This document shows, one piece after another, positions 1 to 64,000 of a DNA stretch of 64,000 bases. This DNA comes from a virus, in the IMG/VR virus record IMGVR_UViG_3300025655_000032, positions 1 to 64,000 of that record, one strand, 5' to 3'. Both the position numbers and the translations under genes were made by a program. Below the pieces are notes generated by a model. It had not been told where the DNA came from and searched no databases. It worked only from the letters and a program-made list of their open reading frames with translations. The number at the start of each line of letters is the position of its first letter. Position 1 is the stretch's first letter.

Positions 1-84
1 GATGCCATTGACGCGGCAGTTGATGCTACGGCGGTAGCTGCGGTGTCCGTAAGCTGGCCTGTTTACAGTGGGGTGAAAAGCTGA
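1..84 (+). CDS. 3' end of a virion-region protein (partial)
   Basis: The frame is open from base 1 to a TGA at 82-84, leaving the last 27 residues of a protein that begins outside the window. The tail is rich in Ala, Val and Asp and ends in Val-Lys-Ser. It abuts the next gene by a TGATG overlap, so it is the upstream member of the same late operon. No function can be assigned from this fragment. Confidence 0.6.
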   Translation, partial: DAIDAAVDATAVAAVSVSWPVYSGVKS

Positions 85-278
85 TGGCACATAAACATAA
101 TCCAACGGATTACAGTAACCGGCAGACTGTTATTACTGCGGCTCGTAATGCCATTACCCGATTGCAACAGATCGAAGCAAATGTGGAAGGGGCGAATACG
201 GCGCAGACACAGACGGCTATCAAGGATATGGCCGGGTATGAACGACATTTGATCAGGCTGGTTGTTGGAGGGCTATAA
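84..278 (+). CDS. Small hypothetical protein, 64 aa
   Basis: The ATG overlaps the stop of the preceding gene (TGATG), which suggests translational coupling. The product is hydrophilic and probably alpha-helical, with no signal peptide or membrane segment. It lies between the terminase side and the portal, so a structural or packaging accessory role is possible but is only inferred from position. Confidence 0.6.
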   Translation: MAHKHNPTDYSNRQTVITAARNAITRLQQIEANVEGANTAQTQTAIKDMAGYERHLIRLVVGGL

Positions 279-281
279 ACC

Positions 282-701
282 ATGAATTACAAAGACCCTG
301 CGGTGCTGGCACAGATCGCAATTGATGACCCGGGTGGCGCAGTTGAAACCGCTACCGCAACGCTAAAGTCCATGACAGTTACGGAAGTTTTTCGCAGCGA
401 TGAAAACCGTGTGACGGAACGGGGATTGTATGACGCGCTTGGTCCAACCGATGCCGAAGCGGTATTGAATGCAATCGCTAGCTCAGCCGTAGTTCCAGAC
501 CGAGCGAAAGCCTGGGTAACACCGGGCAATGGCGGCATCGACATGGGCAGTGCGGTGGCAAGGGCAATGGTTGATGCGATGGTAACGGCCAACGAACTGA
601 CCGCAGCACAGGCGCAGGCCGTGAAAGCATTGGGGGAACGGCAGGTGTTGAAATACCCCGGCATTAAAGCCGTGCATGTTGAAATGGCGAGGGCACTGTA
701 A
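282..701 (+). CDS. Hypothetical virion-region protein, 139 aa
   Basis: It starts three bases after the previous stop, with GGAGGG about ten bases upstream as ribosome binding site. The product is Ala/Val-rich and mixed helical, with no membrane segment. I do not recognise the family. Its place in a tight same-strand run of structural genes suggests a virion or assembly role. Confidence 0.6.
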   Translation: MNYKDPAVLAQIAIDDPGGAVETATATLKSMTVTEVFRSDENRVTERGLYDALGPTDAEAVLNAIASSAVVPDRAKAWVTPGNGGIDMGSAVARAMVDAMVTANELTAAQAQAVKALGERQVLKYPGIKAVHVEMARAL

Positions 702-1174
702 TGGCTAATAATGCAATTATGGTATTTGATGGAACGCCAACAACTGTCATTGCTACGACAGGGACTATTGCAGATGGTGTTTTTACGGTAAGTGGCACCA
801 ACGCGACCCATACCGAGTTTGATAATTCAACCGATCTGTGGCCGCTGGCGGTCGCCACACTATCTGTTCCCGATTCCTGGGAAGCGGCAACACCTGATTC
901 TGGGGCGACGATTGATTTGTATATGATCCGCCAGGACGTGGACAGTACAAGCGACGTGACCGCGCCAACGACTAGCGATAAACAGGGCGCGGAGTATGTA
1001 GGCTCATTCCAGATTTACGCGACCGATGAAGCGCAATATCAGCAGATTGTAATCAGCCTGTCCGGGGTGAGGAAAGCCAAGTTCTCTTTCCAGAATAACA
1101 CCGGGCAGACTATGAGCTATTCGTCCGGGGCGACGGTTAAGGTTGAAGGCTTTACTTACACGCCGAGTACCTGA
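701..1174 (+). CDS. Hypothetical beta-rich virion protein, 157 aa
   Basis: The start overlaps the previous stop (TAATG). The protein is rich in Thr, Ser, Val and Gly with alternating hydrophobic residues, as expected for a beta-sandwich. Its C-terminal part, with Phe-Ser-Phe-Gln-Asn-Asn and Val-Lys-Val-Glu-Gly-Phe strands, resembles small phage particle or tail-tip proteins. It is followed directly by a LamG-like protein. No specific family is claimed. Confidence 0.6.
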   Translation: MANNAIMVFDGTPTTVIATTGTIADGVFTVSGTNATHTEFDNSTDLWPLAVATLSVPDSWEAATPDSGATIDLYMIRQDVDSTSDVTAPTTSDKQGAEYVGSFQIYATDEAQYQQIVISLSGVRKAKFSFQNNTGQTMSYSSGATVKVEGFTYTPST

Positions 1175-1956
1175 TGAGCCTGGTTCTTCCAAATTCTCGA
1201 CAGCTACGCGAGCCTAATCTATTGGTTCCACGCATGAAACCAAGGGGCCCCGTCAAGTGGGACGGGTGCCCGATGAGCACCTGCGTGTTGTTTAGTGACA
1301 ATAATTTTTCCGGGACAAGTGGATTAGTAAACGCTCGCGTGATACTAAACAAAAATAGTTATGTGCCAGTGCCGATAACATTCAGCCGGTACCAGGACAA
1401 CGGGACAGGGTATCACCCGGACGGGGTGTATTTTGACGGGTCTGGTACACCAGCAACAAGTAACGATTCGTACATTACCCTGTCCCCCAGCTATAACGGT
1501 GTCCGCAGTTATCTTGTCATCGTTGCCACCTTAAATTTAATTGTTGGATTTCAACAGGACACCTGCGAGTTTTTTTACCACGATTCATATAACAGAATAA
1601 GATTTTTAAGTACAACAAGCATTGGGTTTAACATAGGGAATAGGAATTCTACGGTAGTTATCCCTAACTGCACAACCATGACAGGACGAAAAACGTTTGT
1701 TTTTCTTTGCGAACAACTCGGCAGCGTTCGCAATTCCTATGTGTGGATCGATGGAGCGGAATACAGTCTGCTGGGAACGACAAAAGATACCAGCGGTAGC
1801 ACGACTGGAACTGATAGCTTTCTGCAGGATGCGCGAGAAACGGGTGGCTATGTGCTAGAGTCATGGTTCTCCCATTACGATTCGTCCGCGCCGATACCAT
1901 TGGAAACGCTGCGGTCACTTAGTCAAGATCCCTATCAATTTCTGGTGCCTGCATGA
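1174..1956 (+). CDS. LamG/concanavalin-like virion protein, 260 aa
   Basis: The start overlaps the previous stop (TGATG). From about residue 80 the sequence alternates aromatic and hydrophobic strands (YLVIVATL, YVWIDGAEY) in the style of a jelly-roll LamG-like domain. It ends in SLSQDPYQFLVPA, a terminus I associate with phage virion proteins carrying such domains. The role is probably particle decoration or receptor contact; this is inferred from fold style and position. It overlaps the next gene by four bases. Confidence 0.55.
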   Translation: MSLVLPNSRQLREPNLLVPRMKPRGPVKWDGCPMSTCVLFSDNNFSGTSGLVNARVILNKNSYVPVPITFSRYQDNGTGYHPDGVYFDGSGTPATSNDSYITLSPSYNGVRSYLVIVATLNLIVGFQQDTCEFFYHDSYNRIRFLSTTSIGFNIGNRNSTVVIPNCTTMTGRKTFVFLCEQLGSVRNSYVWIDGAEYSLLGTTKDTSGSTTGTDSFLQDARETGGYVLESWFSHYDSSAPIPLETLRSLSQDPYQFLVPA

Positions 1957-3206
1957 GCTTCTTTATCGGTCCATTCCTCGGCTCAACAGCCGCTGACACC
2001 ACCCCCAACCACGTCCTATTCGGCGGCGCGGGTGCTGAGAGCGTCGGCGGGACTGCGGTCGCTGGGCTTTGGCCGAAGGATGCGGGCTCTAGCGTTACTA
2101 ATGTCAGTATTACCGCAGATACACTATCGTCGACCGAAGTCCTAAGTGCGGCGTCTCAGATCGCCGTACAAAAGGCTGCGCTCTTAGCGCTAAGTGCTTC
2201 CTTGACTGGACAGGGCGTCATACTGGTGTCCCGACCCGGAGGCCCTCTCTCCTCCACTTCTTCAGTTGACGGATCTCACTACACTTCCGTCGCAGTCTCC
2301 GGAGTCCCCGACCCGGTGACGGCTTCGCTCTTAGGCGCTACACAGATCGCCGTCGGTATTACTGCAGACGTTATCTCTGCGACTGGCACGTTGTTGGGCA
2401 CTGTATCCCTCGGGGAGGGGGTGTTCATCAGCGCGGATGTGCTAAGCGCGACGCCCTCCGCTTCCGGCTCTTCTATCATCGCGGTATTGCAAAACGCTCT
2501 TAACTCCGCTGTTTCCAGTATTACCGGAACAGCGGTCACCGGCTTGGTCGTTACTGCCGATCCATTGTCAGGCGAGACGTTGATTGATGGAACGCCTATT
2601 ACAGGTATCGTTAAATCAGGTCTTGTAGTCGGTGATACCGTAATCGATGGTAGTGTTATCGTCTCTACATTGCAGGCAGCATTGTTGACTGCTGTCTCCG
2701 GTATTAGTGGAACGCAGTCTACAGGTCTTTTTGTCACAGCTGATCCTGTGTCTGGCCTCGCTTCTATTAACGGCAGTTCTATCGTCGATGTTCTGAAGAA
2801 CGCAACGCTGACGCAGGCTTCTTCTATCGTCGGCGAGGCGATACTCGATGTTAGCTTGGTTAGCTCGCCACTGGTAGGTACGTCGGCGATATCAGGTTCA
2901 GGGTATTCGGGTATTACAGTCGTCAGTGACGCGTTGACCGGTCAGGGCGATATATTGGCCGACTACGTCATCAGCGTGATGTCTAGCGGCTTATTGAGCA
3001 GTAATAGTGATATACTAGGGACTATCGCGCAGAACGTCTTGGTTTCCGCCGACGTACTGTTGGGCCAAGGGCTTACCTCTGGTCTCGTGCGAATCATCGG
3101 CCCTGGGGTGTTTAGTGGAATAGAGCCCTCAGCGCTGAGTAATACACCGGCCTATTTGGTCGTATCAATTACCCCCAAGGGTGGGGTTCAGTCAATTCTG
3201 CACTAA
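1953..3206 (+). CDS. Repetitive Ser/Thr/Gly-rich adhesin-like virion protein, 417 aa
   Basis: The ATG lies inside the end of the previous gene. After a short N-terminal anchor (SFFIGPFLGS), the body is built of degenerate repeats containing variants of SSITGTAVTGLVVTADPLSG, VLQNAL and SIxGxA, seen at least four times between residues 150 and 350 with periods of about 40 to 67 residues. Cysteine is lacking. Such chains form extended beta structure, so a fibre, head decoration or surface adhesin is plausible. I could not place it in a named family. Confidence 0.65.
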   Translation: MSFFIGPFLGSTAADTTPNHVLFGGAGAESVGGTAVAGLWPKDAGSSVTNVSITADTLSSTEVLSAASQIAVQKAALLALSASLTGQGVILVSRPGGPLSSTSSVDGSHYTSVAVSGVPDPVTASLLGATQIAVGITADVISATGTLLGTVSLGEGVFISADVLSATPSASGSSIIAVLQNALNSAVSSITGTAVTGLVVTADPLSGETLIDGTPITGIVKSGLVVGDTVIDGSVIVSTLQAALLTAVSGISGTQSTGLFVTADPVSGLASINGSSIVDVLKNATLTQASSIVGEAILDVSLVSSPLVGTSAISGSGYSGITVVSDALTGQGDILADYVISVMSSGLLSSNSDILGTIAQNVLVSADVLLGQGLTSGLVRIIGPGVFSGIEPSALSNTPAYLVVSITPKGGVQSILH

Positions 3207-3218
3207 AGGAGGCCAGGG

Positions 3219-3644
3219 ATGGCGTCTGAACTGTCAAACCACTACAAGCACGAGCTCCACGCTGGCCTCATCGATTTTGACGGCCACACTTTCAAAATTG
3301 CGCTGATGGCGACGGGTTTCACTTTCGACAAGGATGCACACGCGGTTTGGGCTAACGTATCCGCCTCCGAGCTGTCTAACGGTAACGGTTACACCACCGG
3401 TGGTGCTACGCTCGCGAACGTCGCTATCTCCGAAGACGATACCAACGATCGTTCTGATGTGACTTGGGACAACGCCCAGTGGACCGCCAGCGGCGGTAGC
3501 ATCGGCCCCAGTCCGGGTGCGATTATCTATGATGATACGCACGCCAGCGATTGTATTATCGGGTTCATCGACTTCACCAGTGACCAGACGGCTACCGACG
3601 GCGGCACGTTTACCATTTCCAGCCCCACCGTTCGTTTGACGTGA
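3219..3644 (+). CDS. Conserved phage virion protein, 141 aa
   Basis: A strong ribosome binding site, AAAGGAGG, lies about nine bases before the ATG. The protein has the pattern of a family common in phage structural clusters: an N-terminal helix with a Tyr-Lys-His segment, a FKIALMATGFTFDKDAH strand, then Gly-rich turns and a C-terminal FTISSPTVRLT strand. I recognise the family type but not a proven function; a minor head or tail-tip component is likely. Confidence 0.65.
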   Translation: MASELSNHYKHELHAGLIDFDGHTFKIALMATGFTFDKDAHAVWANVSASELSNGNGYTTGGATLANVAISEDDTNDRSDVTWDNAQWTASGGSIGPSPGAIIYDDTHASDCIIGFIDFTSDQTATDGGTFTISSPTVRLT

Positions 3645-3654
3645 GGTTAGACCC

Positions 3655-4011
3655 GTGACGCGTGTTGTAGAGACTGTTTACGACGGTCGCGACAACATCA
3701 ATCAACTCGTTATCTTTGAAGGTGACGAGTTGGTATCTGATCTGTCCCACGTAACCCGTATTGTATTCACCGTCGGAGGCGTAACGGTGGACAGCGATGT
3801 TGTGGATAGCGATACGATCTGGTGGGATGATCAAGACACCTATAATGGAACCACGACCGATGTTGTCAAACTACGTTTAGGGCACCAGAGCATTCCTCTC
3901 GGTACCTATACGGACGGTTGTTTGGTGCTCTTCGATGTCGTTAATGACGACGGTCTTGTCTTCATCGATAACATGAAGGTCAAGGTAAAAGCCGGGTGTA
4001 GCGGAAGCTGA
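3655..4011 (+). CDS. Hypothetical virion protein, 118 aa
   Basis: It starts with GTG, preceded by a weak GAGG-type site, and ends in a stop that overlaps the portal start (TGATG). The product is acidic (many Asp) and beta-rich, with repeated Val-Val-Asp segments and one terminal Cys. Proteins of this size just before a portal are often small head or neck proteins, but no family is recognised. Confidence 0.6.
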   Translation: MTRVVETVYDGRDNINQLVIFEGDELVSDLSHVTRIVFTVGGVTVDSDVVDSDTIWWDDQDTYNGTTTDVVKLRLGHQSIPLGTYTDGCLVLFDVVNDDGLVFIDNMKVKVKAGCSGS

Positions 4012-6221
4012 TGAGTACACAACGAGAGACGGCGCTTGAGAACTTAGATCGTTTTGCCTATGCCCGTGACAACGGGCATTTGGATTTTGTCGCTAAAGCT
4101 ACGAAGTGCGACGACTACTTTGTGGGTAACCAGTGGGACCCCAAAGCAGCAGCTCGGCTCAACCGCCTCGGCAAGCCCGTTCTAACCATCAACAAAATTC
4201 TCTCTACGTGCGCTGCCGTTTTCGGTGAACAGCTTGCCTCGCGTGCGGATGTCAGCTTTCGACCTGCGCGTGACGGTATTCCCGAGACTGCTGCAGCGTT
4301 GGACAAGCTATGGATGCACATCGCAGAGACCAACAACCTGGATTGGTTGGAGTCTGAAGTATCGGCCGACGGTTTCATTCGCGGTCGCGGTTTCTATGAT
4401 GTGAGGATCGATTTTGACGATCAGTTCATGGGTGAAGTGCGTATCGCGCAGCTGAATTCGAAGAACGTCGTTATTGACCCTGACGCAGAAGAATACGATC
4501 CTGACAAATGGAAAGAGGTTTTCCTCACCAAGTGGCTGACGCTCGACGATCTGGATCGTTTATACGGTCGTTCTGCGGCGCGCGAAGTCAAAGGTCGTCC
4601 GCAAAGTGCGTTTACAAACTCCTACGACACGGTGGATTGGGAGCCTGATAATTTCGGATCGGCGGATCGCACCTGGAGCGTAGACGAAGACGAAAAGCGG
4701 CGACGGGTGTATCGAATCGTAGAGCGTCAGTACCGTGAGCTGCGTTATGTAGAGTGTTTGGTCAACCCAGAGACCGGAGACCTACGTGAAATTCCTGAGA
4801 CATGGGACCATAACCGTATAGCCCACGTGTCGCAGACGTACGGACTGATGCCTTACCGTAAACGGCTGGAGAAGATCCGTTGGACGGTCTCTCTTGACGA
4901 TATGCTGCTGCACCATGAGTGGTCGCCTTACCGTCATTTCACACCGGTTCCCTACTTCCCCTTCTTTCGCCACGGGACGACGATTGGGTTCGTTGAAAAT
5001 CTGATTTCACCCCAAGACCTGCTGAATAAATCCGTCAGCCAAGAGCTGCATATCACTAACACCACCGCCAACTCGGGGTGGATAGTGAAGAACGGCGCGC
5101 TGGCAAATATGACACAGGAGGAGCTGGAGGAGCGCGGCGGCGAGGACGGTCTGGTGGTGATGGTCAACGGCACCACCAAGGACTTGGAGAAGATTTCACC
5201 TAACCAGGTACCTTCTGGTATCGACCGGCTGAGCTTCAAGGCCGACGAAGCGCTGAAGGAGGTCTCCATGATCTCCGATTCTATGCGTGGGTTTGACCGT
5301 TCGGATGTTGCGGCCAAGGCCATACAAGCCAAGCAGGCTCGTGGGTCCGTATCTCTGTCCAAGCCGTTCGACAACCTTGCCTATACCCGCAAGCTGCTTG
5401 CGCGCAACGTGCTTGATCTAGTGCAGTCTTTTTACACAGAAACCCGCATCATCAACGTCACTGGACGTAACCTGACGGATGATTCCGAGTCGATGGTGGT
5501 CAATGAGGTTACGCCAGAAGGCGATATCGTCAACGACCTGACGCTTGGCGAGTACGCTGTGGTGATTAACACCGTCCCGGCCCGTGAGTCCTTTGAGCAG
5601 ACTCAGTTCCAAGAGGCGCTGGAGCTTCGTCAGTTGGGTATCGCCATCCCTGATGATGTCCTGGTCGAGCACAGCCACCTTAACCGTAAGACCGAGATCG
5701 CACAGCGTATCAAGGAGCTCAACGGCGGCGGTGAACCGAGCCAGGCTGAGCAGCAGATGCAGCAGCTGGAGATGCAGCTCAAAGAGCTTGAGGCTGGTGA
5801 GAAAGAGGCCGATATTGCCGTTAAGCAGGCTAACGCCCAGCTCAACGCTGCTCGTGCTCAGAAAGAGATGCAACCTGAGAACGACGGGCAGGAAGCCGAG
5901 CTGGTCAAGCTGGCGATGGAGCGTGAGAAGATGTTGGCGCAAATTCAGCTGGAGCAGGAGAAGGTCCGCCAGCAGCTTGAACTTGAGCGCCAGAAGGCAG
6001 GCCTGCAAGCGCAGCTTGAGCGCGAAAAGATGGATCAACAGTTATTGCTGGCTCGGGAGAAGGCCAGCAACGATATGCAGATTGCCTCTGCGAAAGCAGA
6101 GTCTACTATGGAGCTTGCCTCTATGCAGGCCGAAACCACGCGTAGCGTAGCCACTGAAAAGGCGAAGACCGATCAGGCTATTGCTAAGTCAAAAGCCCAA
6201 CAGAAGAAGGAGCCTAAGTGA
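4011..6221 (+). CDS. P22-type portal protein, 736 aa
   Basis: Forms the dodecameric ring at the head vertex through which DNA enters and leaves. The N-terminal part has the P22-like portal signature: a short helix, then DDYFVGNQWD, LNRLGKPVLTINKI and VFGEQ. The core about residues 120-480 holds the stem and crown region. From about residue 575 to the C-terminus lies a Gln/Glu/Lys/Ala-rich coiled coil with repeated LEREK/LAREK segments, like the extended barrel of P22 portals. It is followed within one base by the scaffold-like gene and then the capsid gene, the classical head order. Confidence 0.85.
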   Translation: MSTQRETALENLDRFAYARDNGHLDFVAKATKCDDYFVGNQWDPKAAARLNRLGKPVLTINKILSTCAAVFGEQLASRADVSFRPARDGIPETAAALDKLWMHIAETNNLDWLESEVSADGFIRGRGFYDVRIDFDDQFMGEVRIAQLNSKNVVIDPDAEEYDPDKWKEVFLTKWLTLDDLDRLYGRSAAREVKGRPQSAFTNSYDTVDWEPDNFGSADRTWSVDEDEKRRRVYRIVERQYRELRYVECLVNPETGDLREIPETWDHNRIAHVSQTYGLMPYRKRLEKIRWTVSLDDMLLHHEWSPYRHFTPVPYFPFFRHGTTIGFVENLISPQDLLNKSVSQELHITNTTANSGWIVKNGALANMTQEELEERGGEDGLVVMVNGTTKDLEKISPNQVPSGIDRLSFKADEALKEVSMISDSMRGFDRSDVAAKAIQAKQARGSVSLSKPFDNLAYTRKLLARNVLDLVQSFYTETRIINVTGRNLTDDSESMVVNEVTPEGDIVNDLTLGEYAVVINTVPARESFEQTQFQEALELRQLGIAIPDDVLVEHSHLNRKTEIAQRIKELNGGGEPSQAEQQMQQLEMQLKELEAGEKEADIAVKQANAQLNAARAQKEMQPENDGQEAELVKLAMEREKMLAQIQLEQEKVRQQLELERQKAGLQAQLEREKMDQQLLLAREKASNDMQIASAKAESTMELASMQAETTRSVATEKAKTDQAIAKSKAQQKKEPK

Positions 6222-7189
6222 TGGCCATGGATGATGCCGCCGTAGCAGCAATGAACACCGACACCCCCACGCAGGAGGAGTTGGATAACTTCGACGATTC
6301 CACTTTGGATAACACCGAGGATACGACCGCACAAGCGAGTTCGGATGAAGCGGTTGACTCGGCGCCTGCCGCCGAGAATACCGCGGAGGACGAACCCCAA
6401 ACCCCGGCTGACCCCGAACCTGAAGCGGCACCCCAGGATAAGCCGGTGCCGGGGTTTATTCCACGCTCTCGCTATAACTATGCCGCCGCAAAGCGCCGGG
6501 AAGAGCGAGAGGCACGCCTGCAGGCCGAGTCTGAGGTAGAGCGCCTTCGCGCGGAGCTGGCGTCGTCAAAGACGCAGGCGCCGGATTACGATAGAGCAAT
6601 CGGCGATCTGGACTCGCAGATCAGCGACCTTGATACAAAGATCGACGAGGCGCGTGCCGACGGTGACAACACCCTAGCCAAGCAGCTGCGTGCGCAGCAG
6701 CGACAGCTGGAGCGGCATATTGTCGCGTTGGAGATGCAGGCTAACGCTCCGCAGCAGGAAGACCCCAATATAGCGACGCAGCACGCGGTTGAACAGATCC
6801 GTATCGAGTCGCTGGTGCCGCAGCTTGAGAGCCTGTTCCCCTCTCTGCAGGAGGGTAACGAGGCCTTCAACGAACCCCTGAGCGATGAGGTGATGGATAC
6901 GTTCGACCACTTCGCTAAAACACTCCCCCGCGATGAGGCTCTGCGCCGTGCAGTGTTCTATGTCACAGCCGCTCACGGTATCCAGCCTTTATCGGCGCAA
7001 ACCTCTGGTCCGCGCAAGACCGACACGAGCAAGAACATCAAGGCCGCGGCAGCGCAGCCTCCGAGGCTCAACGAGGCCGGCCTCGACTCGGATAAGGGAG
7101 GGGCCTCGCAACGCCTCGATGTTATGAAGATGTCACAGGACGACTTTGAGCGTCTCGGCGAGCGCGATATCGACGCGATGCTTGTTTAA
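6221..7189 (+). CDS. Probable scaffolding protein, 322 aa
   Basis: Starts at the ATG overlapping the portal stop (TGATG) with AAGGAG upstream; a GTG one codon earlier is possible. The N-terminal 75 residues are very acidic and Pro/Ala-rich, followed by a proline-rich linker, a basic patch (RSRYNYAAAKRREEREA) and a long coiled coil at about residues 85-190. The C-terminus is helical and charged. Acidic, coiled-coil proteins between portal and major capsid genes are usually scaffolds that shape the procapsid. No protease gene is evident nearby. Confidence 0.7.
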   Translation: MAMDDAAVAAMNTDTPTQEELDNFDDSTLDNTEDTTAQASSDEAVDSAPAAENTAEDEPQTPADPEPEAAPQDKPVPGFIPRSRYNYAAAKRREEREARLQAESEVERLRAELASSKTQAPDYDRAIGDLDSQISDLDTKIDEARADGDNTLAKQLRAQQRQLERHIVALEMQANAPQQEDPNIATQHAVEQIRIESLVPQLESLFPSLQEGNEAFNEPLSDEVMDTFDHFAKTLPRDEALRRAVFYVTAAHGIQPLSAQTSGPRKTDTSKNIKAAAAQPPRLNEAGLDSDKGGASQRLDVMKMSQDDFERLGERDIDAMLV

Positions 7190-7212
7190 TAACGAAAAGT
7201 TCTGTTTTGTGG

Positions 7213-7221
7213 TGTTATAAT
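7213..7221 (+). promoter_or_regulatory. Extended -10 promoter before the capsid leader
   Basis: TGTTATAAT is a perfect TATAAT with the TGn extension, in the gap between scaffold and capsid genes. No good -35 box is seen 16-18 bases upstream, as is common for extended -10 promoters. Transcription would start near 7228 and read into the structured leader. Confidence 0.6.
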
Positions 7222-7227
7222 ACGCCT

Positions 7228-7366
7228 GCAAGTAGAACTTATTACTACTTACACATGGACGTGAAGCACCGCATGGAAGCGGGGGCTACATGGAAGTGGC
7301 TGGTCACATGGAGGTGACCGTTCTCGTGAGGTGAGGGTTACAACCCCTCCCTCACGACCTTATTTC
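7228..7366 (+). ncRNA. CsrB/RsmZ-like decoy RNA or structured capsid leader
   Basis: Four hairpins follow one another, each with a six-base loop AUGGAN closed by a C-G pair: 7252-7263 (stem CAC/GUG), 7269-7282 (CCGC/GCGG), 7285-7300 (GCUAC/GUGGC) and 7302-7319 (GGUCAC/GUGACC). Stem sequences differ while loops are kept. Three of the four match the published RsmE/CsrA target, (A/U)CANGGANG(U/A). An extended -10 box lies just upstream and a terminator-like hairpin downstream, giving a unit of about 140 nt. Known RNAs of this build sequester CsrA. It could instead act as part of the capsid mRNA leader. Confidence 0.65.
7326..7366 (+). terminator. Terminator-like hairpin ending the GGA-hairpin RNA
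   Basis: GUGAGG pairs with CCUCAC and, inside a one-base bulge, GAGGG pairs with CCCUC around a seven-base loop; the total stem is 11 bp or more. It is followed by GACCUUAUUU, a modest U-rich tail. It could end a short RNA or allow partial read-through into the capsid gene. Confidence 0.5.
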
Positions 7367-7486
7367 GAATACTCCGCGCGATACAGGAGAGGCGGACGGC
7401 ACCGCCACAACAACGGCACTTCGCCTAAGCTACGGCGCACAAGTAGCCATTTTGAGTCCGCACGAAGCGGACACTGTGTTTACTCG

Positions 7487-7502
7487 GCTTCATGGAGGAA
7501 GC
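7487..7502 (+). promoter_or_regulatory. CsrA-type hairpin enclosing the capsid Shine-Dalgarno
   Basis: GCUUC-AUGGAG-GAAGC: a 5-bp stem with the same C-closed AUGGAN loop as the four upstream hairpins. The ribosome binding site GGAGG spans loop and stem, four bases before the capsid ATG at 7506. A CsrA dimer bound here would block the ribosome. Confidence 0.6.
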
Positions 7503-7505
7503 AAA

Positions 7506-8612
7506 ATGGCACTCACTAATTTTGCCCGTCTTACCGACCACGAAAAGAAAGCGTGGTCCATGTCGTTCCAGAAGAACGCCCGCAACAAGTCTTTCTTGAC
7601 CCGCCTTCTGGGCTCTGGTCAGGACTCCACTGTTCAGCGTATCACCGAGCTGAAAAAGTCCAGCAAGGGTACGCAGGCCGTCATCACCCTGGTTCCCGAT
7701 ACCGTCGGCGACGGCGTAGCTGGGGATCGTACGCTGAAGGGTAACGAGGAGGCTCTCAGCTCGTCTGAGCAGGTCATCCGCGTTGATCAGCTGCGCCACG
7801 CGCACGCCAACGAGGGTCGCATCGCTGACCAGAAGACTATCGTCAACTTCCGTAAGGAAGCTCGCGACAAGCTGGCCTACTGGATGGCTGACCGTATCGA
7901 CCAGATGGCCTTCCTTGCCATGTCTGGTGTTGACTTCACCAAGAAGAACAACGGCGCCGATCGCGTCGGTTCTGAGCTGCAGTACTTGGAGTTCAACAGC
8001 GATATCGCCGCTCCGACTTCCAATCGGCATTTCAACTGGAACGGGGACGCCAACGGCCTGGTTGCCGGCAGCACCACCGCCGACACCATCGCGGTGCCTA
8101 CCTACGAGATGCTCCTGCACATGAAGGCCAAGGCGCAGGACGAGTACATCAAGCCGGTTCGCGGCGAGATGGGCACCGAGCTGTACCACGTCTTTATGAC
8201 CCCGCAGGGTGTCAAGCAGCTGAAGCTGGACGACAAGTTCCACAACGCTGTGCGTGACGCCATGCCCCGCACCCCCAACAGCCCGCTGTTCAAGGGGTTC
8301 GATACCATCTATATCGACGGCATGGCTATCCACACCCACCGCTATGTGTACAACACCTCTGGTGCTGACGCTGGTAGTAAGTGGGGCAGCGCGGGTAACA
8401 CCGACGGTCAGGCGGTTATCTTCGCCGGCGCACAGGCTCTGGCCTACGCCGACCTGGGTACCCCCTACTGGGATGAGGAATACGACGACTACCGTAACCG
8501 TATGGGTATTGCGGTCGGTAAAATCTTCGGTTTCCTCAAGCCGCAGTTCCCCTCCGTTGTGCACGGCACCACCGAGGACTTCGGTCTGTTGCGGGTCAAC
8601 ACCGCGATCTAA
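7506..8612 (+). CDS. Major capsid protein, N4-gp56/DUF4043-like, 368 aa
   Basis: Builds the icosahedral head. The N-terminal segment (NFARLTDHEKKAWSMSFQKN, then FLTRLLGSGQDSTVQRITEL) and the following Lys-Gly-Thr-Gln-Ala strand with LVPDTVGDGVAGDRTLKGNE match the N4 gp56-like capsid family. A basic helix at about 110-135 and the C-terminal FGLLRV end also fit. The ATG at 7506 is chosen because GGAGGAAGC lies just before it; an upstream in-frame ATG would lack a site. Translation is probably controlled by the hairpin over its ribosome binding site. Confidence 0.9.
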   Translation: MALTNFARLTDHEKKAWSMSFQKNARNKSFLTRLLGSGQDSTVQRITELKKSSKGTQAVITLVPDTVGDGVAGDRTLKGNEEALSSSEQVIRVDQLRHAHANEGRIADQKTIVNFRKEARDKLAYWMADRIDQMAFLAMSGVDFTKKNNGADRVGSELQYLEFNSDIAAPTSNRHFNWNGDANGLVAGSTTADTIAVPTYEMLLHMKAKAQDEYIKPVRGEMGTELYHVFMTPQGVKQLKLDDKFHNAVRDAMPRTPNSPLFKGFDTIYIDGMAIHTHRYVYNTSGADAGSKWGSAGNTDGQAVIFAGAQALAYADLGTPYWDEEYDDYRNRMGIAVGKIFGFLKPQFPSVVHGTTEDFGLLRVNTAI

Positions 8613-8617
8613 TCACG

Positions 8618-8635
8618 AGCCCCCTTCGGGGGGCT
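8618..8635 (+). other. GC-rich UUCG hairpin after the capsid gene
   Basis: AGCCCCC-UUCG-GGGGGCU is a 7-bp stem with the very stable UUCG tetraloop. No U run follows, so it is more likely an mRNA 3'-end stabiliser or processing boundary between the abundant capsid message and the next gene than a terminator. Confidence 0.6.
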
Positions 8636-8660
8636 GCGGAATCTTCTAAGGAGATATTTT

Positions 8661-9077
8661 ATGGCAATCCTTGACAAGAACCGCAACCACGGCCGTCAGT
8701 TCCCTCTGGTTGCAGTACAAGACTTTGACTACACCGAGCTGACCTCCGGGTCCGCTACCGCTGCGGTCAAGCTCCCGGCTAACGCACGTGTGGTGGGTGG
8801 CGGTGTTGTTATCGAAACCGCCTTTAACGACACCGGCACTGATCTGGCCGATGTTGGCGATGGTGGCGATCCTAATCGCTACTCCGCTTTGCAGATCGAC
8901 TTCGCCGCAACGGGATACACCGCGTTGGACATCACCGGCTACAAGTACACCACGACCGACTATGTCGACATCACCTACACCGGTGCTAACGGCAACGCTT
9001 CTGCCGGTGCTGGCGTGCTGATCGTTGAGTATGTTGTCGACGAACGCGCCAACGAAGTTATGCCTGACTACGACTAA
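8661..9077 (+). CDS. Probable capsid decoration/head protein, 138 aa
   Basis: A good AAGGAG site lies before the ATG. The protein is Ala/Gly/Thr/Asp-rich with beta character and no Cys. It sits directly after the capsid gene and before a strong terminator, as do the decoration or head-fibre proteins of many phages. The function is inferred from position, size and composition only. Confidence 0.65.
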   Translation: MAILDKNRNHGRQFPLVAVQDFDYTELTSGSATAAVKLPANARVVGGGVVIETAFNDTGTDLADVGDGGDPNRYSALQIDFAATGYTALDITGYKYTTTDYVDITYTGANGNASAGAGVLIVEYVVDERANEVMPDYD

Positions 9078-9097
9078 CCTGCCTTAGGCGGCATCTT

Positions 9098-9121
9098 GGG
9101 GGTCTCCCGACCCCCCTTTTT
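9098..9121 (+). terminator. Rho-independent terminator after capsid genes
   Basis: GGGGGUC-UCCC-GACCCCC is followed by C and five Us. An outer pairing of GGCGGCA (9087-9093) with UGCCGCC (9121-9127) brackets it. It should separate the highly expressed capsid transcript from the connector genes. Confidence 0.85.
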
Positions 9122-9155
9122 GCCGCCTTCATTATAAAAAGGAGTCGCAAACGCC

Positions 9156-9557
9156 ATGCCTAAGCTAGTTATGCCCCGCAATTGGACCGTCACTACCACT
9201 CGCGGCCATTGTATTCGCTTCGAAAAGGATGTCCCCACCTTTGTGCCCGACGATATGAAGGTGATTGAGGAGTGCAAGAAGTACGGCGCTTCTTACGTCA
9301 ATGCCGATGAACAACCCGAGTTGCCCGACCAGCATCCTATAGTCACCGGGCTGCCTAAAAGCGCGGAAGAGAAAGAGGCCCGCATCCGCGCGTTGTTTGA
9401 AGAGATGAAGGCACATCAGAGCGAGCACCGTCACCACTTTACCGGTCAAGGACGCCCACAGGTAAAGTATGTGAACGAGACCATGGGTTTCGATGTCAAC
9501 GCGGCTGAAATCGAGAGGCTCTGGAACAAAGTGGTATTTCCGGAGACGGACACCTAA
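9156..9557 (+). CDS. Hypothetical head-completion-region protein, 133 aa
   Basis: Preceded by AAAAAGGAG. An N-terminal beta segment (RNWTVTTTRGHCIRFEKDVPTFVPDDM) is followed by a charged helix (AEEKEARIRALFEEMK) and a His-rich stretch. The stop overlaps the next start (TAATG). Similar small proteins occur after capsid genes in podovirus clusters, but no specific role is proven. Confidence 0.65.
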   Translation: MPKLVMPRNWTVTTTRGHCIRFEKDVPTFVPDDMKVIEECKKYGASYVNADEQPELPDQHPIVTGLPKSAEEKEARIRALFEEMKAHQSEHRHHFTGQGRPQVKYVNETMGFDVNAAEIERLWNKVVFPETDT

Positions 9558-10816
9558 TGCCACGATCGATCCCCGACACAAAATCCGTTGGCCCTTGGCG
9601 GCAGGGGATCGATAACGTAGCGCCTCAAACCGCTCTAGGCAAGGAATCTCTGCGCGAAGCCGTTAACGTCGAGCTGCTTGATTCTGGCTGGGTTCGTCGC
9701 CGCCCGGGGTACGTGAAACGGTATACAGGCACCGACGTGCACTCATTGCACAGCACGGGTGCAACTACTGTATTTGCTGACGGCAGTTCTCTGTTACGCC
9801 TACGGCCTGATTACACCACGGACACCATCCGCAGTGATCTGACCGCTGGTGAAGAGCTGTCGTACGCCGTTACTCATCGCGGTACGTATTACAGTAACAG
9901 CTCCCAGACAGGGTGGTTCAACAGCACTGACGCCTCGCCTTATTGGACGTGTCCTACACCGGCAGCACCTACGATCAGTACGGTGCCCGGTGCCCTTCCT
10001 GCGGGGAGCTACGCCCTTAGCCTTACGGCCTACGACTCAGTGCTAGGTGAGTCGGCTGCGGTACCACTGCAATCCTTTAGCAGCGACGGTGAACAGGGTG
10101 TCTCTGTGTCCGTTACGAGTAGTTCGCTGCCTCAGTATGTCTATATGACGCGTGCGAACGGCACGGCACTGTATCAAGTCGCTACTGTGCCCGCAGGGGA
10201 TACCTCTGTGGTTGTAGCGAACGCTGCGGGTGGGTATGGCGTCGAGCTGTCTACTCTGGATCTCGAACCGCTTCCAGCGGGCAATATTGTTAGATCCTAC
10301 CGCGGCCAGCTGTGGGTGGCTACTGGTTCTACGCTTGCCGTGTCCCGACCTATGCGCCCGGGCCTCTACGATCCTGCTGAGGACGTGTTCTTTTTTCCTG
10401 AACCGATTACTGTGCTTGAGCCTGTAGATGACGGGCTCTACGTCGTTGCGGATAGAACGTACTTCTTGTCGGGACCGACGTCCTCAGACATGAAGCTCAC
10501 GGGACTCGATGGTGATCGAGGAGTCCCGGGTACTGGCTCAGTACAACCATCGAAGTATTTCAAGCTACGCGAGGCGCAGGCCTTCGTCGCCCATTGGTTC
10601 TCTGAGCGCGGCCCTGTTATTGGGCTAAATGGTGGGCAGTTGATTAACTACGCCGAAGGCCGTTTGGCAATGGAACCGTACCAAGCAGGTTCTTCGGCGT
10701 TTATCGAAAGGAACGGCGTACAACAGCTCGTTACGGCGGTGCGCTCTCCGGGTAAGGACGCCGCTCTTCGGGCGACGGACTCAGTTGTTGTCGAAGTGCG
10801 TCGTCATGACGCCTGA
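9557..10816 (+). CDS. Beta-rich structural protein (stopper/nozzle-like), 419 aa
   Basis: Starts by overlap with the previous stop. The N-terminus (LREAVNVELLDSGWVRRRPG) matches a motif I associate with podoviral tail-tube or stopper proteins that begin with a short arm and continue as a propeller-like domain. The remainder consists of repeated Tyr/Val/Thr strands with regular Gly-rich turns. It lies between head and tail genes, which supports a connector role. No enzyme motif is visible. Confidence 0.6.
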   Translation: MPRSIPDTKSVGPWRQGIDNVAPQTALGKESLREAVNVELLDSGWVRRRPGYVKRYTGTDVHSLHSTGATTVFADGSSLLRLRPDYTTDTIRSDLTAGEELSYAVTHRGTYYSNSSQTGWFNSTDASPYWTCPTPAAPTISTVPGALPAGSYALSLTAYDSVLGESAAVPLQSFSSDGEQGVSVSVTSSSLPQYVYMTRANGTALYQVATVPAGDTSVVVANAAGGYGVELSTLDLEPLPAGNIVRSYRGQLWVATGSTLAVSRPMRPGLYDPAEDVFFFPEPITVLEPVDDGLYVVADRTYFLSGPTSSDMKLTGLDGDRGVPGTGSVQPSKYFKLREAQAFVAHWFSERGPVIGLNGGQLINYAEGRLAMEPYQAGSSAFIERNGVQQLVTAVRSPGKDAALRATDSVVVEVRRHDA

Positions 10817-10839
10817 ACTTTTCTACAGGGAGTTTGATT

Positions 10840-11343
10840 ATGGACCACAAGGAACGTGGGCATCTGCACGGGCGCTATGAATGTCAGATCGTGCGCGACG
10901 GTAAGGTCATCGACGAATGGGCGGATGACAACATCGTAGTTGACGAAGGGCTGGACTATCTGCTCGACGCGGCTATCGCTGGTAATACTGCGTCGACGAC
11001 TTGGTACGTCGGCCTGCTGAGCAACTATACCCCGGTCGCTGGCAGCACTATGACTAACTTCGGGGGCAACGAAATTACCGCTTACACCGGCGGTGTTCGT
11101 CCGACGTATGTCATCGACGGGGGCGCAGCTTCTTCACAGGCCGTAAGCAATAGCTCGTCCAAGGCGTCGTTTACTATGACCGGTGCTGCGACGGTCTACG
11201 GTGTGTTTCTGAGTGATTCTTCTACCCAAGACACTTCCGGTACGGCTTTCTCCGGGGTGTTGTTCGGTAGCTCCAAATCATTGACTACCGACGACGAGCT
11301 GCTTGTCACCTACACGCTGACGGCGGCTGACGACGGCGCGTAA
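10840..11343 (+). CDS. Conserved virion protein, 167 aa
   Basis: The preferred start is the ATG at 10840 (Met-Asp-His-Lys), with AGGGAG upstream; an ATG two codons earlier is possible. The sequence has the layout of a widespread phage structural family: a charged N-terminus, a VVDEGLDYLLDAA helix, YVGLL strands and a Ser/Thr-rich C-terminus ending in LLVTYTLTA. The stop overlaps the next start. Confidence 0.65.
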   Translation: MDHKERGHLHGRYECQIVRDGKVIDEWADDNIVVDEGLDYLLDAAIAGNTASTTWYVGLLSNYTPVAGSTMTNFGGNEITAYTGGVRPTYVIDGGAASSQAVSNSSSKASFTMTGAATVYGVFLSDSSTQDTSGTAFSGVLFGSSKSLTTDDELLVTYTLTAADDGA

Positions 11344-13757
11344 TGCGCTCCACTGGGCCGGTAGCTAAGCGCCTGTTGGGTGACCAACAGGCGGCGGCTC
11401 AGTACATCCCCTTAGCGCGTAAGCTGCTTGGCAGGATGAAGCAGCGCATGCAGCTGGGCGATATCGCTCAGCTGTATGATTCTATGCCTCTCCCCGACGG
11501 CGGTACTATCCGGGCTGCTATTCTCCACGGTAAGGAGTACGTTTGGATACAGCCTACGAGTAACGACGTGGGCGAAGTTGATGTTTTTGCTGATTTTTTT
11601 ACGATCCCCGATCCGCTGGACGCACCTAGCTGGCAGTATCCTTATCTAAACGGCTTAGCCCGTGGATTACATTTGTATAATACGGCGTGGTCGTCTTTAC
11701 ACCGTACGCCTATTTTTGACGCGGGTTATTCTCTCCATGATGGGTGCCAGGTTATTTGGCGGAGCAATAATGGGAAGTGGCACCTTTCTTGGCGTCATTC
11801 ACTTGTTGCGCCAGCGCTTCCCATCTACAAGTTTCATGATCGTGAGTATGGCGACGAAGTATCTGCCAACAGCTATTATTCTAACGGGTTAGAACCTTTC
11901 GCGTCCTTGTCTGGGAGTGCTTACTTTGATTTGGGGAATGAGCGGCGGTATTACTACGAAGTGCCTGAAGCTGATCCTCCGTTTAGTACAGGCTCGACTA
12001 TACAATCTTATGTGGTAGGTGTGCAATCTTCGTGGGCGGGTGCGTTTGAAGATCGGTTTACTTTTTCTAAGGTAACTAACATATTTATAAATGGGGTATT
12101 GATCGACTTAACGCCTTACATGCCCTCATACGATCCTGGGATCGTTGCTACCGCCGCAGCTCCTTCTGAGGACCTTTGGGAGACGTGTTCGTTCCTTTCG
12201 TTCAACAAAATACAAGGAGCGTCTATACGCGAAGATGTTAATGGCCGTGCCTATTTGCAGCTTATTATATCCGGTGGTTTGTTTGGGGCGTACGGATCAG
12301 GTGACGCTGAGGCTTTTTGGTGCGCGCCGCTAGACGATTTAAGCGCTTACACCTGGGATTTTATAGATCGTCGCTATGGTTGGGGGCCGGATTATTACAT
12401 TTTCGATCATGACGCGTCATCCAGATATTGTGAGGCCGCTGGTACGTGGGTGAAACCCCTCGCGGGGGTGTTCTACGAGACGTCGTATGATTACGGGCGT
12501 ATAAACAACCCAGCGCGGGCGCAAAACGCTACGTGGTTTACTTTTAACGCTTCGGGTACAGAAGCTTGTGCGCTGCGGTCTGTGTATGACCCGACAACGG
12601 AGTACTATGACCATCGCGCTTTCACGAAGCGGTATACGCTTACGCTTAGCCCAGACCCTGCCACCGGCGCATTTTCAGTAAGCACTAAGAAAACACCTGA
12701 GATTTCATACAGCCGATCGATCTTTGGAGATCCTCGTAATTGCACGTATTACCCTCCGCTTGGAACACAGTATAATTACAGCGGTACTACAGAAGCTTTT
12801 GTTGCGTATAGAGGAGATTCACTAATTGTTGGGCAGTTGTTAGTGTCTATTTCTCAGACTACTTCACAGCAGCGGGACGACTACCCTCATGTTGATGAGG
12901 GGGTTTTAGATCATGCATATAATACCAGCATTAAGCTGTCCTACGATGGACAGATTCGTTCGCTAATTGAACTTCAGCATACGTACCATTACGACGCGGA
13001 ATTTTTTAGTGGCGCGACAAATTATTGGACGGTGAATATAGACCTTAATACGGCGTATGAATCTACCGCGCCCCGCGTGCTGGATTTAGACGCGGGTATT
13101 GAAGTTTGGGAAACCCGTGAGCGTACTACGACGAGTTCTTTGTCTTCTACGTATCAACCAGCAGATACTATTCTGACCCAAATTTTCTACGGGTCACATA
13201 ACTATCAGACAGATGTCGTCCACCCGGGGGGGAAAGATACGCCTCCACCCTTCCAGGGTTCCGTCGGTACGTATGAGCAAACAGGGGTTGTATCAACCTT
13301 CGCGCCTACTTTTCTCGGGCCTCCAGAAGCCATTGTATGCGCTAGCCCCGATGAATCAGGCAGTATGAGCTTAGGTCCTGCTGACTTACTAAATAAGTCT
13401 GGGCTGGAGTACCCGCACAGAATAATAGGTGCGGCTTATGCGGTAGGCCATCGTACGGGTGATATACCGCCTTATATTATATCTGCCCCCTATCAAGCTG
13501 CTGACTATTCAGGAGATCCTATAAGTGGAGATCCTCACGGGCCCAAGACGTTCCGCGTATATAACTATATGTATCCCGCGGGCAATTTGCGTAATTTAGT
13601 ACCGTCTTATCGTTATATCGTAGAAGAGTTTCCTACAATAAAATGTCTCGTTGAATCTGATTCACCTCCGTGCGTCGAAAGTTATCAGGACGATATGCTT
13701 GATGAATCTATTTACTATTACCCAATCAACACCTTGGGAAAGAAACCCAACCTCTAA
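11343..13757 (+). CDS. Large aromatic-rich tail protein, 804 aa
   Basis: The ATG overlaps the preceding stop (TAATG). The chain is unusually rich in Tyr, Ser, Thr, Pro and Asp, with many Tyr-Tyr and Trp pairs, no membrane segment and no catalytic motif I can identify. It reads as a long beta-solenoid or propeller protein. It is followed by an intergenic -10-like box. Host-range or baseplate-like function is possible; I do not recognise the family. The local sequence is more AT-rich than its neighbours, which could reflect recent exchange. Confidence 0.65.
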   Translation: MRSTGPVAKRLLGDQQAAAQYIPLARKLLGRMKQRMQLGDIAQLYDSMPLPDGGTIRAAILHGKEYVWIQPTSNDVGEVDVFADFFTIPDPLDAPSWQYPYLNGLARGLHLYNTAWSSLHRTPIFDAGYSLHDGCQVIWRSNNGKWHLSWRHSLVAPALPIYKFHDREYGDEVSANSYYSNGLEPFASLSGSAYFDLGNERRYYYEVPEADPPFSTGSTIQSYVVGVQSSWAGAFEDRFTFSKVTNIFINGVLIDLTPYMPSYDPGIVATAAAPSEDLWETCSFLSFNKIQGASIREDVNGRAYLQLIISGGLFGAYGSGDAEAFWCAPLDDLSAYTWDFIDRRYGWGPDYYIFDHDASSRYCEAAGTWVKPLAGVFYETSYDYGRINNPARAQNATWFTFNASGTEACALRSVYDPTTEYYDHRAFTKRYTLTLSPDPATGAFSVSTKKTPEISYSRSIFGDPRNCTYYPPLGTQYNYSGTTEAFVAYRGDSLIVGQLLVSISQTTSQQRDDYPHVDEGVLDHAYNTSIKLSYDGQIRSLIELQHTYHYDAEFFSGATNYWTVNIDLNTAYESTAPRVLDLDAGIEVWETRERTTTSSLSSTYQPADTILTQIFYGSHNYQTDVVHPGGKDTPPPFQGSVGTYEQTGVVSTFAPTFLGPPEAIVCASPDESGSMSLGPADLLNKSGLEYPHRIIGAAYAVGHRTGDIPPYIISAPYQAADYSGDPISGDPHGPKTFRVYNYMYPAGNLRNLVPSYRYIVEEFPTIKCLVESDSPPCVESYQDDMLDESIYYYPINTLGKKPNL

Positions 13758-13789
13758 CCCTTACGCCTCTTCTCGCCAACGCCTTGAGG

Positions 13790-13795
13790 TATAAT
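13790..13795 (+). promoter_or_regulatory. -10-like box before the gene at 13832
   Basis: GAGGTATAATAGCG carries a perfect TATAAT about 37 bases before the start. Its flanks resemble those of the box at 17773 (GGTATAAT then A/T and GCG). No clear -35 is visible. Confidence 0.4.
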
Positions 13796-13831
13796 AGCGT
13801 AGTGCAGCAAATTTGACTTTAGGAGCCTTCC

Positions 13832-14581
13832 ATGGGTTTTCAACTGGTATATGCCGACCGCGTGAAAGACGCGCTTTATGGTAGTGCCCCCGACGATGCA
13901 ACGGCCTACGGCATCGAAAATACGTCAACCCCTACCGTTTCTGGTTATAAGACCTTTATCGGTGAGGGTAATCTCGAAGCCAGTTCTGACAACACTCCGT
14001 GTTTTTATTACCTGGCGGAAGATGACACTTCAACTTGGGAAGTCGGAATTGGCTATATAAGTGGCTTTGCGAGTTCGCGTCAGATTAACCGGCAGCTGAT
14101 TTTGCGCAGCACTAACTCCGACGCCGCTGTAGATTGGACAGGGCTGACCGGGATTACTATTTCGCTGATTGCGGCAGCCGACGCGCATTCACATCTTAAC
14201 GGTATTGCGCTTTATGCGGCTACAACTGACGCTACTCCTACGGACATGGAGGCGCTAGAGGATGGTTCCGGCATCGTTCTGTCGCGCTATGGTCTGTACA
14301 GCACGGATGCGCTCGCCCACCTTATTACGGTCATGTGTCGCCAGACTGCAGGGACCGCTGGTTCAGTTGGTGATTCGTATGCCGGCCATTTTCTTGTTGT
14401 AACTGAACCGACTTCTGGGCTTGTCGGGTCCTCTACATTAGGCAGCGTCACTTCCGCAGGCATGTCGGTGTCCGTCGGATTTACCAGTTCCGCTAGTACA
14501 GAATTCGACATAACTGTTACAGGAGAGGCCAACCGTACTTTAGGGTGGAAGGCGGTAGTTCAGCAGATAGTCTTTCCTTGA
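13832..14581 (+). CDS. Hypothetical virion protein, 249 aa
   Basis: TTAGGAG precedes the ATG. The N-terminus (FQLVYADRVKDALYG) is followed by beta-rich, Thr/Ser/Ala/Gly-rich sequence, ending in LGWKAVVQQIVFP. No signal or membrane segment is seen. It shares the late operon with tail genes and begins after a -10-like box. The C-terminal style resembles phage proteins of unknown function that bind the tail, but I claim no family. Confidence 0.6.
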   Translation: MGFQLVYADRVKDALYGSAPDDATAYGIENTSTPTVSGYKTFIGEGNLEASSDNTPCFYYLAEDDTSTWEVGIGYISGFASSRQINRQLILRSTNSDAAVDWTGLTGITISLIAAADAHSHLNGIALYAATTDATPTDMEALEDGSGIVLSRYGLYSTDALAHLITVMCRQTAGTAGSVGDSYAGHFLVVTEPTSGLVGSSTLGSVTSAGMSVSVGFTSSASTEFDITVTGEANRTLGWKAVVQQIVFP

Positions 14582-14596
14582 ATTTGACATCTTACT

Positions 14597-15886
14597 ATGA
14601 GTATTAGCTCGAGCAGTATCAGTTCTGCCCCAATTAGTGGTTCGTCAGAAGCGGCGGACCCTAACGACGTGCTTGTTAACGACGCCTTCAACCTGGTTGA
14701 AGTTTGGGTTTCGCTACGCACCGGCGCTATTACTGAGACACCACCTGCTTGTACAGATATTGTAGATGTGGGTGCCGGCAGTGTGCCTGGGTATCCCGGT
14801 ATTATCCTCGAAGGTATTTCTACAGCGGACACCCCGATTGCGCACCCGGCGCCAATCGCGCGTGACACGATCAATCTAACCGAAACACTTGCTTCCCAAG
14901 TTGCGTACATATTGTTGGATAGCTTCTTCGCATCCGAAATATTAGCGAAGAACGTCCACTTTTCTGTTACGACTAGCGACTCCGTCGCTCTGTTTGAAGC
15001 GCTCCTTCGGGGGGTCTACGGTGCAGCGTCCGACGTGCTACGTGCGGGGGACTTGGACGAGGCCTACGCACACTGGTACGTCGCTTCTTCAGAGGTGTTC
15101 AACTTCACTGAGGCATATGCTGCTTCAGCAGCGTACACGCGCACACTGAGCGATGGTGCGTTGTGGGGAGATGTCGCCCGCCGGGCGTTCGAGGACACGC
15201 TCAACGACGTACTCAGCACGTCGGACGTTGTTGAAATACTCGCCGGTGTTGTGCTGTCTGATGTCGCGCGCTTCTCTGAGGCCGCCGAGACGCTCATGCA
15301 GTACACCGCCGTGCTGGCGGATATTGTGGAGCTGGGCGATTCCGCCGCTGCGCTACAAAGTCTCAGTATTGCTATTAACGAAGGGTTCAACTTCGTTGGC
15401 GGTCTACGTTTTGGCGACGATGACTATGTAGCGTATGTTACGAATACACATACGCTGGGCATGACGACGTACTCTAATTTCAACTTCAACTCGTTCGCCC
15501 CTCCTTATGCCGCTAAGACTGATGGCATCTACGAACTAACGGGTGACGACGATGATGGCACGAACATTACGGCCTACATCACCACAGGGCTGGATGACTA
15601 CGGTCAGGCACTCCTCAAGCGCATACCCGAGGTGTATATCGGCGGTACGCTGGATGGCAAAGTGTTGCTGAAAGTCATTACGTCACAGGACGGTACACGC
15701 ACTTCTGACTGGTACTCCCTCACGGAAGACTACTCGACTGAGGACACCGCCCGCTTTCAAGTGGGTAGAGGGCTGCGCTCCAGGTACTGGCAGTGGCGCC
15801 TTGAAAACGTACAAGGAAGCGACTTTGATTTAGACTCTCTCGAACTACGCCCGCTGGTGCTATCGAGACGATTGCGCAAAAGGTAA
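14597..15886 (+). CDS. Structural protein with repeated helical segments, 429 aa
   Basis: It begins 15 bases after the previous stop with a weak site. Residues 1-60 are Ser/Asp-rich and disordered-looking. About 95-265 hold imperfect repeats with Leu-Ser-Asp, Phe-Ser-Glu-Ala and Phe-Asn-Phe elements. The C-terminal 150 residues form a compact beta domain that ends in WQWRLENVQGSDFDLDSLEL, a strand pattern I know from phage virion proteins. It is probably a tail or fibre-base component. Confidence 0.6.
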   Translation: MSISSSSISSAPISGSSEAADPNDVLVNDAFNLVEVWVSLRTGAITETPPACTDIVDVGAGSVPGYPGIILEGISTADTPIAHPAPIARDTINLTETLASQVAYILLDSFFASEILAKNVHFSVTTSDSVALFEALLRGVYGAASDVLRAGDLDEAYAHWYVASSEVFNFTEAYAASAAYTRTLSDGALWGDVARRAFEDTLNDVLSTSDVVEILAGVVLSDVARFSEAAETLMQYTAVLADIVELGDSAAALQSLSIAINEGFNFVGGLRFGDDDYVAYVTNTHTLGMTTYSNFNFNSFAPPYAAKTDGIYELTGDDDDGTNITAYITTGLDDYGQALLKRIPEVYIGGTLDGKVLLKVITSQDGTRTSDWYSLTEDYSTEDTARFQVGRGLRSRYWQWRLENVQGSDFDLDSLELRPLVLSRRLRKR

Positions 15887-15901
15887 TAGAGGTATAGACA
15901 C

Positions 15902-17767
15902 ATGAGCGAATGTCCCACAATCGTCGGAGAGAGCAAAGCGACGCAGATCGTCGATTCTGGGTGGCGTAAATGGGGGGACTTTGCAACCAGCATGGCGCAA
16001 GAGGCCACCTCGTATCTAACTTCTCTTGCGGAATTGGAGATTACCGCGGTCCAGACAGAGCTTGAGACCAATTACCCTACGAGTAATGCGCGCCCCTTCG
16101 CCCCTCCTACGGCACCGACCACATCGTCTATAACGTTGGACACAAGCGGCAAACCGTCCGCTCCCACATATACTCAGGTGGATCTGACAGGTTACCTTCC
16201 GGTGCCGACGTTCAACGAGTCGATGCCTTCGATTAGTTACCAAGGAGCGCCGATAAAACCCGGTCAGTCGTTAAGCGACGCACCTACGGTCTCTACACCT
16301 ATCTTCCCAGATGCTCCGGACGACACACTCCCTTCTGTGCCGACGCTGCGTGATCTCGATCTACCGGATGTGCCGACGTTGGACATCCCTGTGTTTGACG
16401 CAACGGCTCCTTCTTCGAGCGGTATAAAGGCTCCTAACACGACGTTCACGTTTACGAACGAGAACTTCAGTCACGCGCTGCTCGATCAACTGGTAGCGGA
16501 TGTGTCGTCCAATCTACTGGGAGGCACAGGTCTCCCCGATGAGATTTGGACGCAGATTTGGGACAGCGCACGCGAGAAAATTCGCCAACGTGCAAGGGCG
16601 GAGATCGAAGCGGCTTCGCGTGAGTGGGGTGCTCGCGGGTTTAGCATCCCAGGCAGTACGCTGTTGGCGAAAGAGCGTGCGGCCCGTAATCAAGCGGCTT
16701 TGGAAGAGAATCGCCTGTCTAGCGACATCGCCGTGCAGGCTGCGAAGATGGAGGTCGACAACTTGCGCTTTTACACGCAGCAGGGTACGGCCATCGTTTC
16801 GTTCCTAGGCCAGCTGCATAACGAGTCAATGCAGCGGCAGTTCGCAGCAGCGCAATACACCTTCCAGGCCACTATCGATATTTTCAACGCTAAAGTCGGG
16901 TTGTATCAGGCCCAGCTGCAGGGTTATCAGACTGAAGCGCAAGTTTTTAAGACCCGTATGGAGGCGGCCCTCGTTTACCTGGAGGCGTACAAAGCAGAGC
17001 TCGAGGGGCAGAAGCTTATCGGCGAACTGAATATGCAGGACGTCGAGGTGTATAAAGCGCAGCTACAAGGTGTACTCGCTGCCACAGACATTTACAAGAC
17101 GCAGCTCGAAGCTGTACGCACCTTGGTTGAGGTGGATAAGACGCGGCTTCAAGCTTATGGCGTTGAGGTGCAGGCCTTCGGCGAGCGCATTCGCGCCTAC
17201 GCAAGTGAAGTGGATGCGTACACCGCAGGTATACAGGCTGAGGGGCTGAAGATCGCAAACTACGAGACGGCAGCCAAAGCGTTCTCTGCGGAAGTGGCAG
17301 CTTACAAATCGTCGACGGACGCCGTGTCCGCGCAGAAGCAGCTTGTTATTGAGTACAACAAGAGCCTGGGGGACCGGTACTCCGTCGCTATTGAGGGGTG
17401 GAAGGCAAATCTCGGGGCGGAGGCCGCACGAGTTAAAGCCTTAACCGACGTATACCAAACGAAGGCCGACATCTATAAATCTGAAGCTGATGTAGAGGAT
17501 TCCCGCGTTCGTTCTGAACTGGGGTATTACGATTCTGAGGTGCGCAAGGCAACTTCTGAGGCGGAGCTGCGCCTTAAAGAGGCCGAGTTGAATATAAACC
17601 AGGTACAGCGCATCAGCACCCTGGAAGTAGAACGGGGTAAAACGCTGGGTACGGCTTATGGTCAACTGAGCGCGGCGGCCCTCGCGGCCGTGAACTTGTC
17701 CGCGACGGTCGGCACGCAGGTCAGCGAGTCCTACGGCTGCAGCTCGAGCCATAATTACCAATATTAG
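15902..17767 (+). CDS. Long alpha-helical virion protein, 621 aa
   Basis: Residues 30-180 are Pro/Thr/Ser-rich with many short Val-Pro-Thr-Leu turns. From about residue 210 to 590 the chain is almost continuously helical, with repeated YKAQLQ, VEVYKAQ and AEVAAYK elements, typical of a coiled-coil or helical-bundle virion protein. The C-terminus is Ser/Tyr-rich and ends in SSSHNYQY. Such proteins may form internal core or tail-needle-like parts in podoviruses. The assignment rests on composition and place before the large polyvalent protein. Confidence 0.65.
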   Translation: MSECPTIVGESKATQIVDSGWRKWGDFATSMAQEATSYLTSLAELEITAVQTELETNYPTSNARPFAPPTAPTTSSITLDTSGKPSAPTYTQVDLTGYLPVPTFNESMPSISYQGAPIKPGQSLSDAPTVSTPIFPDAPDDTLPSVPTLRDLDLPDVPTLDIPVFDATAPSSSGIKAPNTTFTFTNENFSHALLDQLVADVSSNLLGGTGLPDEIWTQIWDSAREKIRQRARAEIEAASREWGARGFSIPGSTLLAKERAARNQAALEENRLSSDIAVQAAKMEVDNLRFYTQQGTAIVSFLGQLHNESMQRQFAAAQYTFQATIDIFNAKVGLYQAQLQGYQTEAQVFKTRMEAALVYLEAYKAELEGQKLIGELNMQDVEVYKAQLQGVLAATDIYKTQLEAVRTLVEVDKTRLQAYGVEVQAFGERIRAYASEVDAYTAGIQAEGLKIANYETAAKAFSAEVAAYKSSTDAVSAQKQLVIEYNKSLGDRYSVAIEGWKANLGAEAARVKALTDVYQTKADIYKSEADVEDSRVRSELGYYDSEVRKATSEAELRLKEAELNINQVQRISTLEVERGKTLGTAYGQLSAAALAAVNLSATVGTQVSESYGCSSSHNYQY

Positions 17768-17769
17768 CG

Positions 17770-17778
17770 TGGTATAAT
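17770..17778 (+). promoter_or_regulatory. Extended -10 promoter before the gene at 17804
   Basis: TGGTATAAT is a perfect -10 with the TGn extension, 26 bases before the next start. It may drive the internal-protein genes separately from the tail genes. Confidence 0.45.
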
Positions 17779-17803
17779 TGTAGCGCGCTACGGAGAGATA
17801 CAG

Positions 17804-19012
17804 ATGGGACAGAACGGAGTCTATGTCACTACAGAGAAGGACCCTAATGGAAGGCCTATCCCCTCCTATAGTAATCGTTCCTCTCCGTATTCGGCTAACT
17901 TGACAAGTCGTTATAGCAGCACGTCAACGCAACAGCCACAAACGCAGCAGAGACCGACGGCACTACGCAGCTTAACGTTTAACAACGCTCGGGCAGGTAG
18001 TACCGCACCGGCGCCGCGCGAAGCGCAATACGCTGCGCGCGAACGTCAGCTTTTGGAGGGTCTACCGCAGCGTACCAGTCAGTGGGAGCGTGAGCGGCAG
18101 ATCCACAACGCCGGAGTAGGAGCCCCTCGTAACGACGGTAGCCATTGGGACAGCAAACTGACTCGCGCGCAGCGACAAGCTGCTATGGACGCTACGGTTG
18201 GTGTTCAAAATAAGCTCCGCGACCAGTTCGCCGCTGAGGATGCCGCGTACACTAACGCGTACGGCAACCTTACCGGGCGACAAGACGCTGCGGTTATGAA
18301 CGATCGCAATAACCAGAATGCTCGAAGCCTACAAGGTCTTCGCAACCAGGCCTTGTTAGAACAGCAGGGGCTGCAAAATCAGGGCTACTTCGACACCGCC
18401 GTCGAGAACAACCGCGGTTCCTATGAGCGGCAGGACTTGGCGGGTAGGGACAGGCATAACCTGGCCAAACTGGATGACGACTACCGTAATCGTTCATTGA
18501 CTGCGGAGTACGGTACCGACGGTACCGGCGGGTATAGAGGGGCGGAGCTGGACATACGCCGGGAGGCAGCAACTCGTGAAAACCAGAGGGCCGACGCCGA
18601 ACTGAGTGACGCGACCAAAAAAAGGTCTATGCAAGAGCTCATCTCCCTGTTTAATGGTAATGAAGGTGCGGCGTCACAAATTTACAGAGGTCTAACGCCT
18701 GAACAACGGCTATTGAGCGGCCCCGATCTTCTCGAAGCCGTTGCCCCCCTTGCTCCTACAGCGGTCGGCGGTTCTTATGAGTCCGGTCCTCGGCAGTGGA
18801 TTCCTGGAGTCGATGACTACGCACAGCCTGGTAGCGTAGGGCCGAACGCGTCTATTGAACCGGCTCCTTGGTACTCTGCACTCGATATGTTCCACGATAG
18901 TAATGTGGGGGACCTCATCGCAAGAGGGCGCAATGGTGAGGCGGTCGGGCTTAGGCGTGAATCCTTCTCCCCCGAGCTTTACAACCGACTCAGATACCCC
19001 AATCGCCGATAA
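17804..19012 (+). CDS. Hypothetical internal virion protein, 402 aa
   Basis: ACGGAGAG precedes the ATG. The sequence is rich in Asn, Gln, Arg, Ala and Gly with no Cys and no membrane segment. It looks partly disordered at the N-terminus (first 70 residues Ser/Thr/Gln) and helical at about 115-270. It ends 15 bases before the giant polyvalent gene. Proteins with this composition beside large ejected proteins are often internal core components, but no family is recognised. Confidence 0.55.
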   Translation: MGQNGVYVTTEKDPNGRPIPSYSNRSSPYSANLTSRYSSTSTQQPQTQQRPTALRSLTFNNARAGSTAPAPREAQYAARERQLLEGLPQRTSQWERERQIHNAGVGAPRNDGSHWDSKLTRAQRQAAMDATVGVQNKLRDQFAAEDAAYTNAYGNLTGRQDAAVMNDRNNQNARSLQGLRNQALLEQQGLQNQGYFDTAVENNRGSYERQDLAGRDRHNLAKLDDDYRNRSLTAEYGTDGTGGYRGAELDIRREAATRENQRADAELSDATKKRSMQELISLFNGNEGAASQIYRGLTPEQRLLSGPDLLEAVAPLAPTAVGGSYESGPRQWIPGVDDYAQPGSVGPNASIEPAPWYSALDMFHDSNVGDLIARGRNGEAVGLRRESFSPELYNRLRYPNRR

Positions 19013-19026
19013 CTGAGGGCTTATAG

Positions 19027-22000
19027 ATGGCACGTGCGCTCTCTGATGCAGCGAGAACCGCCCTCTACTGGCAGGAAGAAGACCAGCATAAAGATGAGTC
19101 GAGGCCGCTTCGCTCCTTTAGGGCGGGTATTGAAGGCCTAAAGGGTAGCTTCAACAACGCAGCGGGTGCCGTCAGTCGACTGGTAGGGGCTAACGACACC
19201 GCGCAGTCGTTTGAGAACGACGCTCGTATAAACGCTGCCCGCGCTGCGGGTATACGTGGGCGAGTGCCGACTTGGCAGGAGGCTGATAGTCTAGGCGACT
19301 ACGCCAGCTACGCCACTGACATGGTAGCGAGCAACCTACCGCTCGCTGCCAGCATGCTGGGGCCGGGTCTAGTTGCGGGTGGTATACGTGGCACGCTAGC
19401 TGGCGCCAACGCCCTTCGTGCGGGGCTCTCAGGCGCAGCTGTTCAGCAGGCGCGTGAGAAAGCTGCGGTCGGCGCTGCCAACAAGGTGGGGTTTGGTGTC
19501 TACGGTGGCACCTCCGCCGGTGAGAACTACGGGCGCGTGCTCAACGACCCGGACGCCGAAGGCACCCCGTGGCAGAAGGCGGCCACTTCACTGGCAGCAG
19601 GAGGTGCAAGCGCCTGGCTCGGCATGAAGCCGTTGCAGGGCGTGCAGGACGCGCTGACGAAGAACGCCGGCTTTGGGCGCACCGTTGGCGCTACCGCCGC
19701 GCTCGAGGGTATCACCGAGGCGGGTGAGTCCGTCATCTCACGCCTCAACAACCGCCTCTACAACAGCAACGTCAACCTGCTCGACGCCGACGCGCGTCGT
19801 GAGTACATCGACAGTATGCTGGGCGGCGCTATCGTCGGCGGTGCCTATGCCGGCGCTGGGTACGGTGCAAACAAGCTGCTGCAGCCCCGCGCACAACCCG
19901 AGCCTGAGGTCGACCTTAACCCTAATGGGGCTTACAACATCGACGACATGTACGTCGAATCGCCTCAGGACGACGGCGAGCGCATCGCGCACATCGAGGA
20001 GATCCGTAAGCTGCTGCTATCTCCCGGCACTTGGCCGAACACCGCCACGCGAAACGCGTTGCGCGACGAGCTAAACCAAGTTGCCAAGCAGATGCGCACC
20101 GCGGAGGGCAGGGCGTATGTCGCCGAGCTGTACGGTGGCACCGGAGACTACGACCCCAACGTAGCCTTCGACACGATATCCCCACGGCATGACGTTGTGC
20201 GTCTGGGTCAAGAGGACAACTTGGACGAGGCCCTGGACCCACAGGAAGAACTCGACCAGGTCATGTACGACCCCTACGGGGGTGTGGGCGACGAGCAGGA
20301 CACTCGTGGTGTAGAGTTTCTCGGTAAGGGCCCAGCGAATCGTCCCTACATCTTCGACCCTGCCAACAGCGACTACTCTCGCGGCGTTCCTGAGAAGACG
20401 ATCGAAGCGTATGCACAGGTCGACCCCAGTAGCGACTACGACTCTGTGGACGCACGCGCTCTGGCGCAAGCGGAGGGTAAGACCTTCCTGGAGAAGACGC
20501 AGGAGATCGTCGGTGCTGACGTCTACCGTAACGTAGATGCCTGGCGTGGCCTACAACCGGCCGACGCGAGAGTCGGCGGTGCAGACGCGTTGCCCTTCGA
20601 TGCCGCAAAAGGAGTTGATCCACAGGCACGCTCACGTGACCGGTACCGCAGTACCTTTGCGGATATCGCCGGCGACCTGTTTACAAGGCGCGCAGCCCTA
20701 CAGGCTGAGCTTGAAGTTGCTCAACGTCAGTCTGACGGTACCAATAGTGGCCCGGCGGTGCGTGGCCTCGAAGCGGACATCGCGAAGCTCGACGCGCGTA
20801 TTGAGACGGCGGCTGGCGAGTTCCTTCAGCGTCTGCACTTCGTGCGTCGCACCCCGCGCTATGTAGACACAGTATCCGAAGAGCGCGCGTTCGACCTGAC
20901 GATGTACGAGCTGACCGCAGGTAGCAACGAACGCGGCCGTATCTTACGCCGCGCCAAGCAGAACCCTGGCATCGTTAAGACGAAAGACGGCAAGCTAAAG
21001 ATCACCCCGGGTAGTAACCGTTACGTCGAAGGTAGCTTAAACGGCGAGCGTATATGGATCGACTTGCGTAACCTCACCAGTGCGATGCTGAACAAGCTCA
21101 CTGATGCTGGTGCGCTACCGCAGCAGACCGAGCGCATGCCGTCCAACGCTGACGGCAAGACCCGTGACTGGATCGCCCGCCAGCGGCTCATTCAGCGGCT
21201 GGCAGCCGCCCTCAACGCCGGGCTGGTGTCGATGCTCAACACAGGGGTGAAGTTCGACCTGCGCAATATCCCCTCCGACACGGTGTTCTGGTACGACAAG
21301 CAGCGTAATCCGATCACTCTGGCGGAGATCCGCGAGGCTTACCTTCCCGGTACGAAGAAGGGCGCTGAGTACCTGAACGCGAAGGCCGAACGCGACCGCA
21401 CAATCGCGCTGATGGAAGCGGCCGGATACGACCCGAGGCGCATCGCTGAAGTCTACTCGCAGCTGACACCGAACTTCGACCCGAACCCCGCACCGCTGCC
21501 GAACATGAACGTGTCCTCGCAGGAAGTGGACGAGGCCGGTACAAAAGAACTGGGTCGCCCCTACCAGACGTCGCTGATTGAGCAGCGCACGGGGCGTGTG
21601 GACGCAGGCAAGCTCAGTCCGCGTGAGCGCTCACAGCTTCGCGCGGAAGGTGCAAAGCAGCTTGAGCGTATACGCTCCGAGATGGCAGCGGCGGGCTACT
21701 CGCCGGCGCACATCAACTACGCGCACAACTTCCTGGCCGACCGCTACGACTTGAAGAGTGAGAAGCGCCGCGCGGTAGAAGGGCTCAGCGAGGGTGAGAA
21801 GAAGATCCTTGAGCGCAACCTGCTCGCGGACAAGGGCATCGACTACCTGACGCAGCTGCAGCACACCTGGCAGCAGCGGAAAGTGCACAAGACCGCGCCA
21901 CCCGCCGAGATGGCGCCGCGTGAAGTGCCTAACGAACAGCTCTACAACAAGAACGACGATGTTCAGCGCGACGAGATCTTTGGTGAGGACGCGGACGGTA

Positions 22001-25000
22001 CAGTAGAGACACGTGCCGGACGTGGCGTAGATCCTGAGCACGCCTACGCGCGGAAGGCGCAGGCGGAGGCAGACGCTCGACGTCGTGAGGAGGAGCTGGC
22101 ACAGCAGCGGGCGGAAGAGAAACGCCAAGAGCACAAGGACTGGGTGGCGAACATGTCCGCGCTGCTGCGGGAGATTGCCTCGCTGATCGGACTGAAGGAT
22201 GTACGCCTCGTCGGCGTGGAAGAGGCGATCACGATCGTCAACGAGCGCGCCGACCAAGCTCGACAGCTGGACGCGCTGCGTGTGCTGCGGGCCTCAAAGA
22301 GCGCTATGCAGGCTCGTGTCAAGGCGCTGCTGGACGTCGGCCGCGTGGACGACGCCGTCGCTGCGCTTGACGAGTACGTTGTTGCGCGCAAGCAACACTT
22401 CGACGTGAGCGCGGAGCGTCAGGCCCTGGAGCTGCTGTCGAAGCGTGGTGACCCAACACGCGTGCGTAACATAATCAGCGGGCGCCAGCGCGGGTTCTAC
22501 GACCGTGCTAGCGGTGCTGTCTACGTGAACCCGTCGCTGCGCGGAGCCTATGCCACCGCCACCCTCATGCACGAGGTGGGACACGCGGTCATGTACCAGA
22601 AGTTCAACGCGCTTAGCGCGAAGGACCAGGCCGCAGTCCTTGACGAGTACGAACGCTGGCGCGACCTCTATGGCCGTACCACAGTCACCACGGCGAAGAT
22701 GTCCAAGCAGGCCATCGCGCACGCTATTGAGGCGGCGGCCTCCGGTAACCTGGCACGCCTTGACGGTCTGACCGCAGACGAACGTCAAGCGGTGCTGAGC
22801 TTTAACGAGTGGTTCGCCGACAACGTAGCGAAGTGGGCCGACACCTCTGCGAAGCCCAAGAGCGTCGTCGAGCGCTTCTTCGCCGACGTCGCCGCCGCTA
22901 TAAAGGCCTTGCTGCGCAGCTTCAAGCTACGCACCGGACAGAACTACGAGGCCACTGGCGCAGTCGCTGACTTTATGGATGCGCTAGTCAACCAGGCTGC
23001 AGCGCAGCACGCTGCCTACGAGCAGGAGCGTGTAGCCGACGGAGGCTTTGTAGGCCCGCCACCACCCCCCGGCGGTCGTGGTGGTAGTACACCGCCGCCC
23101 CCACCCCCCGGTGGTCGTGGCCTTGCCGGCCGGCTGTCGAACTGGTACAGCCACTTCCGGCGCGGGCAGCAGTCAGTGCTTAGTACCCGTATGGTAGACG
23201 AGGTTCGCGCCTTTATTGAAGAGCATGCCACAGCGGCAGAGAAGCGTGCGCTGTACCGCGCCGCGCGCAGCGAGGTCATGCAGCGCGCGATGACCAAGGC
23301 GCTGGGCAGCAGTGCGCGAGCTGTCCTGCAGATACGTACCGACCCAAATATGGCCGCCGCGTACCTGTACGCACTCACCCGTCTTGGCGTTATACAGACC
23401 GGACCACAGACTACAAATGTAGTCAACGGGATGGAAGGACGCCTCAACGACATGTACACACAAGTGTTCGGTGAGCTGTCTGCCGAAGCGCAGTCACAAG
23501 CGGTGCTTGATGCTATCGCTGCGGACACCCTACAGCACAACAATGACAGCCTGGCGCTACCCGCGGACTTTGTGAACAACCAGCACCGTCGTATGGCACG
23601 CGCTATACGCGACAAGGTGATGGGCGCGTACCGTAAGCTGTACACCCCGGTGTTCGGGCTGCCTGCCGAGCGGCTGAACGACATGGACATACCGGTGATG
23701 AGCCAGCTGTCCAACCTACTGTTCAACCCAAGCACGGCGCGCGGTGTACCCCAAGGCTTTCTGCGTGCGAAGTCGCAGAGACGAGCGGAGTTCGACAAGC
23801 GCTACCTTGCCTTGGTGAAGGACTTGGATACGGCACAGCGTGAAGCGATCGCAGCGGTGTTCAACAACCCGGACCTGCTGCGTACGGCGTCGGAAGACGT
23901 CCGCACCAAGCACAAAGCGCTTCGCGCGTTGTTCGACGACCTCTACAAGTACCTCGAGGAGGCCGGCGTCACGTTTGAAAAGCGGCAGAACTACACCCCG
24001 TGGATGTTCAACGAGGAGTACGTCACCGCCCACATGGACGAGTTCGTCGCGCTAGCTTCGAAAGAGCAGTACCAGGGGTACTGGCGGCAGATGAAGGACA
24101 AGTGGATCACCGCGCGGCGTGTACCAGCGGACATCACGCTGGAAGACTTCATTAGGGAGCGCCTGCTTGACCTCACGCGTCCTGAGGGTGTGCAGACAGC
24201 CGACACGGAGAGTGGGCACCACAACCCCGGTTTCCGCTTTATGAACCCTCGTGAGTTGAACTTCCTACAGTCACAGGGTACGGCTGAGGACCGCGTGGAG
24301 CTGGCCAAGTTCTTCGAGCCTAGCCTGGACCGTATGCTTGGTAGCTACATCTCCAGCGCAGTGAAGCGCGCGGAGTTTGCCCGCCGCTTTGGTCTTAACG
24401 GTGAGCAGCTCACCAAGATGCTCGACGAGGCCAGAACGGTCTGGGGCGCCAGCCCGCAAGAACTGGCCTACGCGCAGGCTACCGTGGACTCCGCGCTGGG
24501 TATGTACGGTGCGCACACCCGCAAGTGGCTGGAGGATAACTTTAAGGATACTGAGCTACCCAAGTACCTCAAGAGTATGTTGGTAGGCGAGGGGGCCGGC
24601 ACCATCAACCCCAAGCTGCAGAACCACATGGGTTGGATCATCACCTACCAGAACTATCGGCTGCTGGCACTCTCCGCCTTCATGAGCTTCACCGACCCCT
24701 TCACACTGCTGGCGCGTAACGGTAGCTTCCGTGACACGTTCGCCTCTGTGCGTGAAGCCGCTAAGACGATGTGGGACGCGAGCAGCGGCGATGCGCAGCA
24801 GCTCAACGCGCTGCTGGATACAGTCAACACTATCGACTACCACAGCATGCACGAAGAAATCATGCGTGAGTTTGGTCAGCACTTCTCGCCCACGCAGCAG
24901 AAGCTCAACGACGTGTTGTTTAAATACAACGGTGTGGAGTATCTGACACAGTTTGCTCGTCGTGTCGGCACTATCGGTGCGGAGAAGGCGATCGTCAAGT

Positions 25001-25662
25001 GGTACGAAGGGCAGTCCGAGAACGACATCCGCAAGCTCGAGGAGCTGGGTATCGAGGTCGGCGACGTACGTGTAGAGAATGGGCACCTGGTGTTCTTATC
25101 ACCTGCTGAGTACAAGCAGGCGTCGAAGGCAGAGAAGGCGCGTAACGACCGGCTTATCGGTGCGGTGCGGCAGTTCGTCGACACGACTACGCTGCGCCCC
25201 GACGCCACCAACAGACCCACGTGGATGAACGACCCACACGCGGCGCTGGTGACACACCTCAAGACGTTCCCCTTCGTGTTCCACGACAACATTATCAAGC
25301 GGCTGGGTAAAGAGGCGCAGCACGGTGACTTCGCCCCGCTGCTAGCGACAGCTGTCACCTTCATGGCGATCACGCTTTTCGCAGATTGGCTCCGCGACAT
25401 GGTAAAATATGGCCCAGAAGGAGCTTCGTGGAAGGCCAACTGGGGACCGGAAGAATACGTTGCCTATGCTTTCGAGCGTTCGGGGCTGATGGGTCGTGAC
25501 GAGTTACTGCAAGACGTTCTGGCCCCTGTGCTGCAAGGTGACGTGGTAAAAGGCGCAGCGGAGGCGTTAGGACCGACAGCCTCGCAGCTGTTGACTATCA
25601 GCAGATACGGCCCGTCAGAGCGCGAGCTGCCGCTGCAAGTACTCTATAGGAACTGGGACTAA
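19027..25662 (+). CDS. Giant large-polyvalent virion protein with HEVGH metallopeptidase-like motif, 2211 aa
   Basis: Probably packaged in the head and ejected with DNA. Hydrophobic Gly/Ala-rich stretches lie at about residues 95-160 and 250-285. Charged helical repeats run to about 1150. The zinc-peptidase-like motif HEVGH is at 1182-1186 with flanking strands (AVYVNPSLRGAYATATLM). A doubled proline run with Gly-Gly-Arg spacers lies at about 1342-1367. The C-terminal 700 residues resemble large-polyvalent-protein-associated domains, with a hydrophobic helix near 2110 (LLATAVTFMAITLFADW). I see no RNA polymerase or transglycosylase motif. A short protein that may travel with it follows. Confidence 0.75.
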   Translation: MARALSDAARTALYWQEEDQHKDESRPLRSFRAGIEGLKGSFNNAAGAVSRLVGANDTAQSFENDARINAARAAGIRGRVPTWQEADSLGDYASYATDMVASNLPLAASMLGPGLVAGGIRGTLAGANALRAGLSGAAVQQAREKAAVGAANKVGFGVYGGTSAGENYGRVLNDPDAEGTPWQKAATSLAAGGASAWLGMKPLQGVQDALTKNAGFGRTVGATAALEGITEAGESVISRLNNRLYNSNVNLLDADARREYIDSMLGGAIVGGAYAGAGYGANKLLQPRAQPEPEVDLNPNGAYNIDDMYVESPQDDGERIAHIEEIRKLLLSPGTWPNTATRNALRDELNQVAKQMRTAEGRAYVAELYGGTGDYDPNVAFDTISPRHDVVRLGQEDNLDEALDPQEELDQVMYDPYGGVGDEQDTRGVEFLGKGPANRPYIFDPANSDYSRGVPEKTIEAYAQVDPSSDYDSVDARALAQAEGKTFLEKTQEIVGADVYRNVDAWRGLQPADARVGGADALPFDAAKGVDPQARSRDRYRSTFADIAGDLFTRRAALQAELEVAQRQSDGTNSGPAVRGLEADIAKLDARIETAAGEFLQRLHFVRRTPRYVDTVSEERAFDLTMYELTAGSNERGRILRRAKQNPGIVKTKDGKLKITPGSNRYVEGSLNGERIWIDLRNLTSAMLNKLTDAGALPQQTERMPSNADGKTRDWIARQRLIQRLAAALNAGLVSMLNTGVKFDLRNIPSDTVFWYDKQRNPITLAEIREAYLPGTKKGAEYLNAKAERDRTIALMEAAGYDPRRIAEVYSQLTPNFDPNPAPLPNMNVSSQEVDEAGTKELGRPYQTSLIEQRTGRVDAGKLSPRERSQLRAEGAKQLERIRSEMAAAGYSPAHINYAHNFLADRYDLKSEKRRAVEGLSEGEKKILERNLLADKGIDYLTQLQHTWQQRKVHKTAPPAEMAPREVPNEQLYNKNDDVQRDEIFGEDADGTVETRAGRGVDPEHAYARKAQAEADARRREEELAQQRAEEKRQEHKDWVANMSALLREIASLIGLKDVRLVGVEEAITIVNERADQARQLDALRVLRASKSAMQARVKALLDVGRVDDAVAALDEYVVARKQHFDVSAERQALELLSKRGDPTRVRNIISGRQRGFYDRASGAVYVNPSLRGAYATATLMHEVGHAVMYQKFNALSAKDQAAVLDEYERWRDLYGRTTVTTAKMSKQAIAHAIEAAASGNLARLDGLTADERQAVLSFNEWFADNVAKWADTSAKPKSVVERFFADVAAAIKALLRSFKLRTGQNYEATGAVADFMDALVNQAAAQHAAYEQERVADGGFVGPPPPPGGRGGSTPPPPPPGGRGLAGRLSNWYSHFRRGQQSVLSTRMVDEVRAFIEEHATAAEKRALYRAARSEVMQRAMTKALGSSARAVLQIRTDPNMAAAYLYALTRLGVIQTGPQTTNVVNGMEGRLNDMYTQVFGELSAEAQSQAVLDAIAADTLQHNNDSLALPADFVNNQHRRMARAIRDKVMGAYRKLYTPVFGLPAERLNDMDIPVMSQLSNLLFNPSTARGVPQGFLRAKSQRRAEFDKRYLALVKDLDTAQREAIAAVFNNPDLLRTASEDVRTKHKALRALFDDLYKYLEEAGVTFEKRQNYTPWMFNEEYVTAHMDEFVALASKEQYQGYWRQMKDKWITARRVPADITLEDFIRERLLDLTRPEGVQTADTESGHHNPGFRFMNPRELNFLQSQGTAEDRVELAKFFEPSLDRMLGSYISSAVKRAEFARRFGLNGEQLTKMLDEARTVWGASPQELAYAQATVDSALGMYGAHTRKWLEDNFKDTELPKYLKSMLVGEGAGTINPKLQNHMGWIITYQNYRLLALSAFMSFTDPFTLLARNGSFRDTFASVREAAKTMWDASSGDAQQLNALLDTVNTIDYHSMHEEIMREFGQHFSPTQQKLNDVLFKYNGVEYLTQFARRVGTIGAEKAIVKWYEGQSENDIRKLEELGIEVGDVRVENGHLVFLSPAEYKQASKAEKARNDRLIGAVRQFVDTTTLRPDATNRPTWMNDPHAALVTHLKTFPFVFHDNIIKRLGKEAQHGDFAPLLATAVTFMAITLFADWLRDMVKYGPEGASWKANWGPEEYVAYAFERSGLMGRDELLQDVLAPVLQGDVVKGAAEALGPTASQLLTISRYGPSERELPLQVLYRNWD

Positions 25663-25666
25663 GGCA

Positions 25667-26398
25667 ATGGGAATGTCGAAAATTATGAGTGATGCGCTTG
25701 CTGCTACCAAGCGTGGTGCACAGTATGCCGGAAGCAAGACTAAGGCCGGCGCAAACTACGCTTGGGACAAGACGAAAGCCGGCGCCCAGGGTTTGGGAAA
25801 CTCAGTTGCTGCAGGTACAGCTGACGCTCGCCATAACTGGGGGCAGCTAGGTGGTGGTGCAAGCGGTCTGGCCAAAGAGCAGATGGCTGTTGGCGGCGGC
25901 GGTCTAGTAGATGGTGCTATGGATCTGGCCAGTCGTCACCCTGTACTGACCGGCGCTGCAGGTGCAGGGCTGGCAGCTAGCGGTATGGGCCTGGGTGACG
26001 GTGGTGAAGAAGGTCTGGAAGTGGGCGAGCTGGACAACGGCCGCCGCTTTGTCACGACTCCACAAGGTACTGTGTACGAAGGGCAGATCAGCGAAGAGGA
26101 ATTCGAGGCCCTGTACAGCGCCGTTGAGTCGCAGACCAGCCCATCGGCAGGTGATGTACTGGCTGGTGTTGCGGGTGTTGGGCTGATGGCAGCGAATCCG
26201 CTGGCTCGCAAAGCCGGTCGCTATCTAAGCGACGCCACACAACGCGGATACGGAAGGGCTAAGAGCGCGATGGCCGGGGGTGGACCTACCCCATCAGCTC
26301 ACCCGTTTGGCACACCGGCGGGGAGCGCTACCGCTGGTACCTACCGTAATCCTCGGTCGAAAGCAGATGTTGACCCCGCAACAGGGATGTACAGGTAG
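25667..26398 (+). CDS. Gly/Ala-rich protein, 243 aa
   Basis: It starts five bases after the giant gene; an ATG two codons later fits the AAGG site equally well. The N-terminus has tandem segments of the form KTKAGANYAWDKTKAGAQ, and two Gly/Ala-rich hydrophobic stretches lie at about 85-110 and 160-180. This suggests membrane interaction, such as an ejected pore or channel component acting with the upstream protein. No family is recognised. Confidence 0.55.
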   Translation: MGMSKIMSDALAATKRGAQYAGSKTKAGANYAWDKTKAGAQGLGNSVAAGTADARHNWGQLGGGASGLAKEQMAVGGGGLVDGAMDLASRHPVLTGAAGAGLAASGMGLGDGGEEGLEVGELDNGRRFVTTPQGTVYEGQISEEEFEALYSAVESQTSPSAGDVLAGVAGVGLMAANPLARKAGRYLSDATQRGYGRAKSAMAGGGPTPSAHPFGTPAGSATAGTYRNPRSKADVDPATGMYR

Positions 26399-26407
26399 TT
26401 TGTAATA

Positions 26408-26423
26408 GCGACATGGAGGTCGC
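26408..26423 (+). promoter_or_regulatory. CsrA-type hairpin enclosing the M15 peptidase Shine-Dalgarno
   Basis: GCGAC-AUGGAG-GUCGC: a 5-bp stem and C-closed AUGGAG loop, ending one base before the ATG at 26425. The stem is unlike that of the capsid hairpin, yet loop and closing pair are identical, so the structure rather than plain sequence is conserved. Confidence 0.6.
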
Positions 26424-26424
26424 A

Positions 26425-26790
26425 ATGAGGTACTTCGACATTTCCGAGTTCGACTCCCCCGACGCACCGGGGTCGGGGGTCAACATGAACACGCAGTTCC
26501 TCCGTATCCTCGACGCCGCGCGCGAAAGTGCCGGCCTCCCCTTCGCGATAACCAGCGGCTACCGCACCCCAGAGCACAACGAGCGTGTCGGCGGTGTGCG
26601 TAACAGCGCACATACGCGTGGGTACGCTGCCGACATTGTTGCTCGCACTCCGGCCATCGCCATGCGGATTATCACGGCGCTGTACGAGCAGGGGGTGCAG
26701 CGTTTCGGGTACTACCATAAACAGGGCTTCGTGCATGCGGACGTAGATCCCGACAAAGCCGCTCCTGCCTTCTGGGACGATGGAGACTAG
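26425..26790 (+). CDS. M15-family D-Ala-D-Ala/endolysin-type peptidase, 121 aa
   Basis: Predicted zinc peptidase that cuts peptidoglycan peptide bridges. The M15 motifs are complete: SGYRTPEHN, then SAHTRGYAAD (the SxHxxGxAxD zinc site) and a C-terminal FVHADVD histidine. No signal peptide or membrane segment is present, so it needs a holin or acts from the virion. GGAGGTCGC sets the start at 26425 rather than the ATG four codons earlier. The site lies in a CsrA-type hairpin, linking lysis timing to the phage RNA-binding protein by inference. Confidence 0.85.
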   Translation: MRYFDISEFDSPDAPGSGVNMNTQFLRILDAARESAGLPFAITSGYRTPEHNERVGGVRNSAHTRGYAADIVARTPAIAMRIITALYEQGVQRFGYYHKQGFVHADVDPDKAAPAFWDDGD

Positions 26791-26793
26791 GTC

Positions 26794-27213
26794 ATGGGGT
26801 ACTTTATTGCCGATGAGATTAACATTCACCAGCGTATGGGCGCAGGCGACGACTGGGTGCTCGACGAGCCTGTCGGCTATGTATCTACCGAGCACTCGCT
26901 GTTGATAAGAGCACCCAAAGGCTTTGTAACGGATTTCGCCTCTGTACCCTGGTTCGCGCGTCGCCTTATACCGCGGACTGGAAAATACAACGGGGCGGCG
27001 ATTATCCACGACTTCCTGTATCGCTGTACAACCATGCCTCGTGCGATCTGCGACGATATTTTCCTAGAAGCAATGAAGGATCTGCGTGTTGCCACATGGC
27101 GTCGCAACCTCATGTACGCCGGCGTGCGTATTGGCGGCGGTGCGGCGCGTAACCAAGTTAACCCCAACCTAACCTGCCCGAAGGGCGGGTTTGTAGTGCC
27201 GACCTACCCATAA
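26794..27213 (+). CDS. DUF1353 family protein, 139 aa
   Basis: Carries the DUF1353 pattern: LIRAPKGFVTDFASVPWFARRLIPRTGKYNGAAIIHDFLY, followed by a helical tail. The family is widespread in phages near lysis or tail-end genes, and its function is unknown. It follows the M15 gene by three bases and precedes a lipoprotein gene, so it may serve in cell-wall passage or lysis. Confidence 0.8.
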   Translation: MGYFIADEINIHQRMGAGDDWVLDEPVGYVSTEHSLLIRAPKGFVTDFASVPWFARRLIPRTGKYNGAAIIHDFLYRCTTMPRAICDDIFLEAMKDLRVATWRRNLMYAGVRIGGGAARNQVNPNLTCPKGGFVVPTYP

Positions 27214-27226
27214 AGGAGTACGCTTT

Positions 27227-27439
27227 ATGAATAAGCTGTATAACCCGACGACACTGCTGCTCGCAGCTGTCACCGCACTCGCGCTCAGCGGATGTATGGT
27301 GACGGACAGGGTAGTGACGGTCGTTGACTACTACTGCGGCAAACCACAGGTAGAGCGCGAAGCCCTACGTGCGGTGGTCGACGCTCAACTGCTGGCCAAA
27401 GGGCACAGCGTAAAAATAACCTGCCGAGGCGACGGTTAA
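27227..27439 (+). CDS. Small lipoprotein, Rz1-like candidate, 70 aa
   Basis: AAAGGAG lies before the ATG. The N-terminus is a lipoprotein signal: charged start, hydrophobic TLLLAAVTALA and the lipobox LSGC, which places the mature Cys at about residue 23. The rest is a short periplasmic tail with two more Cys. Position after the peptidase suggests an Rz1-type spanin partner, although no Rz-like inner-membrane partner is obvious and the tail is not Pro-rich. Confidence 0.65.
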   Translation: MNKLYNPTTLLLAAVTALALSGCMVTDRVVTVVDYYCGKPQVEREALRAVVDAQLLAKGHSVKITCRGDG

Positions 27440-27461
27440 AAGGGGGTGATCCATATCTAGT

Positions 27462-27483
27462 ACACCGGGGTACCCTCCGGTGT
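27462..27483 (+). other. Hairpin between lipoprotein gene and terminal small genes
   Basis: ACACCGG pairs with CCGGUGU around an eight-base loop. There is no U run, so it is a weak terminator or processing site in the 80-base gap before the next gene. Confidence 0.4.
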
Positions 27484-27519
27484 GCTCAGATAAAACACCT
27501 GACCACAGAGGAAAAAAAT

Positions 27520-27702
27520 ATGCCTAGTCTATGGGATGCCCTAACCAAAAGTGCTGGCGAACGAGTCGCCGCAAAGATGAATCAGCCGAAGAAGAAAAAA
27601 GCGGTTACCAATACACCCGGCGGTGGGATCATGGGGGCAACGCGTGCTTTGAGTGGACGCAAAGCGCGCTTGGATGAAGCAATCAGACGATCGGGAGGCT
27701 GA
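27520..27702 (+). CDS. Small basic protein, 60 aa
   Basis: AGAGGA lies before the ATG. It has a Lys run (PKKKKA) and a Gly-rich middle, with charged residues throughout and no Cys. It is the first of three tiny genes at the end of the late operon. Function is unknown. Confidence 0.5.
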   Translation: MPSLWDALTKSAGERVAAKMNQPKKKKAVTNTPGGGIMGATRALSGRKARLDEAIRRSGG

Positions 27703-27703
27703 T

Positions 27704-27742
27704 ATGTCTAAGGGCAAGAGAGGGGGCGGTAAGAAGTGCTGA
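27704..27742 (+). CDS. 12-residue Lys/Gly peptide
   Basis: Reads Met-Ser-Lys-Gly-Lys-Arg-Gly3-Lys-Lys-Cys and stops. A good GGGAGG site lies at the right spacing and the gene sits one base after the previous stop, which argues for translation despite the length. The next frame starts inside it, so it may serve as a leader for that gene. Confidence 0.35.
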   Translation: MSKGKRGGGKKC

Positions 27743-27924
27743 TTAACCAGCGCTGCTACAGACACCGCTCGTTAGGGAGACAAGATCGTCTCCCCAACGA
27801 TAAGCATCACCGGAAGGCCCCTGCTTCTTCGACTCCTTCTTCCGATCCACCTGAACCTGAGACCGATACCTCGGTCGTTGAACTGCGCTCTTCGCTGTTC
27901 GACTACTTTTCCGTGCGCGCATAA
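27736..27924 (+). CDS. Small protein with acidic aromatic tail, 62 aa
   Basis: Starts with GTG inside the 12-residue gene. A basic N-terminus, a Pro/Ser/Thr-rich middle and a C-terminus SLFDYFSVRA give it the look of small phage proteins found at the end of structural operons. It includes a near-perfect 12-bp inverted repeat at about 27767-27800 that could also fold as RNA. Confidence 0.4.
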   Translation: MLINQRCYRHRSLGRQDRLPNDKHHRKAPASSTPSSDPPEPETDTSVVELRSSLFDYFSVRA

Positions 27925-28013
27925 CGCCTCCTGGTAGTGTCTAAGCCTCTTGCCTAAGTATATGTATTTGTGTAAGCTTGTGCTTCGGTTTTATTAGACA
28001 GTTTGCGACCTAA

Positions 28014-28088
28014 GTAGCTGTTTTTAGGGCTTTCTGCACAGGATTGTGGCTCCTGTGGTCGTGGGTTCGATTCCCATCAGCCACCCCA
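28014..28088 (+). other. tRNA-His 3' fragment, probable attP core
   Basis: From about 28036 to CCA at 28086-28088 the sequence reads as the anticodon arm (loop UUGUGGC, anticodon GUG), variable loop, T arm (GUGGG-UUCGAUU-CCCAU) and acceptor 3' strand of a gammaproteobacterial tRNA-His. The 5' half is degenerate: the acceptor has an A-C mismatch, no G-1 is encoded, and the D arm is not formed. The integrase gene ends 390 bases away. Phages that integrate at a tRNA carry just such a 3' end to restore the gene, so this is read as attP rather than a working tRNA. Confidence 0.65.
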
Positions 28089-28185
28089 CTTTCAGAGCAT
28101 CTCCCGTCTAATAAGATAGAGAGTGCCTAATAAAAGAGCGTAAGAGCCGGCCTAAATCGCTGCGCTACGATGCTATTGGAATAAA

Positions 28186-28262
28186 TGGTAGGCCGGGTGA
28201 GATTCGAACTCACAAACAGTGAGACTTAAGCCCACTGGCGTTGCCAATTAGCCTACCAGCCC
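28186..28262 (-). tRNA. tRNA-Leu (anticodon UAA)
   Basis: Full cloverleaf on the minus strand: acceptor GGGCUGG/CCGGCCU with A73 and encoded CCA, D arm GGC/GCC, anticodon stem GUGGG/CUCAC with loop CUUAAGU, T stem GUGAG/CUCAC with loop UUCGAAU. The variable region is only about five bases, not the long arm of bacterial leucine tRNAs, so charging identity is an inference from the anticodon. Confidence 0.85.
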
Positions 28263-28442
28263 ATCTTTCTGTTGTGCCGGTTATGCCTCCGGCGACGGCA
28301 TCACGGTCCGCCCATTCAAGAGTACGACACGCCGACAGAGAGACTTACGACGCTCTTGGTCTTCCCGCTCTGTAAAGAACTCCCTCGCGGTTTGGGCATA
28401 ACGGGTTACGTTAGAGGCCTGGAGGGAGCCGTGTTGAGGGGT
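28263..28442. other. Gap without a supportable gene
   Basis: A minus-strand open frame of about 45 codons ends near 28275 and reads like protein (with YAQTAREFFTERED), but it has no ATG, GTG or TTG start in frame. It may be a decayed gene end. A promoter and palindrome lie just beyond at 28443-28477. Confidence 0.3.
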
Positions 28443-28477
28443 ATTATACCATTGTCAATTTTCAAAAAATTGACAAT
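28443..28477 (-). promoter_or_regulatory. Extended -10 promoter overlapped by a perfect palindrome
   Basis: On the minus strand TGGTATAAT (28443-28451) is preceded at once by a 27-base perfect inverted repeat: ATTGTCAATTTT, three bases, then AAAATTGACAAT (28451-28477). The palindrome covers the spacer and -35 area, as a repressor operator would. The promoter points toward tRNA-Leu and the att site. The small HTH protein at 41171 is a candidate binder, by inference. Confidence 0.5.
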
Positions 28478-28479
28478 GC

Positions 28480-29457
28480 TCAGCGGACTATTTCAACCGG
28501 CTCAACCACCTCCGGCTTACGCCGATAGTGCCGATTAAGCGTGCGCTGGTCGGCGTGCCCCAGTAACCTCCCATCACGGGAGTCCGAACCTGCCTTCGCA
28601 CGAAGGTCGTGGAAGGTAAAACGCTCTTCGCGCTTCGCGAACAACGAACGCATTAGTCGCTGCCAGCTACTCTGAAAGCCGCTGCGTGTTAGTGGTTGAC
28701 CACGCACGCCGCGGACAAGGCGGCCACCCGCACCTGCGCCATGATCGTCTGCTCGTACACCCAGGATCGCGCGGAGCTCAGGCGTCCATCGGAACAGGAG
28801 TCGTCGGCCAGTGGATCGAGTGGTCTTATGAGGGCGCACAAGAAGGCCGTCACGCGTAATATTGCTCCCGTCAAGCGCCAGTATGTCAGAGAGGCGTAAG
28901 CCTGTAGCCACAGCAATCTGCATCGCCATCTGGATCGGGGCTGATGCACGGTCGTGAACACGCCAGAATTCGTCGTCAGTGACGTATCGGTCACGCGGTT
29001 TCTCCTTGTTAGACTCAACGAGACGGCAGGGGTTGTCAGCGGCGTAACCCCAACGGATGGCGTACTTGTACACGTGGGAGAGCAGCGCCTTCTCACGATT
29101 GGCGCGCACCGGCGCCCGACGCGCGTCCATGTAACCGTAGATGTGCTGCGGTGTGATCTCCCCCGGCGCCATATGGCCAAACACTGCGCGAAGTCGTGCC
29201 AGCTCAGCGGTATTGTCACGTTGTGTTTGCACCGCTTTGGTAGGTACGACGTCGCGCAGGTAACGGTCTATGATCGTGTCGAGTGTGCGCCCCTCTAGCA
29301 CCGGTGCGAGGTTCAACTCCGCGTAGCGCTGGAGCGCCTCGAAGTAATCGCGGCTGAGTCGGTGCCACTTGTTGGCACGATCAACGAAGTAGTACGTGTT
29401 CCTCTTTAGGTACACGCGCTGTGGGAGATGTTGGTTAATACGGCGTCTTCGGGGCAT
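28480..29457 (-). CDS. int: Tyrosine integrase, 325 aa
   Basis: Site-specific recombinase for integration and excision. The basic N-terminal arm-binding part (residues 1-50) is followed by a SAM-like core-binding domain (about 55-150) and the catalytic domain. Visible catalytic residues are R188 (ATGLRLSD), H283 and R286 (FHDLRAK), H301 (LLGH) and the nucleophile Y311 (NRHYRRK). Length is normal. It reads toward the tRNA-His fragment, the expected att arrangement, and overlaps the upstream DUF4224 gene by 23 bases, so both share one message with csrA. Confidence 0.9.
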   Translation of the reverse strand: MPRRRRINQHLPQRVYLKRNTYYFVDRANKWHRLSRDYFEALQRYAELNLAPVLEGRTLDTIIDRYLRDVVPTKAVQTQRDNTAELARLRAVFGHMAPGEITPQHIYGYMDARRAPVRANREKALLSHVYKYAIRWGYAADNPCRLVESNKEKPRDRYVTDDEFWRVHDRASAPIQMAMQIAVATGLRLSDILALDGSNITRDGLLVRPHKTTRSTGRRLLFRWTPELRAILGVRADDHGAGAGGRLVRGVRGQPLTRSGFQSSWQRLMRSLFAKREERFTFHDLRAKAGSDSRDGRLLGHADQRTLNRHYRRKPEVVEPVEIVR

Positions 29458-29689
29458 AGTGTACCCCCTTGTTTAGTGCGTCGAACTTCGGAGTGCGGGG
29501 TGCCCCCACACTACGAAGTGGTCGATCAATGGCTGTGCGAGGAACACGAGGGTGCCCGTCCTTGGACACATAGTGGTGTATGTGGTTTTGTCGCAGCCAG
29601 CCGATCTGCTTACTGGGGTAGCGATAGCCGGTGAGAAAAATGACCTCATCTAAAGACAACAAGGTTTCAAAAAGACCCTTTATGGTCAT
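29435..29689 (-). CDS. DUF4224 protein, candidate excisionase-like factor, 84 aa
   Basis: The core LDEVIFLTGYRYPSKQIGWLRQN, then a His-rich strand and GHPRVPRTAI, matches DUF4224, a small domain found directly upstream of phage integrases. It may help direct recombination, as excisionases do, but this is not established for the family. AAAGGAC precedes the ATG. It starts 11 bases after csrA and overlaps int, so the three genes form an operon. Confidence 0.75.
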   Translation of the reverse strand: MTIKGLFETLLSLDEVIFLTGYRYPSKQIGWLRQNHIHHYVSKDGHPRVPRTAIDRPLRSVGAPRTPKFDALNKGVHYAPKTPY

Positions 29690-29700
29690 TAGAATGTCCT

Positions 29701-29952
29701 TTATGGTGGTTTTTTGTCAAGCGTTATGCCGTACTGTTCGCCTCGGGCAATGTTCCACTTGCGTTTTTCTTTCTGCTCGTTTCGATCAGGGGCGGAAATT
29801 CCGATACGAAGTTGCCCACGGCTAACCTCTAGCACTGACACATAAAAGCATTCTCCAGGTTGAACAATCAACGGTTCGTTGTTTTTAGGCTCAATAACGA
29901 TGACCTCTCCCGGGCGTCGTGATAAAACAAGACCAGGACGTATTTTCTTCAT
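29701..29952 (-). CDS. csrA: CsrA/RsmA-family RNA-binding protein, 83 aa
   Basis: CsrA dimers bind GGA-bearing hairpins, usually over ribosome binding sites, and repress or stabilise mRNAs. The first strand LVLSRRPGE (residues 8-16) keeps the paired arginines R12 and R13 that contact RNA, and residues 38-55 match the VxVLxVxxxQxRIGxxAP core. Differences: an N-terminal extension of about six residues, a 10-12 residue insertion (about 21-35), and loss of the usual VHREE strand after Ala-Pro, replaced by a Lys/Glu/Arg-rich segment. RNA specificity may therefore be altered. It is first in the csrA-DUF4224-int operon. Confidence 0.85.
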   Translation of the reverse strand: MKKIRPGLVLSRRPGEVIVIEPKNNEPLIVQPGECFYVSVLEVSRGQLRIGISAPDRNEQKEKRKWNIARGEQYGITLDKKPP

Positions 29953-30039
29953 AGCAATACTCCGGAAAGGAAACCCTCCCCTTACACAATAAACGTTTGG
30001 GGAGGGAATACTACCCCCTATCGAAGTATTAAATCCCTA

Positions 30040-32442
30040 TTACGCAGCGCCTTTCTCAAAGTCGATAGGGCAGGCCCCGGAGGCGCAATCCACGTGCTCG
30101 CGGTCAACGTCTTCAGCTAGCCCCTGCTGGATACTGGCGGCCACAGACTCGTAGCGTGCTTTCGTTACCGGCTCCTCAGGTTGGTACTCATAGGCTGTAC
30201 CGTCCTCCTGCGGCATGACGGAACAACAGCGGATCTCTGACTGGTGTTTCTTCAGCATGTCCGCGAAGTGCTTATGATCAACGATACTCGCATTGTACTT
30301 CAGCGTATAGCTGATCTGGTTGCCCACATCTTGGCCCGTAAGACCTTTGATGAAGTATTTCTCACCTAGCTTGAGCCACTGGTACTGCTCCTCGGGTGTC
30401 GCTTCTGCGGCAGTTACCAGCGCATCGCCGAGACCAAGCGTTGTTAGCGTTGGCTCTGTAGGGAAACCGACAATAGATGTACCCTCGTAAGTACGCAACT
30501 TGCGTACAGGGTACCCGTTGGACTCGTACTGTTCGACCAGCGGATCGTCGTTACGGAATTGCACCCAACGTAGATAACGCGCCATCGCGGGCAGATGCCA
30601 TCCTTCGGTCAGCCCGAAGAGTTTGCTAGTCGTACCGGCGGGTTTGATGGTGAGCATCGTATGCGGAACTTGCACCCCGAGTTTAAGAGCGTATCGAGTT
30701 GCCTCGTCGATAACGGCGGCGTTGAAACGGGCAAGGGTGTTCCAAAACTCTTGGGAGATATCCTCATCGATCAGATCCTTGAAGCCAAGCTTGAAGAACT
30801 TCCAGGCAAACTCGTGCACGCCGGTCATACCGATGCCGATGCGGTTCGTGCGTCGCACTTCGGCGTTGTACACGCTGTCCATAGTGTTGACCCTCATCAA
30901 CGCGCGGGTGGCGGCACGAAAGGCCTCCTCCGCATCGTCAAGAGACTGCGCGTGGAAGGGCACAACGTCGGCGATGACACAGAACCCGCCGAGTACATGC
31001 AACGCTATTTCACCGCAGGGGTTGGTGATGTAAGGGTACTTCTTGCGAGAGGCGCGCTTGGCGAGCCGACGCATGTACACCTGCGTGTCGTCTTCAATCT
31101 GATACTTCTTGGACCCGAAGTAATCTCCCTTCAGTACATCGTCCAGACCCTCGTTGTTCTGCACCAGCTTGTCGATATTGATAAGCCCGGGCTCGCCCGT
31201 ACCGTCACCGTAGGAGTACTCCGAGAGTAACTTGAACACCTTGCGTGCGTGGCGCGCCAGGTCACTGTCGTAGCCGTGGGCGCCGCGCTTTATGTTGAGG
31301 AGCCGCCAGAACTCGGCATCGACGGTCACAGAGTTGTTGGAAGACCACAAAAAGGATTGTGGAGGGAAGGTGTGCTCTGCACGAAAGGCGATGACCTCGT
31401 CCATCTTAGAGCCTTCGTACTCTATCGGACGCTTCACGCCGATGAAGTCCAGCACGGACTTGTCGCGCCAGGTCTTCGTCGCCATGCGCGCCGCACGACG
31501 GGCGCCGCCGACGAGCACACACTCTGCGAGGTAGTGGTCGGCGTACATGGCCTGTAGCCAGACAGGCAGCCCTGCGCCCTTCAAGCTAGCAACTTTCAAC
31601 AGCGCGTTCATCAGCGGCACGGGACCCGAGCTAGGGCGGTTTTGCATACCTTTGATCGGGGAGCCACGACCGCGTACGTCGGAGAAATCAAGAATTAGCA
31701 TATTGCCAGCGTGGATCTTCTCGAAAGCAGCGTTCTCAAAGATTTCGACGACCTTTGCCCAGCCTTCACGGGTGTCAGGAACTTTGTACCAGAGTACGTT
31801 TCGTCCGTTACCGTATTTATGGCGGGCATCACGTACACTTTCGTGGGCGCTGTAGTCGAAGTCAGGATGGCTTGAATCCAGGACGCACCTAAGCGTAGGA
31901 GCGTTATCCCAATCCACAAGGACCATATCATCGTCATAACTACGGCCAACCCCAGAACCGTTGAGCAAAAGATAGAACAGCGCGAAGCTGGCGGCGGCGG
32001 TAGCACAGTTTGTGAAAACTTCTTGGTTGCGCTCGGGTTGTGTGGTGTCGCCATGCTGTAAATGCCTCCCACTCATCAGCAGTGCTGCGTTTGCGATATG
32101 CTTGAACAGTACGTTCTGTTCGTATTTTCGTTCTTCCAAATCAGAGCAGAGCGCGGCGTTGCCAGCCGCAACGCGTCGTGCGACGTCCTCCCAGCGTTCA
32201 AAGACGATCTTAGGTGCGCGGTTGCGAATGGGTGCTTCGTCGGTGATCTCGACGTGCAGGCGGGAGTTGAGCGCGGCGGTGTTCCACTTTTGGTAGAACT
32301 CCTTTGGCTCGTGAGGAGAAATACGAAGGGTGTTGGCCTGTACGAGCGAAAATTCATCCTGGTGAAGAAAATAGCGCAACACGGTGCGCTCCCCAACGGC
32401 TTGACCCATACCTGGGTGTAATGCACGAACTACATTTGCCAT
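30040..32442 (-). CDS. nrdJ: Class II (adenosylcobalamin-dependent) ribonucleotide reductase, 800 aa
   Basis: Makes deoxyribonucleotides from ribonucleoside triphosphates with vitamin B12 cofactor. The length and layout resemble the monomeric RTPR type. Visible motifs are FTNCATAAASF early, the catalytic NPCGE near residue 475, a radical-site Cys in the GGFC finger-loop area, and the C-terminal redox pair CASGAC. B12 enzymes work with or without oxygen, and the host must supply or salvage cobalamin. It is expressed from a start with a Shine-Dalgarno hairpin and leads a block with thyX and dUTPase genes farther upstream. Confidence 0.9.
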   Translation of the reverse strand: MANVVRALHPGMGQAVGERTVLRYFLHQDEFSLVQANTLRISPHEPKEFYQKWNTAALNSRLHVEITDEAPIRNRAPKIVFERWEDVARRVAAGNAALCSDLEERKYEQNVLFKHIANAALLMSGRHLQHGDTTQPERNQEVFTNCATAAASFALFYLLLNGSGVGRSYDDDMVLVDWDNAPTLRCVLDSSHPDFDYSAHESVRDARHKYGNGRNVLWYKVPDTREGWAKVVEIFENAAFEKIHAGNMLILDFSDVRGRGSPIKGMQNRPSSGPVPLMNALLKVASLKGAGLPVWLQAMYADHYLAECVLVGGARRAARMATKTWRDKSVLDFIGVKRPIEYEGSKMDEVIAFRAEHTFPPQSFLWSSNNSVTVDAEFWRLLNIKRGAHGYDSDLARHARKVFKLLSEYSYGDGTGEPGLINIDKLVQNNEGLDDVLKGDYFGSKKYQIEDDTQVYMRRLAKRASRKKYPYITNPCGEIALHVLGGFCVIADVVPFHAQSLDDAEEAFRAATRALMRVNTMDSVYNAEVRRTNRIGIGMTGVHEFAWKFFKLGFKDLIDEDISQEFWNTLARFNAAVIDEATRYALKLGVQVPHTMLTIKPAGTTSKLFGLTEGWHLPAMARYLRWVQFRNDDPLVEQYESNGYPVRKLRTYEGTSIVGFPTEPTLTTLGLGDALVTAAEATPEEQYQWLKLGEKYFIKGLTGQDVGNQISYTLKYNASIVDHKHFADMLKKHQSEIRCCSVMPQEDGTAYEYQPEEPVTKARYESVAASIQQGLAEDVDREHVDCASGACPIDFEKGAA

Positions 32443-32446
32443 AATC

Positions 32447-32460
32447 GCTCCTTTGTGAGC
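32447..32460 (-). promoter_or_regulatory. Shine-Dalgarno hairpin of nrdJ
   Basis: Minus strand GCUC-ACAAAG-GAGC: 4-bp stem, six-base loop, with AAAGGAG as ribosome binding site five bases before ATG. Member of the 16-copy leftward hairpin family. Confidence 0.7.
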
Positions 32461-32660
32461 TAGAGGACGCGCTTGGCGTCTTGATAGAACGAGCGACCCG
32501 TCGTAGGGTTAACGCTTATGATCTCACGACGTACACGAGGCATGTCACCTGCCACGGAGGCGGGTTTCATAACCTCTCTCGAGATATAAGAGCGCTCGTT
32601 GGGATCGATCTCGTGCGCGCGCAAGGCGCGGCGTAAGGCTTTGGCCTTTTTGCCTCTCAT
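32460..32660 (-). CDS. Small basic protein, 66 aa
   Basis: AAAGGAAC lies nine bases before the ATG. It is a basic helix (KKAKALRRALRAHE) followed by a Pro/Arg-rich tail with SVNPTTGRSFYQDAKRVL, a pattern seen in small phage proteins of unknown function. It ends at the nrdJ hairpin and overlaps the gene below in another frame. Confidence 0.6.
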   Translation of the reverse strand: MRGKKAKALRRALRAHEIDPNERSYISREVMKPASVAGDMPRVRREIISVNPTTGRSFYQDAKRVL

Positions 32661-32754
32661 AACGATCTAGTTCCTTTATGAACAGTCGATGGTCAGGCCC
32701 GATAATCCACAGATTGATCGGGGGGAACGAAATCTCGGGCCAGGATATGCTCAT
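32545..32754 (-). CDS. Small protein beginning MSISWPEISFPPINLW, 69 aa
   Basis: The ATG overlaps the thyX stop (ATGA), indicating coupling. The N-terminal PEISFPPINLW motif resembles short phage proteins I have seen with the same FPPINLW signature. The second half lies over the start of the basic protein at 32460-32660 in a different frame. Both could be translated; this one is supported mainly by its first 38 residues. Confidence 0.55.
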   Translation of the reverse strand: MSISWPEISFPPINLWIIGPDHRLFIKELDRYERQKGQSLTPRLARARDRSQRALLYLERGYETRLRGR

Positions 32755-33605
32755 TGTACCACCGTTTGACGGTACTGTATCCACCCTTTGAAATTCCCTG
32801 ACCACAACATGCGTTGTCGGTCCATGTGCGTGACACCGCTCTCCCACTCCTCTGCACCACTCTGATAGAACAGCATCGGTGTGCCCTGGTGCTCGAAGGG
32901 GCTGAGATGCTGGGATTCGAGAAGACGTGTGTACAGTTGACAATCTTTGTGAATAGCGCGTTCGGACCCGTCATGGGTGTTGTAACTTACACGGGCGCAA
33001 CCTGCGACCGACGTGCGTAGTGCGGCGTCCCCAGCCGTCGCGGGGTGCGCATAGGGAGTGTGCCACTCTCCCGGACGTAGCAGTACCGGGTCGCTGTTGT
33101 ACTGCGCCCGTCGAATCTGCTGCGCCAGTTCACGGATCTCGGGCTGCGCATCAGGGTGGACGCGTAGCGCAAAGAAGTTGTCCCACTCGGTGGCGGTGAC
33201 GACAACGTGTATATGTGCCCACGGCTCCATAATACGATTAGCGAGTTGCTTGTGAAGGTTGCAACCCAGCAGGTATTTCGTATAGTCGCGAGCAGACGAC
33301 AGTGCGGCGTGCCAGTAGACGATAGCCGAATCTTTGTCCCCACCTACTAGCTCTGCACCCGCTTGCATCCCCGGCTTGTTCGAACCCCAAAATACAGGCA
33401 GTGCCGGATTATCGTAGATCTCATCAATCAGCCGGTGCACGGGTATGGCGCGACTACTACTGGCGTTGCGGCTGAACAATCGGTGTGTCATGAACTCCGA
33501 GTGGATAAAGCGCGGGTAAGTTAACTCCATCGTGTAAAGGTCATGCGCATCGTCAGCAGCCCAGTACGGGCGACTGTGGGCGATGACTTTAGCGCTAATA
33601 GTCAT
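32751..33605 (-). CDS. thyX: Flavin-dependent thymidylate synthase ThyX, 284 aa
   Basis: Methylates dUMP to dTMP with methylene-tetrahydrofolate, FAD and NADPH. The ThyX motif RHRxxSxNxxSxR appears as THRLFSRNASSSR near residue 40, with the first Arg replaced by Thr. EFMTHR precedes it, and a distal RIMEPWAH region fits the family. The length is within the phage ThyX range. The start is the second ATG of an ATGACAATG pair with GAGAGG upstream. With nrdJ and dUTPase it forms a dTTP supply set. A dUMP-hydroxymethylating variant cannot be ruled out from sequence. Confidence 0.88.
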   Translation of the reverse strand: MTISAKVIAHSRPYWAADDAHDLYTMELTYPRFIHSEFMTHRLFSRNASSSRAIPVHRLIDEIYDNPALPVFWGSNKPGMQAGAELVGGDKDSAIVYWHAALSSARDYTKYLLGCNLHKQLANRIMEPWAHIHVVVTATEWDNFFALRVHPDAQPEIRELAQQIRRAQYNSDPVLLRPGEWHTPYAHPATAGDAALRTSVAGCARVSYNTHDGSERAIHKDCQLYTRLLESQHLSPFEHQGTPMLFYQSGAEEWESGVTHMDRQRMLWSGNFKGWIQYRQTVVQ

Positions 33606-33777
33606 TGTCATCCTCTCGAGCTAGGTAGGATACGTCCTCACACGGTGACGGGATTTCCCACTCGTAGTTAGCCACATCGCTGGACCAAGTTTTCGAATCG
33701 GGGTATGTGGTAACGTCATAAGCCGTGTAAGTCCCTGCTGCCAGTGCGGCCGCGGCAAGTAGCGCAAGAGGTCCCAT
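33595..33777 (-). CDS. Small membrane protein, 60 aa
   Basis: One N-terminal transmembrane segment (LALLAAAALAAGTYTAY) is followed by an acidic 40-residue tail with one Cys. GGAGGCGGC just before the ATG also covers the end of the DUF932 gene. It overlaps the thyX start. Role unknown. Confidence 0.55.
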   Translation of the reverse strand: MGPLALLAAAALAAGTYTAYDVTTYPDSKTWSSDVANYEWEIPSPCEDVSYLAREDDNDY

Positions 33778-34524
33778 TTACGCCGCCTCCAAGTAAGAGC
33801 ATGCAGCATCCATCACCTTATGCAGTTGTTGTGTGCGACCGGGCAGTACAGCCAGCCGACCTTTCAGGACCTCAGTGACCGCATTGAACAGCCGCCACAC
33901 GGTGTACCCCCCATCGGTGAACTCGACGTGCGACGGGCTCTTCCACTCGTCCCACACCGCGCGGATCTTAGAGGGCGCAATAATGCCCTTGCGGAACAGC
34001 TCCATGATGAGGTGGTCGGCGTACTCGCCGTCGTCGATGGTAGTGCTCTTGTAGGTATCAATCTGCGCCTCTTGATGCTCGCGCATCAGGGGGATGCGGT
34101 GCACTGCACGATGTACTACGTCCGGCAGATCACGCTCGATGTAGCGTGTATGTTTGCGCCCGATCTTGATCTCGCCGCTAAAGGCCAAGTTGTCGCAGAC
34201 GAACACACCGCTGCCAACGACCATCTGCGCGCTGAAGGCCTTGTCGTGTGCGTTACGCAGCCCGACGATCGTGCTGAAGTCGGAGTCCTCGTCACTCGCC
34301 AGCTGCATGACGCCGAAGTAGTGGTCACCGTCACGCGCAAGGGCGTGCACTTCGTTGACCACGTTGAGGTCGTTGGCGGCCAACGACTCGTGCACGCGGT
34401 CGAGTAGCAGGTCGTGAGGGATGGGGAACCACCGATCTACGGGCTCCGGTGTGTGGACTGCAGCCAGCGCGTTGCGTGGCACTTGCTTACCGCCGCAGTG
34501 CAGTGTGAGATTTAGATTACTCAT
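33778..34524 (-). CDS. DUF932-like phage/plasmid protein, 248 aa
   Basis: The middle has the DUF932 hallmark: GLRNAHDKAFSAQMVVGSGVFVCDNLAFSGE followed by RKHT. The family is common in phages and plasmids and its function is unknown; a DNA-associated or anti-defence role has been suggested elsewhere but is unproven. AAGGAGGT eight bases before ATG fixes the start at 34524. Confidence 0.75.
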   Translation of the reverse strand: MSNLNLTLHCGGKQVPRNALAAVHTPEPVDRWFPIPHDLLLDRVHESLAANDLNVVNEVHALARDGDHYFGVMQLASDEDSDFSTIVGLRNAHDKAFSAQMVVGSGVFVCDNLAFSGEIKIGRKHTRYIERDLPDVVHRAVHRIPLMREHQEAQIDTYKSTTIDDGEYADHLIMELFRKGIIAPSKIRAVWDEWKSPSHVEFTDGGYTVWRLFNAVTEVLKGRLAVLPGRTQQLHKVMDAACSYLEAA

Positions 34525-34897
34525 GCTGTAGACCTCCTTCAAGGGCCTTCATGTAATGAACGCGGTTCTTCCAAGCGGTCGTAGTGACCTTAATGTGCTC
34601 CGCGAGATAGACATCGTGAGGCGAATGCTCTTTCTTCCACACGTTCTTCGCCTGCACCTCAACGATCACCTTCGGTGCGGTGTTCTTAAAACGGCGCAGG
34701 TAGTTGATAGCGGCGTCGAACGACGGTAGAAGGTGAAAACCAGAGACGTACTCGGTGACGCCTGAGCCGTCGGTGACAAGCTTGAGGTCGGCGTTTACCC
34801 ACTTGTCAAAAGGCACCTGTTTGGTACCGTTGACCCCGTGGAAGAGCGTGTGCGGCGCGTTATAGCGCTCGTCGAAGATTTTGAAAAGTAAGGTCAT
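34517..34897 (-). CDS. Hypothetical protein, 126 aa
   Basis: The ATG overlaps the stop of the glycosylase-like gene (ATGA). The middle contains VSGFHLLPSFDAAINYLRR and VIVEVQAKNVW, reminiscent of the small rIIB-like C-terminal fold also seen in the gene at 36140. It overlaps the DUF932 start by eight bases. No function is assigned. Confidence 0.6.
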   Translation of the reverse strand: MTLLFKIFDERYNAPHTLFHGVNGTKQVPFDKWVNADLKLVTDGSGVTEYVSGFHLLPSFDAAINYLRRFKNTAPKVIVEVQAKNVWKKEHSPHDVYLAEHIKVTTTAWKNRVHYMKALEGGLQHE

Positions 34898-35466
34898 ATG
34901 AAAGGCTCCACACGATTGGACATGCAGGCCCAAATCAGTAGGTCGGCATCGGCGAGTGATACACCAGGGAACTCACGTTTTATGTTACGTATTGCAATGC
35001 TCTCGATTCTCTCGTAAGGGGCGCCGCGCGGAGGGGTACTACGCGGTACATCTTCCAAACAAACTTGGGCGAGCCACCGGAGGAGGTGGACATCCAATAC
35101 GGCGTGCTCCACATCAGGACGTGAATTCAAAATAAAAAAACGTGCGGTTTTAGGGCCAACACCGTAAATACCCTCTAACTCGTCAACGGACGCGGTACGT
35201 AAATTGACGGACGCGGACTGTAGTACCGCTTCACTTATGCGGTGATATTGACCGGTACGGTTGGCTACCAGCGTATTGCGTAGAGCGGGTCCTTGGGCTG
35301 CGAGCCACTGAATAGGGGCGCCCCCTTCCGGCATGCGGGCGAGCAGTCGTTTCGTTGCTGCGCTTGCCCACTCAGCGTTACGCCCCGCGACGATAATGCA
35401 GTACAACCAGAAGTATTCCAGTTCTGTTTGTGTACGGTTGTATTTACGAACTTCAAGCGGGGTCAT
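34894..35466 (-). CDS. HhH-GPD DNA glycosylase-like protein, 190 aa
   Basis: The helix-hairpin-helix LEGIYGVGPKTARFFIL is followed by VLDVHLLRWL, where Asp fits the catalytic position of the EndoIII/MutY/OGG fold. There is no Fe-S cluster. The start at 35466 overlaps the previous stop by one base. It sits beside a second, distinct protein of the same fold. Two ideas: base-excision repair, or thymine-modification enzymes of the alpha-glutamyl/putrescinyl-thymine pyrophosphorylase clades, which use this fold in hypermodified phages. Confidence 0.7.
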   Translation of the reverse strand: MTPLEVRKYNRTQTELEYFWLYCIIVAGRNAEWASAATKRLLARMPEGGAPIQWLAAQGPALRNTLVANRTGQYHRISEAVLQSASVNLRTASVDELEGIYGVGPKTARFFILNSRPDVEHAVLDVHLLRWLAQVCLEDVPRSTPPRGAPYERIESIAIRNIKREFPGVSLADADLLIWACMSNRVEPFI

Positions 35467-36113
35467 TACGCGGCCTCCAGGCAGGAGGACCAGTAGCGGG
35501 TATCGTTCTGCCCTTGCAGCTGGTCCCAGTAGATATGGCGTGCCATCGCGGGAGGCACGTCGACCTTGCGCGCCGCACGTACCCATCGGGCTTCGAGCTT
35601 CGCGTACTGCTCGGGGCTCATATTCCCGTTCAGTGATAGGTCGCCCACCATAAACCGCAGAATATGACGATCAAGGCAGCACAGAGGAGCCTCGGGATAG
35701 GACAGCTCGAGTGCGAAGGTGGTCTTTGCGAGCCCGAGCCCAAGCGTGTCGCGCGCGAGACGATCGCGGAGACGCCGCCAGCTTTCGTTTTTGCGCTTGC
35801 GGTACCGGTCAGGGGAGGACCAGAAAACTTTACTGAACTGCCAGATGTAACGGGTTCGGTTGTTGTGAAATCCGACCCCGGAGCGGTGGAGTCGATCTGC
35901 GAGTAGCGCTTTGTTGTCGCGCCACGCAAGGTCGTGTAGTGCGGTGTAGCCATTGACGTTGTTTGTCCAAGTTGTGTGCACGGACAGGAAGGCGAAGAGC
36001 CACAGCCGGAAGAGGCTCACATCATCTTCCGGCTGCAGTCCCCGCCAGTATTCTGTGTACCGTGCCGCCACGGAGGGGTGGATGCTACGCATCCACGTCA
36101 GAGGTTGTGCCAT
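35466..36113 (-). CDS. Second HhH-GPD/aGPT-like protein, 215 aa
   Basis: LGLGLAKTTFALELSYPEAP followed by CCLDRHILRFM mirrors the hairpin and Asp-His arrangement of the neighbouring protein, but the N-terminal half differs: LWLFAFLSVHTTWTNNVNGY and RSGVGFHNNRTRYIWQF. That N-terminal pattern recalls phage proteins assigned to the aGPT-PPlase clades rather than repair enzymes. The start has a Shine-Dalgarno hairpin. Substrate is unknown. Confidence 0.65.
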   Translation of the reverse strand: MAQPLTWMRSIHPSVAARYTEYWRGLQPEDDVSLFRLWLFAFLSVHTTWTNNVNGYTALHDLAWRDNKALLADRLHRSGVGFHNNRTRYIWQFSKVFWSSPDRYRKRKNESWRRLRDRLARDTLGLGLAKTTFALELSYPEAPLCCLDRHILRFMVGDLSLNGNMSPEQYAKLEARWVRAARKVDVPPAMARHIYWDQLQGQNDTRYWSSCLEAA

Positions 36114-36117
36114 GAAA

Positions 36118-36133
36118 CGCTCCTTTATGAGCG
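36118..36133 (-). promoter_or_regulatory. Shine-Dalgarno hairpin of the 215-aa glycosylase-like gene
   Basis: Minus strand CGCUC-AUAAAG-GAGCG: 5-bp stem, loop AUAAAG, ribosome binding site AAGGAG on the 3' side, five bases before the ATG. Confidence 0.75.
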
Positions 36134-36139
36134 GTAGCT

Positions 36140-37072
36140 CTACAGTGCTAAGGCTTCTGCGGCCAGCAGTTTGTGCTCGTCGATGAAGGCCTGTGCTTCA
36201 CCAAAGCTGGCGAACACCCTCGCTTCGTCGACATTGTCGGTCCATGTGTGAGCGTCAGTTATCCATAACTCGGCATAGCGGTGTTCGACGACATGAGCGA
36301 CGTCGTCCTCTCCGTCGTAGGCCACTGCGGTGTTCCAATGATCGGTCTCGGACTGTACGAGGTCGAGGGGGAGCTCTTCGATGACGGTGTACTGCTCCAC
36401 CCGCATCTTGGAGTTGTGGTAGTCCGTCGGTACGGCCACGACGTGTGCGGGATTGACCTTCACCGCGACGACTCGCTCGCCCCAGAAGTGCTTTAGGTAT
36501 TCCAAAGAACACACATGGAAGCCTGCAGAACAGGTGCGAGTGGGGTCGTCATCCACATCGGTGCGGGGCATCTGCAACGTGCTACCAACCGCGTTATCAA
36601 ATTTACCCGTGGCGCAGTCGGTCCAATCGTCTCGTATCCGCTTGTAGGCCATAAAGCAGCCGTCGGGGGTAATTGGCAGCTTGTTAGCCTCGAGAAACCC
36701 GTACAGCTGCTCACGAGAGCGGTAGCTCGGGTTGCCCTGCAGGTTCTCGAGAAAGGCTACCATGGGCTGCACGTTAAAGCCTTGCGAGCGCATGCCCAGA
36801 ATACGGTCCACCAGGGCGCCGTGCAGTGTGTCGCCGTTATAGAAGATCGCGCCGTCGCGAACCTCAACACCCTGCTCGGCTGCTGGGGCCAGGTAGGTCT
36901 TGACAACTTGCTCCTGGTCGACCAGCTCGGCGGCGCGTGCCCAATCTTCCTGGCGTACCGCCTCACGAAGATCGTCCCACGATGCGATATCGCTGGTACA
37001 GGTGACGAGCTTGCCCGTGTAGTACATGGAAAAACTGTCGTCGGTCAAAATATAGAAGGGGGTGTCGCTCAT
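36140..37072 (-). CDS. rIIB: rIIB-like protein, 310 aa
   Basis: The C-terminal half carries the rIIB-like pattern: CFMAYKRIRDDW, then CSAGFHVCSLEYLKHFWG and VVAVKVNPAHVVAVP with a final RVEQYTVIEE strand. In T4, rIIA and rIIB control lysis and exclude or resist other phages; the biochemistry is not settled. The ATG overlaps the rIIA-like stop (ATGA), a pairing kept in many phages. Confidence 0.75.
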   Translation of the reverse strand: MSDTPFYILTDDSFSMYYTGKLVTCTSDIASWDDLREAVRQEDWARAAELVDQEQVVKTYLAPAAEQGVEVRDGAIFYNGDTLHGALVDRILGMRSQGFNVQPMVAFLENLQGNPSYRSREQLYGFLEANKLPITPDGCFMAYKRIRDDWTDCATGKFDNAVGSTLQMPRTDVDDDPTRTCSAGFHVCSLEYLKHFWGERVVAVKVNPAHVVAVPTDYHNSKMRVEQYTVIEELPLDLVQSETDHWNTAVAYDGEDDVAHVVEHRYAELWITDAHTWTDNVDEARVFASFGEAQAFIDEHKLLAAEALAL

Positions 37073-39150
37073 TTTTGAGACTCCACAAGCTTTAGGTAAT
37101 GGAAAAAGGTGTCTGCGTCACAGGAGAAGCTATGTCTCTCTGCCTCCAACATGTGTGCAAACATGGGGTACTTCTGCTTCGCTAGAGTAAGTAGCGCGAA
37201 GAAGGGGTAGTCGTTAGTGTCAGCACGATGCAGCACTTTGAACGTCTGTGGGTACTGTCCGAACAAGGTGCGGTACTTCTCGTAGGACCCGCCCGGAAGC
37301 GGTAATTCCTTAAACGCCTCATGTACAGCGATGAGCAGCGAATCGGGGAAGTGAACCGCAAGTCTCTCGAAAAAGAGGCGGTTCCTTCGAAACGGCGTCT
37401 CATAATGCGCAGGGAGAATTTCCGACTGCAGGTGTGCGATTTTCATTCTCGCGACGAACTTCGGATCGCGATAGGCGTTGTAAATGCGCTTGTACAAAGC
37501 AAGCGACAGATGATCGAGTCGCCGCGCGACCGGCTCATCCATGTGCTTTTCAGCACGGGGTATGCCAATGATTTCCAAATCATCGAGCAAACCTAGTTGG
37601 TAGGCCGCGGTATAGGCTTCACACTTAATAGAATCGGAGATGCCGTAGTTCTCAACATGCACATACGCCGCCTTCGCGGGATTGAGTTCGTTGACATCCG
37701 CGACGGTGCGATCACGCCAGTAGTAACGAGAGCGTGCAGTAACGCCGAAGACTGAATGCTTCGTAAGCGTTAGTAGCGCCCCGCCAATTTTTCGCCGCGG
37801 CTGTGCGCCTTTTTTGCGCTGCGGTTTTGTTGCTATGTAAACATCGCTGAAGTTGACCCAGTTGTGGGGACCGCAAATGCGCTCGAGCTTTTGCCGTAAT
37901 TTGGGGTTACCAACGACGCGGATAGACTTACCTTTCAGCCATTCTTTGTTATCACGTAGAAACTTACGTATAGGCGGAGAACGTCCTGCAGCCTCGTCCA
38001 AGTAAATAAAAAGAGGTGTGCCGGAGATCGCCTCAGCAGAGAAAACGTTAGGGTAGTGGTAGTTGGGGTTACGCGTCTGCCAGTCTATAGGTACCCCATA
38101 GGTTTCGTCGGAGCGGATTTCGCAGGTTGCGTCGTTAATATAACGCTCAAAGTCGTTAGTCTTCCAATCGCGGCGCAGTTTGGCGGCCTTTTGTGCGCGA
38201 CGAAGCAGTGTGGGTTCTGCGCGAATGGCCTGCTCCATCTCTTGCAGGTAGCTGCCGTGTAGCTCCTTCAACTTGCGAACAAGCACTTCGATGGAGCGTC
38301 TGTCGTAGGACAGCGCCTCGCGTGACGCTTGAATGTCGATCTCGCCGATGTCCACAAAAAGATCAAAGTGGCGAGCCGATGTGCGAAGTACGCCGAGCGT
38401 CGAGACCACCTCAGCGGGCAACGCACTCCAGGCTATGGGATAGGCCAGTGCGCCCATAACGACTTGCGGCCCCCAGTTATCGTCACGCCGGACGCCGAAC
38501 TTCTCGGTGCGCATGTCGTACTGCGGATGTCGAATAGGGGTGTCGCACCCGCGCAAAACAAAAGTGTGGCTCTCAAAATACCGCAATGCGTGGGCCGCAG
38601 CCTCATTGAACGCCGAGTAATCGCTCCCTTTCACGGGTACAATAACTTCCAGGCCGTTAGGATCGTCGGAGTGTACCTCCTCAACGAGCGTAATCTTCGG
38701 CATGCCATCCGTATCTTTGAAGATGGTGTACGTACCTCGTGTGCCGTTGTACCGAGTAATAACGGTGAACGCATCGACGTAGCTGAGTGGCGTCTTACTA
38801 CCAAGCCCGAGGCCGCCAATCAAATCGTTGGAGTTGTTCTTGTCCGAGCCGAAAAAGGTGACATACAGCACCAGCATCTGCTCGTGCGAGAGACCGGTAC
38901 CATAGTCTTTAATACGTAGCTCCGGACGCAATCGGGTTGGCATAAAAACGTCGAAAGGAGCGCTATTGCCGGCGGCAATATGCGCATCCAGCGCGTTGGC
39001 ACACAGCTCACGTATGATGGCGAGCGGTTTATTGGTGTACAGGTTGCTACTCAAGACCTGGAACGCCTTCGCGTTGGCCTTGATCATGGCGTTGTTGACC
39101 TGTCCTGGAATATGTGCGTCCAGGCGGCGGTCCATACTGGCGATTCGCAT
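37069..39150 (-). CDS. rIIA: rIIA-like protein with GHKL ATPase domain, 693 aa
   Basis: The N-terminal GHKL ATP-binding fold is clear: IIRELCANALDAH (N box) near residue 50, IKDYGTGLS (G1) near 80, and GGLGLGSKTPLSY (G2) near 110. The rest is a long helical and beta region typical of rIIA. It is followed by the rIIB-like gene in overlap. Membrane-associated defence against superinfection is the usual view, inferred from T4. A Shine-Dalgarno hairpin precedes the start. Confidence 0.8.
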   Translation of the reverse strand: MRIASMDRRLDAHIPGQVNNAMIKANAKAFQVLSSNLYTNKPLAIIRELCANALDAHIAAGNSAPFDVFMPTRLRPELRIKDYGTGLSHEQMLVLYVTFFGSDKNNSNDLIGGLGLGSKTPLSYVDAFTVITRYNGTRGTYTIFKDTDGMPKITLVEEVHSDDPNGLEVIVPVKGSDYSAFNEAAAHALRYFESHTFVLRGCDTPIRHPQYDMRTEKFGVRRDDNWGPQVVMGALAYPIAWSALPAEVVSTLGVLRTSARHFDLFVDIGEIDIQASREALSYDRRSIEVLVRKLKELHGSYLQEMEQAIRAEPTLLRRAQKAAKLRRDWKTNDFERYINDATCEIRSDETYGVPIDWQTRNPNYHYPNVFSAEAISGTPLFIYLDEAAGRSPPIRKFLRDNKEWLKGKSIRVVGNPKLRQKLERICGPHNWVNFSDVYIATKPQRKKGAQPRRKIGGALLTLTKHSVFGVTARSRYYWRDRTVADVNELNPAKAAYVHVENYGISDSIKCEAYTAAYQLGLLDDLEIIGIPRAEKHMDEPVARRLDHLSLALYKRIYNAYRDPKFVARMKIAHLQSEILPAHYETPFRRNRLFFERLAVHFPDSLLIAVHEAFKELPLPGGSYEKYRTLFGQYPQTFKVLHRADTNDYPFFALLTLAKQKYPMFAHMLEAERHSFSCDADTFFHYLKLVESQK

Positions 39151-39155
39151 AGTGC

Positions 39156-39169
39156 GCTCCTTTGTGAGC
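39156..39169 (-). promoter_or_regulatory. Shine-Dalgarno hairpin of rIIA-like gene
   Basis: Minus strand GCUC-ACAAAG-GAGC, identical to the nrdJ copy, with the ATG five bases after GGAGC. Confidence 0.7.
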
Positions 39170-39175
39170 TAGGAG

Positions 39176-39212
39176 GGGCGATACAACTCCTTGCTATACA
39201 AGTGTATCGCCC
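39176..39212 (-). other. 9-bp inverted repeat in the gap upstream of rIIA
   Basis: GGGCGATAC and GTATCGCCC flank a 19-base loop. There is no U run. It may be a transcription-factor site or an mRNA processing hairpin between the small gene at 39224 and the rIIA-like gene. Confidence 0.4.
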
Positions 39213-39223
39213 GAGGAATCGTA

Positions 39224-39475
39224 TCAGTGAAAATCAGGGACGCTGATCATCTCTCGTAAAGTGCTTAGAAATGCCTGCGTGTTGTACTCGCGGACACCGT
39301 CATCAATCTGTGTACCAAGTACCCACTGGCACATGATAAGTAGCACAGAAGCGGCGTCGGGGACGTGAGGATATGTCTCAACAAGTTGTTCTAGTAGAGA
39401 ACTCGCTACTTGGTAGTGTTGGTCGCCGACGGTAACTTTTACGAGTTCATTTTCATCGTTTGACGTGTCAGCCAT
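39224..39475 (-). CDS. Small acidic protein, 83 aa
   Basis: AAGGAGGTCGCGCA precedes the ATG at 39475, chosen over a longer frame that would overlap the nuclease gene widely. The product is acidic at the N-terminus, then a KVTVGDQHYQVASSLLEQLVETYP helix, and one Cys. It overlaps the end of the VRR-NUC gene by 37 bases. Unknown function. Confidence 0.65.
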   Translation of the reverse strand: MADTSNDENELVKVTVGDQHYQVASSLLEQLVETYPHVPDAASVLLIMCQWVLGTQIDDGVREYNTQAFLSTLREMISVPDFH

Positions 39476-39852
39476 TGCGCGACCTCCTTGGGCGGCAGTA
39501 AATTGCCCGAGACTACCGGCTGTGGCACCGACCAGCTGAGACCGGGAAGTATGATACCCCCGTCGGGAGTACCCACTACGACAGCAACGCGCCTGCCGTT
39601 GGCGTGTGAACGCCTCAGCCACTGCTGTTGGAGATAACTCAGGCACGGTTTGCTCTTGGTATCGCACAAGTTAATCGTGTCAGGTGTCTTGGGATACCAC
39701 TTGTACTCAACCCACAGCGCGGCGCGGTCACCTTCGTAATACATATCCGGTGTGCCGCCCCGGTAAGGGTTGTTAGTCTTCTCCGCGTACACGCCCGCGT
39801 GAAGCACGCGCTTCACACGAGCGATGTAGGCGTTTTCAGGCTTTACCGCCAT
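39439..39852 (-). CDS. VRR-NUC-like nuclease, 137 aa
   Basis: The motif GGTPDMYYEGDRAALWVEYKWYP holds the PD...(D/E)xK-type residues of the VRR-NUC/Holliday-junction-resolvase-like fold: Asp in TPD and Glu-Tyr-Lys. A C-terminal basic helix (QQQWLRRSHANGRRVAVVVG) completes the core. It may resolve branched replication DNA. The start lies within the end of the 48-residue gene upstream. Confidence 0.7.
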   Translation of the reverse strand: MAVKPENAYIARVKRVLHAGVYAEKTNNPYRGGTPDMYYEGDRAALWVEYKWYPKTPDTINLCDTKSKPCLSYLQQQWLRRSHANGRRVAVVVGTPDGGIILPGLSWSVPQPVVSGNLLPPKEVAQWLTRQTMKMNS

Positions 39853-39982
39853 CGAGATCTTTCTTTACACGGTCCAGCTCACGCTTTACAACATGCTGCT
39901 CACGAAGCAGCGCCTCCCACTCCTTACGAAGTTCGCGCGCCTCACGACGAAGGTTACGATTGCGACCTGTCGAGGAAGACAT
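39836..39982 (-). CDS. Small charged helical protein, 48 aa
   Basis: ATG overlaps the stop of the upstream gene (TAATG), indicating coupling. The product is one long Arg/Glu/Lys helix (REARELRKEWEALLREQ) without Cys, likely a coiled coil or nucleic-acid-binding accessory. Too short for a family call. Confidence 0.5.
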   Translation of the reverse strand: MSSSTGRNRNLRREARELRKEWEALLREQHVVKRELDRVKKDLDGGKA

Positions 39983-40719
39983 TACTTCTTCCCACGCGCC
40001 GCGGCGCTGTCCACTGCCGTAGTGGTACCGGCGGGTGCATCTGACTTGCGTGGTACCGCTTCAAGCATGCGCGCGGCGGTAGCGAGATTGTTCCAGTGCT
40101 CGACATAAGCCGGATTGGCACCGCCATAGGCAGCCTGCAGCTTCTGATAATTGCCCACCTCGATGGTGAAACGCGTAACGGCCTTAATGGGATGACCCAC
40201 TGTAGTGACCATCTTCAAGATGTGGCCGGCCACCTGTTTGACAGCGGTCGCGGAAGCCTTCAGGAGGAAGATCTCCTCAGACTCGCCGAGGTCAGGGAAC
40301 ATAACGGCGAGCAGCAGCTGATCGCTGCAGGCCTTGCCGCGTCCGCCATCCAATGCGGAACCGAACTGGTTGTGCGGACAGGTGTTGCAAGACGGGTGCT
40401 GCAACTGCGGGGAGGCGTCATTCGGAACCAGATCGACGTCGGTCGTGCCGATAGCGAAGCACTTCGCCTCACTAAACTCGCCCTGACGATAAGGTTTGTC
40501 GTAGAACTGCTTGCGGTAGCGATAATCAACGATCACCATGTCCAGCTCGGCGCGCTGCTCACCCGAGGGGAGCAGAAACTGACCATTCTTCTGGACGCCG
40601 ATGTAATTGCCGGAGACAGAGATGTTCTTTTTGATCGCGTCGGCCATAGCGGACAGCTGCGCGTCAATGTTGGCGACAGCAGTGTTCTTAGCCTCCGCAA
40701 TAGCGGTGGATTCAGACAT
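39982..40719 (-). CDS. Conserved phage replication-region protein with Cys cluster, 245 aa
   Basis: A Cys/His group CNTCPHNQFGSA...GKACSDQ at about residues 105-130 resembles a motif I associate with phage proteins encoded near DNA polymerase; the flanks are beta-rich with a helical tail ending in a Lys-Lys basic end. ssDNA binding is possible but unproven. The ATG at 40719 follows a Shine-Dalgarno hairpin. Confidence 0.6.
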   Translation of the reverse strand: MSESTAIAEAKNTAVANIDAQLSAMADAIKKNISVSGNYIGVQKNGQFLLPSGEQRAELDMVIVDYRYRKQFYDKPYRQGEFSEAKCFAIGTTDVDLVPNDASPQLQHPSCNTCPHNQFGSALDGGRGKACSDQLLLAVMFPDLGESEEIFLLKASATAVKQVAGHILKMVTTVGHPIKAVTRFTIEVGNYQKLQAAYGGANPAYVEHWNNLATAARMLEAVPRKSDAPAGTTTAVDSAAARGKK

Positions 40720-40724
40720 GATAT

Positions 40725-40740
40725 AACTCCTGTATGAGTT
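40725..40740 (-). promoter_or_regulatory. Shine-Dalgarno hairpin of the 245-aa gene
   Basis: Minus strand AACUC-AUACAG-GAGUU, 5-bp stem, AGGAG as ribosome binding site. Confidence 0.75.
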
Positions 40741-41125
40741 AAGAAGTAGCGCGAAGACTGATCGTCTTCTTTTCGTAGGGCTCAACGCCCGGGACCGACT
40801 GACCGGCACGTGCGTCGAGCATGTCACGGTAAGCCGTGGCCGAAGGGCGCCGCTCTAACATGTAGAGTGCGTCTTCCTGCCTAATAAATTTGTAGAACTC
40901 GTCCCAATCGGTGACGGTGGGTACCACGCGAGTAGCCAGGCTAGCCGTGTAGGCGCCGTTGTTCAGGCGCTGTATACCCATCTTGGAGAGCAGCTCGATG
41001 AGCTCCAGTTCGACCTCGTCGCGAGAGGCTTTGAGCTCATCAGCTTCGGCGTTCTTCTTCTTGATGCGGTCTCGCAAGACCGCCAGGCGTTTTATCAATA
41101 CGGCGGGGTTCTTAGTACGTGGCAT
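40739..41125 (-). CDS. Hypothetical helical protein, 128 aa
   Basis: An N-terminal coiled coil (about residues 8-50: LIKRLAVLRDRIKKKNAEADELKASRDEVE shortened here by description) is followed by a beta strand and a DWDEFYKFIRQEDALYMLERR segment. The layout is common in phage genes next to recombination or replication proteins; no function is assigned. It is preceded by a hairpin and promoter. Confidence 0.6.
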   Translation of the reverse strand: MPRTKNPAVLIKRLAVLRDRIKKKNAEADELKASRDEVELELIELLSKMGIQRLNNGAYTASLATRVVPTVTDWDEFYKFIRQEDALYMLERRPSATAYRDMLDARAGQSVPGVEPYEKKTISLRATS

Positions 41126-41130
41126 TTTGG

Positions 41131-41146
41131 ATCACCTTTATGTGAT
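41131..41146 (-). promoter_or_regulatory. Shine-Dalgarno hairpin of the 128-aa gene
   Basis: Minus strand AUCAC-AUAAAG-GUGAU. The stem differs at three pairs from the CUC/GAG type, with both sides changed together. Confidence 0.75.
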
Positions 41147-41153
41147 GAGGGTC

Positions 41154-41182
41154 ATTATAGCAAGATCTGATCACACCACCAA
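41154..41182 (-). promoter_or_regulatory. Sigma70-type promoter for the 128-aa gene
   Basis: Minus strand TTGGTG, 17 bases, TATAAT. It lies in the end of the HTH gene and reads into the hairpin leader at 41131. This is the best -35/-10 pair seen on the minus strand. Confidence 0.65.
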
Positions 41183-41392
41183 CTGCGAAGAGCGCAATTG
41201 CAATGCGCGGCAGAGCTGTGGGATATGTACCGCATCGGGTACACGACGACCGGAGGCCCAGTTGTAGACCGTCGTGCGGTTTACTCCCACGCGCTTTGCC
41301 AACATAGGTTCGGTAATGTGCTTCTCGCGCATACGCTCGCGGATACGCCGTGCGAGCGCCATGCGAGGTGTTTCGTTCTTTTTGAAAAACAT
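41171..41392 (-). CDS. Small HTH (Cro/CI-like) DNA-binding protein, 73 aa
   Basis: The helix-turn-helix is clear: ITEPMLAKRVGVNRTTVYNWASGRRVP at about residues 30-56, within an XRE-type fold. Length suits a Cro-like regulator without an oligomerisation domain. CUGGAGCG precedes the ATG. It is embedded between replication genes rather than by the integrase. Possible targets include the palindrome at 28451. Confidence 0.8.
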   Translation of the reverse strand: MFFKKNETPRMALARRIRERMREKHITEPMLAKRVGVNRTTVYNWASGRRVPDAVHIPQLCRALQLRSSQLVV

Positions 41393-41396
41393 AGTT

Positions 41397-42005
41397 TCAA
41401 CGCTCCAGATAAGCGACGGTTTTAACGGTAGGGTCCCAGCAGGCGCGACAATCTCCGCACTCGTACCTGTCGTGCACGGGCGCGGGGCAAAAGTAGCGGG
41501 TCTTCGTACTTCGGGCGACGCGTAGGGCCCATATCGCCTTATAGATCCTGGGAAGGATCACAGAGGCGTTGTCGTACACATGCGGCCGGTAGCCGTTAAT
41601 ATGGGTAGCGGAGACACGCACTACCAGGTTATCTGGTAGTGCGCCAAACATGCGCACGATGCGCCGCTCTTGGGTAGGCAACCAGAAGTTGACATGAGGC
41701 AGCAGCTCGCACACATCGACGATGTCCTGCAGCATACGGCGGCTTTGCAGGTCACCGCTGTCAAACCAACGAAAATAGGGATCGTCGGCTTTAACAGCCT
41801 GGGCAATCTTGATCGCCATCTGCTCAACCCAATCAGGGTTGTGGCGCCAACGGTCAAGACGATGTTGGTAAGACTTGGCAACGTTAGGTATTAAATACCG
41901 CCCTTTGCATGCGTAGCACTTGCTGCAGGCGGTCCCGTCAATGCTCCGCAGCTTGCTGCCGGTAATACAGTCCTTCGCAGGTATACCCCAGGCGGGGCCG
42001 GGCAT
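41397..42005 (-). CDS. GP88-like phage protein, about 202 aa
   Basis: Contains CSKCYACKGRY, an RWFDSGDLQS strand and VNFWLPTQERR, the pattern of the GP88 family of phage proteins, which has two Cys pairs and unknown function. Two further Cys pairs lie at the C-terminus (CPAPVHDRYECGDCRAC). The start is uncertain: the open frame runs upstream into the polymerase gene, and 42005 is the first ATG after the polymerase stop. Confidence 0.65.
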   Translation of the reverse strand: MPGPAWGIPAKDCITGSKLRSIDGTACSKCYACKGRYLIPNVAKSYQHRLDRWRHNPDWVEQMAIKIAQAVKADDPYFRWFDSGDLQSRRMLQDIVDVCELLPHVNFWLPTQERRIVRMFGALPDNLVVRVSATHINGYRPHVYDNASVILPRIYKAIWALRVARSTKTRYFCPAPVHDRYECGDCRACWDPTVKTVAYLER

Positions 42006-42036
42006 CTTCGAAGGCTTTGAAAGCGTACCGACATCA

Positions 42037-43896
42037 CTATTTGCTGTAATTGCGGGCAAAACCCCCTTCAGCGTCAACCGGGAGATCGGGACAAAAACTG
42101 GGGGGTTCGCGCAGGCAGTCGATTCCAAATTGCAGAGCGTCATCGGCGTCATCCTCGTCGGCTAGGTACACGACCTCGTCGTGAACCAGTAAGACAACGT
42201 CTGGATAACGTTTGGCCAGCTCTAACGCTTGCATGGCCACGACGGTACGTGCGGTAGATTGAATCAAATTTTCACAAAATTTCCCGCCGTAGATGTTGGT
42301 GACACCGTTGCGGGCTTTGTAACTGAAGTGTCTGCGCCCTTCGTCGTCTTGTTCGCTGTACAAGCCGTCAAAACGCATAAACAACTTGTTGGGGAGTAGT
42401 ACATTTGATCCGTAAAATTCCCAAGGACCAAATTCAAAATGCTCCCCGTCTTCCATACGTGAAAGGGCACCTTCAAGATCATCCCAAAGGGCAGGGATGC
42501 CTTTGCGTTTGGTGCGATAGGTATTGACGGCCTTAATGGCTAAGGCGTCGGTAATGTCAATGGGAGGGCCCATCATGCCGGCGCGAACGGTGTAGGCAAA
42601 CTTACGCCAACCCGCACCGTAACCCAGCATCAGCTCGGCTACTTTACCCAGTTGGCGCTCAGTTTTATGCTCGCGTTTGTTTACGGGGTAGCCGTAGATT
42701 TCTGAGGCCGTCTCAGCGTAGGGATCACCCCCTTCGCGGAAGGTACGCAACAACGACTCTTCACCAGCAGCCCAAGCGTTCGTACGAGCTTCAATCTGCG
42801 AGCTATCAACTACGACGATAACCTTGCCAGGAGGCGCGATAATAGCTCGTCGTAGACGATCGCTCTGCCCGTTGCGACCGGATGGTAGATTCTGCATATT
42901 GATTTTGTCCCAAGCCGACCAGCGGTGCGTGTGGGCACCACAGTATTGGAGAGGGACTGGGAGAGTAGGTCTCCCGTGCGACAAAAAGCGATGCGCTCGT
43001 GTTTCATTGATCGTAGATTTCACGCGCTTGCGGGCCAAAATTAGATCGGCTACACGGGGGTCTTGCTCCAACTTCTGAAAGTCCAAGTCAGCCTTGGAGA
43101 AAGCGTATGTTCGTGCGCCTGTTGTCGGGCTGGTCTTAGTGGGAGGTGTTACGCCACGCGCCTCCAGCAGCTGTGCGAACTGCGGATTGGATAACAGCTG
43201 TGCGGCGGTAGCACCCGCGTGTGCGGCCAGCTTTGACTTAATCGCAGCCTCTTCAGAGGCCTCTTCGAGGCATAAGGCAGCGTCGATATGCAGCTTGGGG
43301 TCACAAAACGCACGTAGCGTCATATCGATAATGTGAAGCTCCTCGCGGGGATACTTCAGATCAATCAACGCACGGAAGATGTCGTCCATCAACTCGACGT
43401 CGCGGTTTGCGTACGGTATGAGCGCCTTCTCTAAGGCCCACGGGAGATTATAGATCCAGGCCGTCTTCTCCAGAGCGCCCTCAATCTTACGGCCCAGCTT
43501 CAACCGCTCACCAATCTGGCTCAAATTGTGCGGCTTGCCTACACCCCACTCGCCGCGGCTCATCGACAGCGTATCGAGGTAGTACCCAGGCACGCGGTTG
43601 TACTTCTGGCTCAGGATGAAACCGTCAAACGCGGTGTTCTGGCACAGCAGCGCTGTGTTGGGCCAGTCGATCTCGCTCAGCACGTCGTTGAGGTCGCAGC
43701 CGCTGACCCAAAAGATGTTGTCATCCCCCGGCATACGAACCGACGCACCATGCACTTTGAACTTCGGGCTTCGCACGTACTCCGTCGTGCTCATCTTGCT
43801 GAGCGTGATCTTTGCGCCACGCCCCATCTCGTAGTACGTCTCCGCATCAAAGGAAAAAACGGGTAGCGTACGTCCGTGCAGATCGACGATCTCCAT
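42037..43896 (-). CDS. Family A DNA polymerase, 619 aa
   Basis: Replicates the phage genome. The N-terminal 3'-5' exonuclease shows FDAET, QNTAFDGF and YANRDVELMDDI. The polymerase core has motif A VVVDSSQIEAR near residue 360, motif B with KVAELMLGYG, and motif C LLVHDEVVY near 570. The motif A Tyr of DYSQIE is Ser here. It is shorter than Pol I as it lacks a 5' nuclease. ATG at 43896 is preferred; an in-frame TTG lies five codons upstream. The stop precedes the GP88-like gene. Confidence 0.9.
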   Translation of the reverse strand: MEIVDLHGRTLPVFSFDAETYYEMGRGAKITLSKMSTTEYVRSPKFKVHGASVRMPGDDNIFWVSGCDLNDVLSEIDWPNTALLCQNTAFDGFILSQKYNRVPGYYLDTLSMSRGEWGVGKPHNLSQIGERLKLGRKIEGALEKTAWIYNLPWALEKALIPYANRDVELMDDIFRALIDLKYPREELHIIDMTLRAFCDPKLHIDAALCLEEASEEAAIKSKLAAHAGATAAQLLSNPQFAQLLEARGVTPPTKTSPTTGARTYAFSKADLDFQKLEQDPRVADLILARKRVKSTINETRAHRFLSHGRPTLPVPLQYCGAHTHRWSAWDKINMQNLPSGRNGQSDRLRRAIIAPPGKVIVVVDSSQIEARTNAWAAGEESLLRTFREGGDPYAETASEIYGYPVNKREHKTERQLGKVAELMLGYGAGWRKFAYTVRAGMMGPPIDITDALAIKAVNTYRTKRKGIPALWDDLEGALSRMEDGEHFEFGPWEFYGSNVLLPNKLFMRFDGLYSEQDDEGRRHFSYKARNGVTNIYGGKFCENLIQSTARTVVAMQALELAKRYPDVVLLVHDEVVYLADEDDADDALQFGIDCLREPPSFCPDLPVDAEGGFARNYSK

Positions 43897-43900
43897 ACCG

Positions 43901-44068
43901 TCACCCCGCAACGACAGTGTGCTCGTCCTGACGGCCGAATACTTCGGCCCTATACTCTGCGGAGAACAGCAGGCGAATGGCGTTAATCAGTGCGATGACA
44001 CCTCTGTGTAGCACTTCAAGAATCAACGCAGCGGTGGAGAGATGTTGTAGAATTTTAAGTACGGACAT
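43901..44068 (-). CDS. Small membrane protein, 55 aa
   Basis: AAGGAG eight bases before ATG 44068. A central hydrophobic stretch (ALILEVLHRGVIALINAIRLLF) forms one likely transmembrane or amphipathic segment. It overlaps the helicase end by 14 bases and ends just before the polymerase start. Unknown function. Confidence 0.55.
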   Translation of the reverse strand: MSVLKILQHLSTAALILEVLHRGVIALINAIRLLFSAEYRAEVFGRQDEHTVVAG

Positions 44069-45500
44069 TGCGGCGCTCCTTGAGTAGATCGAGCATCGAC
44101 ACCATGCGCGTGTACTTCGCGCTAAGCGCCTCGTACACCAGCTCGTCGACGGTGCCCTCTGCGGCAATCATTATGTTCTCAGTCTTGTGTGTCTGGCCCC
44201 CGCGATACACACGATGTACACCCTGCTTCATAAAGTCAGGCTCGTACCGCGGAGAGGCCCAGATCGTAGTGCGCCCACGCGTCAGCGTCAGACCGTGGGC
44301 TCCGGTTTGTGGGTGGAGGAGAACAGCGCGGAGATCTCCCGCTTGAAACGCATCAACGATTCGCGCTCTTTCTTTGTTAGGAACAGACCCATCAATAATT
44401 TCATGGCTCAAACCTCGTTTGGTAAGTGCTTTGTGGAGCTCATCGCGTTGATGTGCCCAGTTGAAGAACACCACGGAAGCGTCACGCTCTTCCACCAGGT
44501 CCGCGACAAGTTCGTAGCGACCAGTGTCAAGGACATGTACTTTCCCGCCCTCGCCGTAGACAGCGCCAGACGCCACCTGAAGCAACTTATTGCGTAGGAC
44601 CGCAGCATTGACTGCGGATACGTCACCTTTCGAAAATTCAAGAAAGGCGTTTTCTTCAAGTTCTTCATAGACAGCCAGCGTCTTCGCAGACGGGGTGAAG
44701 GATAGAGTTCGGGAGTAGTTTTCAGGTACATCCATCACCTCATCAAATTGGTGGCGTATCGTAATATCACGCAGCATAAAGGAAACAACTTCCTCTATAC
44801 CCTCTTTATCGCGCCACTGCGTGAAACGACCCCGCCGCACGTCGACTTGTGTGCTATTGCGAAAGGCGGTGAAGCTCGTACCCAGTCGCGCGCCTCTATC
44901 CAGCAGCATGACTTGATGCCAAATGTTGGTGATCGACGATGTAATAGGCGTTCCAGTCAACGCTGTGCGGTACTTAAAATATTTGCTCACACTTTTGGCG
45001 GCGCGAGAACGCTGTGATGTGTGGTGTTTGAAGGCCGTACTCTCGTCGATGACGAGCGAAGCGTTAGCAGGAAAATGCCGTTTCCACCAACCGGGGGTCT
45101 GCTTGTTTAGCCATTTCACACCGTCGGTGTTGATCAGATAGATCGGCACGTCCTCTTCGAAGGCGTCAGCGCGGTTTTCAGCAAACGCCGGTGAAACAGG
45201 TAGGGTAGGTGTGAACTTACGAACGTCAGCCACCCAAGCGGGCAGCATCAACGATTTAGGGCAAACAACAAGCAGCTTCTCGCTAATACCGGCTGACAAA
45301 CGCTCCGCAAAGACGTCCAAGTGGCCACGGGTTTTACCAGTGCCGGGGTCCGACGTATCGAATACCACCGCGTTATCACGAGAGAACTCAAGCGTTTGTT
45401 GCTGGTGCGCCCAGCGCTTCGGTATCCCCTGGGATAGCTCGATAGTGAGTCGCTCTTTGGCGGTATCCAAAGAGTTTTGAGCAGCCACCAGCGTTGACAC
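44055..45500 (-). CDS. SNF2-type superfamily 2 helicase, 481 aa
   Basis: DNA-dependent ATPase. Motif I SDPGTGKTRG near residue 55, a DES-type motif II (VIDESTAFK), motif III TALTGTP, and C-terminal motifs VFFNWAHQRDEL, GAHGLTLT and VHRVYRGGQTH (arginine finger region). The start is GTG at 45500, because AAGGAGGAG stands seven bases before it; the longer TTG frame has no site. It likely remodels replication forks. Confidence 0.85.
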   Translation of the reverse strand: MSTLVAAQNSLDTAKERLTIELSQGIPKRWAHQQQTLEFSRDNAVVFDTSDPGTGKTRGHLDVFAERLSAGISEKLLVVCPKSLMLPAWVADVRKFTPTLPVSPAFAENRADAFEEDVPIYLINTDGVKWLNKQTPGWWKRHFPANASLVIDESTAFKHHTSQRSRAAKSVSKYFKYRTALTGTPITSSITNIWHQVMLLDRGARLGTSFTAFRNSTQVDVRRGRFTQWRDKEGIEEVVSFMLRDITIRHQFDEVMDVPENYSRTLSFTPSAKTLAVYEELEENAFLEFSKGDVSAVNAAVLRNKLLQVASGAVYGEGGKVHVLDTGRYELVADLVEERDASVVFFNWAHQRDELHKALTKRGLSHEIIDGSVPNKERARIVDAFQAGDLRAVLLHPQTGAHGLTLTRGRTTIWASPRYEPDFMKQGVHRVYRGGQTHKTENIMIAAEGTVDELVYEALSAKYTRMVSMLDLLKERRNVRT

Positions 45501-45630
45501 GGAGCTCCTCCTTGTGGCGATAGCCGCAAACAATGAAATGGGATGGGTAAATAGCTAAAACCTTAGCTAACCAGGGACGTTCGCGCCGATCATCCGTGGG
45601 CTGATAGCACCAGACGTATTGAACGGGCAT
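45388..45630 (-). CDS. Small protein, 80 aa, overlapping the helicase start
   Basis: AGGGGGGTGTT precedes the ATG. The first 45 residues (with QYVWCYQPTDDRRERPWLAKVLAIYP) look like a real short protein; the remainder overlaps the helicase frame by over 100 bases. It may be real or over-extended. Confidence 0.4.
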   Translation of the reverse strand: MPVQYVWCYQPTDDRRERPWLAKVLAIYPSHFIVCGYRHKEELRVNAGGCSKLFGYRQRATHYRAIPGDTEALGAPATNA

Positions 45631-45639
45631 AACACCCCC

Positions 45640-45732
45640 CTACGGCAGCAACCAGTGTAGCGCCGCGATGATTAAAACAAGGAGAACGCCGAGTAGCAGC
45701 GGTGCAAACAGCAGCAGCAGAACGGACCGCAT
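45640..45732 (-). CDS. Membrane micropeptide, 30 aa
   Basis: Met-Arg-Ser then an unbroken hydrophobic run (VLLLLFAPLLLGVLLVLIIAAL shortened in description) and a Trp-Leu-Leu-Pro end. The start follows the DUF3310 gene stop by ten bases, with a weak GAG site. It is a single-span membrane peptide if made. Confidence 0.4.
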   Translation of the reverse strand: MRSVLLLLFAPLLLGVLLVLIIAALHWLLP

Positions 45733-45742
45733 GATGTGTCAC

Positions 45743-46027
45743 TCAATCATGAAACTCGCCGGGCTCTGCCATACTCACGCGACGTTGAAGCATATTGAGT
45801 GCGTCCTCTTTGGCCTCCAAACGTTGCAATTCGCGATTGGCGAACCAGATGATCTTATTCAAATCACGCGTGGCGTCGGAGTGACTGCATGTACCCATGC
45901 GATAAGCGGCTTTGAATATATTACCGAGCGCGAAATTCATCTCCCGGTGTTCAATCAGATCCTGCAATTCGGTGCAGTGAGGTGGAAGGGCGTATTGGTG
46001 AGGTGTTGAGCCACCGGGGGTATTCAT
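45743..46027 (-). CDS. DUF3310-like protein, 94 aa
   Basis: The segment NFALGNIFKAAYRMG, then ATRDLNKIIWFANREL matches DUF3310, a small phage family sometimes labelled nucleotide-kinase-like. The biochemical role is not established. It overlaps the upstream gene by four bases. Confidence 0.7.
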   Translation of the reverse strand: MNTPGGSTPHQYALPPHCTELQDLIEHREMNFALGNIFKAAYRMGTCSHSDATRDLNKIIWFANRELQRLEAKEDALNMLQRRVSMAEPGEFHD

Positions 46028-46311
46028 TCGTATAAAATCCTATCAATGTCGGCCTCTTCGGCCTCGTCTATAAGGCGGGGTACGTGATAGTGACGTCGCA
46101 CTTCATAACCTCGACGTTCAGCCCAGGCGTAAATCTGCTCAGCACTGACTTTCTGCCCGCCGGGCGAACGCCAGTGGTGTCGGTCTACGCGCGTCGCGCC
46201 AAGGGCGCAGGGGGCGACAACCGTCTCCCACGGCAAAAAATAGTAAGGTCCTACGAGTAAACACTCGTAGGGTTCTGAACCAGTACGACTGTTTACTCGC
46301 GGTCGTGGCAT
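46024..46311 (-). CDS. Hypothetical protein, 95 aa
   Basis: Starts three bases after the dUTPase stop. Has PGGQKVSAEQIYAWAERRGYEVRRHY, which looks like a small HTH-like or winged segment, plus two Cys. It overlaps the DUF3310 gene by four bases. Family not recognised. Confidence 0.6.
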   Translation of the reverse strand: MPRPRVNSRTGSEPYECLLVGPYYFLPWETVVAPCALGATRVDRHHWRSPGGQKVSAEQIYAWAERRGYEVRRHYHVPRLIDEAEEADIDRILYE

Positions 46312-46314
46312 GTA

Positions 46315-46731
46315 TCACACTCCAGTGGAGCCGAAGCCCTTATCACCCCGGGCTGTATCGCCGAGTGTCTCGACAACACGGACGGTGTGGTACTCAATAG
46401 GGACGATCAACAGCTGTGCGATGCGGGCACCGGCGCTCAACACATGGGCTTCTTGTGTGTTGTTGTTTACAACCAGTTTGATAGGCCCACGGTAGTCCTC
46501 ATCAATAACGCCGGCGCTAACAGTAATACCGATCTTTGCGAACGAAGAGCGCTCTTTGATCAACCCTACGGTATTAGCAGGTAGCCGAATTGCGACGTCG
46601 GTGGAAAGTACAACGGGGGAGCCTGGGTAGATCCAACCGCCTTCAGAGATAACCAGGTCTAGTCCGGCGGACAGTAGAGTGCCGCGTTTAGGAACGATGG
46701 CGTTATCAGATAACAATTTGACGTCTAGCAT
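46315..46731 (-). CDS. dut: dUTPase, 138 aa
   Basis: Hydrolyses dUTP to dUMP and pyrophosphate, feeding ThyX and keeping uracil out of DNA. All five trimeric-dUTPase motifs are present: AGLDL, ERSSFAKIGI, GVIDEDYRGPIKLVVNN, GARIAQLLI and the C-terminal RGDKGFGSTG. The presence of a normal dUTPase argues against a uracil-DNA genome. Confidence 0.92.
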   Translation of the reverse strand: MLDVKLLSDNAIVPKRGTLLSAGLDLVISEGGWIYPGSPVVLSTDVAIRLPANTVGLIKERSSFAKIGITVSAGVIDEDYRGPIKLVVNNNTQEAHVLSAGARIAQLLIVPIEYHTVRVVETLGDTARGDKGFGSTGV

Positions 46732-46740
46732 TAGAGCCGC

Positions 46741-47520
46741 TCAATTAGGGTTAAGGTCGCAGTGGGCGGTGCCGTCGACACCCTTTACGATCTGACCTGT
46801 TTTATAGGGGCAGAAACGACAGTGGGAGAGTGAGGGCTTCGGGGGAAACTCTTGTGCGCCGGTTACAGCCAGTAAACGGTTGTTGAGACGTGGAAAGAAG
46901 CGCATCGCGTGTTGGCGGTCTATTTCCAGCTCAGAGGTCTCGTTGGCGTCAATGTAAATCATGCGAGAGACGACGCTCTCGACGTCCGGATAACGGAAGA
47001 ACGTGGCAATAGCGTAGGTCAGCAGCTGGTCGGCGTGTTTAACTTCGTTACCATTCTTCTTTCCAGATTTCCAATCGACGAAAACCGCCTCGTCTTCGCT
47101 CTTGTGGTAGAGTGCGTCGAGCTTGACGATGAACCAGATCTTGTCCCATTCGCGATCACCGCACGTCTGCCAGTCATCGGTGAAATTCCAACGCTCTTCA
47201 ATCTCAACCTGCGCCGGCGTATCGACGTGCCATTTACGGAAATCTTCAATGAACGTATCGCGATGATGCTTGACCTCAGGATCAAGTTCGTCGGTCACAC
47301 CTTGGATGTAATCCTCGATGCTTTTATGCAAGCGAGAACCACGATCTAGTGGCGATTCGCCAGGGCGGTCAGGCTCGGGGACCTTATAGATCGCACTTAG
47401 GGCTGCGCGCCTCGGGCATTGCTCGAACAGCTGCAAACGACTGAGGCTGACAGTCTTGATCGACGGTACAGAACCGTCTTCGAGGGTAGGCGGCGTGAAC
47501 CACCGTATGGGTTTATCCAT
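46741..47520 (-). CDS. Cas4/RecB-like PD-(D/E)xK nuclease with Cys cluster, 259 aa
   Basis: LSRLQLFEQCPRRA begins the fold; the catalytic strand is VFVDWKSGKK (D..DxK), with HADQLLTYAI as the Q-containing helix. One Cys in EQC and three in HCRFCPY...AHC could hold a 4Fe-4S cluster, as in Cas4 and AddB. Likely a 5'-3' exonuclease in recombination or end processing. No CRISPR array is present, so a phage recombination role is favoured. Confidence 0.8.
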   Translation of the reverse strand: MDKPIRWFTPPTLEDGSVPSIKTVSLSRLQLFEQCPRRAALSAIYKVPEPDRPGESPLDRGSRLHKSIEDYIQGVTDELDPEVKHHRDTFIEDFRKWHVDTPAQVEIEERWNFTDDWQTCGDREWDKIWFIVKLDALYHKSEDEAVFVDWKSGKKNGNEVKHADQLLTYAIATFFRYPDVESVVSRMIYIDANETSELEIDRQHAMRFFPRLNNRLLAVTGAQEFPPKPSLSHCRFCPYKTGQIVKGVDGTAHCDLNPN

Positions 47521-47524
47521 GACT

Positions 47525-47540
47525 CGTACCTTTATGTACG
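47525..47540 (-). promoter_or_regulatory. Shine-Dalgarno hairpin of the Cas4-like nuclease gene
   Basis: Minus strand CGUAC-AUAAAG-GUACG: 5-bp stem, loop AUAAAG. Both stem strands differ from the CUC/GAG copies; loop and closing C-G are kept. Confidence 0.75.
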
Positions 47541-47635
47541 CGGCTTACGAAGTATTCTATTAAAAAACAGTCATTTGATCAACAAAAAATGAACGTTTTT
47601 CTGACGTTTTTGACTAGACTTATGCATAGAATTGG

Positions 47636-47709
47636 CCACGGGCAGCGGGATTCGAACCCGCGTCATCGGAGGATCAGTCCGAGGGCTGCCAGACTTGCCT
47701 ATACCCGTG
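47636..47709 (-). tRNA. tRNA, anticodon read as GAU (Ile)
   Basis: Minus-strand fold: acceptor ACGGGUA/UGCCCGU, extendable by C-G to 8 bp, U8-A9, D stem GGC/GCC, anticodon stem UCGGA/UCCGA with loop CUGAUCC, T stem GCGGG/CCCGC with loop UUCGAAU. CCA follows the discriminator in the DNA (47633-47635). C at position 37 is unusual for an Ile tRNA. The fold is convincing; amino-acid identity is from the anticodon only. Confidence 0.75.
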
Positions 47710-47736
47710 ATTTTCTTTCATTCGAATTTCTAATCT

Positions 47737-47847
47737 CTAGTGAAGTACGGGTCGTCTTTCAACATCTGTGAAATGCGTTTGGCGCACTCTCAACGTCCAC
47801 CAGCTAGATCCATGCTTACCGCAATTCGTACAAGAGCGGGTGCTCAT
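47737..47847 (-). CDS. Small Cys-pair protein, 36 aa
   Basis: Near-perfect GGAGGTGACC site directly before ATG. Starts MSTRSCTNCGKHGSSWW, a knuckle-like Cys-x2-Cys. A promoter-like pair lies upstream at 47883-47912 and a tRNA directly downstream. Too short for a family call, but translation signals are strong. Confidence 0.55.
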   Translation of the reverse strand: MSTRSCTNCGKHGSSWWTLRVRQTHFTDVERRPVLH

Positions 47848-47882
47848 GGTCACCTCCAAAATAAGGCGCGTGTCGAGGCGGG

Positions 47883-47912
47883 ATCATAACGATAAGCTCC
47901 CCCGTGACTCAA
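47883..47912 (-). promoter_or_regulatory. Sigma70-type promoter for the 36-aa gene and tRNA
   Basis: Minus strand TTGAGT, 18 bases, TATGAT, 36 bases before the ATG. It probably also transcribes the tRNA and the nuclease block. Confidence 0.5.
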
Positions 47913-48101
47913 CTAACGGACCGCGCAATCCGGCCTCTTAGCGTAGGCGTTGCAGCTTTGTTGCAAGGGACCAATCTTGCTATTTTCACCGGGCGCCACC
48001 CGGCTATCGTTGGTCAGACGAAATTCTGTCAATACTTACTAGTCAAGCTAATCAACGATACTGCCAATCGGTATAAGAAGAATACGGATCGGCTCCGCAC
48101 C
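47913..48101. other. Gap with GC hairpin, no firm gene
   Basis: A plus-strand open frame here (GTG start, no ribosome site) is not supported. On the minus strand CCGGG-N5-CCCGG forms a short hairpin near 47990, and a TTGACA is visible near 48025 with only a weak -10. Confidence 0.3.
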
Positions 48102-48293
48102 CTATTGCGTAAAAAACAGTTCGTGGCCGTTAAATTCCTGGGTATTGTCCAGGATATCAGTGATTAGTTTCCCCGCTTTGTCGGGCTTTGTCGCTCGCAG
48201 CTTCAGGCTGAAAGCAATAGCATAGAGCTTTTCCGCTTCGGTGGCGGATAATACGTAGAAATAGGCGTGGGAATTTCCCAAAGGGTTCATCAT
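48102..48293 (-). CDS. Small hypothetical protein, 63 aa
   Basis: GGAG lies eight bases before the ATG at 48293. The product starts MMNPLGNSHAYFYVLSATEAEKLYAIA, then a basic middle. It is the last of a run of tiny genes downstream of 49957. Unknown function. Confidence 0.5.
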   Translation of the reverse strand: MMNPLGNSHAYFYVLSATEAEKLYAIAFSLKLRATKPDKAGKLITDILDNTQEFNGHELFFTQ

Positions 48294-48375
48294 AGTACTT
48301 ACTCCACAAATGTTTAGACTTGCTTTCCAACGAACCATTTACTTTTCCCGCCAGCTCAAACAACCGGTATACTTC

Positions 48376-48639
48376 TCATTTGTGCAATTTCCTCAACCGC
48401 CGATTCCATTCCAGTACATCTTTCGCTTTTGGATCGTAGTGGCCAGCGAAAAACGGCTGTTCCCTTATGATCTCAATGGCCCAGTCCTTCCGCGTTGTCA
48501 CACGGTATTGATCCGGTACGATATACATCACGGTATTGTGTTCCGGCGTGTAGGTACCGCAATCCAGGCAATTAGCCGTGTTACTCATCGTCTGCCATCC
48601 CATGTTTGATGATCGCCGCGCCATAAGCCGCGCACTCAC
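48376..48639 (-). CDS. Small protein, up to 87 aa
   Basis: A GTG at 48639 overlaps the previous stop (GTGA). An alternative ATG at 48588 gives a 70-residue protein beginning MSNTANCLDCGTYTPEHN. A Cys-x2-Cys and a C-terminal VLEWNRRLRKLHK basic helix are visible. Start uncertain. Confidence 0.5.
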   Translation of the reverse strand: MSARLMARRSSNMGWQTMSNTANCLDCGTYTPEHNTVMYIVPDQYRVTTRKDWAIEIIREQPFFAGHYDPKAKDVLEWNRRLRKLHK

Positions 48640-48809
48640 ACATCGAGTACAGCAACAAGGCCAAATTCGAGGTCGGGATGCTGTCTGCGGATTGCGTTCA
48701 GGTATCCATCGGCCTCGTCATATTTGTCACCTGCGAATTCAAGTGTATATTCCTTCTTCTCTATGCACAGCACTAAGTAGCCAAGAACGGTTAGGTTTAT
48801 CTTAGTCAC
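48636..48809 (-). CDS. Small protein A', 57 aa, paralogue of 49359-49550
   Basis: GTG start. Its C-terminal half (YDEADGYLNAIRRQHPDLEFGLVAVLDV by description) aligns residue for residue with the protein at 49359-49550 (YLDAMRRQYPELDFDLLAVINV). The two are duplicated copies flanking a second duplicated pair. Function unknown. Confidence 0.6.
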   Translation of the reverse strand: MTKINLTVLGYLVLCIEKKEYTLEFAGDKYDEADGYLNAIRRQHPDLEFGLVAVLDV

Positions 48810-48821
48810 GGAAATACGGTC

Positions 48822-49088
48822 TCATCTTGGAACACCATCCTTGTCGAACCAGTTTTCAGCGCCAGGATTCTCCCGCTCGAATTCTTGCCACTGACGTAAT
48901 GACATGCTCTCGCGAAGCACCTGGAGCCGTGCTTTGGTTCGGCACAATGCGTAGCCCAGTTCCTCCACACTTCTAACAGCATCAGCGCCCATGCGACAGG
49001 CAGGTTTTAGCTGCGGCCACTCAACAACCTGCCCGGAAATACCGCCGCTCCCGGCTTGCTCAAGGAAGGCGAGCAGGTTGTTATTCAT
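48822..49088 (-). CDS. Small protein B', 88 aa, paralogue of 49085-49291
   Basis: Its C-terminus LRQWQEFERENPGAENWFD matches the neighbouring gene's IKVWHEFVREHPEAGQWFD. It starts within the end of that neighbour (4-base overlap). The N-terminal half differs between the copies. Unknown function. Confidence 0.6.
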   Translation of the reverse strand: MNNNLLAFLEQAGSGGISGQVVEWPQLKPACRMGADAVRSVEELGYALCRTKARLQVLRESMSLRQWQEFERENPGAENWFDKDGVPR

Positions 49089-49291
49089 GTCGGCTCGCCC
49101 AACTCATCGAACCATTGCCCGGCTTCCGGATGCTCTCGTACAAACTCATGCCAAACCTTAATGGGCAACCAGTCAGCGAGCATTTTCAACCTGTCAACTT
49201 GGCGAATATTGGCGCGGCGCAACTCGTCCAATTCCGCCTCGGCAACAACGTGGCCGTCTACGCAGTCATCGAGATCAAGGTAGGAACTCAT
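49085..49291 (-). CDS. Small protein B, 68 aa
   Basis: Good AGAGGGGGAG site. N-terminus acidic (SSYLDLDDCVDG), C-terminus VWHEFVREHPEAGQWFDELG shared with B'. Member of an A-B-B'-A' duplicated set. Confidence 0.6.
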   Translation of the reverse strand: MSSYLDLDDCVDGHVVAEAELDELRRANIRQVDRLKMLADWLPIKVWHEFVREHPEAGQWFDELGEPT

Positions 49292-49358
49292 GTCTCCCCC
49301 TCTAGGGCGATAAGGTCATATTTTGAGCAGTCGGGGCACCTAATAGTAACATCGATAC

Positions 49359-49550
49359 CTAAACGTTTATGACGGCAAGGAGGTCGAAGTCCAGCTCGGG
49401 GTACTGACGGCGCATGGCGTCTAAATAACTATTCGCTGCGTCGTAATACTCTTTACCAAAGTATTGGAGGGTTATCGGACCTTGGCTGCAGACCACTCTG
49501 TAGCTGAGAACGGGCAGTTCTTCCAGGAGGGATATAGAGGCCTTTTTCAT
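49359..49550 (-). CDS. Small protein A, 63 aa
   Basis: The ATG overlaps the previous stop (TGATG). The C-terminal half is shared with A' at 48636. Basic, one Cys, no membrane segment. Function unknown; the duplication suggests selection for dosage or diversification. Confidence 0.6.
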   Translation of the reverse strand: MKKASISLLEELPVLSYRVVCSQGPITLQYFGKEYYDAANSYLDAMRRQYPELDFDLLAVINV

Positions 49551-49957
49551 CACGCATATACCGCGTAGGGTTCCACAACGGACTCGAAGCCGTCATACTC
49601 CTTAATGATGAAATCGGTCCCGTCGGGGATCTCCACCACTTGCAGATCCGCGCAGCTGCCGCTGGCTTTCGTACCAAGCGTCTCCACCGCCTGTATCAGC
49701 GCGGGGTCAGAACGGCAATCGACGGTGAATTCGTCGAGGTAGTAAACGAACCCGTCTTTATAGACGCACCCACCCCAACGATCCGCCTGTAAAAACCCAT
49801 CGCGAAGCGCTTTGAAATTTTCGGAGTTATAAGGTTTGTGAAAATACTCCGCAGCGGGTTTCTTTTGTACAAAAGGGCTGTTTTGTTCAATAAGAAGAAG
49901 GGTCGCCTCGTCCGATATGCCAAACCCGCCGTAGCATTTATTGATAACCAGTTTCAT
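49550..49957 (-). CDS. Conserved phage protein, 135 aa
   Basis: Begins MKLVINKCYGGFGISDEA, a start I recognise from conserved phage and bacterial proteins of unknown function, followed by VYYLDEFTVDCRSDPALIQAV and IPDGTDFIIKEYDGFESV. It leads the duplicated tiny-gene run and has a variant Shine-Dalgarno hairpin. Confidence 0.7.
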   Translation of the reverse strand: MKLVINKCYGGFGISDEATLLLIEQNSPFVQKKPAAEYFHKPYNSENFKALRDGFLQADRWGGCVYKDGFVYYLDEFTVDCRSDPALIQAVETLGTKASGSCADLQVVEIPDGTDFIIKEYDGFESVVEPYAVYA

Positions 49958-49964
49958 TAAACAG

Positions 49965-49979
49965 CTCCTCTTTTATGAG
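49965..49979 (-). promoter_or_regulatory. Variant Shine-Dalgarno hairpin of the 135-aa gene
   Basis: Minus strand CUC-AUAAAAGAG-GAG. The loop is longer than in other copies but starts with AUAAA. Confidence 0.5.
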
Positions 49980-50019
49980 TAGTCGGGGTTTGGGTCAGGT
50001 ACCCCGTAACCTGTTGGAG

Positions 50020-50214
50020 CTAATCGTCTTCAGAATAGGCCTCGAGGGGTTCCCAGAGGCAGTTCGGATGGTCGACTAGCCACCAGTCCGTGCATTGTTC
50101 GACGAGGTTGACCTCATCCCAACCGTAGGTCATACAGACAACCTCTTCAGCGCTACCTGACTGAAAACCGATGAGAAACCAAATGATAATGAACGACCAG
50201 AGCGCTGCGCGCAT
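50020..50214 (-). CDS. Small secreted or membrane protein, 64 aa
   Basis: Start at 50214 is set by the hairpin ribosome site. MRAALWSFIIIWFLIG is a signal or anchor segment, followed by an acidic region with three Cys and two Trp (VCMTYGWDE...CTDWWLVDHPNCLW). Possibly a periplasmic or superinfection factor; family not recognised. Confidence 0.6.
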   Translation of the reverse strand: MRAALWSFIIIWFLIGFQSGSAEEVVCMTYGWDEVNLVEQCTDWWLVDHPNCLWEPLEAYSEDD

Positions 50215-50221
50215 GATGGGG

Positions 50222-50237
50222 TACTCCTTTGTGAGTA
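50222..50237 (-). promoter_or_regulatory. Shine-Dalgarno hairpin of the 64-aa gene
   Basis: Minus strand UACUC-ACAAAG-GAGUA, 5-bp stem, eight bases before the ATG at 50214. Confidence 0.75.
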
Positions 50238-50309
50238 AAGTAAACCCCATACTCCTTTGGTGTATGGGGACATACCCCATTATCGCATATTAGCGATTAC
50301 TTATAAACC

Positions 50310-50879
50310 TTATCGCCACCCTTCTGAGGAGCCCATGATGGCAAGAATCTTCTGCGCATGTTCAGCCTGATGAAGCGCGTCGTACAACGCATTATGGCGC
50401 TTAGTATGCGAGCCCTCCACCTCGTCAGCCGGGACACGTGGGAACAGCGCAGCCAATGTACGATAGCAACGGTCGGAGCGGTAGGACCAAGGGCGTCGCA
50501 GTCCCACGCGCTCGTAAGCACGGGTGAGCAGCACGTTGTCGAACGTCGCGCCGTTACCCCAGATATGAATCGTACGACCACCGGACTGCGAGCGCAGCCA
50601 GTCGGTGAAACGTTCTAGGGCCTCGTACAGCGATACGGCACCTTCGAACAACGCGCTTCGGGCCTCGTTAGACTGCTTGAACCACCACTCAATCGTGCTG
50701 GCATCCACCGTAGCACCGGACTCCAACGCGCTTTCGAGCGATACGTTCTGGTAGAAGCCCTGTGTCAGCGAGCCGTCGTCAGGGTTCACAGTGTCGAAGC
50801 GCACCGCTCCAATAGAGAGGATAGCAGCGTCGGGCCCCGTGCCCAGCGTCTCAAGGTCCACCATAAAGTTACTGTTCAC
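50310..50879 (-). CDS. DnaQ-like (Rv2179c-type) 3'-5' exonuclease, 189 aa
   Basis: DEDDh residues are visible: MVDLETLGTGPDAAILSIGAV (motif I), GNGATFDNVLL (motif II) and HNALYDALHQAEH (motif III). The layout fits Rv2179c-like exoribonucleases often found in phages. GTG start at 50879 with GGAG upstream, overlapping the previous gene by 11 bases. May process RNA or nascent DNA. Confidence 0.8.
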   Translation of the reverse strand: MNSNFMVDLETLGTGPDAAILSIGAVRFDTVNPDDGSLTQGFYQNVSLESALESGATVDASTIEWWFKQSNEARSALFEGAVSLYEALERFTDWLRSQSGGRTIHIWGNGATFDNVLLTRAYERVGLRRPWSYRSDRCYRTLAALFPRVPADEVEGSHTKRHNALYDALHQAEHAQKILAIMGSSEGWR

Positions 50880-51090
50880 TGGGTGGCTCCATAAAGATAA
50901 AGTGGCGTTTCAGTTCATCAGGGAACTGTTCGTGATCCTTTGGATGCACACCAAAGCCGGACATAAAGAAGAGCATCATGACAATAGCAGAGAGCTCTTC
51001 GAGCGTAATGTCCTCGGCCGGCGCGTAGGCGTACATACCCTGCGAAGGCGGTTCGTACGGCTGGTTAGTGTGTGGGTTTATGATGCTCAC
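50869..51090 (-). CDS. Small hypothetical protein, 73 aa
   Basis: GTG start at 51090, within the end of the next gene upstream. Contains EDITLEELSAIVMMLFFMSGFGV, an amphipathic or partly hydrophobic helix, then acidic and Pro-rich segments. Unknown. Confidence 0.5.
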   Translation of the reverse strand: MSIINPHTNQPYEPPSQGMYAYAPAEDITLEELSAIVMMLFFMSGFGVHPKDHEQFPDELKRHFIFMEPPSEQ

Positions 51091-51241
51091 TGGCTTCCTC
51101 TTGCGTGCGCTTGTGGTCAATAATAATCGCAAGTATCTCCATCGCCTTCTCGTCCCGCAGGCACGCGGCGTCGAAAGACGCAAAGAAGTACTCAATGGTG
51201 CGTGTCAGCTGCTGCACGCTGTCGTGCGTCTCGTAGCTCAA
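51065..51241 (-). CDS. Small helical protein, about 58 aa
   Basis: Start uncertain: TTG at 51241 has GGAG about ten bases upstream; GTG at 51217 is an alternative. The body (TIEYFFASFDAACLRDEKAM then IIIDHKRTQEEA) is helical. It overlaps both neighbours, as is usual in this run of tiny genes. Confidence 0.45.
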   Translation of the reverse strand: MSYETHDSVQQLTRTIEYFFASFDAACLRDEKAMEILAIIIDHKRTQEEASEHHKPTH

Positions 51242-51377
51242 AGTTCTCGCGCTCCAGGCGTTTAATGATGTGTAAGAGCACCAATAGATGCTTTTTAATG
51301 TCACTCGGGCTGTCGACTACGGTCTGCGCCTCGCGCTTTGCCCATGCGACAGCCTCTTCTTCGGTCGGAAGACGCAT
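51192..51377 (-). CDS. Small helical protein, 61 aa
   Basis: GAGGUAC lies before the ATG. The sequence is helical with PTEEEAVAWAKREAQTVVD and LLHIIKRLERENFELRD. The end lies over the next gene's start. Unknown function. Confidence 0.5.
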   Translation of the reverse strand: MRLPTEEEAVAWAKREAQTVVDSPSDIKKHLLVLLHIIKRLERENFELRDARQRAAADTHH

Positions 51378-51472
51378 TGGCAGTACCTCACGGCGATGTA
51401 GAGCAACGTGACACCCGAGACCGCCATAGCGGCCAGTAGTGGATGCACCAGCTCTGGCGGACCATTGAACAT
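51317..51472 (-). CDS. Small membrane protein, 51 aa
   Basis: The ATG overlaps the previous stop by one base. The transmembrane segment VHPLLAAMAVSGVTLLYIAV is followed by a Cys/Arg/Lys-rich cytoplasmic tail. Function unknown; holin-like size but no other support. Confidence 0.5.
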   Translation of the reverse strand: MFNGPPELVHPLLAAMAVSGVTLLYIAVRYCQCVFRPKKRLSHGQSARRRP

Positions 51473-51660
51473 CACGCCACACGGTACTCGTGGTGCAGCC
51501 AGTCCCAACGCGGTATAGGGCAGGGCACCCACTCGCTACCGACGGGGGACTTCGTACGTCGCTCGATGCGTGCGCCGTCGACGTACTGCTCCATGACCCG
51601 AATATGGTCTTCGGTGAACATCTCCGATTTCGTACGGGTTACATCTGCCCAGGTCTTCAT
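51472..51660 (-). CDS. Small protein, 62 aa
   Basis: ATG overlaps the primase-helicase stop (TAATG). TWADVTRTKSEMFTEDHIRVMEQYV and a Trp/Pro-rich end (WVPCPIPRWDWLHHEYRV). Unknown function. Confidence 0.55.
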   Translation of the reverse strand: MKTWADVTRTKSEMFTEDHIRVMEQYVDGARIERRTKSPVGSEWVPCPIPRWDWLHHEYRVA

Positions 51661-54086
51661 TACGCCGTCTCCTGCACTTCGCGCCTCGCGCGTATCTCTG
51701 CTACACCGGGCATCGCCTTAGGCTGCAGCGATGCACGGTAGCGTTCCAAATCGTCCTCACTGAACGTCCAATCGATCTCAAGACCACGCGCCGTCGTCCC
51801 GTTAATACGCATAGGCGTAAAGCGAAGCCCAAACTTACCCGCCGTGCGCGTAAACTTGGTCGGTCGCATGGACCAGTCGACCGCGAAAGTGAACAGCGCA
51901 GCCACATCGTCACGTGGCAGTCGGACCACAGAGACACCCTGCTGCAAGTACTCGTAGATGTACTGCAGCACCGCTTTGTAGTTCGACATAGCTGTGATGA
52001 ACTGCGAGGTCACGTTCGTCTCGGACACGCCGCTGGGCAACAGGTCCAAGAAGTACGTAAAGTTACCTTTCTCAATAGCCCGCACAACTTCCTCGGGCGA
52101 GGATGTCGTCGTCTCCTGGATAAAGCGCTTGGCCTCGTTGTCCAGCGGCGTGGTAGCGTTGTTTATGTCCACGTCGTAGGCCTGCAGGTAGTTAGCAAAC
52201 GCTTGAAGCTCGTGGGGCAGGCGCTTGAACTCATCCGCGCCCATCACCTCAATGAGCTTACGCTCCTGACGAGGAGCGACGTTCATACGTCGATCTTCGA
52301 ACTCGATCAGCACAGGATTGCGCTTGTTGGAGAAGAACAGGAACGCTGTGTAGTTCCGCTCGTTGTACGGGTTCTTGTTCATCTCACGGATCAGCAGCCG
52401 ATCCTCGGTGATCCAGTTCTTGAGCTTCATGGTCACCGCCGCAATGTTCGGCATACCGTCGGTGTCGGACTCATCGACAGCAAGTACCTGTGCACAGCGC
52501 AGGTACTGATTGAAACGCTCCCCGAGCGTCTCCACCGTAATCTCACGCGCTTGCTCAACCCCGAAGATAGGCGTGAGCACCTGCTCCATGAGGGTGCCCT
52601 TGCCAGTGCCAGGGACTCCGTGGAGCACCCACGCCGTCTTAGGCTTGAGTCCGTACTGCCATATATAGGCGAGCCAGTTGAGAAAGTACTCATAGGCCTC
52701 AGCATTGTCGCCCGTAACATGGCGAAGAACTTTTTGAATTGTTGGGGGGACATCACCAGGAGCACCCCCGGCCGTACAAGAAATACGGTAGGGCGACGGC
52801 TGATAAAGGTTGATACGCCGGCGCGCAGGATCGTAGAATACAGCTTCCGTTGGATCGAAGACCGTCTCCATAATCGGAATGAAAGCGGGGTCCTCCAGGC
52901 CGTGCTGCGCGCAAAAGTCAGTGATTTGCTCACGGCTCTTGGCCGGATCGAGTACACGCGTCTCAGTCGCCGGGTCCCACGTCCCTTTGAGATAAGCACC
53001 GGACTGCTTCTCTGTGAAGTAGAAGTACTTCGTCCCCTCCTGGTTGGAGAGGTCGGAGTGGTTGGCTGCCTCCTGACGGCGCGACGAAACGCACTCTGTG
53101 TAGTAATCAGGGAGCAGGTCTTTCGTGAGGTACGCAGGCTCGCCTTTGAAATTCTGAATAATCTCAAAGTTGTTCTCCGGGTGGTAGTAGCCCCAGCTGT
53201 CGCCACCGTTCAAGTTAAGGTACACAAAGCCACGCTCGTGCTTGACACCGGTGACCGTCGCCGTGTCGGGATTACGCAGCACAAAGACGTTGTACTTGGC
53301 GACGTGCTTTGTGCTCTCACGCTTACGACGCAGCCCGGCCTTCGCGCGTAGCTCGTCGCGCGTCGTGTCCTTCAAGGTGCTAACTTGTGGGAGGTCGGCC
53401 TGCGCCAGCGCCGCGGTGATGTTGAACGTGGGCTGTGTGCGCTCGACCAGCTGGATACGCTCCTCGGTGTACGGATCGTCCATACCCACGAACTTCGGAG
53501 GAGCGATGTAGATAATACGGTGGTTCTCGGCCAGGCTGATGTCCAGCGGCCACTTGATACTGTTACCGGTCTTGGTGAGCTCCAGCGACGCCCGTAGCGT
53601 GGGGTTCGTCAAGTTGAGCCACATGAGCCACTGCTTGAGCTGCGCCTCACCGATGGCAGCGTTAAGCAGCAGAAAGACATGTGCGCGCAGACCCGGCTTG
53701 ACACCGTGGCTAGCAGAGTACTGCACCACATGGCTGACGTCGTTCATGCCGAGCGCCGCCAGCAGCGCGTCGATAGTCGGTATCGTCGCACCGTCAACGT
53801 CAAGGCACAGCCACTGCGTCGGCGCATCCTTGACGATGCGCCCCGCGCGTGACTCGTCGATCAGCGGTGTGGAGTAGTTACCCTTGACAATGGCGTGCCC
53901 ACGCGAGGCGTGGGCTACCATCAGGGTGTAAAGGTGTGCTATGTCGGTGACGTTCTCTTCAAAAGAGGAGAACAAGTTATAGTGCTGGTAGTAGTTGGAC
54001 GAATCAATCGCCCCGGTCGTGGAATTGTGACAGAACTCCTTGGACAGCAGCCGTCCGGCTGCCTCCCGCACAAACGTCACCTTCAT
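51660..54086 (-). CDS. Primase-helicase (AEP-like N-terminus, SF3-type ATPase), 808 aa
   Basis: Primes and unwinds DNA for replication. The N-terminal third has WLCLDVDGATIP and SASHGVKPGLRAHVFLLL, which fit an archaeo-eukaryotic primase active site (DxD and a His/Arg strand). The C-terminal half has Walker A LHGVPGTGKGT near residue 500, Walker B LAVDESD and a sensor LFFSNKRNP, as in D5/SF3 phage helicases. A Shine-Dalgarno hairpin precedes it. Confidence 0.8.
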   Translation of the reverse strand: MKVTFVREAAGRLLSKEFCHNSTTGAIDSSNYYQHYNLFSSFEENVTDIAHLYTLMVAHASRGHAIVKGNYSTPLIDESRAGRIVKDAPTQWLCLDVDGATIPTIDALLAALGMNDVSHVVQYSASHGVKPGLRAHVFLLLNAAIGEAQLKQWLMWLNLTNPTLRASLELTKTGNSIKWPLDISLAENHRIIYIAPPKFVGMDDPYTEERIQLVERTQPTFNITAALAQADLPQVSTLKDTTRDELRAKAGLRRKRESTKHVAKYNVFVLRNPDTATVTGVKHERGFVYLNLNGGDSWGYYHPENNFEIIQNFKGEPAYLTKDLLPDYYTECVSSRRQEAANHSDLSNQEGTKYFYFTEKQSGAYLKGTWDPATETRVLDPAKSREQITDFCAQHGLEDPAFIPIMETVFDPTEAVFYDPARRRINLYQPSPYRISCTAGGAPGDVPPTIQKVLRHVTGDNAEAYEYFLNWLAYIWQYGLKPKTAWVLHGVPGTGKGTLMEQVLTPIFGVEQAREITVETLGERFNQYLRCAQVLAVDESDTDGMPNIAAVTMKLKNWITEDRLLIREMNKNPYNERNYTAFLFFSNKRNPVLIEFEDRRMNVAPRQERKLIEVMGADEFKRLPHELQAFANYLQAYDVDINNATTPLDNEAKRFIQETTTSSPEEVVRAIEKGNFTYFLDLLPSGVSETNVTSQFITAMSNYKAVLQYIYEYLQQGVSVVRLPRDDVAALFTFAVDWSMRPTKFTRTAGKFGLRFTPMRINGTTARGLEIDWTFSEDDLERYRASLQPKAMPGVAEIRARREVQETA

Positions 54087-54090
54087 AAGA

Positions 54091-54104
54091 ACACCTTTAT
54101 GTGC
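54091..54104 (-). promoter_or_regulatory. Shine-Dalgarno hairpin of the primase-helicase gene
   Basis: Minus strand GCAC-AUAAAG-GUGU, 4 pairs with one G-U. AAAGG serves as ribosome binding site, about eight bases before the ATG. Confidence 0.7.
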
Positions 54105-54109
54105 ATGAG

Positions 54110-54125
54110 CCCGCTTTTATGCGGG
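54110..54125 (-). other. Hairpin CCCGC-AUAAAA-GCGGG upstream of the primase leader
   Basis: 5-bp GC stem with a loop like the Shine-Dalgarno family but no start codon close by. A TATAAT lies just upstream at about 54133-54138 on the minus strand, so this forms the 5' end of the primase-helicase transcript if that box is used. Confidence 0.5.
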
Positions 54126-54240
54126 GAAGATCGTATTATACACGCCCCAGCCTTTATGCCAGCGCAGACTCTAGCACGCGCACAGGCTCAACAAGTGAGT
54201 CTGCCTGTCAGATAAATCTGATAAAAAAGTAAGAAAACCC

Positions 54241-54618
54241 CTAATACCAAGCCGAGTACGACACCGCATTTCCGGCCTCCACCTCATCCAGCGCCAGATT
54301 GACGGCCTCCAAGTCATTGTTCATGCACTCGGCGGGATCGTACTCGGTCGTACCGAAGAAAAAACCGCTGACGGGCACCAGGTTGTGCTCCAGGATGTCG
54401 GCCTTCAACCTCAGGAGGTCCAAACGCGTGAGGTCAAGAGCGGTGCAGTTGAACTCCGGGTCGTAATCGGCGTCCTGAGCGTGCCTGCTGTCGTACAGCT
54501 TCGCCATCCAGTTATGCAGGGCGTTGTGCTTACGCCAGTAGAACAGCTCCTCGTAGACCTTATCGCCCGTGTCGTTGATGGCACCCCTGTGGGTGTGCAT
54601 GTACATGTCAAGGCCCAT
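54241..54618 (-). CDS. Conserved phage protein (MGLDMY family), 125 aa
   Basis: Starts MGLDMYMHTHR, followed by YWRKHNALHNWMAKL and VSGFFFGTTEYDP, a pattern I recognise from a widespread phage and bacterial family sometimes mislabelled as phosphoglycerate kinase. True function unknown. It is the first gene left of the origin-like region. Confidence 0.75.
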   Translation of the reverse strand: MGLDMYMHTHRGAINDTGDKVYEELFYWRKHNALHNWMAKLYDSRHAQDADYDPEFNCTALDLTRLDLLRLKADILEHNLVPVSGFFFGTTEYDPAECMNNDLEAVNLALDEVEAGNAVSYSAWY

Positions 54619-54624
54619 GGTAGT

Positions 54625-54638
54625 ACTCCTATATGAGT
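54625..54638 (-). promoter_or_regulatory. Shine-Dalgarno hairpin of the MGLDMY-family gene
   Basis: Minus strand ACUC-AUAUAG-GAGU, 4-bp stem, loop AUAUAG. Confidence 0.7.
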
Positions 54639-54646
54639 GTGTAAGG

Positions 54647-54713
54647 CTCTCTCAGCCGCTTGTGCGTCCAGGCACAGCAGGAGGGCTGTTGAGCCTGCAA
54701 ACAGCTGAGAGAG
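54647..54713. other. Three-way-junction structure
   Basis: CTCTCTCAGC (54647-54656) pairs with GCTGAGAGAG (54704-54713). Inside, TGTGC/GCACA (54661-54676) and GCAGG/CCTGC (54677-54698) form two adjacent hairpins. The whole is a compact three-way junction on either strand, lying between an early gene and the AT-rich region. Confidence 0.5.
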
Positions 54714-55200
54714 GTTCTGGTGGCGTTAGCACGCCTAATCATGACCTTAGTCCGACGCCCGACGCCCGTAGTGCAAGGTGTGTGGGGGTTTGGGCATTAC
54801 ACTTCGGACGTCGGACGTCGGGGGTTGAGGAAGAAAGGTAGTAAAAAAGGAAGAAAACGATTAAATAGGAGAATAAGAGTCCTAAATAGTAGGAACTTAT
54901 AGTCTTATAAGGAAGCTAAGTAGTATTTGTTACACTTTGAGGGCTAAAAGTGTAACGGAGGAGGAGGAATAAAAAGTATAAAAGGCTTCTAACTTATTGT
55001 ATTATATATAATATATATTTATGTTACACTATTACAGTTACACTTATATATACTATATCTATATTTTTTATTTTTTATAAATTATGAAAAAGTACAGCCG
55101 GACTTTTGAAAAGTGTAATTCTGTAACCCTCGCCTAACCTTCTGTTTCTGCAAGCAAATCGGCGTTACACAATCGGCTGTACTACTTTCATTCTCCCTTT
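54714..55200. other. AT-rich, repeat-bearing intergenic region, origin candidate
   Basis: No supportable gene. GTTACAC occurs at 54929-54935, 55023-55029, 55037-55043 and 55164-55170, with GTGTAAC at 54950-54956 and a near copy at 55113. The pair at 54929-54956 makes a 10-bp hairpin. About 54985-55090 is almost pure A/T. At 54752-54818 opposing CCGACGCCCGACGCCCG and CGGACGTCGGACGTCGG blocks stand. Iteron-like repeats plus an AT-rich stretch next to primase-helicase and RNA polymerase genes suggest a replication origin. Confidence 0.5.
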
Positions 55201-55211
55201 TTTGACCCTGT

Positions 55212-55424
55212 TTAGGCGTTTTCTTCGCCTATTTCCTCTACTGTGGCCTGGTCAGGCGCCTCAAAACAGGAAGGAGCTTCTGAAAATTGCGCTATTGGGG
55301 CGTTCGGACCCCCCCACCAGTGCTCCGCGCTTCGCTGTCGCTCTTCGGTCAGTGCCCTGGGACACCTTTCGAAGTCTTGACATTCGCCAAATGGGCAGAA
55401 TGCCGTGTCTAAGTATGATATCAC
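55212..55424 (-). CDS. Small conserved phage protein with WWGGP motif, 70 aa
   Basis: GTG start, seven bases after AGGAGG within a hairpin. It shows CPFGECQDFERCPRALTEE and HWWGGPNAPIAQF, the pattern of small phage proteins with Cys pairs and a Trp-Gly-x-Pro core, then an acidic end. Function unknown; possibly a small zinc-binding regulator. It is expressed after the RNA-polymerase-like gene. Confidence 0.65.
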   Translation of the reverse strand: MISYLDTAFCPFGECQDFERCPRALTEERQRSAEHWWGGPNAPIAQFSEAPSCFEAPDQATVEEIGEENA

Positions 55425-55431
55425 AAATAAC

Positions 55432-55445
55432 CCTCCTTTGTGAGG
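55432..55445 (-). promoter_or_regulatory. Shine-Dalgarno hairpin of the WWGGP gene
   Basis: Minus strand CCUC-ACAAAG-GAGG, loop ACAAAG, with GTG start downstream. Confidence 0.7.
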
Positions 55446-55482
55446 TTGTGTACTCCGTTGACCACAGGCTCCCCTCCCTTGT

Positions 55483-55513
55483 TAAAAAAGAGAGCCGGGA
55501 GGGGACCCGGCTC
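55483..55513 (-). terminator. Rho-independent terminator after the RNA-polymerase-like gene
   Basis: Minus strand GAGCCGGG/CCCGGCTC around a six-base loop, followed by TCTTTTTT. Two more GC hairpins with UCCC loops (GCCCCC/GGGGGC, GGGCCCC/GGGGCCC) precede it between the stop at 55592 and this site, making a triple hairpin end. Confidence 0.85.
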
Positions 55514-55591
55514 GCAAAGCCCCCGGGAGGGGGCAGGAGGAGACTACCAATGAATTCGCACGGGCCCCGGGAGGGGCCCATCTAACACCTG

Positions 55592-57964
55592 CTACCAGCG
55601 CAGCAACACGCGGCTGTGCCGTGCACCGTCGCCAATGACGCTGAGCTGCACCTGCTCCACGGCGGCAAGCGCCGCGGTGAGCTCTTCCGCCGCCGAGGGC
55701 ACCGGGTCCAGATCAGACACCTGATAGGTGCCATCTACCCAGTGGGTTCCGAACAGCGCCGTCTCCAGGTGGTTGCTGCGCATTCCCAGCTCTTCGAAGA
55801 AGGCGCCACTCACCAGCTCTGCCGCCACCCGGTTGGGGCCGTAGGCGACGATAGCCGCCTCGGAGAGCTCTCCTTGGCGCACAGCCAGACGCACCATCAG
55901 CCGCACCTCACGGATGCGCTCCTGGGCCTGGTAGCGGGCGTCTTCGTCGCTCTCATCCAGCTCCACATAGGCACGCACCGCCTCGCGGTACAGCCGGCTG
56001 TAGTGACGCACCAACGCCACCGCTGCGGCCGGATCTTCCTCACCCAGCAGCACGGCCTGCTTGGCCGCCGTACGCAGCCGATCGGGCAGCTCCGCCCGAT
56101 CACCACGCAGCCACTGCCACTTCCTGAAGAGCTCATCCAGGATTTGGATGCGCTCGAGCATTGCCGCTTCGATGTCAGTCTCCGGGGTACGCCCCGCAGC
56201 ATGGACCGTGAGCCCGCGCCACGCGGCCAGCTTGGCCTCACCACCAACAGCCTGCTGCACCTTGTGCATCTCATCCAGCAGGAAGCCCTGCGCCGGCATC
56301 ACCGCCTTGGCCGCATCACGCAGCTCCTTCTCCTTGCTGCGCGCCGCATTGGCGTCCACCGCATGCTTCTGCGCCTCCACGCAGGTCTGACTGACCTGCT
56401 GGCCCAGCGCCGCCAGCTCTTCGGTGAGCTGCTCCACCTCGGCCAGGCGCATGTTGTTCATCATGCTCGGCCCGAGGCGCGAGGCGACACCGTTGGCCAT
56501 CTCTATCATGATGGCTTCAACAGCGGCGTTCTGCTGGAATTCCACCATCGGGACGCCACGCCCGAGGCGCAACGACTCGGGCTGCTCCACGCGCGGCTTG
56601 AGCGCAAACCGGGGCTCGAAGACTACCGCCGCATCACCATCGAAATCACCGCCGGCCGCCTTCCAGCGCGGGTCACCGGGGTTGATCACGATACCGGTAC
56701 CGTCATCGCGCCCCTGCCACTTGATCTCACCCTCCAGCGTGTACAACGCCATGCTGCTGGCGTCCGGCATGGCCGGGTCACGGTGCAGCATCAGCAACCC
56801 AGGAGCAGGGTGCTTCTTACTATGGAAGCGCTTGTAGGTGTCGGGCAGCAGCATCACGCTGCCCATCGGCACCAGCGCGCTTCCATAGACGGTCTCACGC
56901 GCCTTGCGCTTGGACGGCTCGAACTGCTTGAGCCACTTCCAGGGCGCATACTGGCGCATGAACAGCGCCGCCGGCACGCCTGCGCGGATCTTGCGGCTCT
57001 CTTCAACGGAGAACACATCGTCCACCGACAGCCGCTTCAGTCGGCCGTTGTCCGCCCTGATGACCTCCGCCGGGTTCTCAGCCCCGAACAGCACCGCCTG
57101 ATAGTTCAGGCTGGGGCGTTCGCTTGGCATCGTACGCACCGCGGCGAACTCCCCCACCTGCGCACCCGTCGGCATGGTGCCACCAAACTGGGCCTCGTTC
57201 ACCAACCCCTCTTGCTCGGTACAGCCGTTCACCACGAACGGGGGACGTACCATGCCTTTGGCGTAGTAGTAGATATCGTCCTCGTGGATACGCAACGTGC
57301 CGGGGCGAGGACCGTCCATCTTGCGGCTGATCATAACGGTCCCGTCGTTCTCCTTCTCGAAGAACCGCTCAACGGGTGTGCTGAGCTGCTGCATGAGTCC
57401 GCCGGGGCGCTTCATGAGCACTCCCATGCGCACCAACACATGGGTGTTGGACCCAATCATCTCTTCGACATTGAAGTGCGCGAACACGCGGTCGCGCAGC
57501 TCCTTCGCCGCGAAGAAGTACTTCCTGCCCACGCAAGCGACAGGATAGCGGTCTTGCTGCCGCATGTAGCCGAACAGGGCGTAGAGGGCCTCGTCTCTCG
57601 GCTCCATCTCGAAGCGCGCCATGACACCCGCCATCCAGGGGCGCACGCGGATATTTTCCGCTCGCTTGATGACTCGGAACATGCCCCCGGCTGCGTCATA
57701 GCCGGTGTATAACACCTGATCCGCCCCCACAGGCTCCTTGTGCGTCACCACAAGGACGATACGCTTGTTGAACCGATAGACAGCAGCGTCCACCGCCATC
57801 TGTGCCAGCTCATCTTCGTCCGACACGCCATCGATCATGGCCTCGCGAATCCCCATGCTGGGGACCACGCTGCCGTCTACTCTGACCTCACCGTTCAGCA
57901 GGTCGGCGATGGTGCTTGACAGCAGCCGTACGTCTACCACGTTGTTGTCGACGATCTTCTTCAT
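55592..57964 (-). CDS. Putative two-barrel (DPBB) RNA polymerase with DFDGD motif, 790 aa
   Basis: Residues 440-444 read D-F-D-G-D in the context KAAGGDFDGDAAVVF. The 60 residues before it (GLLMLHRDPAMPDA... then GIVINPGDPRW) follow the order seen in bacterial beta' (LLxRxPTLH... HP... NADFDGD). This is the magnesium-binding centre of cellular RNA polymerases, and of single-chain relatives such as YonO, crAss-like phage RNAP and QDE-1. The C-terminal third is helical. It lies early in the leftward block and could transcribe later phage genes. The second barrel is not clear to me. The start at 57964 is chosen for spacing to AAGAGG. Confidence 0.65.
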   Translation of the reverse strand: MKKIVDNNVVDVRLLSSTIADLLNGEVRVDGSVVPSMGIREAMIDGVSDEDELAQMAVDAAVYRFNKRIVLVVTHKEPVGADQVLYTGYDAAGGMFRVIKRAENIRVRPWMAGVMARFEMEPRDEALYALFGYMRQQDRYPVACVGRKYFFAAKELRDRVFAHFNVEEMIGSNTHVLVRMGVLMKRPGGLMQQLSTPVERFFEKENDGTVMISRKMDGPRPGTLRIHEDDIYYYAKGMVRPPFVVNGCTEQEGLVNEAQFGGTMPTGAQVGEFAAVRTMPSERPSLNYQAVLFGAENPAEVIRADNGRLKRLSVDDVFSVEESRKIRAGVPAALFMRQYAPWKWLKQFEPSKRKARETVYGSALVPMGSVMLLPDTYKRFHSKKHPAPGLLMLHRDPAMPDASSMALYTLEGEIKWQGRDDGTGIVINPGDPRWKAAGGDFDGDAAVVFEPRFALKPRVEQPESLRLGRGVPMVEFQQNAAVEAIMIEMANGVASRLGPSMMNNMRLAEVEQLTEELAALGQQVSQTCVEAQKHAVDANAARSKEKELRDAAKAVMPAQGFLLDEMHKVQQAVGGEAKLAAWRGLTVHAAGRTPETDIEAAMLERIQILDELFRKWQWLRGDRAELPDRLRTAAKQAVLLGEEDPAAAVALVRHYSRLYREAVRAYVELDESDEDARYQAQERIREVRLMVRLAVRQGELSEAAIVAYGPNRVAAELVSGAFFEELGMRSNHLETALFGTHWVDGTYQVSDLDPVPSAAEELTAALAAVEQVQLSVIGDGARHSRVLLRW

Positions 57965-57972
57965 GATCATGC

Positions 57973-57984
57973 CTCTTGTATGAG
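57973..57984 (-). promoter_or_regulatory. Shine-Dalgarno hairpin of the RNA-polymerase-like gene
   Basis: Minus strand CUC-AUACAA-GAG, a 3-bp member with AAGAGG as ribosome site. Confidence 0.55.
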
Positions 57985-58120
57985 TTGCTGTCCGCAATGC
58001 GCTTGCAGACAGATAGACCGACTCGGCAGGCGTTGCCTCGTCGGATAATGTGGCCAGCCCATAGGGCTAGCCGTATAGGCCCCGGGAGGGGCCGTTAAGG
58101 CTCAACAGGATGGGGATAGC
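57985..58120 (-). other. Hairpin-rich leader without gene
   Basis: Consecutive inverted repeats: GTC-GCAA/TTGC-GAC near 57988-58008, CCGAC/GTCGG with inner GGCA/TGCC near 58018-58044, GGCCAGCCC/GGGCTAGCC near 58052-58072, and GGCCCC-UCCC-GGGGCC at 58078-58093. They lie between the 33-residue gene and the polymerase-like gene and may end or process the upstream transcript. Confidence 0.5.
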
Positions 58121-58136
58121 ACCTCCTCTATGAGGT
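58121..58136 (-). promoter_or_regulatory. Orphan Shine-Dalgarno hairpin
   Basis: Minus strand ACCUC-AUAGAG-GAGGU, a full 5-bp family member. The only start after it is a GTG opening a six-codon frame, so it precedes a leader peptide or a lost gene. Confidence 0.6.
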
Positions 58137-58155
58137 AGAAGACTGGCCTACAGAC

Positions 58156-58257
58156 TTACTGCAAGAACGCAGCAAGGAAGACCAGCTCGAGGATTAGCAG
58201 GGCCAGGGACAACCCGCCCAGGAGTAACTGCCAGACAGACTCAGGCCGTTGCGGCAT
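58156..58257 (-). CDS. Membrane micropeptide, 33 aa
   Basis: Starts MPQRPESVWQ, then one transmembrane helix (LLGGLSLALLILELVFLAAF) and stop. AAGGAGAG is in a Shine-Dalgarno hairpin directly upstream, strong support for translation of so short a frame. An early membrane peptide; function unknown. Confidence 0.65.
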   Translation of the reverse strand: MPQRPESVWQLLLGGLSLALLILELVFLAAFLQ

Positions 58258-58261
58258 ATGC

Positions 58262-58277
58262 CTCTCCTTTATGAGAG
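58262..58277 (-). promoter_or_regulatory. Shine-Dalgarno hairpin of the 33-aa gene
   Basis: Minus strand CUCUC-AUAAAG-GAGAG, 5-bp stem, loop AUAAAG. Confidence 0.75.
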
Positions 58278-58308
58278 TACCGACGTCCCTGTCAGCGGTG
58301 GTTTCGGA

Positions 58309-58764
58309 TCAGGCTGTGGCGTACGCTACTACTTTACGCATCCAGCCTGCTATAGGCGCTTCGTGGTAGACCCACTCCACGTTTAGCGGAGCGGGCGCCT
58401 CCACCCGACCTTTACGGAACAAGGCCAGGGCAAAGGCACGCACCCAGTGTGCGCTCTGAGTCAACAGCTCAGAGGCCAACAGGCGCGCTGACTCCACGCC
58501 ATTAACCGCCAGCTTCTCGTAGCCGATCAGCCAGCGGATGCCACGCAGCGTGAGACTGAAGCCTAACGCTGCGAGTACGGCTATGGTGAGCCCACTGACC
58601 GCACCAGTAGCGGCATAGGTGCTCACCATATAGGAGGACATCACGATGTCTACCAGAGTCTGGTAGCCCATCGCCCTCCTCAGCCATTTTGTATCCGGCA
58701 CTAACAGCAGCACCGCTGCTATTATTGCCAGGATTAGAAGAAACATAGTGAGCCATTCAGGCAT
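58309..58764 (-). CDS. Early membrane protein, 151 aa
   Basis: Start at 58764 follows AGAGGAG. Two to three transmembrane helices: FLLILAIIAAVLLLV at the N-terminus, a central span (TGAVSGLTIAVLAALGF) and a possible third. The C-terminus is soluble. It is next to another membrane protein; early membrane genes often block superinfection or alter the envelope, but no family is recognised. Confidence 0.6.
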   Translation of the reverse strand: MPEWLTMFLLILAIIAAVLLLVPDTKWLRRAMGYQTLVDIVMSSYMVSTYAATGAVSGLTIAVLAALGFSLTLRGIRWLIGYEKLAVNGVESARLLASELLTQSAHWVRAFALALFRKGRVEAPAPLNVEWVYHEAPIAGWMRKVVAYATA

Positions 58765-58771
58765 CGCTATT

Positions 58772-58787
58772 ACTCCTCTGTTAGAGT
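58772..58787 (-). promoter_or_regulatory. Variant Shine-Dalgarno hairpin of the 151-aa gene
   Basis: Minus strand ACUC-UAACAGAG-GAGU, with ACUC/GAGU stem and a longer loop. Confidence 0.5.
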
Positions 58788-58835
58788 TAACACCATCCTT
58801 GGTGACTTTCAATCCTTATTTCGGATGGCTGCTTA

Positions 58836-59369
58836 CTAGGCGTTAGCAGCCTGGAGGCTGTCCAGCGCCTCCATAAGCTTGCCGTTCAAACGGGTCGATA
58901 CTTCTTCCTGCACTCGATCCCACTGTAAGGGCAGCAGCAATACGGAGGTTACGGTGTAGCCTGTAAGGAATGACACCAGGTGGATACCCAGCATTGCTAC
59001 ACCAAAGATCAGCGATCCGAAGAAGCCGCCTCCCGCAGCTAACATCAGGATAAACTGGAACAGGGACGAGAGGCCGCACAGCCACCACATCACCGCATTG
59101 GGTCTAATACCCAGCGGGCGGTCGTCGTTCCAGCCGCTAAAAATAACGCTAAACGCGGATACCAGATAAACCCACGCCAGGAAGAAGAACGCCTTACAGG
59201 CCTCATAGGCCACCTGCAGGGACGCAGGGACCATCCCCCAAAACCCGCTTAAGAAGGTCCAGCCACGGTTGACCAACGTCTTCACCTTGCTCCACAAGGA
59301 GCTGAGGGACAACTTAACAGTATTGACGATGGAGGAGTTGGAGGAATTGGAAGCGGTAGTCTTTTTCAT
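58836..59369 (-). CDS. Early membrane protein, 177 aa
   Basis: TAGGAG lies before the ATG. A Ser/Asn-rich N-terminus, then amphipathic and hydrophobic segments (KAFFFLAWVYLVSAFSVIF, FILMLAAGGGFFGSLIFGVAML, VSFLTGYTVTSVLLL) give three likely membrane spans, with a charged C-terminal helix. No family recognised. Its start lacks the hairpin family but follows a repeated control module. Confidence 0.6.
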   Translation of the reverse strand: MKKTTASNSSNSSIVNTVKLSLSSLWSKVKTLVNRGWTFLSGFWGMVPASLQVAYEACKAFFFLAWVYLVSAFSVIFSGWNDDRPLGIRPNAVMWWLCGLSSLFQFILMLAAGGGFFGSLIFGVAMLGIHLVSFLTGYTVTSVLLLPLQWDRVQEEVSTRLNGKLMEALDSLQAANA

Positions 59370-59392
59370 GATAGTCTCCTAAAGGAAAGTAA

Positions 59393-59446
59393 ATGTACCG
59401 AACTGGTACATAAGTAAACCACCCTCCGCCACGCGTAAGCGTGGCG
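59393..59446 (-). promoter_or_regulatory. Control module copy 1 (GTACC-N5-GGTAC plus UUAC-loop hairpin)
   Basis: ATGTACC-N5-GGTACAT (59393-59411) and an 8-bp hairpin CGCCACGC/GCGTGGCG with a 4-base loop (59427-59446), separated by a GTGG(T)-rich link. The same arrangement recurs at 59831-59883 before the next early gene. Confidence 0.5.
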
Positions 59447-59459
59447 AAGGGCGCGGCTG

Positions 59460-59801
59460 CTACAGGGCGTTCAACACGTCCTGCGGCACAGGACGCCACC
59501 CGCGCTTGGGGCTCATGACGTAGAAACGACCGTCATCCACATGCGTTCTCCTTCCGTTCTCCCACTGCCAACGCCCATACTGGGCACACTGATGGAACTT
59601 GCGGGCCAACTCGGCACAGATCGACTGCTGCTTCTTCTTTCCGAGCGCCTGCGCCATGAACTTGGTCTTCTCGTCCATAGTACGGACCGTGTTGATAGCG
59701 GCCTTGCCGCTCAGGCGTTCGTTCTCCGCCTTCAGGGCGTCCAGCTCCGCGGATTGTTGATCGATAACGGCTTGCAGGGATTTCAGGGTGGTGCGCGACA
59801 T
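59460..59801 (-). CDS. First early gene, coiled-coil protein, 113 aa
   Basis: A coiled coil at residues 5-35 (LKSLQAVIDQQSAELDALKAENERL in description) is followed by a basic, aromatic C-terminus (FHQCAQYGRWQWENGRRTH). It is the most upstream leftward gene, with a Shine-Dalgarno hairpin and the control module. A host-takeover or DNA-binding role is plausible but unproven. Confidence 0.65.
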   Translation of the reverse strand: MSRTTLKSLQAVIDQQSAELDALKAENERLSGKAAINTVRTMDEKTKFMAQALGKKKQQSICAELARKFHQCAQYGRWQWENGRRTHVDDGRFYVMSPKRGWRPVPQDVLNAL

Positions 59802-59807
59802 GGGGAA

Positions 59808-59823
59808 TACTCCTATATGAGTA
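59808..59823 (-). promoter_or_regulatory. Shine-Dalgarno hairpin of the 113-aa gene
   Basis: Minus strand UACUC-AUAUAG-GAGUA, 5-bp stem, loop AUAUAG. Confidence 0.75.
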
Positions 59824-59830
59824 AGGGAAA

Positions 59831-59883
59831 GTACCTAGTCGGTACAGTAAAAACCCACCCCTCGCGCCACGTAAGTGGCGCGA
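59831..59883 (-). promoter_or_regulatory. Control module copy 2
   Basis: GTACC-N5-GGTAC (59831-59845) and a 9-bp hairpin TCGCGCCAC/GTGGCGCGA with a 4-base loop (59862-59883), joined by a C/A-rich link. Same order, spacing and loop as copy 1; stem sequences differ. Confidence 0.5.
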
Positions 59884-60361
59884 AAACAACACATACAGGC
59901 AGGTATACTCGAGGGCAGAGGTAAGAAGAAAACAAAAGGAGAACAAAGCGTACGCAAATACGTACGGTTGTTCGGTGGCGCAAATGTTAGTGGATATCAC
60001 CCGTCGCCCGAAGCCCGTCGCCCTACGCGCGAGGCACGATGCACCGAGCGCATAGCGCGAGGTGCGAGGTGCCGAGTGCTTAGGGCGACGTGCTACGGGC
60101 GACGGGCATCGCGCTTCGCGCGATGCTCACGAGGAGCGGAGCGCCCGTCGTGCGGAGCGCCTAGCGCGACGCACGATGGGACTCCGCTCCTCGTTTGCCG
60201 AAACCGAAACCGAAGTGGGGGTGGCCTGGAGGGTACGGGGTGGGGAGGGGGGGATGACTCGATCGAATCCGGGGATGCCCCCTACCCCCTTAAAGAAACA
60301 GTTTCCCAAAAAAAAATTATAAAAAATTTTCCTACTTTATCCGAATCATATTCGTTACTCG
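59884..60361. other. Divergent non-coding control region with GC palindromes
   Basis: No gene is supported. About 60000-60190 is packed with short CGCCCG/CGGGCG, GCGCGA and CGTCGC repeats that form nested inverted repeats (GCCCGTCGCCC near 60014 against GGGCGACGGGC near 60107). About 60300-60345 is A/T-rich and could hold leftward promoter elements. The region separates leftward early from rightward packaging genes. Confidence 0.45.
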
Positions 60362-60370
60362 TGATATAAT
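60362..60370 (+). promoter_or_regulatory. Extended -10 promoter for the packaging operon
   Basis: TGATATAAT, perfect -10 with TGn extension, about 160 bases before the GTG at 60528. No good -35. Most rightward promoter signal before TerS and TerL. Confidence 0.45.
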
Positions 60371-60416
60371 ATTCTCTTGGATATTATTGACACGGAAGTC
60401 TCATACATGAGCCCTT

Positions 60417-60522
60417 CGCCCGAAGTCCGAAGCCCAAAGACCGTCGTACTCAGCACTTCGGACTACGCACTTCGGACTACGCACTTCGGGGTACGCATTC
60501 AGCACTCCGCACTTCGGGCGCT
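60417..60522. repeat. Short GAAGTCCGAAG/CACTTCGG repeat cluster
   Basis: CGCACTTCGG or close variants occur at least five times, with GCCCGAAGTCCGAAG in opposite orientation at the left side. It forms many alternative hairpins and no open frame. Related CGGACGTCGG blocks stand near 54752-54818. Confidence 0.55.
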
Positions 60523-60527
60523 GCCAC

Positions 60528-61127
60528 GTGCCTAGAGTCACGAAGCTGCAGCAGTTGCAGCGCCAAGCGCTTCGGGCTAAGGGCTACAAGACCTGCTCCG
60601 CCTGCGGGCAGACCCATCCCCACGACCAGTTCACGAAGGACGCCCACGCTTGGGACGGTCTGTTGAGGTTGTGTCGCGGGTGTTTGAAAGAGAAGAACGA
60701 ACGTTCACGCACGCCTAAGGCCTTTTATTCGGCCAGCACCCACAGCCGGGTGAATTACCTGTTGAGCAAGGCCCGCGAGCGGGCTAAGAGCAAAGGTATA
60801 GTTTTCGATTTGAGCTTTGAATGGGCCCTCCAACAGCTGGACAGCCAGGACTACTGCTGCGCGCGCTCCCACATGCCTTTTGTGTTCACCAACTCGCGTA
60901 TTCTGGGGGGTGCTACCTCACCCTGGGCGCTGTCTTTTGATCGGATCGATTCTGCGAAGGGGTATACGGAGGACAACGTACAGCTTGTTTGCCTGATGTA
61001 CAACTTCGCTAAGAACGCGTTTGATGACGCTGACGTCCTACTGTTTGCCAGCGCCCTCGCCGCCGCCCACATGGAGCCTATCCTAGAGCTGCATGCTGAG
61101 CTGCAAGCACCAACGAGTAGCCCGTGA
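60528..61127 (+). CDS. HNH-like endonuclease-family protein, 199 aa
   Basis: An N-terminal zinc-knuckle-like part (CSACGQTHPHDQF...CRGC) is followed by a helical linker, then LSFDRIDSAKGYTEDNVQLVC and YNFAKN, the DRID...NVQ strand-helix pattern of HNH/homing-type nucleases. It lacks a clear C-terminal CxxC pair. HNH genes are often next to terminases, as packaging cofactors or homing enzymes. GTG start; the ribosome site is weak. Confidence 0.65.
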   Translation: MPRVTKLQQLQRQALRAKGYKTCSACGQTHPHDQFTKDAHAWDGLLRLCRGCLKEKNERSRTPKAFYSASTHSRVNYLLSKARERAKSKGIVFDLSFEWALQQLDSQDYCCARSHMPFVFTNSRILGGATSPWALSFDRIDSAKGYTEDNVQLVCLMYNFAKNAFDDADVLLFASALAAAHMEPILELHAELQAPTSSP

Positions 61128-61678
61128 ATATCGTCGATAACATTGAGGTGGACTTTCGTGACATCGTCGTCCACGACGGTCTGACGGACAAGCAGAACGC
61201 CTATGTGTACTGGCGTGAGTTAGGGTTTACCCCTAGACAGGCGGCGAAGCGTGCGGGCTACGGTTGTGTGAAGACGGGAGCCCGTGACAACGAGAACAAC
61301 CCGCAGATACGTGAACTGCTGGACAAGTACGTTAAGGATAATCGTCCCCGCCTGGACGTGGACCGTAACCAGGTGGTTGAGGGCATCATGGAGGCGTTGG
61401 CTGTCGCGCGTGAGCAGAGCGACCCTAAGGTGATGATTCAGGCCTGGACGGAGATCGCGCGGATCACCGGTGTGCAGGCACCGGTGGTGACTAAGGTGGA
61501 GCACGAGCACGGCGGCACTATCTCTGTGAACCACATGAAGGAGGTCAGTGACCAGCGGCTGCTGCAGATGTTGGGGAAGAAGCGGGAGCTGGACTATATC
61601 GAGGATGCTGAGTACGAGGTGGTTGAGCATGCAGAAGATGCTGAGAGCGAAGTCGGGCAATTGGAACGGGACGATTGA
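61124..61678 (+). CDS. terS: Terminase small subunit, 184 aa
   Basis: Selects phage DNA for packaging. Starts at a GTG overlapping the HNH stop (GTGA). The N-terminal HTH LTDKQNAYVYWRELGFTPRQAAKRAGYG is the classic TerS DNA-binding domain, followed by a helical oligomer region with RIT and an acidic C-terminal tail likely to contact TerL. It sits two genes before TerL. Confidence 0.8.
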   Translation: MNIVDNIEVDFRDIVVHDGLTDKQNAYVYWRELGFTPRQAAKRAGYGCVKTGARDNENNPQIRELLDKYVKDNRPRLDVDRNQVVEGIMEALAVAREQSDPKVMIQAWTEIARITGVQAPVVTKVEHEHGGTISVNHMKEVSDQRLLQMLGKKRELDYIEDAEYEVVEHAEDAESEVGQLERDD

Positions 61679-61976
61679 GCTTGCGTGTATTGTCAGTGGG
61701 AAGGGCACCTATGCCGTGGCGCAGCCCCTCGCTTTTACAAACCAGGATGAAGGGGAGGAGGTCAGGCCGTTCTTCGCTCTTGACCATGACGAGGCGCAAG
61801 TACTGATGGACGACCTGTGGCGGTGCGGTATACGCCCGACTGAGGGGGCGGGTAGCGCCGGCGCGCTGGCCGCCACACAGGCGCACCTTAAGGACCTGCA
61901 GCAGCTGATGGTGTGGGCCTACGACCCTAAGAACGGTCCGTGGGTCATGCAGCAGGGGGAGAGCGAGGATGGCTGA
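61629..61976 (+). CDS. Conserved phage protein between TerS and TerL, 115 aa
   Basis: Overlaps the TerS end by 50 bases; AGGTGG is the likely ribosome site. FFALDHDEAQVLMDDLWRCGIRPTEGAGSAGAL is a pattern I know from small proteins in terminase clusters. Function unknown. Confidence 0.65.
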   Translation: MQKMLRAKSGNWNGTIELACIVSGKGTYAVAQPLAFTNQDEGEEVRPFFALDHDEAQVLMDDLWRCGIRPTEGAGSAGALAATQAHLKDLQQLMVWAYDPKNGPWVMQQGESEDG

Positions 61977-64000
61977 GGATACACCCGAGCAGCCACCCGA
62001 GCAGCCACCGCCACCCGAGGAGAAGGACAGCGCCCTTAGTCCTCAGTACACCGACAGCGGGCGGCGTATATACGACCGTTGGCCGCTGGGGCAGTACGTG
62101 TGCAACATGTGCGAGCGTGAGCTCGGCGTCAGCGACTTCAGGAGTAACAAGACGACGTGCATACTGTGTCAGGCGCAGGAGTCGTCTGACAAGCTGGCGC
62201 GCGCGGTGGCGAAGCGTAAGGCCACACGGCGCTACGCGAACAAGGTGGAGCGCGGTAAGGACCTTAACCGCCGGTCTAAGGCGGCGGCCAAGAAGAAGCG
62301 TGCGGAGGTGGCTAAGGAGCGTGCGGCGAAGGTGCGTGAGGCCGAGGCCACCGTCGCCAAGCAGGTCAAGATTATAGAGCAGATCCACGACGTTAAGCTG
62401 CGGGAGGAGGCGAACGCCAAGCAGAAAGAGCGGCTCGCCGAGGCCGAGGCGCGTAAGGAGCTGGCCAGCCGTGAGCTGGCCCGGCGTCGTCTGCTGCACT
62501 ACGTTGAGCGGAACGTGCCGGGGTACGAGGCTGGGTGGGTGCACGAGGACATCTGTCGGCGCCTGGAGCGCTTTATGCACGACGTCGAGGATCGTAAGAG
62601 TCCGCGCCTTATGATATGGGTGCCGCCGAGGCACGGTAAACAGCTGCCCCATAGCACGCCAGTGCTGACACCCTCTGGGTGGCGCACTCACGGCGAGCTA
62701 GAGGTGGGTGATGAGGTGTTTGGGCCAGATGGCAGTATCCGGACTGTGGTCTCCGTATCGGCTCCTTCGGTGGCCGAGTACGAGCTTGAGTTTACCAACG
62801 GGACGCGGATCAAGGCCCACGCTAATCACGAGTGGACTGTGTACCAACGCGGGAACGGCCGGGTTCGTGGTTGGAAGACCGTCGAGACGCGTTACCTTGC
62901 AGGGCGTAGAGTTTGGAGCGGTGGTCGGGCTGTTTTCCAACTCCCCCCTGTCGACGCGCTGCAATTTCCTTCTCGCGTATATGAAATGCCTCCCTACGTC
63001 CTCGGCGCATGGCTTGGTGACGGGTCCTCAATAGCCCCACTGATAACACATGGTGCGGTAGATACGGCCGTCATTAGCGCGGTTTGCCAGTACGGCTATA
63101 CGATGACGAGCCAAAACGTCCACGCAACCACCGGCGTGCGGGGATCGCGGTTCGGTAAGGTTGTGGGCAATCCGTCTCGTATGGCCACCGAGCTTCGGTC
63201 GCTGGGGGTGTGGGGGGACAAGCACATACCCGACGCCTACAAGAGGGGAGATATAACACAGCGGTTGCAGCTACTCGCCGGTTTGATCGATACCGACGGG
63301 CACGTAGAACCGGCCACCGGTCGCGTTCGTGTAATAACGGGGTCTCGGCGCCTGGCTGAGGACATTCATGAGGTGGCCACTACACTGGGTTTTGCGCCGT
63401 ATATAACATCCCAGCCCCCAAAACTTAGTTCTAGCGGTATCCAGGGTACACAGACCGTATACACCATAGGTTTTCAGCCGACCCAATACATCCCTACTCG
63501 AATGCCTCAGAAGCAGGTACTGCGTTTTGCCCCTCGACGCCGCGTTGGTATTCGTGCGGTTCGTCGTTGTGAGCCGGAGGTCGGTCGGTGTATACAGATT
63601 GACGCTGCCGACGGGCTCTACCTTGTCGGCAAGACCTTGATCCCCACCCACAACAGCGAGATCGCCAGTACGCAGTTCCCAAGCTGGGTGCTGGGGCATC
63701 ACCCTGACTGGGAGTTTATAGCGACCAGCTACGCTCTCGACCTGCCATTAGGCTTCAGTCGTAAGATCCGCGCCCGTGTACAGTCGCCTGAGTACAGTGT
63801 GCTGTTCCCTAAGACCGAGCTGTCCAAGGACTCGCAGAGCGCAGAGAGCTGGCGCACTACGGCAGGCGGAGGGTTCCGCGCGGCAGGTGTGGGTGGTGGT
63901 ATCACCGGTATGGGCGCACACATACTGGTCATTGATGACCCGGTCAAGGACCAGGAGGAGGCCGACTCTGAGACCGTGCGTGAGAAGGTGTGGTCGTGGT
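61969..64000 (+). CDS. terL: Terminase large subunit with intein (partial, runs off the window)
   Basis: Packaging motor and nuclease. ATG overlaps the previous gene by eight bases. Residues 1-220 are an unusual extension: Pro/Glu-rich start, a Cys4 knuckle (YVCNMC...CILC, about 45-65) and a long basic coiled coil. The Walker A region MIWVPPRHGK ends at residue 224, where an intein of 338 residues intervenes; the extein resumes with SEIASTQFPSWVLG. Walker B-like HILVIDDPVKD follows. The nuclease domain is beyond the window end. Confidence 0.9.
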   Translation, partial: MAEDTPEQPPEQPPPPEEKDSALSPQYTDSGRRIYDRWPLGQYVCNMCERELGVSDFRSNKTTCILCQAQESSDKLARAVAKRKATRRYANKVERGKDLNRRSKAAAKKKRAEVAKERAAKVREAEATVAKQVKIIEQIHDVKLREEANAKQKERLAEAEARKELASRELARRRLLHYVERNVPGYEAGWVHEDICRRLERFMHDVEDRKSPRLMIWVPPRHGKQLPHSTPVLTPSGWRTHGELEVGDEVFGPDGSIRTVVSVSAPSVAEYELEFTNGTRIKAHANHEWTVYQRGNGRVRGWKTVETRYLAGRRVWSGGRAVFQLPPVDALQFPSRVYEMPPYVLGAWLGDGSSIAPLITHGAVDTAVISAVCQYGYTMTSQNVHATTGVRGSRFGKVVGNPSRMATELRSLGVWGDKHIPDAYKRGDITQRLQLLAGLIDTDGHVEPATGRVRVITGSRRLAEDIHEVATTLGFAPYITSQPPKLSSSGIQGTQTVYTIGFQPTQYIPTRMPQKQVLRFAPRRRVGIRAVRRCEPEVGRCIQIDAADGLYLVGKTLIPTHNSEIASTQFPSWVLGHHPDWEFIATSYALDLPLGFSRKIRARVQSPEYSVLFPKTELSKDSQSAESWRTTAGGGFRAAGVGGGITGMGAHILVIDDPVKDQEEADSETVREKVWSW
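62641..63654 (+). other. Intein with LAGLIDADG endonuclease in TerL P-loop
   Basis: In frame, 338 residues. N-terminal block: QLPHSTPVLTPSGW and GDEVFGPDG, with Gln rather than Cys or Ser as first residue. Block B-like IKAHANHEW. Endonuclease motifs LGAWLGDGS and LAGLIDTDG. C-terminal block GLYLVGKTLIPTHN followed by Ser +1. It sits between Lys224 and the Ser of the Walker A motif, so the motor works only after splicing. Gln1 implies an atypical first step. Confidence 0.85.

What the first reader, a model, noticed from the sequence alone, without database searches (positions are those of the whole stretch)
7213..7366. Phage-encoded CsrB/RsmZ-like RNA: four AUGGAN hairpins between promoter and terminator
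Four adjacent hairpins share the loop AUGGAN and a closing C-G pair while their stems differ by compensating bases. Three match the RsmE consensus (A/U)CANGGANG(U/A). A perfect extended -10 lies 31 bases before the first hairpin, and an 11-bp hairpin with a U-rich tail follows the last. This is the architecture of CsrA-sequestering RNAs, here inside a phage late operon and in a genome that has its own csrA. It may titrate host or phage CsrA when late transcription starts.
Basis: partly seen in the sequence, partly recalled or inferred. Interest (0 to 1): 0.95.

Follow-up and report, generated by a model that had tools for sequence, protein, structure and literature searches.

The report
Phage CsrA-type hairpins control late genes
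Just before its capsid gene, a bacterial virus carries four near-identical RNA hairpins of the kind bound by the bacterial regulator CsrA, the same hairpin covers the ribosome sites of its capsid and cell-lysis genes, and it has its own csrA-like gene, so it may time its late genes with a private copy of a bacterial switch.

Summary
Window 7252-7320 holds four adjacent hairpins, each an AUGGAN hexaloop on a C-G pair, with differing but complementary stems. None of 400 simulated genomes had even three in 60 nt. Across the six, four of five stem pairs covary. A csrA-like gene is at 29701-29952. ANGGAN hexaloops on a stem are the published high-affinity CsrA/RsmE site (PMC4005645).

Best reading: a CsrA-family binding array in the capsid leader, with capsid and lysis mRNAs as targets. 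Whether it is a free sponge RNA or a cis leader is open: it has one promoter-like box, no second promoter before the capsid gene, and a strong hairpin with a mediocre U tail. Two hairpins (1 and 3) are predicted to pair with each other. The array was found in no other phage sampled, although Bcep22-like relatives carry csrA in this slot. It matches RsmV best in Rfam but far below threshold, so it is not a member of a known Csr sRNA family. All binding and regulation is inferred.

The parts
7213..7221 (+). Extended -10 promoter-like box TGTTATAAT (no -35 match); start of transcription expected near 7228
   Evidence: 5 copies of TGNTATAAT in the window against 0.67 expected; by ORF position at least three others lie shortly before genes
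7252..7263 (+). Hairpin H1 cacAUGGACgug; matches the RsmE consensus; weak, predicted to pair with H3 instead
7269..7282 (+). Hairpin H2 ccgcAUGGAAgcgg; closing-pair probability 0.99
7284..7301 (+). Hairpin H3 ggcuacAUGGAAguggcu with two G-U pairs; matches the RsmE consensus
7301..7320 (+). Hairpin H4 uggucacAUGGAGgugaccg; closing-pair probability 0.995; matches the RsmE consensus
7324..7357 (+). GC-rich 13-bp hairpin with one bulge, tail CCUUAUUUCG: possible intrinsic terminator, or a leader stem-loop
   Evidence: -22.0 kcal/mol, 5 U in 8; not flagged by the scan
7446..7510 (+). Alternative long leader stem (GCCAUUUUG 7446-7454 with CAAAAUGGC 7502-7510) that hides the capsid start codon and competes with H5
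7487..7502 (+). Hairpin H5 gcuucAUGGAGgaagc: Shine-Dalgarno GGAGG of the major capsid gene, in and next to the hexaloop
7506..8612 (+). Major capsid protein gene (KPP25-like, Phage_capsid_3)
26408..26423 (+). Hairpin H6 gcgacAUGGAGgucgc: Shine-Dalgarno of the endolysin gene
26425..26790 (+). M15-type endolysin gene
   Evidence: phrog_894, 1e-27; PF08291, 6e-18
29701..29952 (-). csrA-like gene, 83 aa, divergent; N-terminal LxLxRR and an Arg placed by eye near Arg44 of CsrA are kept, with insertions
   Evidence: (PF02599, 33.5 bits over a cut-off of 27)

Best explanation
A CsrA/RsmE-family protein (the phage's own CsrA-like protein, the host's, or both) binds the AUGGAN hairpins. On the capsid and endolysin mRNAs, binding one hairpin covers the Shine-Dalgarno and holds translation down. 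The four hairpins transcribed from the box at 7213, ahead of the capsid gene, are an array of the same sites. As late transcription rises, each transcript adds four high-affinity sites, which draw CsrA off the single sites at the capsid and endolysin starts, so structural and lysis proteins switch on together. The array may be released as a ~135-nt RNA ending near 7366, or stay attached as the capsid leader; a partly read-through terminator would give both. Shown: the hairpins, their covariation, their place at two Shine-Dalgarno sites, and the csrA-like gene. Inferred: binding, repression, titration and timing.
For: The loops are exactly ANGGAX on a stem with a C-G closing pair, the published high-affinity site (PMC4005645). 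Five of six match the RsmE consensus. Stems covary among the six copies: 93% of cells paired, score 0.72 against 0.21 in shuffles, 0/500. H3 needs G-U pairs, which fit only the + strand RNA. Two Shine-Dalgarno copies with stems of at least 5 bp, both AUGGAG, against ~0.1 expected in this genome (one search counts one, because its gene picker dropped the endolysin under an antisense ORF). The phage has a csrA-like gene. In a scan of 4227 families the best match is a Csr-type sponge, RsmV, E 5.6e-4. Many Bcep22-like podophages of the same capsid family carry a CsrA-like gene directly before the capsid gene (PMC9144972), which ties CsrA to capsid expression. The likely host group (Chromatiales, from the att tRNA-His) usually has csrA: 17 of 20 genomes.
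Against: No binding or expression data. The array was found in one phage only (two overlapping, identical contigs). Relatives lack it, including one with a 68% identical capsid protein. H1 and H3 are predicted to pair with each other. H5 has only 6% closing-pair probability when the long leader stem is allowed, and H6 42%. The phage CsrA is divergent, and its single-sequence model was uninformative (pLDDT 46). The Chromatiales genome with the matching att site showed no csrA itself.
Confidence: 0.6

Rival explanations
1. Cis-only leader: the four hairpins are extra CsrA sites in the capsid mRNA itself. They load or stabilise CsrA on that mRNA, as in multi-site CsrA targets, and there is no separate sponge RNA.
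For: The only promoter-like box before the capsid gene lies upstream of the array; scans found no other. Relatives' capsid genes are also preceded by a ~150-250 nt stretch with strong hairpins, several without a U tail (L007, L008, AP1), so the 7324 hairpin need not terminate. Bcep22-like phages have structured capsid leaders too.
Against: Four identical high-affinity loops 170 nt or more from the start codon are more than a leader needs. A 13-bp GC hairpin with 5 U in 8 directly after the array looks like an sRNA 3' end. The endolysin copy is unlinked and would not be served in cis.
Confidence: 0.25
2. Another phage RNA-binding repressor (for example the capsid protein or a RegA-like regulator) recognises the AUGGAN hairpins; CsrA is incidental.
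For: Phages do use hairpins at ribosome-binding sites for their own repressors (general knowledge). The loop is more uniform (always AUGGA) than CsrA would require.
Against: The fit to ANGGAX with a C-G closing pair is exact, and a csrA-like gene is present. No other RNA-binding regulator was identified, though not every gene was searched.
Confidence: 0.1
3. The hairpins act as DNA elements, or the array is a short leader ORF (AUG 7255 to UGA 7317, 20 codons) whose repeats are incidental.
For: An open frame of 20 codons spans H1-H4; inverted repeats can be protein sites on DNA.
Against: No Shine-Dalgarno precedes AUG 7255 (read). The G-U pairs in H3 would be A-C mismatches on the other strand. 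H5 and H6 sit on Shine-Dalgarno sites in the RNA sense.
Confidence: 0.05

Closest known systems
RsmZ/RsmY/RsmX/RsmV and CsrB/CsrC sponge sRNAs
   Same: Tandem hairpins with A(N)GGA loops, then a terminator-like hairpin; best Rfam resemblance is RsmV
   Different: In a phage, in front of the capsid gene; all loops are AUGGA; score far below the family cut-off; existence as a discrete sRNA not shown
CsrA/RsmE-repressed leaders such as hcnA
   Same: An ANGGAX hexaloop around the Shine-Dalgarno (H5, H6), the same kind of site as the 20-nt ribosome-binding-site RNA of PMC4005645
   Different: Targets are phage capsid and endolysin genes; an array of four more copies lies upstream of one of them
CsrA-like genes of Bcep22-like podophages (JC1, CSP3, BcepIL02, Pavtok, Parlo, LASTA, Itty13, Skulduggery)
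   Same: Related capsid protein family and a phage-borne CsrA-like protein linked to capsid expression by position
   Different: There csrA sits where this phage has the hairpin array, and no AUGGAN array was seen; here csrA is ~22 kb away and closer to the classic N-terminal motif
RsmQ, plasmid-encoded CsrA homologue (PMC9928087)
   Same: A mobile element carrying a CsrA protein that binds AnGGA sites and the host Rsm RNAs
   Different: RsmQ acts on host traits; no element-borne array or self-directed target sites are described in the passages read

Membership tests
Csr/Rsm sponge sRNA (CsrB, RsmZ, RsmV type) | Several GGA-loop hairpins of high-affinity type in tandem | tested here: met
   Four AUGGAN hairpins in 69 nt, with the caveat that H1 and H3 may pair together
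Csr/Rsm sponge sRNA (CsrB, RsmZ, RsmV type) | Match to a curated family model at its cut-off | tested here: not met
   No Rfam hit at the gathering score; RsmV at 20.6 bits against 100
Csr/Rsm sponge sRNA (CsrB, RsmZ, RsmV type) | Discrete transcript with its own promoter and terminator | tested here: inconclusive
   Extended -10 box present; 13-bp hairpin with a mediocre U tail
Csr/Rsm sponge sRNA (CsrB, RsmZ, RsmV type) | Binds and titrates CsrA | not testable with these tools
   Needs a gel shift and reporter assays
CsrA-regulated mRNA leader | ANGGA loop overlapping the Shine-Dalgarno | tested here: met
   H5 (capsid) and H6 (endolysin)
CsrA protein family (PF02599) | Profile match over the curated cut-off | tested here: met
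   33.5 bits against 27
CsrA protein family (PF02599) | RNA-binding residues (N-terminal LxLxRR; Arg44 region) | tested here: inconclusive
   LVLSRR kept; the automatic alignment does not place an Arg at 44, and NIARGEQY fits SVHREEIY only by eye after an insertion; the model is too poor to judge

The most novel reading that the evidence does not exclude
The phage runs a self-contained Csr circuit: its own CsrA holds back capsid and endolysin translation early, and a four-site RNA made from a late promoter titrates that CsrA (and perhaps the host's) to release structural and lysis genes together.
Probability: 0.3. Interest if true: 0.88.

Novelty: new variant of a known kind. Interest (0 to 1): 0.7.

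Why it matters
Phage csrA genes have been noted as cargo of unknown benefit (JC1, CSP3). Here the same genome offers a csrA-like gene, candidate target sites on two late genes and a candidate decoy, so the role of phage CsrA becomes directly testable. It would be a translational timing switch for capsid and lysis built from a bacterial regulator. My paper searches found no described phage-borne CsrA sponge, but most subscription journals are not held.

Tried and rejected
Capsid relatives in IMG/VR (36 contigs including the phage's own copy) and in named phages: no AUGGAN array upstream of the capsid gene (one search checked fuller sequence of three relatives). Relatives of the gene before the array and of the endolysin: no such hairpins. 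The phage CsrA sequence found no relative other than itself. Host prophages by capsid protein: none. AlphaFold of CsrA from a single sequence: uninformative. Control genomes without csrA (KPP25, phiA008, AP1, G007) had 1 Shine-Dalgarno ANGGAN hairpin in total, 0.35 expected.

Full report
What is there. The window is bases 1-64000 of a 67,243-base virus record, a phage whose capsid protein is 49% identical to that of Pseudomonas phage KPP25; it has an integrase, so it may be temperate. Genes from 282 to about 27,440 run on the + strand and include portal, capsid and endolysin. Between the gene ending at 7189 and the capsid gene starting at 7506 lie a TGTTATAAT box (7213), the four AUGGAN hairpins (7252-7320), a 13-bp GC-rich hairpin (7324-7357) and the rest of the leader.

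More than chance. Markov simulation gives no genome in 400 with three such hairpins in 60 nt. The whole region folds 4.3 standard deviations below shuffles. Aligning the four copies with two found elsewhere, every loop is AUGGAN and every closing pair C-G, while four of the five stem pairs change on both sides; the covariation score is 0.72 against 0.21 in shuffles, and sliding the partner destroys it. These are copies within one genome, not orthologues, so this shows constraint on pairing but not conservation in evolution.

The two extra copies. The same hairpin, with loop AUGGAG, encloses the Shine-Dalgarno of the capsid gene (7487-7502) and of the M15 endolysin gene (26408-26423). A scan of the genome for Shine-Dalgarno sites in ANGGAN hexaloops with at least 4 bp found only these two. 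About 0.1 is expected with at least 5 bp; the automatic count reports one because its gene picker dropped the endolysin under an antisense ORF. Six comparison genomes gave one hit in total, 0.42 expected.

Why CsrA. Structural work on RsmE defines the best site as an ANGGAX hexaloop directly on a stem (PMC4005645), which is exactly this element; the stem in those sites closes with a C-G pair. The genome has a divergent csrA-like gene at 29701-29952, with the N-terminal LVLSRR motif. The Arg44 equivalent is uncertain: the program's alignment does not place it and I matched it by eye. The most similar Rfam family is RsmV, a Csr-type sponge, far below its cut-off and not reported in the scan of the whole window. 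In Bcep22-like podophages with a related capsid protein, a CsrA-like gene lies immediately before the capsid gene, the slot that holds the array here; the JC1 and CSP3 authors treat it as a moron gene (PMC9144972, PMC10269572).

Sponge or leader. The only promoter-like box in the gap is before the array, and no sigma-70-type promoter was found between the array and the capsid gene, so the array is probably the 5' part of a capsid transcript. The 7324 hairpin could end some of these transcripts, but its tail has 5 U in 8 and similar hairpins at this place in several relatives have no U tail. A discrete sponge RNA is therefore plausible but not shown.

Structural caveats. Taken alone, H2 and H4 form with probability 0.99; H1 and H3 pair with each other in the minimum-energy fold, 3.8 kcal/mol below the four-hairpin fold. 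The capsid hairpin H5 competes with a longer stem that hides the start codon itself. Binding protein could shift either equilibrium; this is inference.

Distribution and host. The array was found only in this phage; contig G001, 46,490 bases and 100% identical, is the same phage. Two csrA-carrying relatives (G013, G021) lack AUGGAN arrays but share a hairpin with an AA(C/G)GGAG loop over the Shine-Dalgarno of a lipoprotein-like gene. The phage att site equals 53 nt of tRNA-His in a Chromatiales metagenome-assembled genome (the 53-nt match is read by eye); 17 of 20 genomes in that comparison have csrA, though that genome itself gave none. Host assignment is therefore tentative.

Noticed in passing
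L304, L336, L343, L291, L293, L335, L375, L397, L398, L497, L327 (e.g. L336:1002-1090): A conserved intergenic leader in an unrelated phage group with three CANGGANG motifs and a CCCAAGCC/GGCUUGGG stem next to the start codon of a ~259-aa gene; N of the third ANGGA varies (A/U/C). No Rfam match in four loci and no csrA on these contigs.
   Followed up: partly
L402-L409, L412 (e.g. L402:2426-2528): Between csrA and the capsid gene, Bcep22-like podophages share a GCGC(A/U)NGA-NGUGC motif (mostly GCGCANGA) in a structured leader just before the capsid start.
   Followed up: partly
G013:12418-12436 (+) and G021:38230-38248 (-): Hairpin gcuaacAA(C/G)GGAGguuagc over the Shine-Dalgarno of a lipoprotein-like gene in two csrA-carrying relatives.
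   Followed up: no
L021-L041, ~230 nt before the capsid gene: A highly conserved, structured capsid leader (e.g. GCGCUAGUUCGUCGCUCC...GGAUUAGCCGCU) across many contigs; not searched against Rfam.
   Followed up: no
window 28014-28088 and 28480-29457: tRNA-His 3' half next to the integrase, likely attP: 53 nt identical to the tRNA-His of a Chromatiales metagenome genome.
   Followed up: yes
window 17770, 28443 (-), 41154 (-), 60362: Four more TGNTATAAT boxes; by ORF position at least three lie shortly before genes or a tRNA, suggesting a promoter class of this phage.
   Followed up: partly
window 37069-39150 (-): RIIA-like lysis inhibitor gene in a KPP25-like podophage.
   Followed up: no
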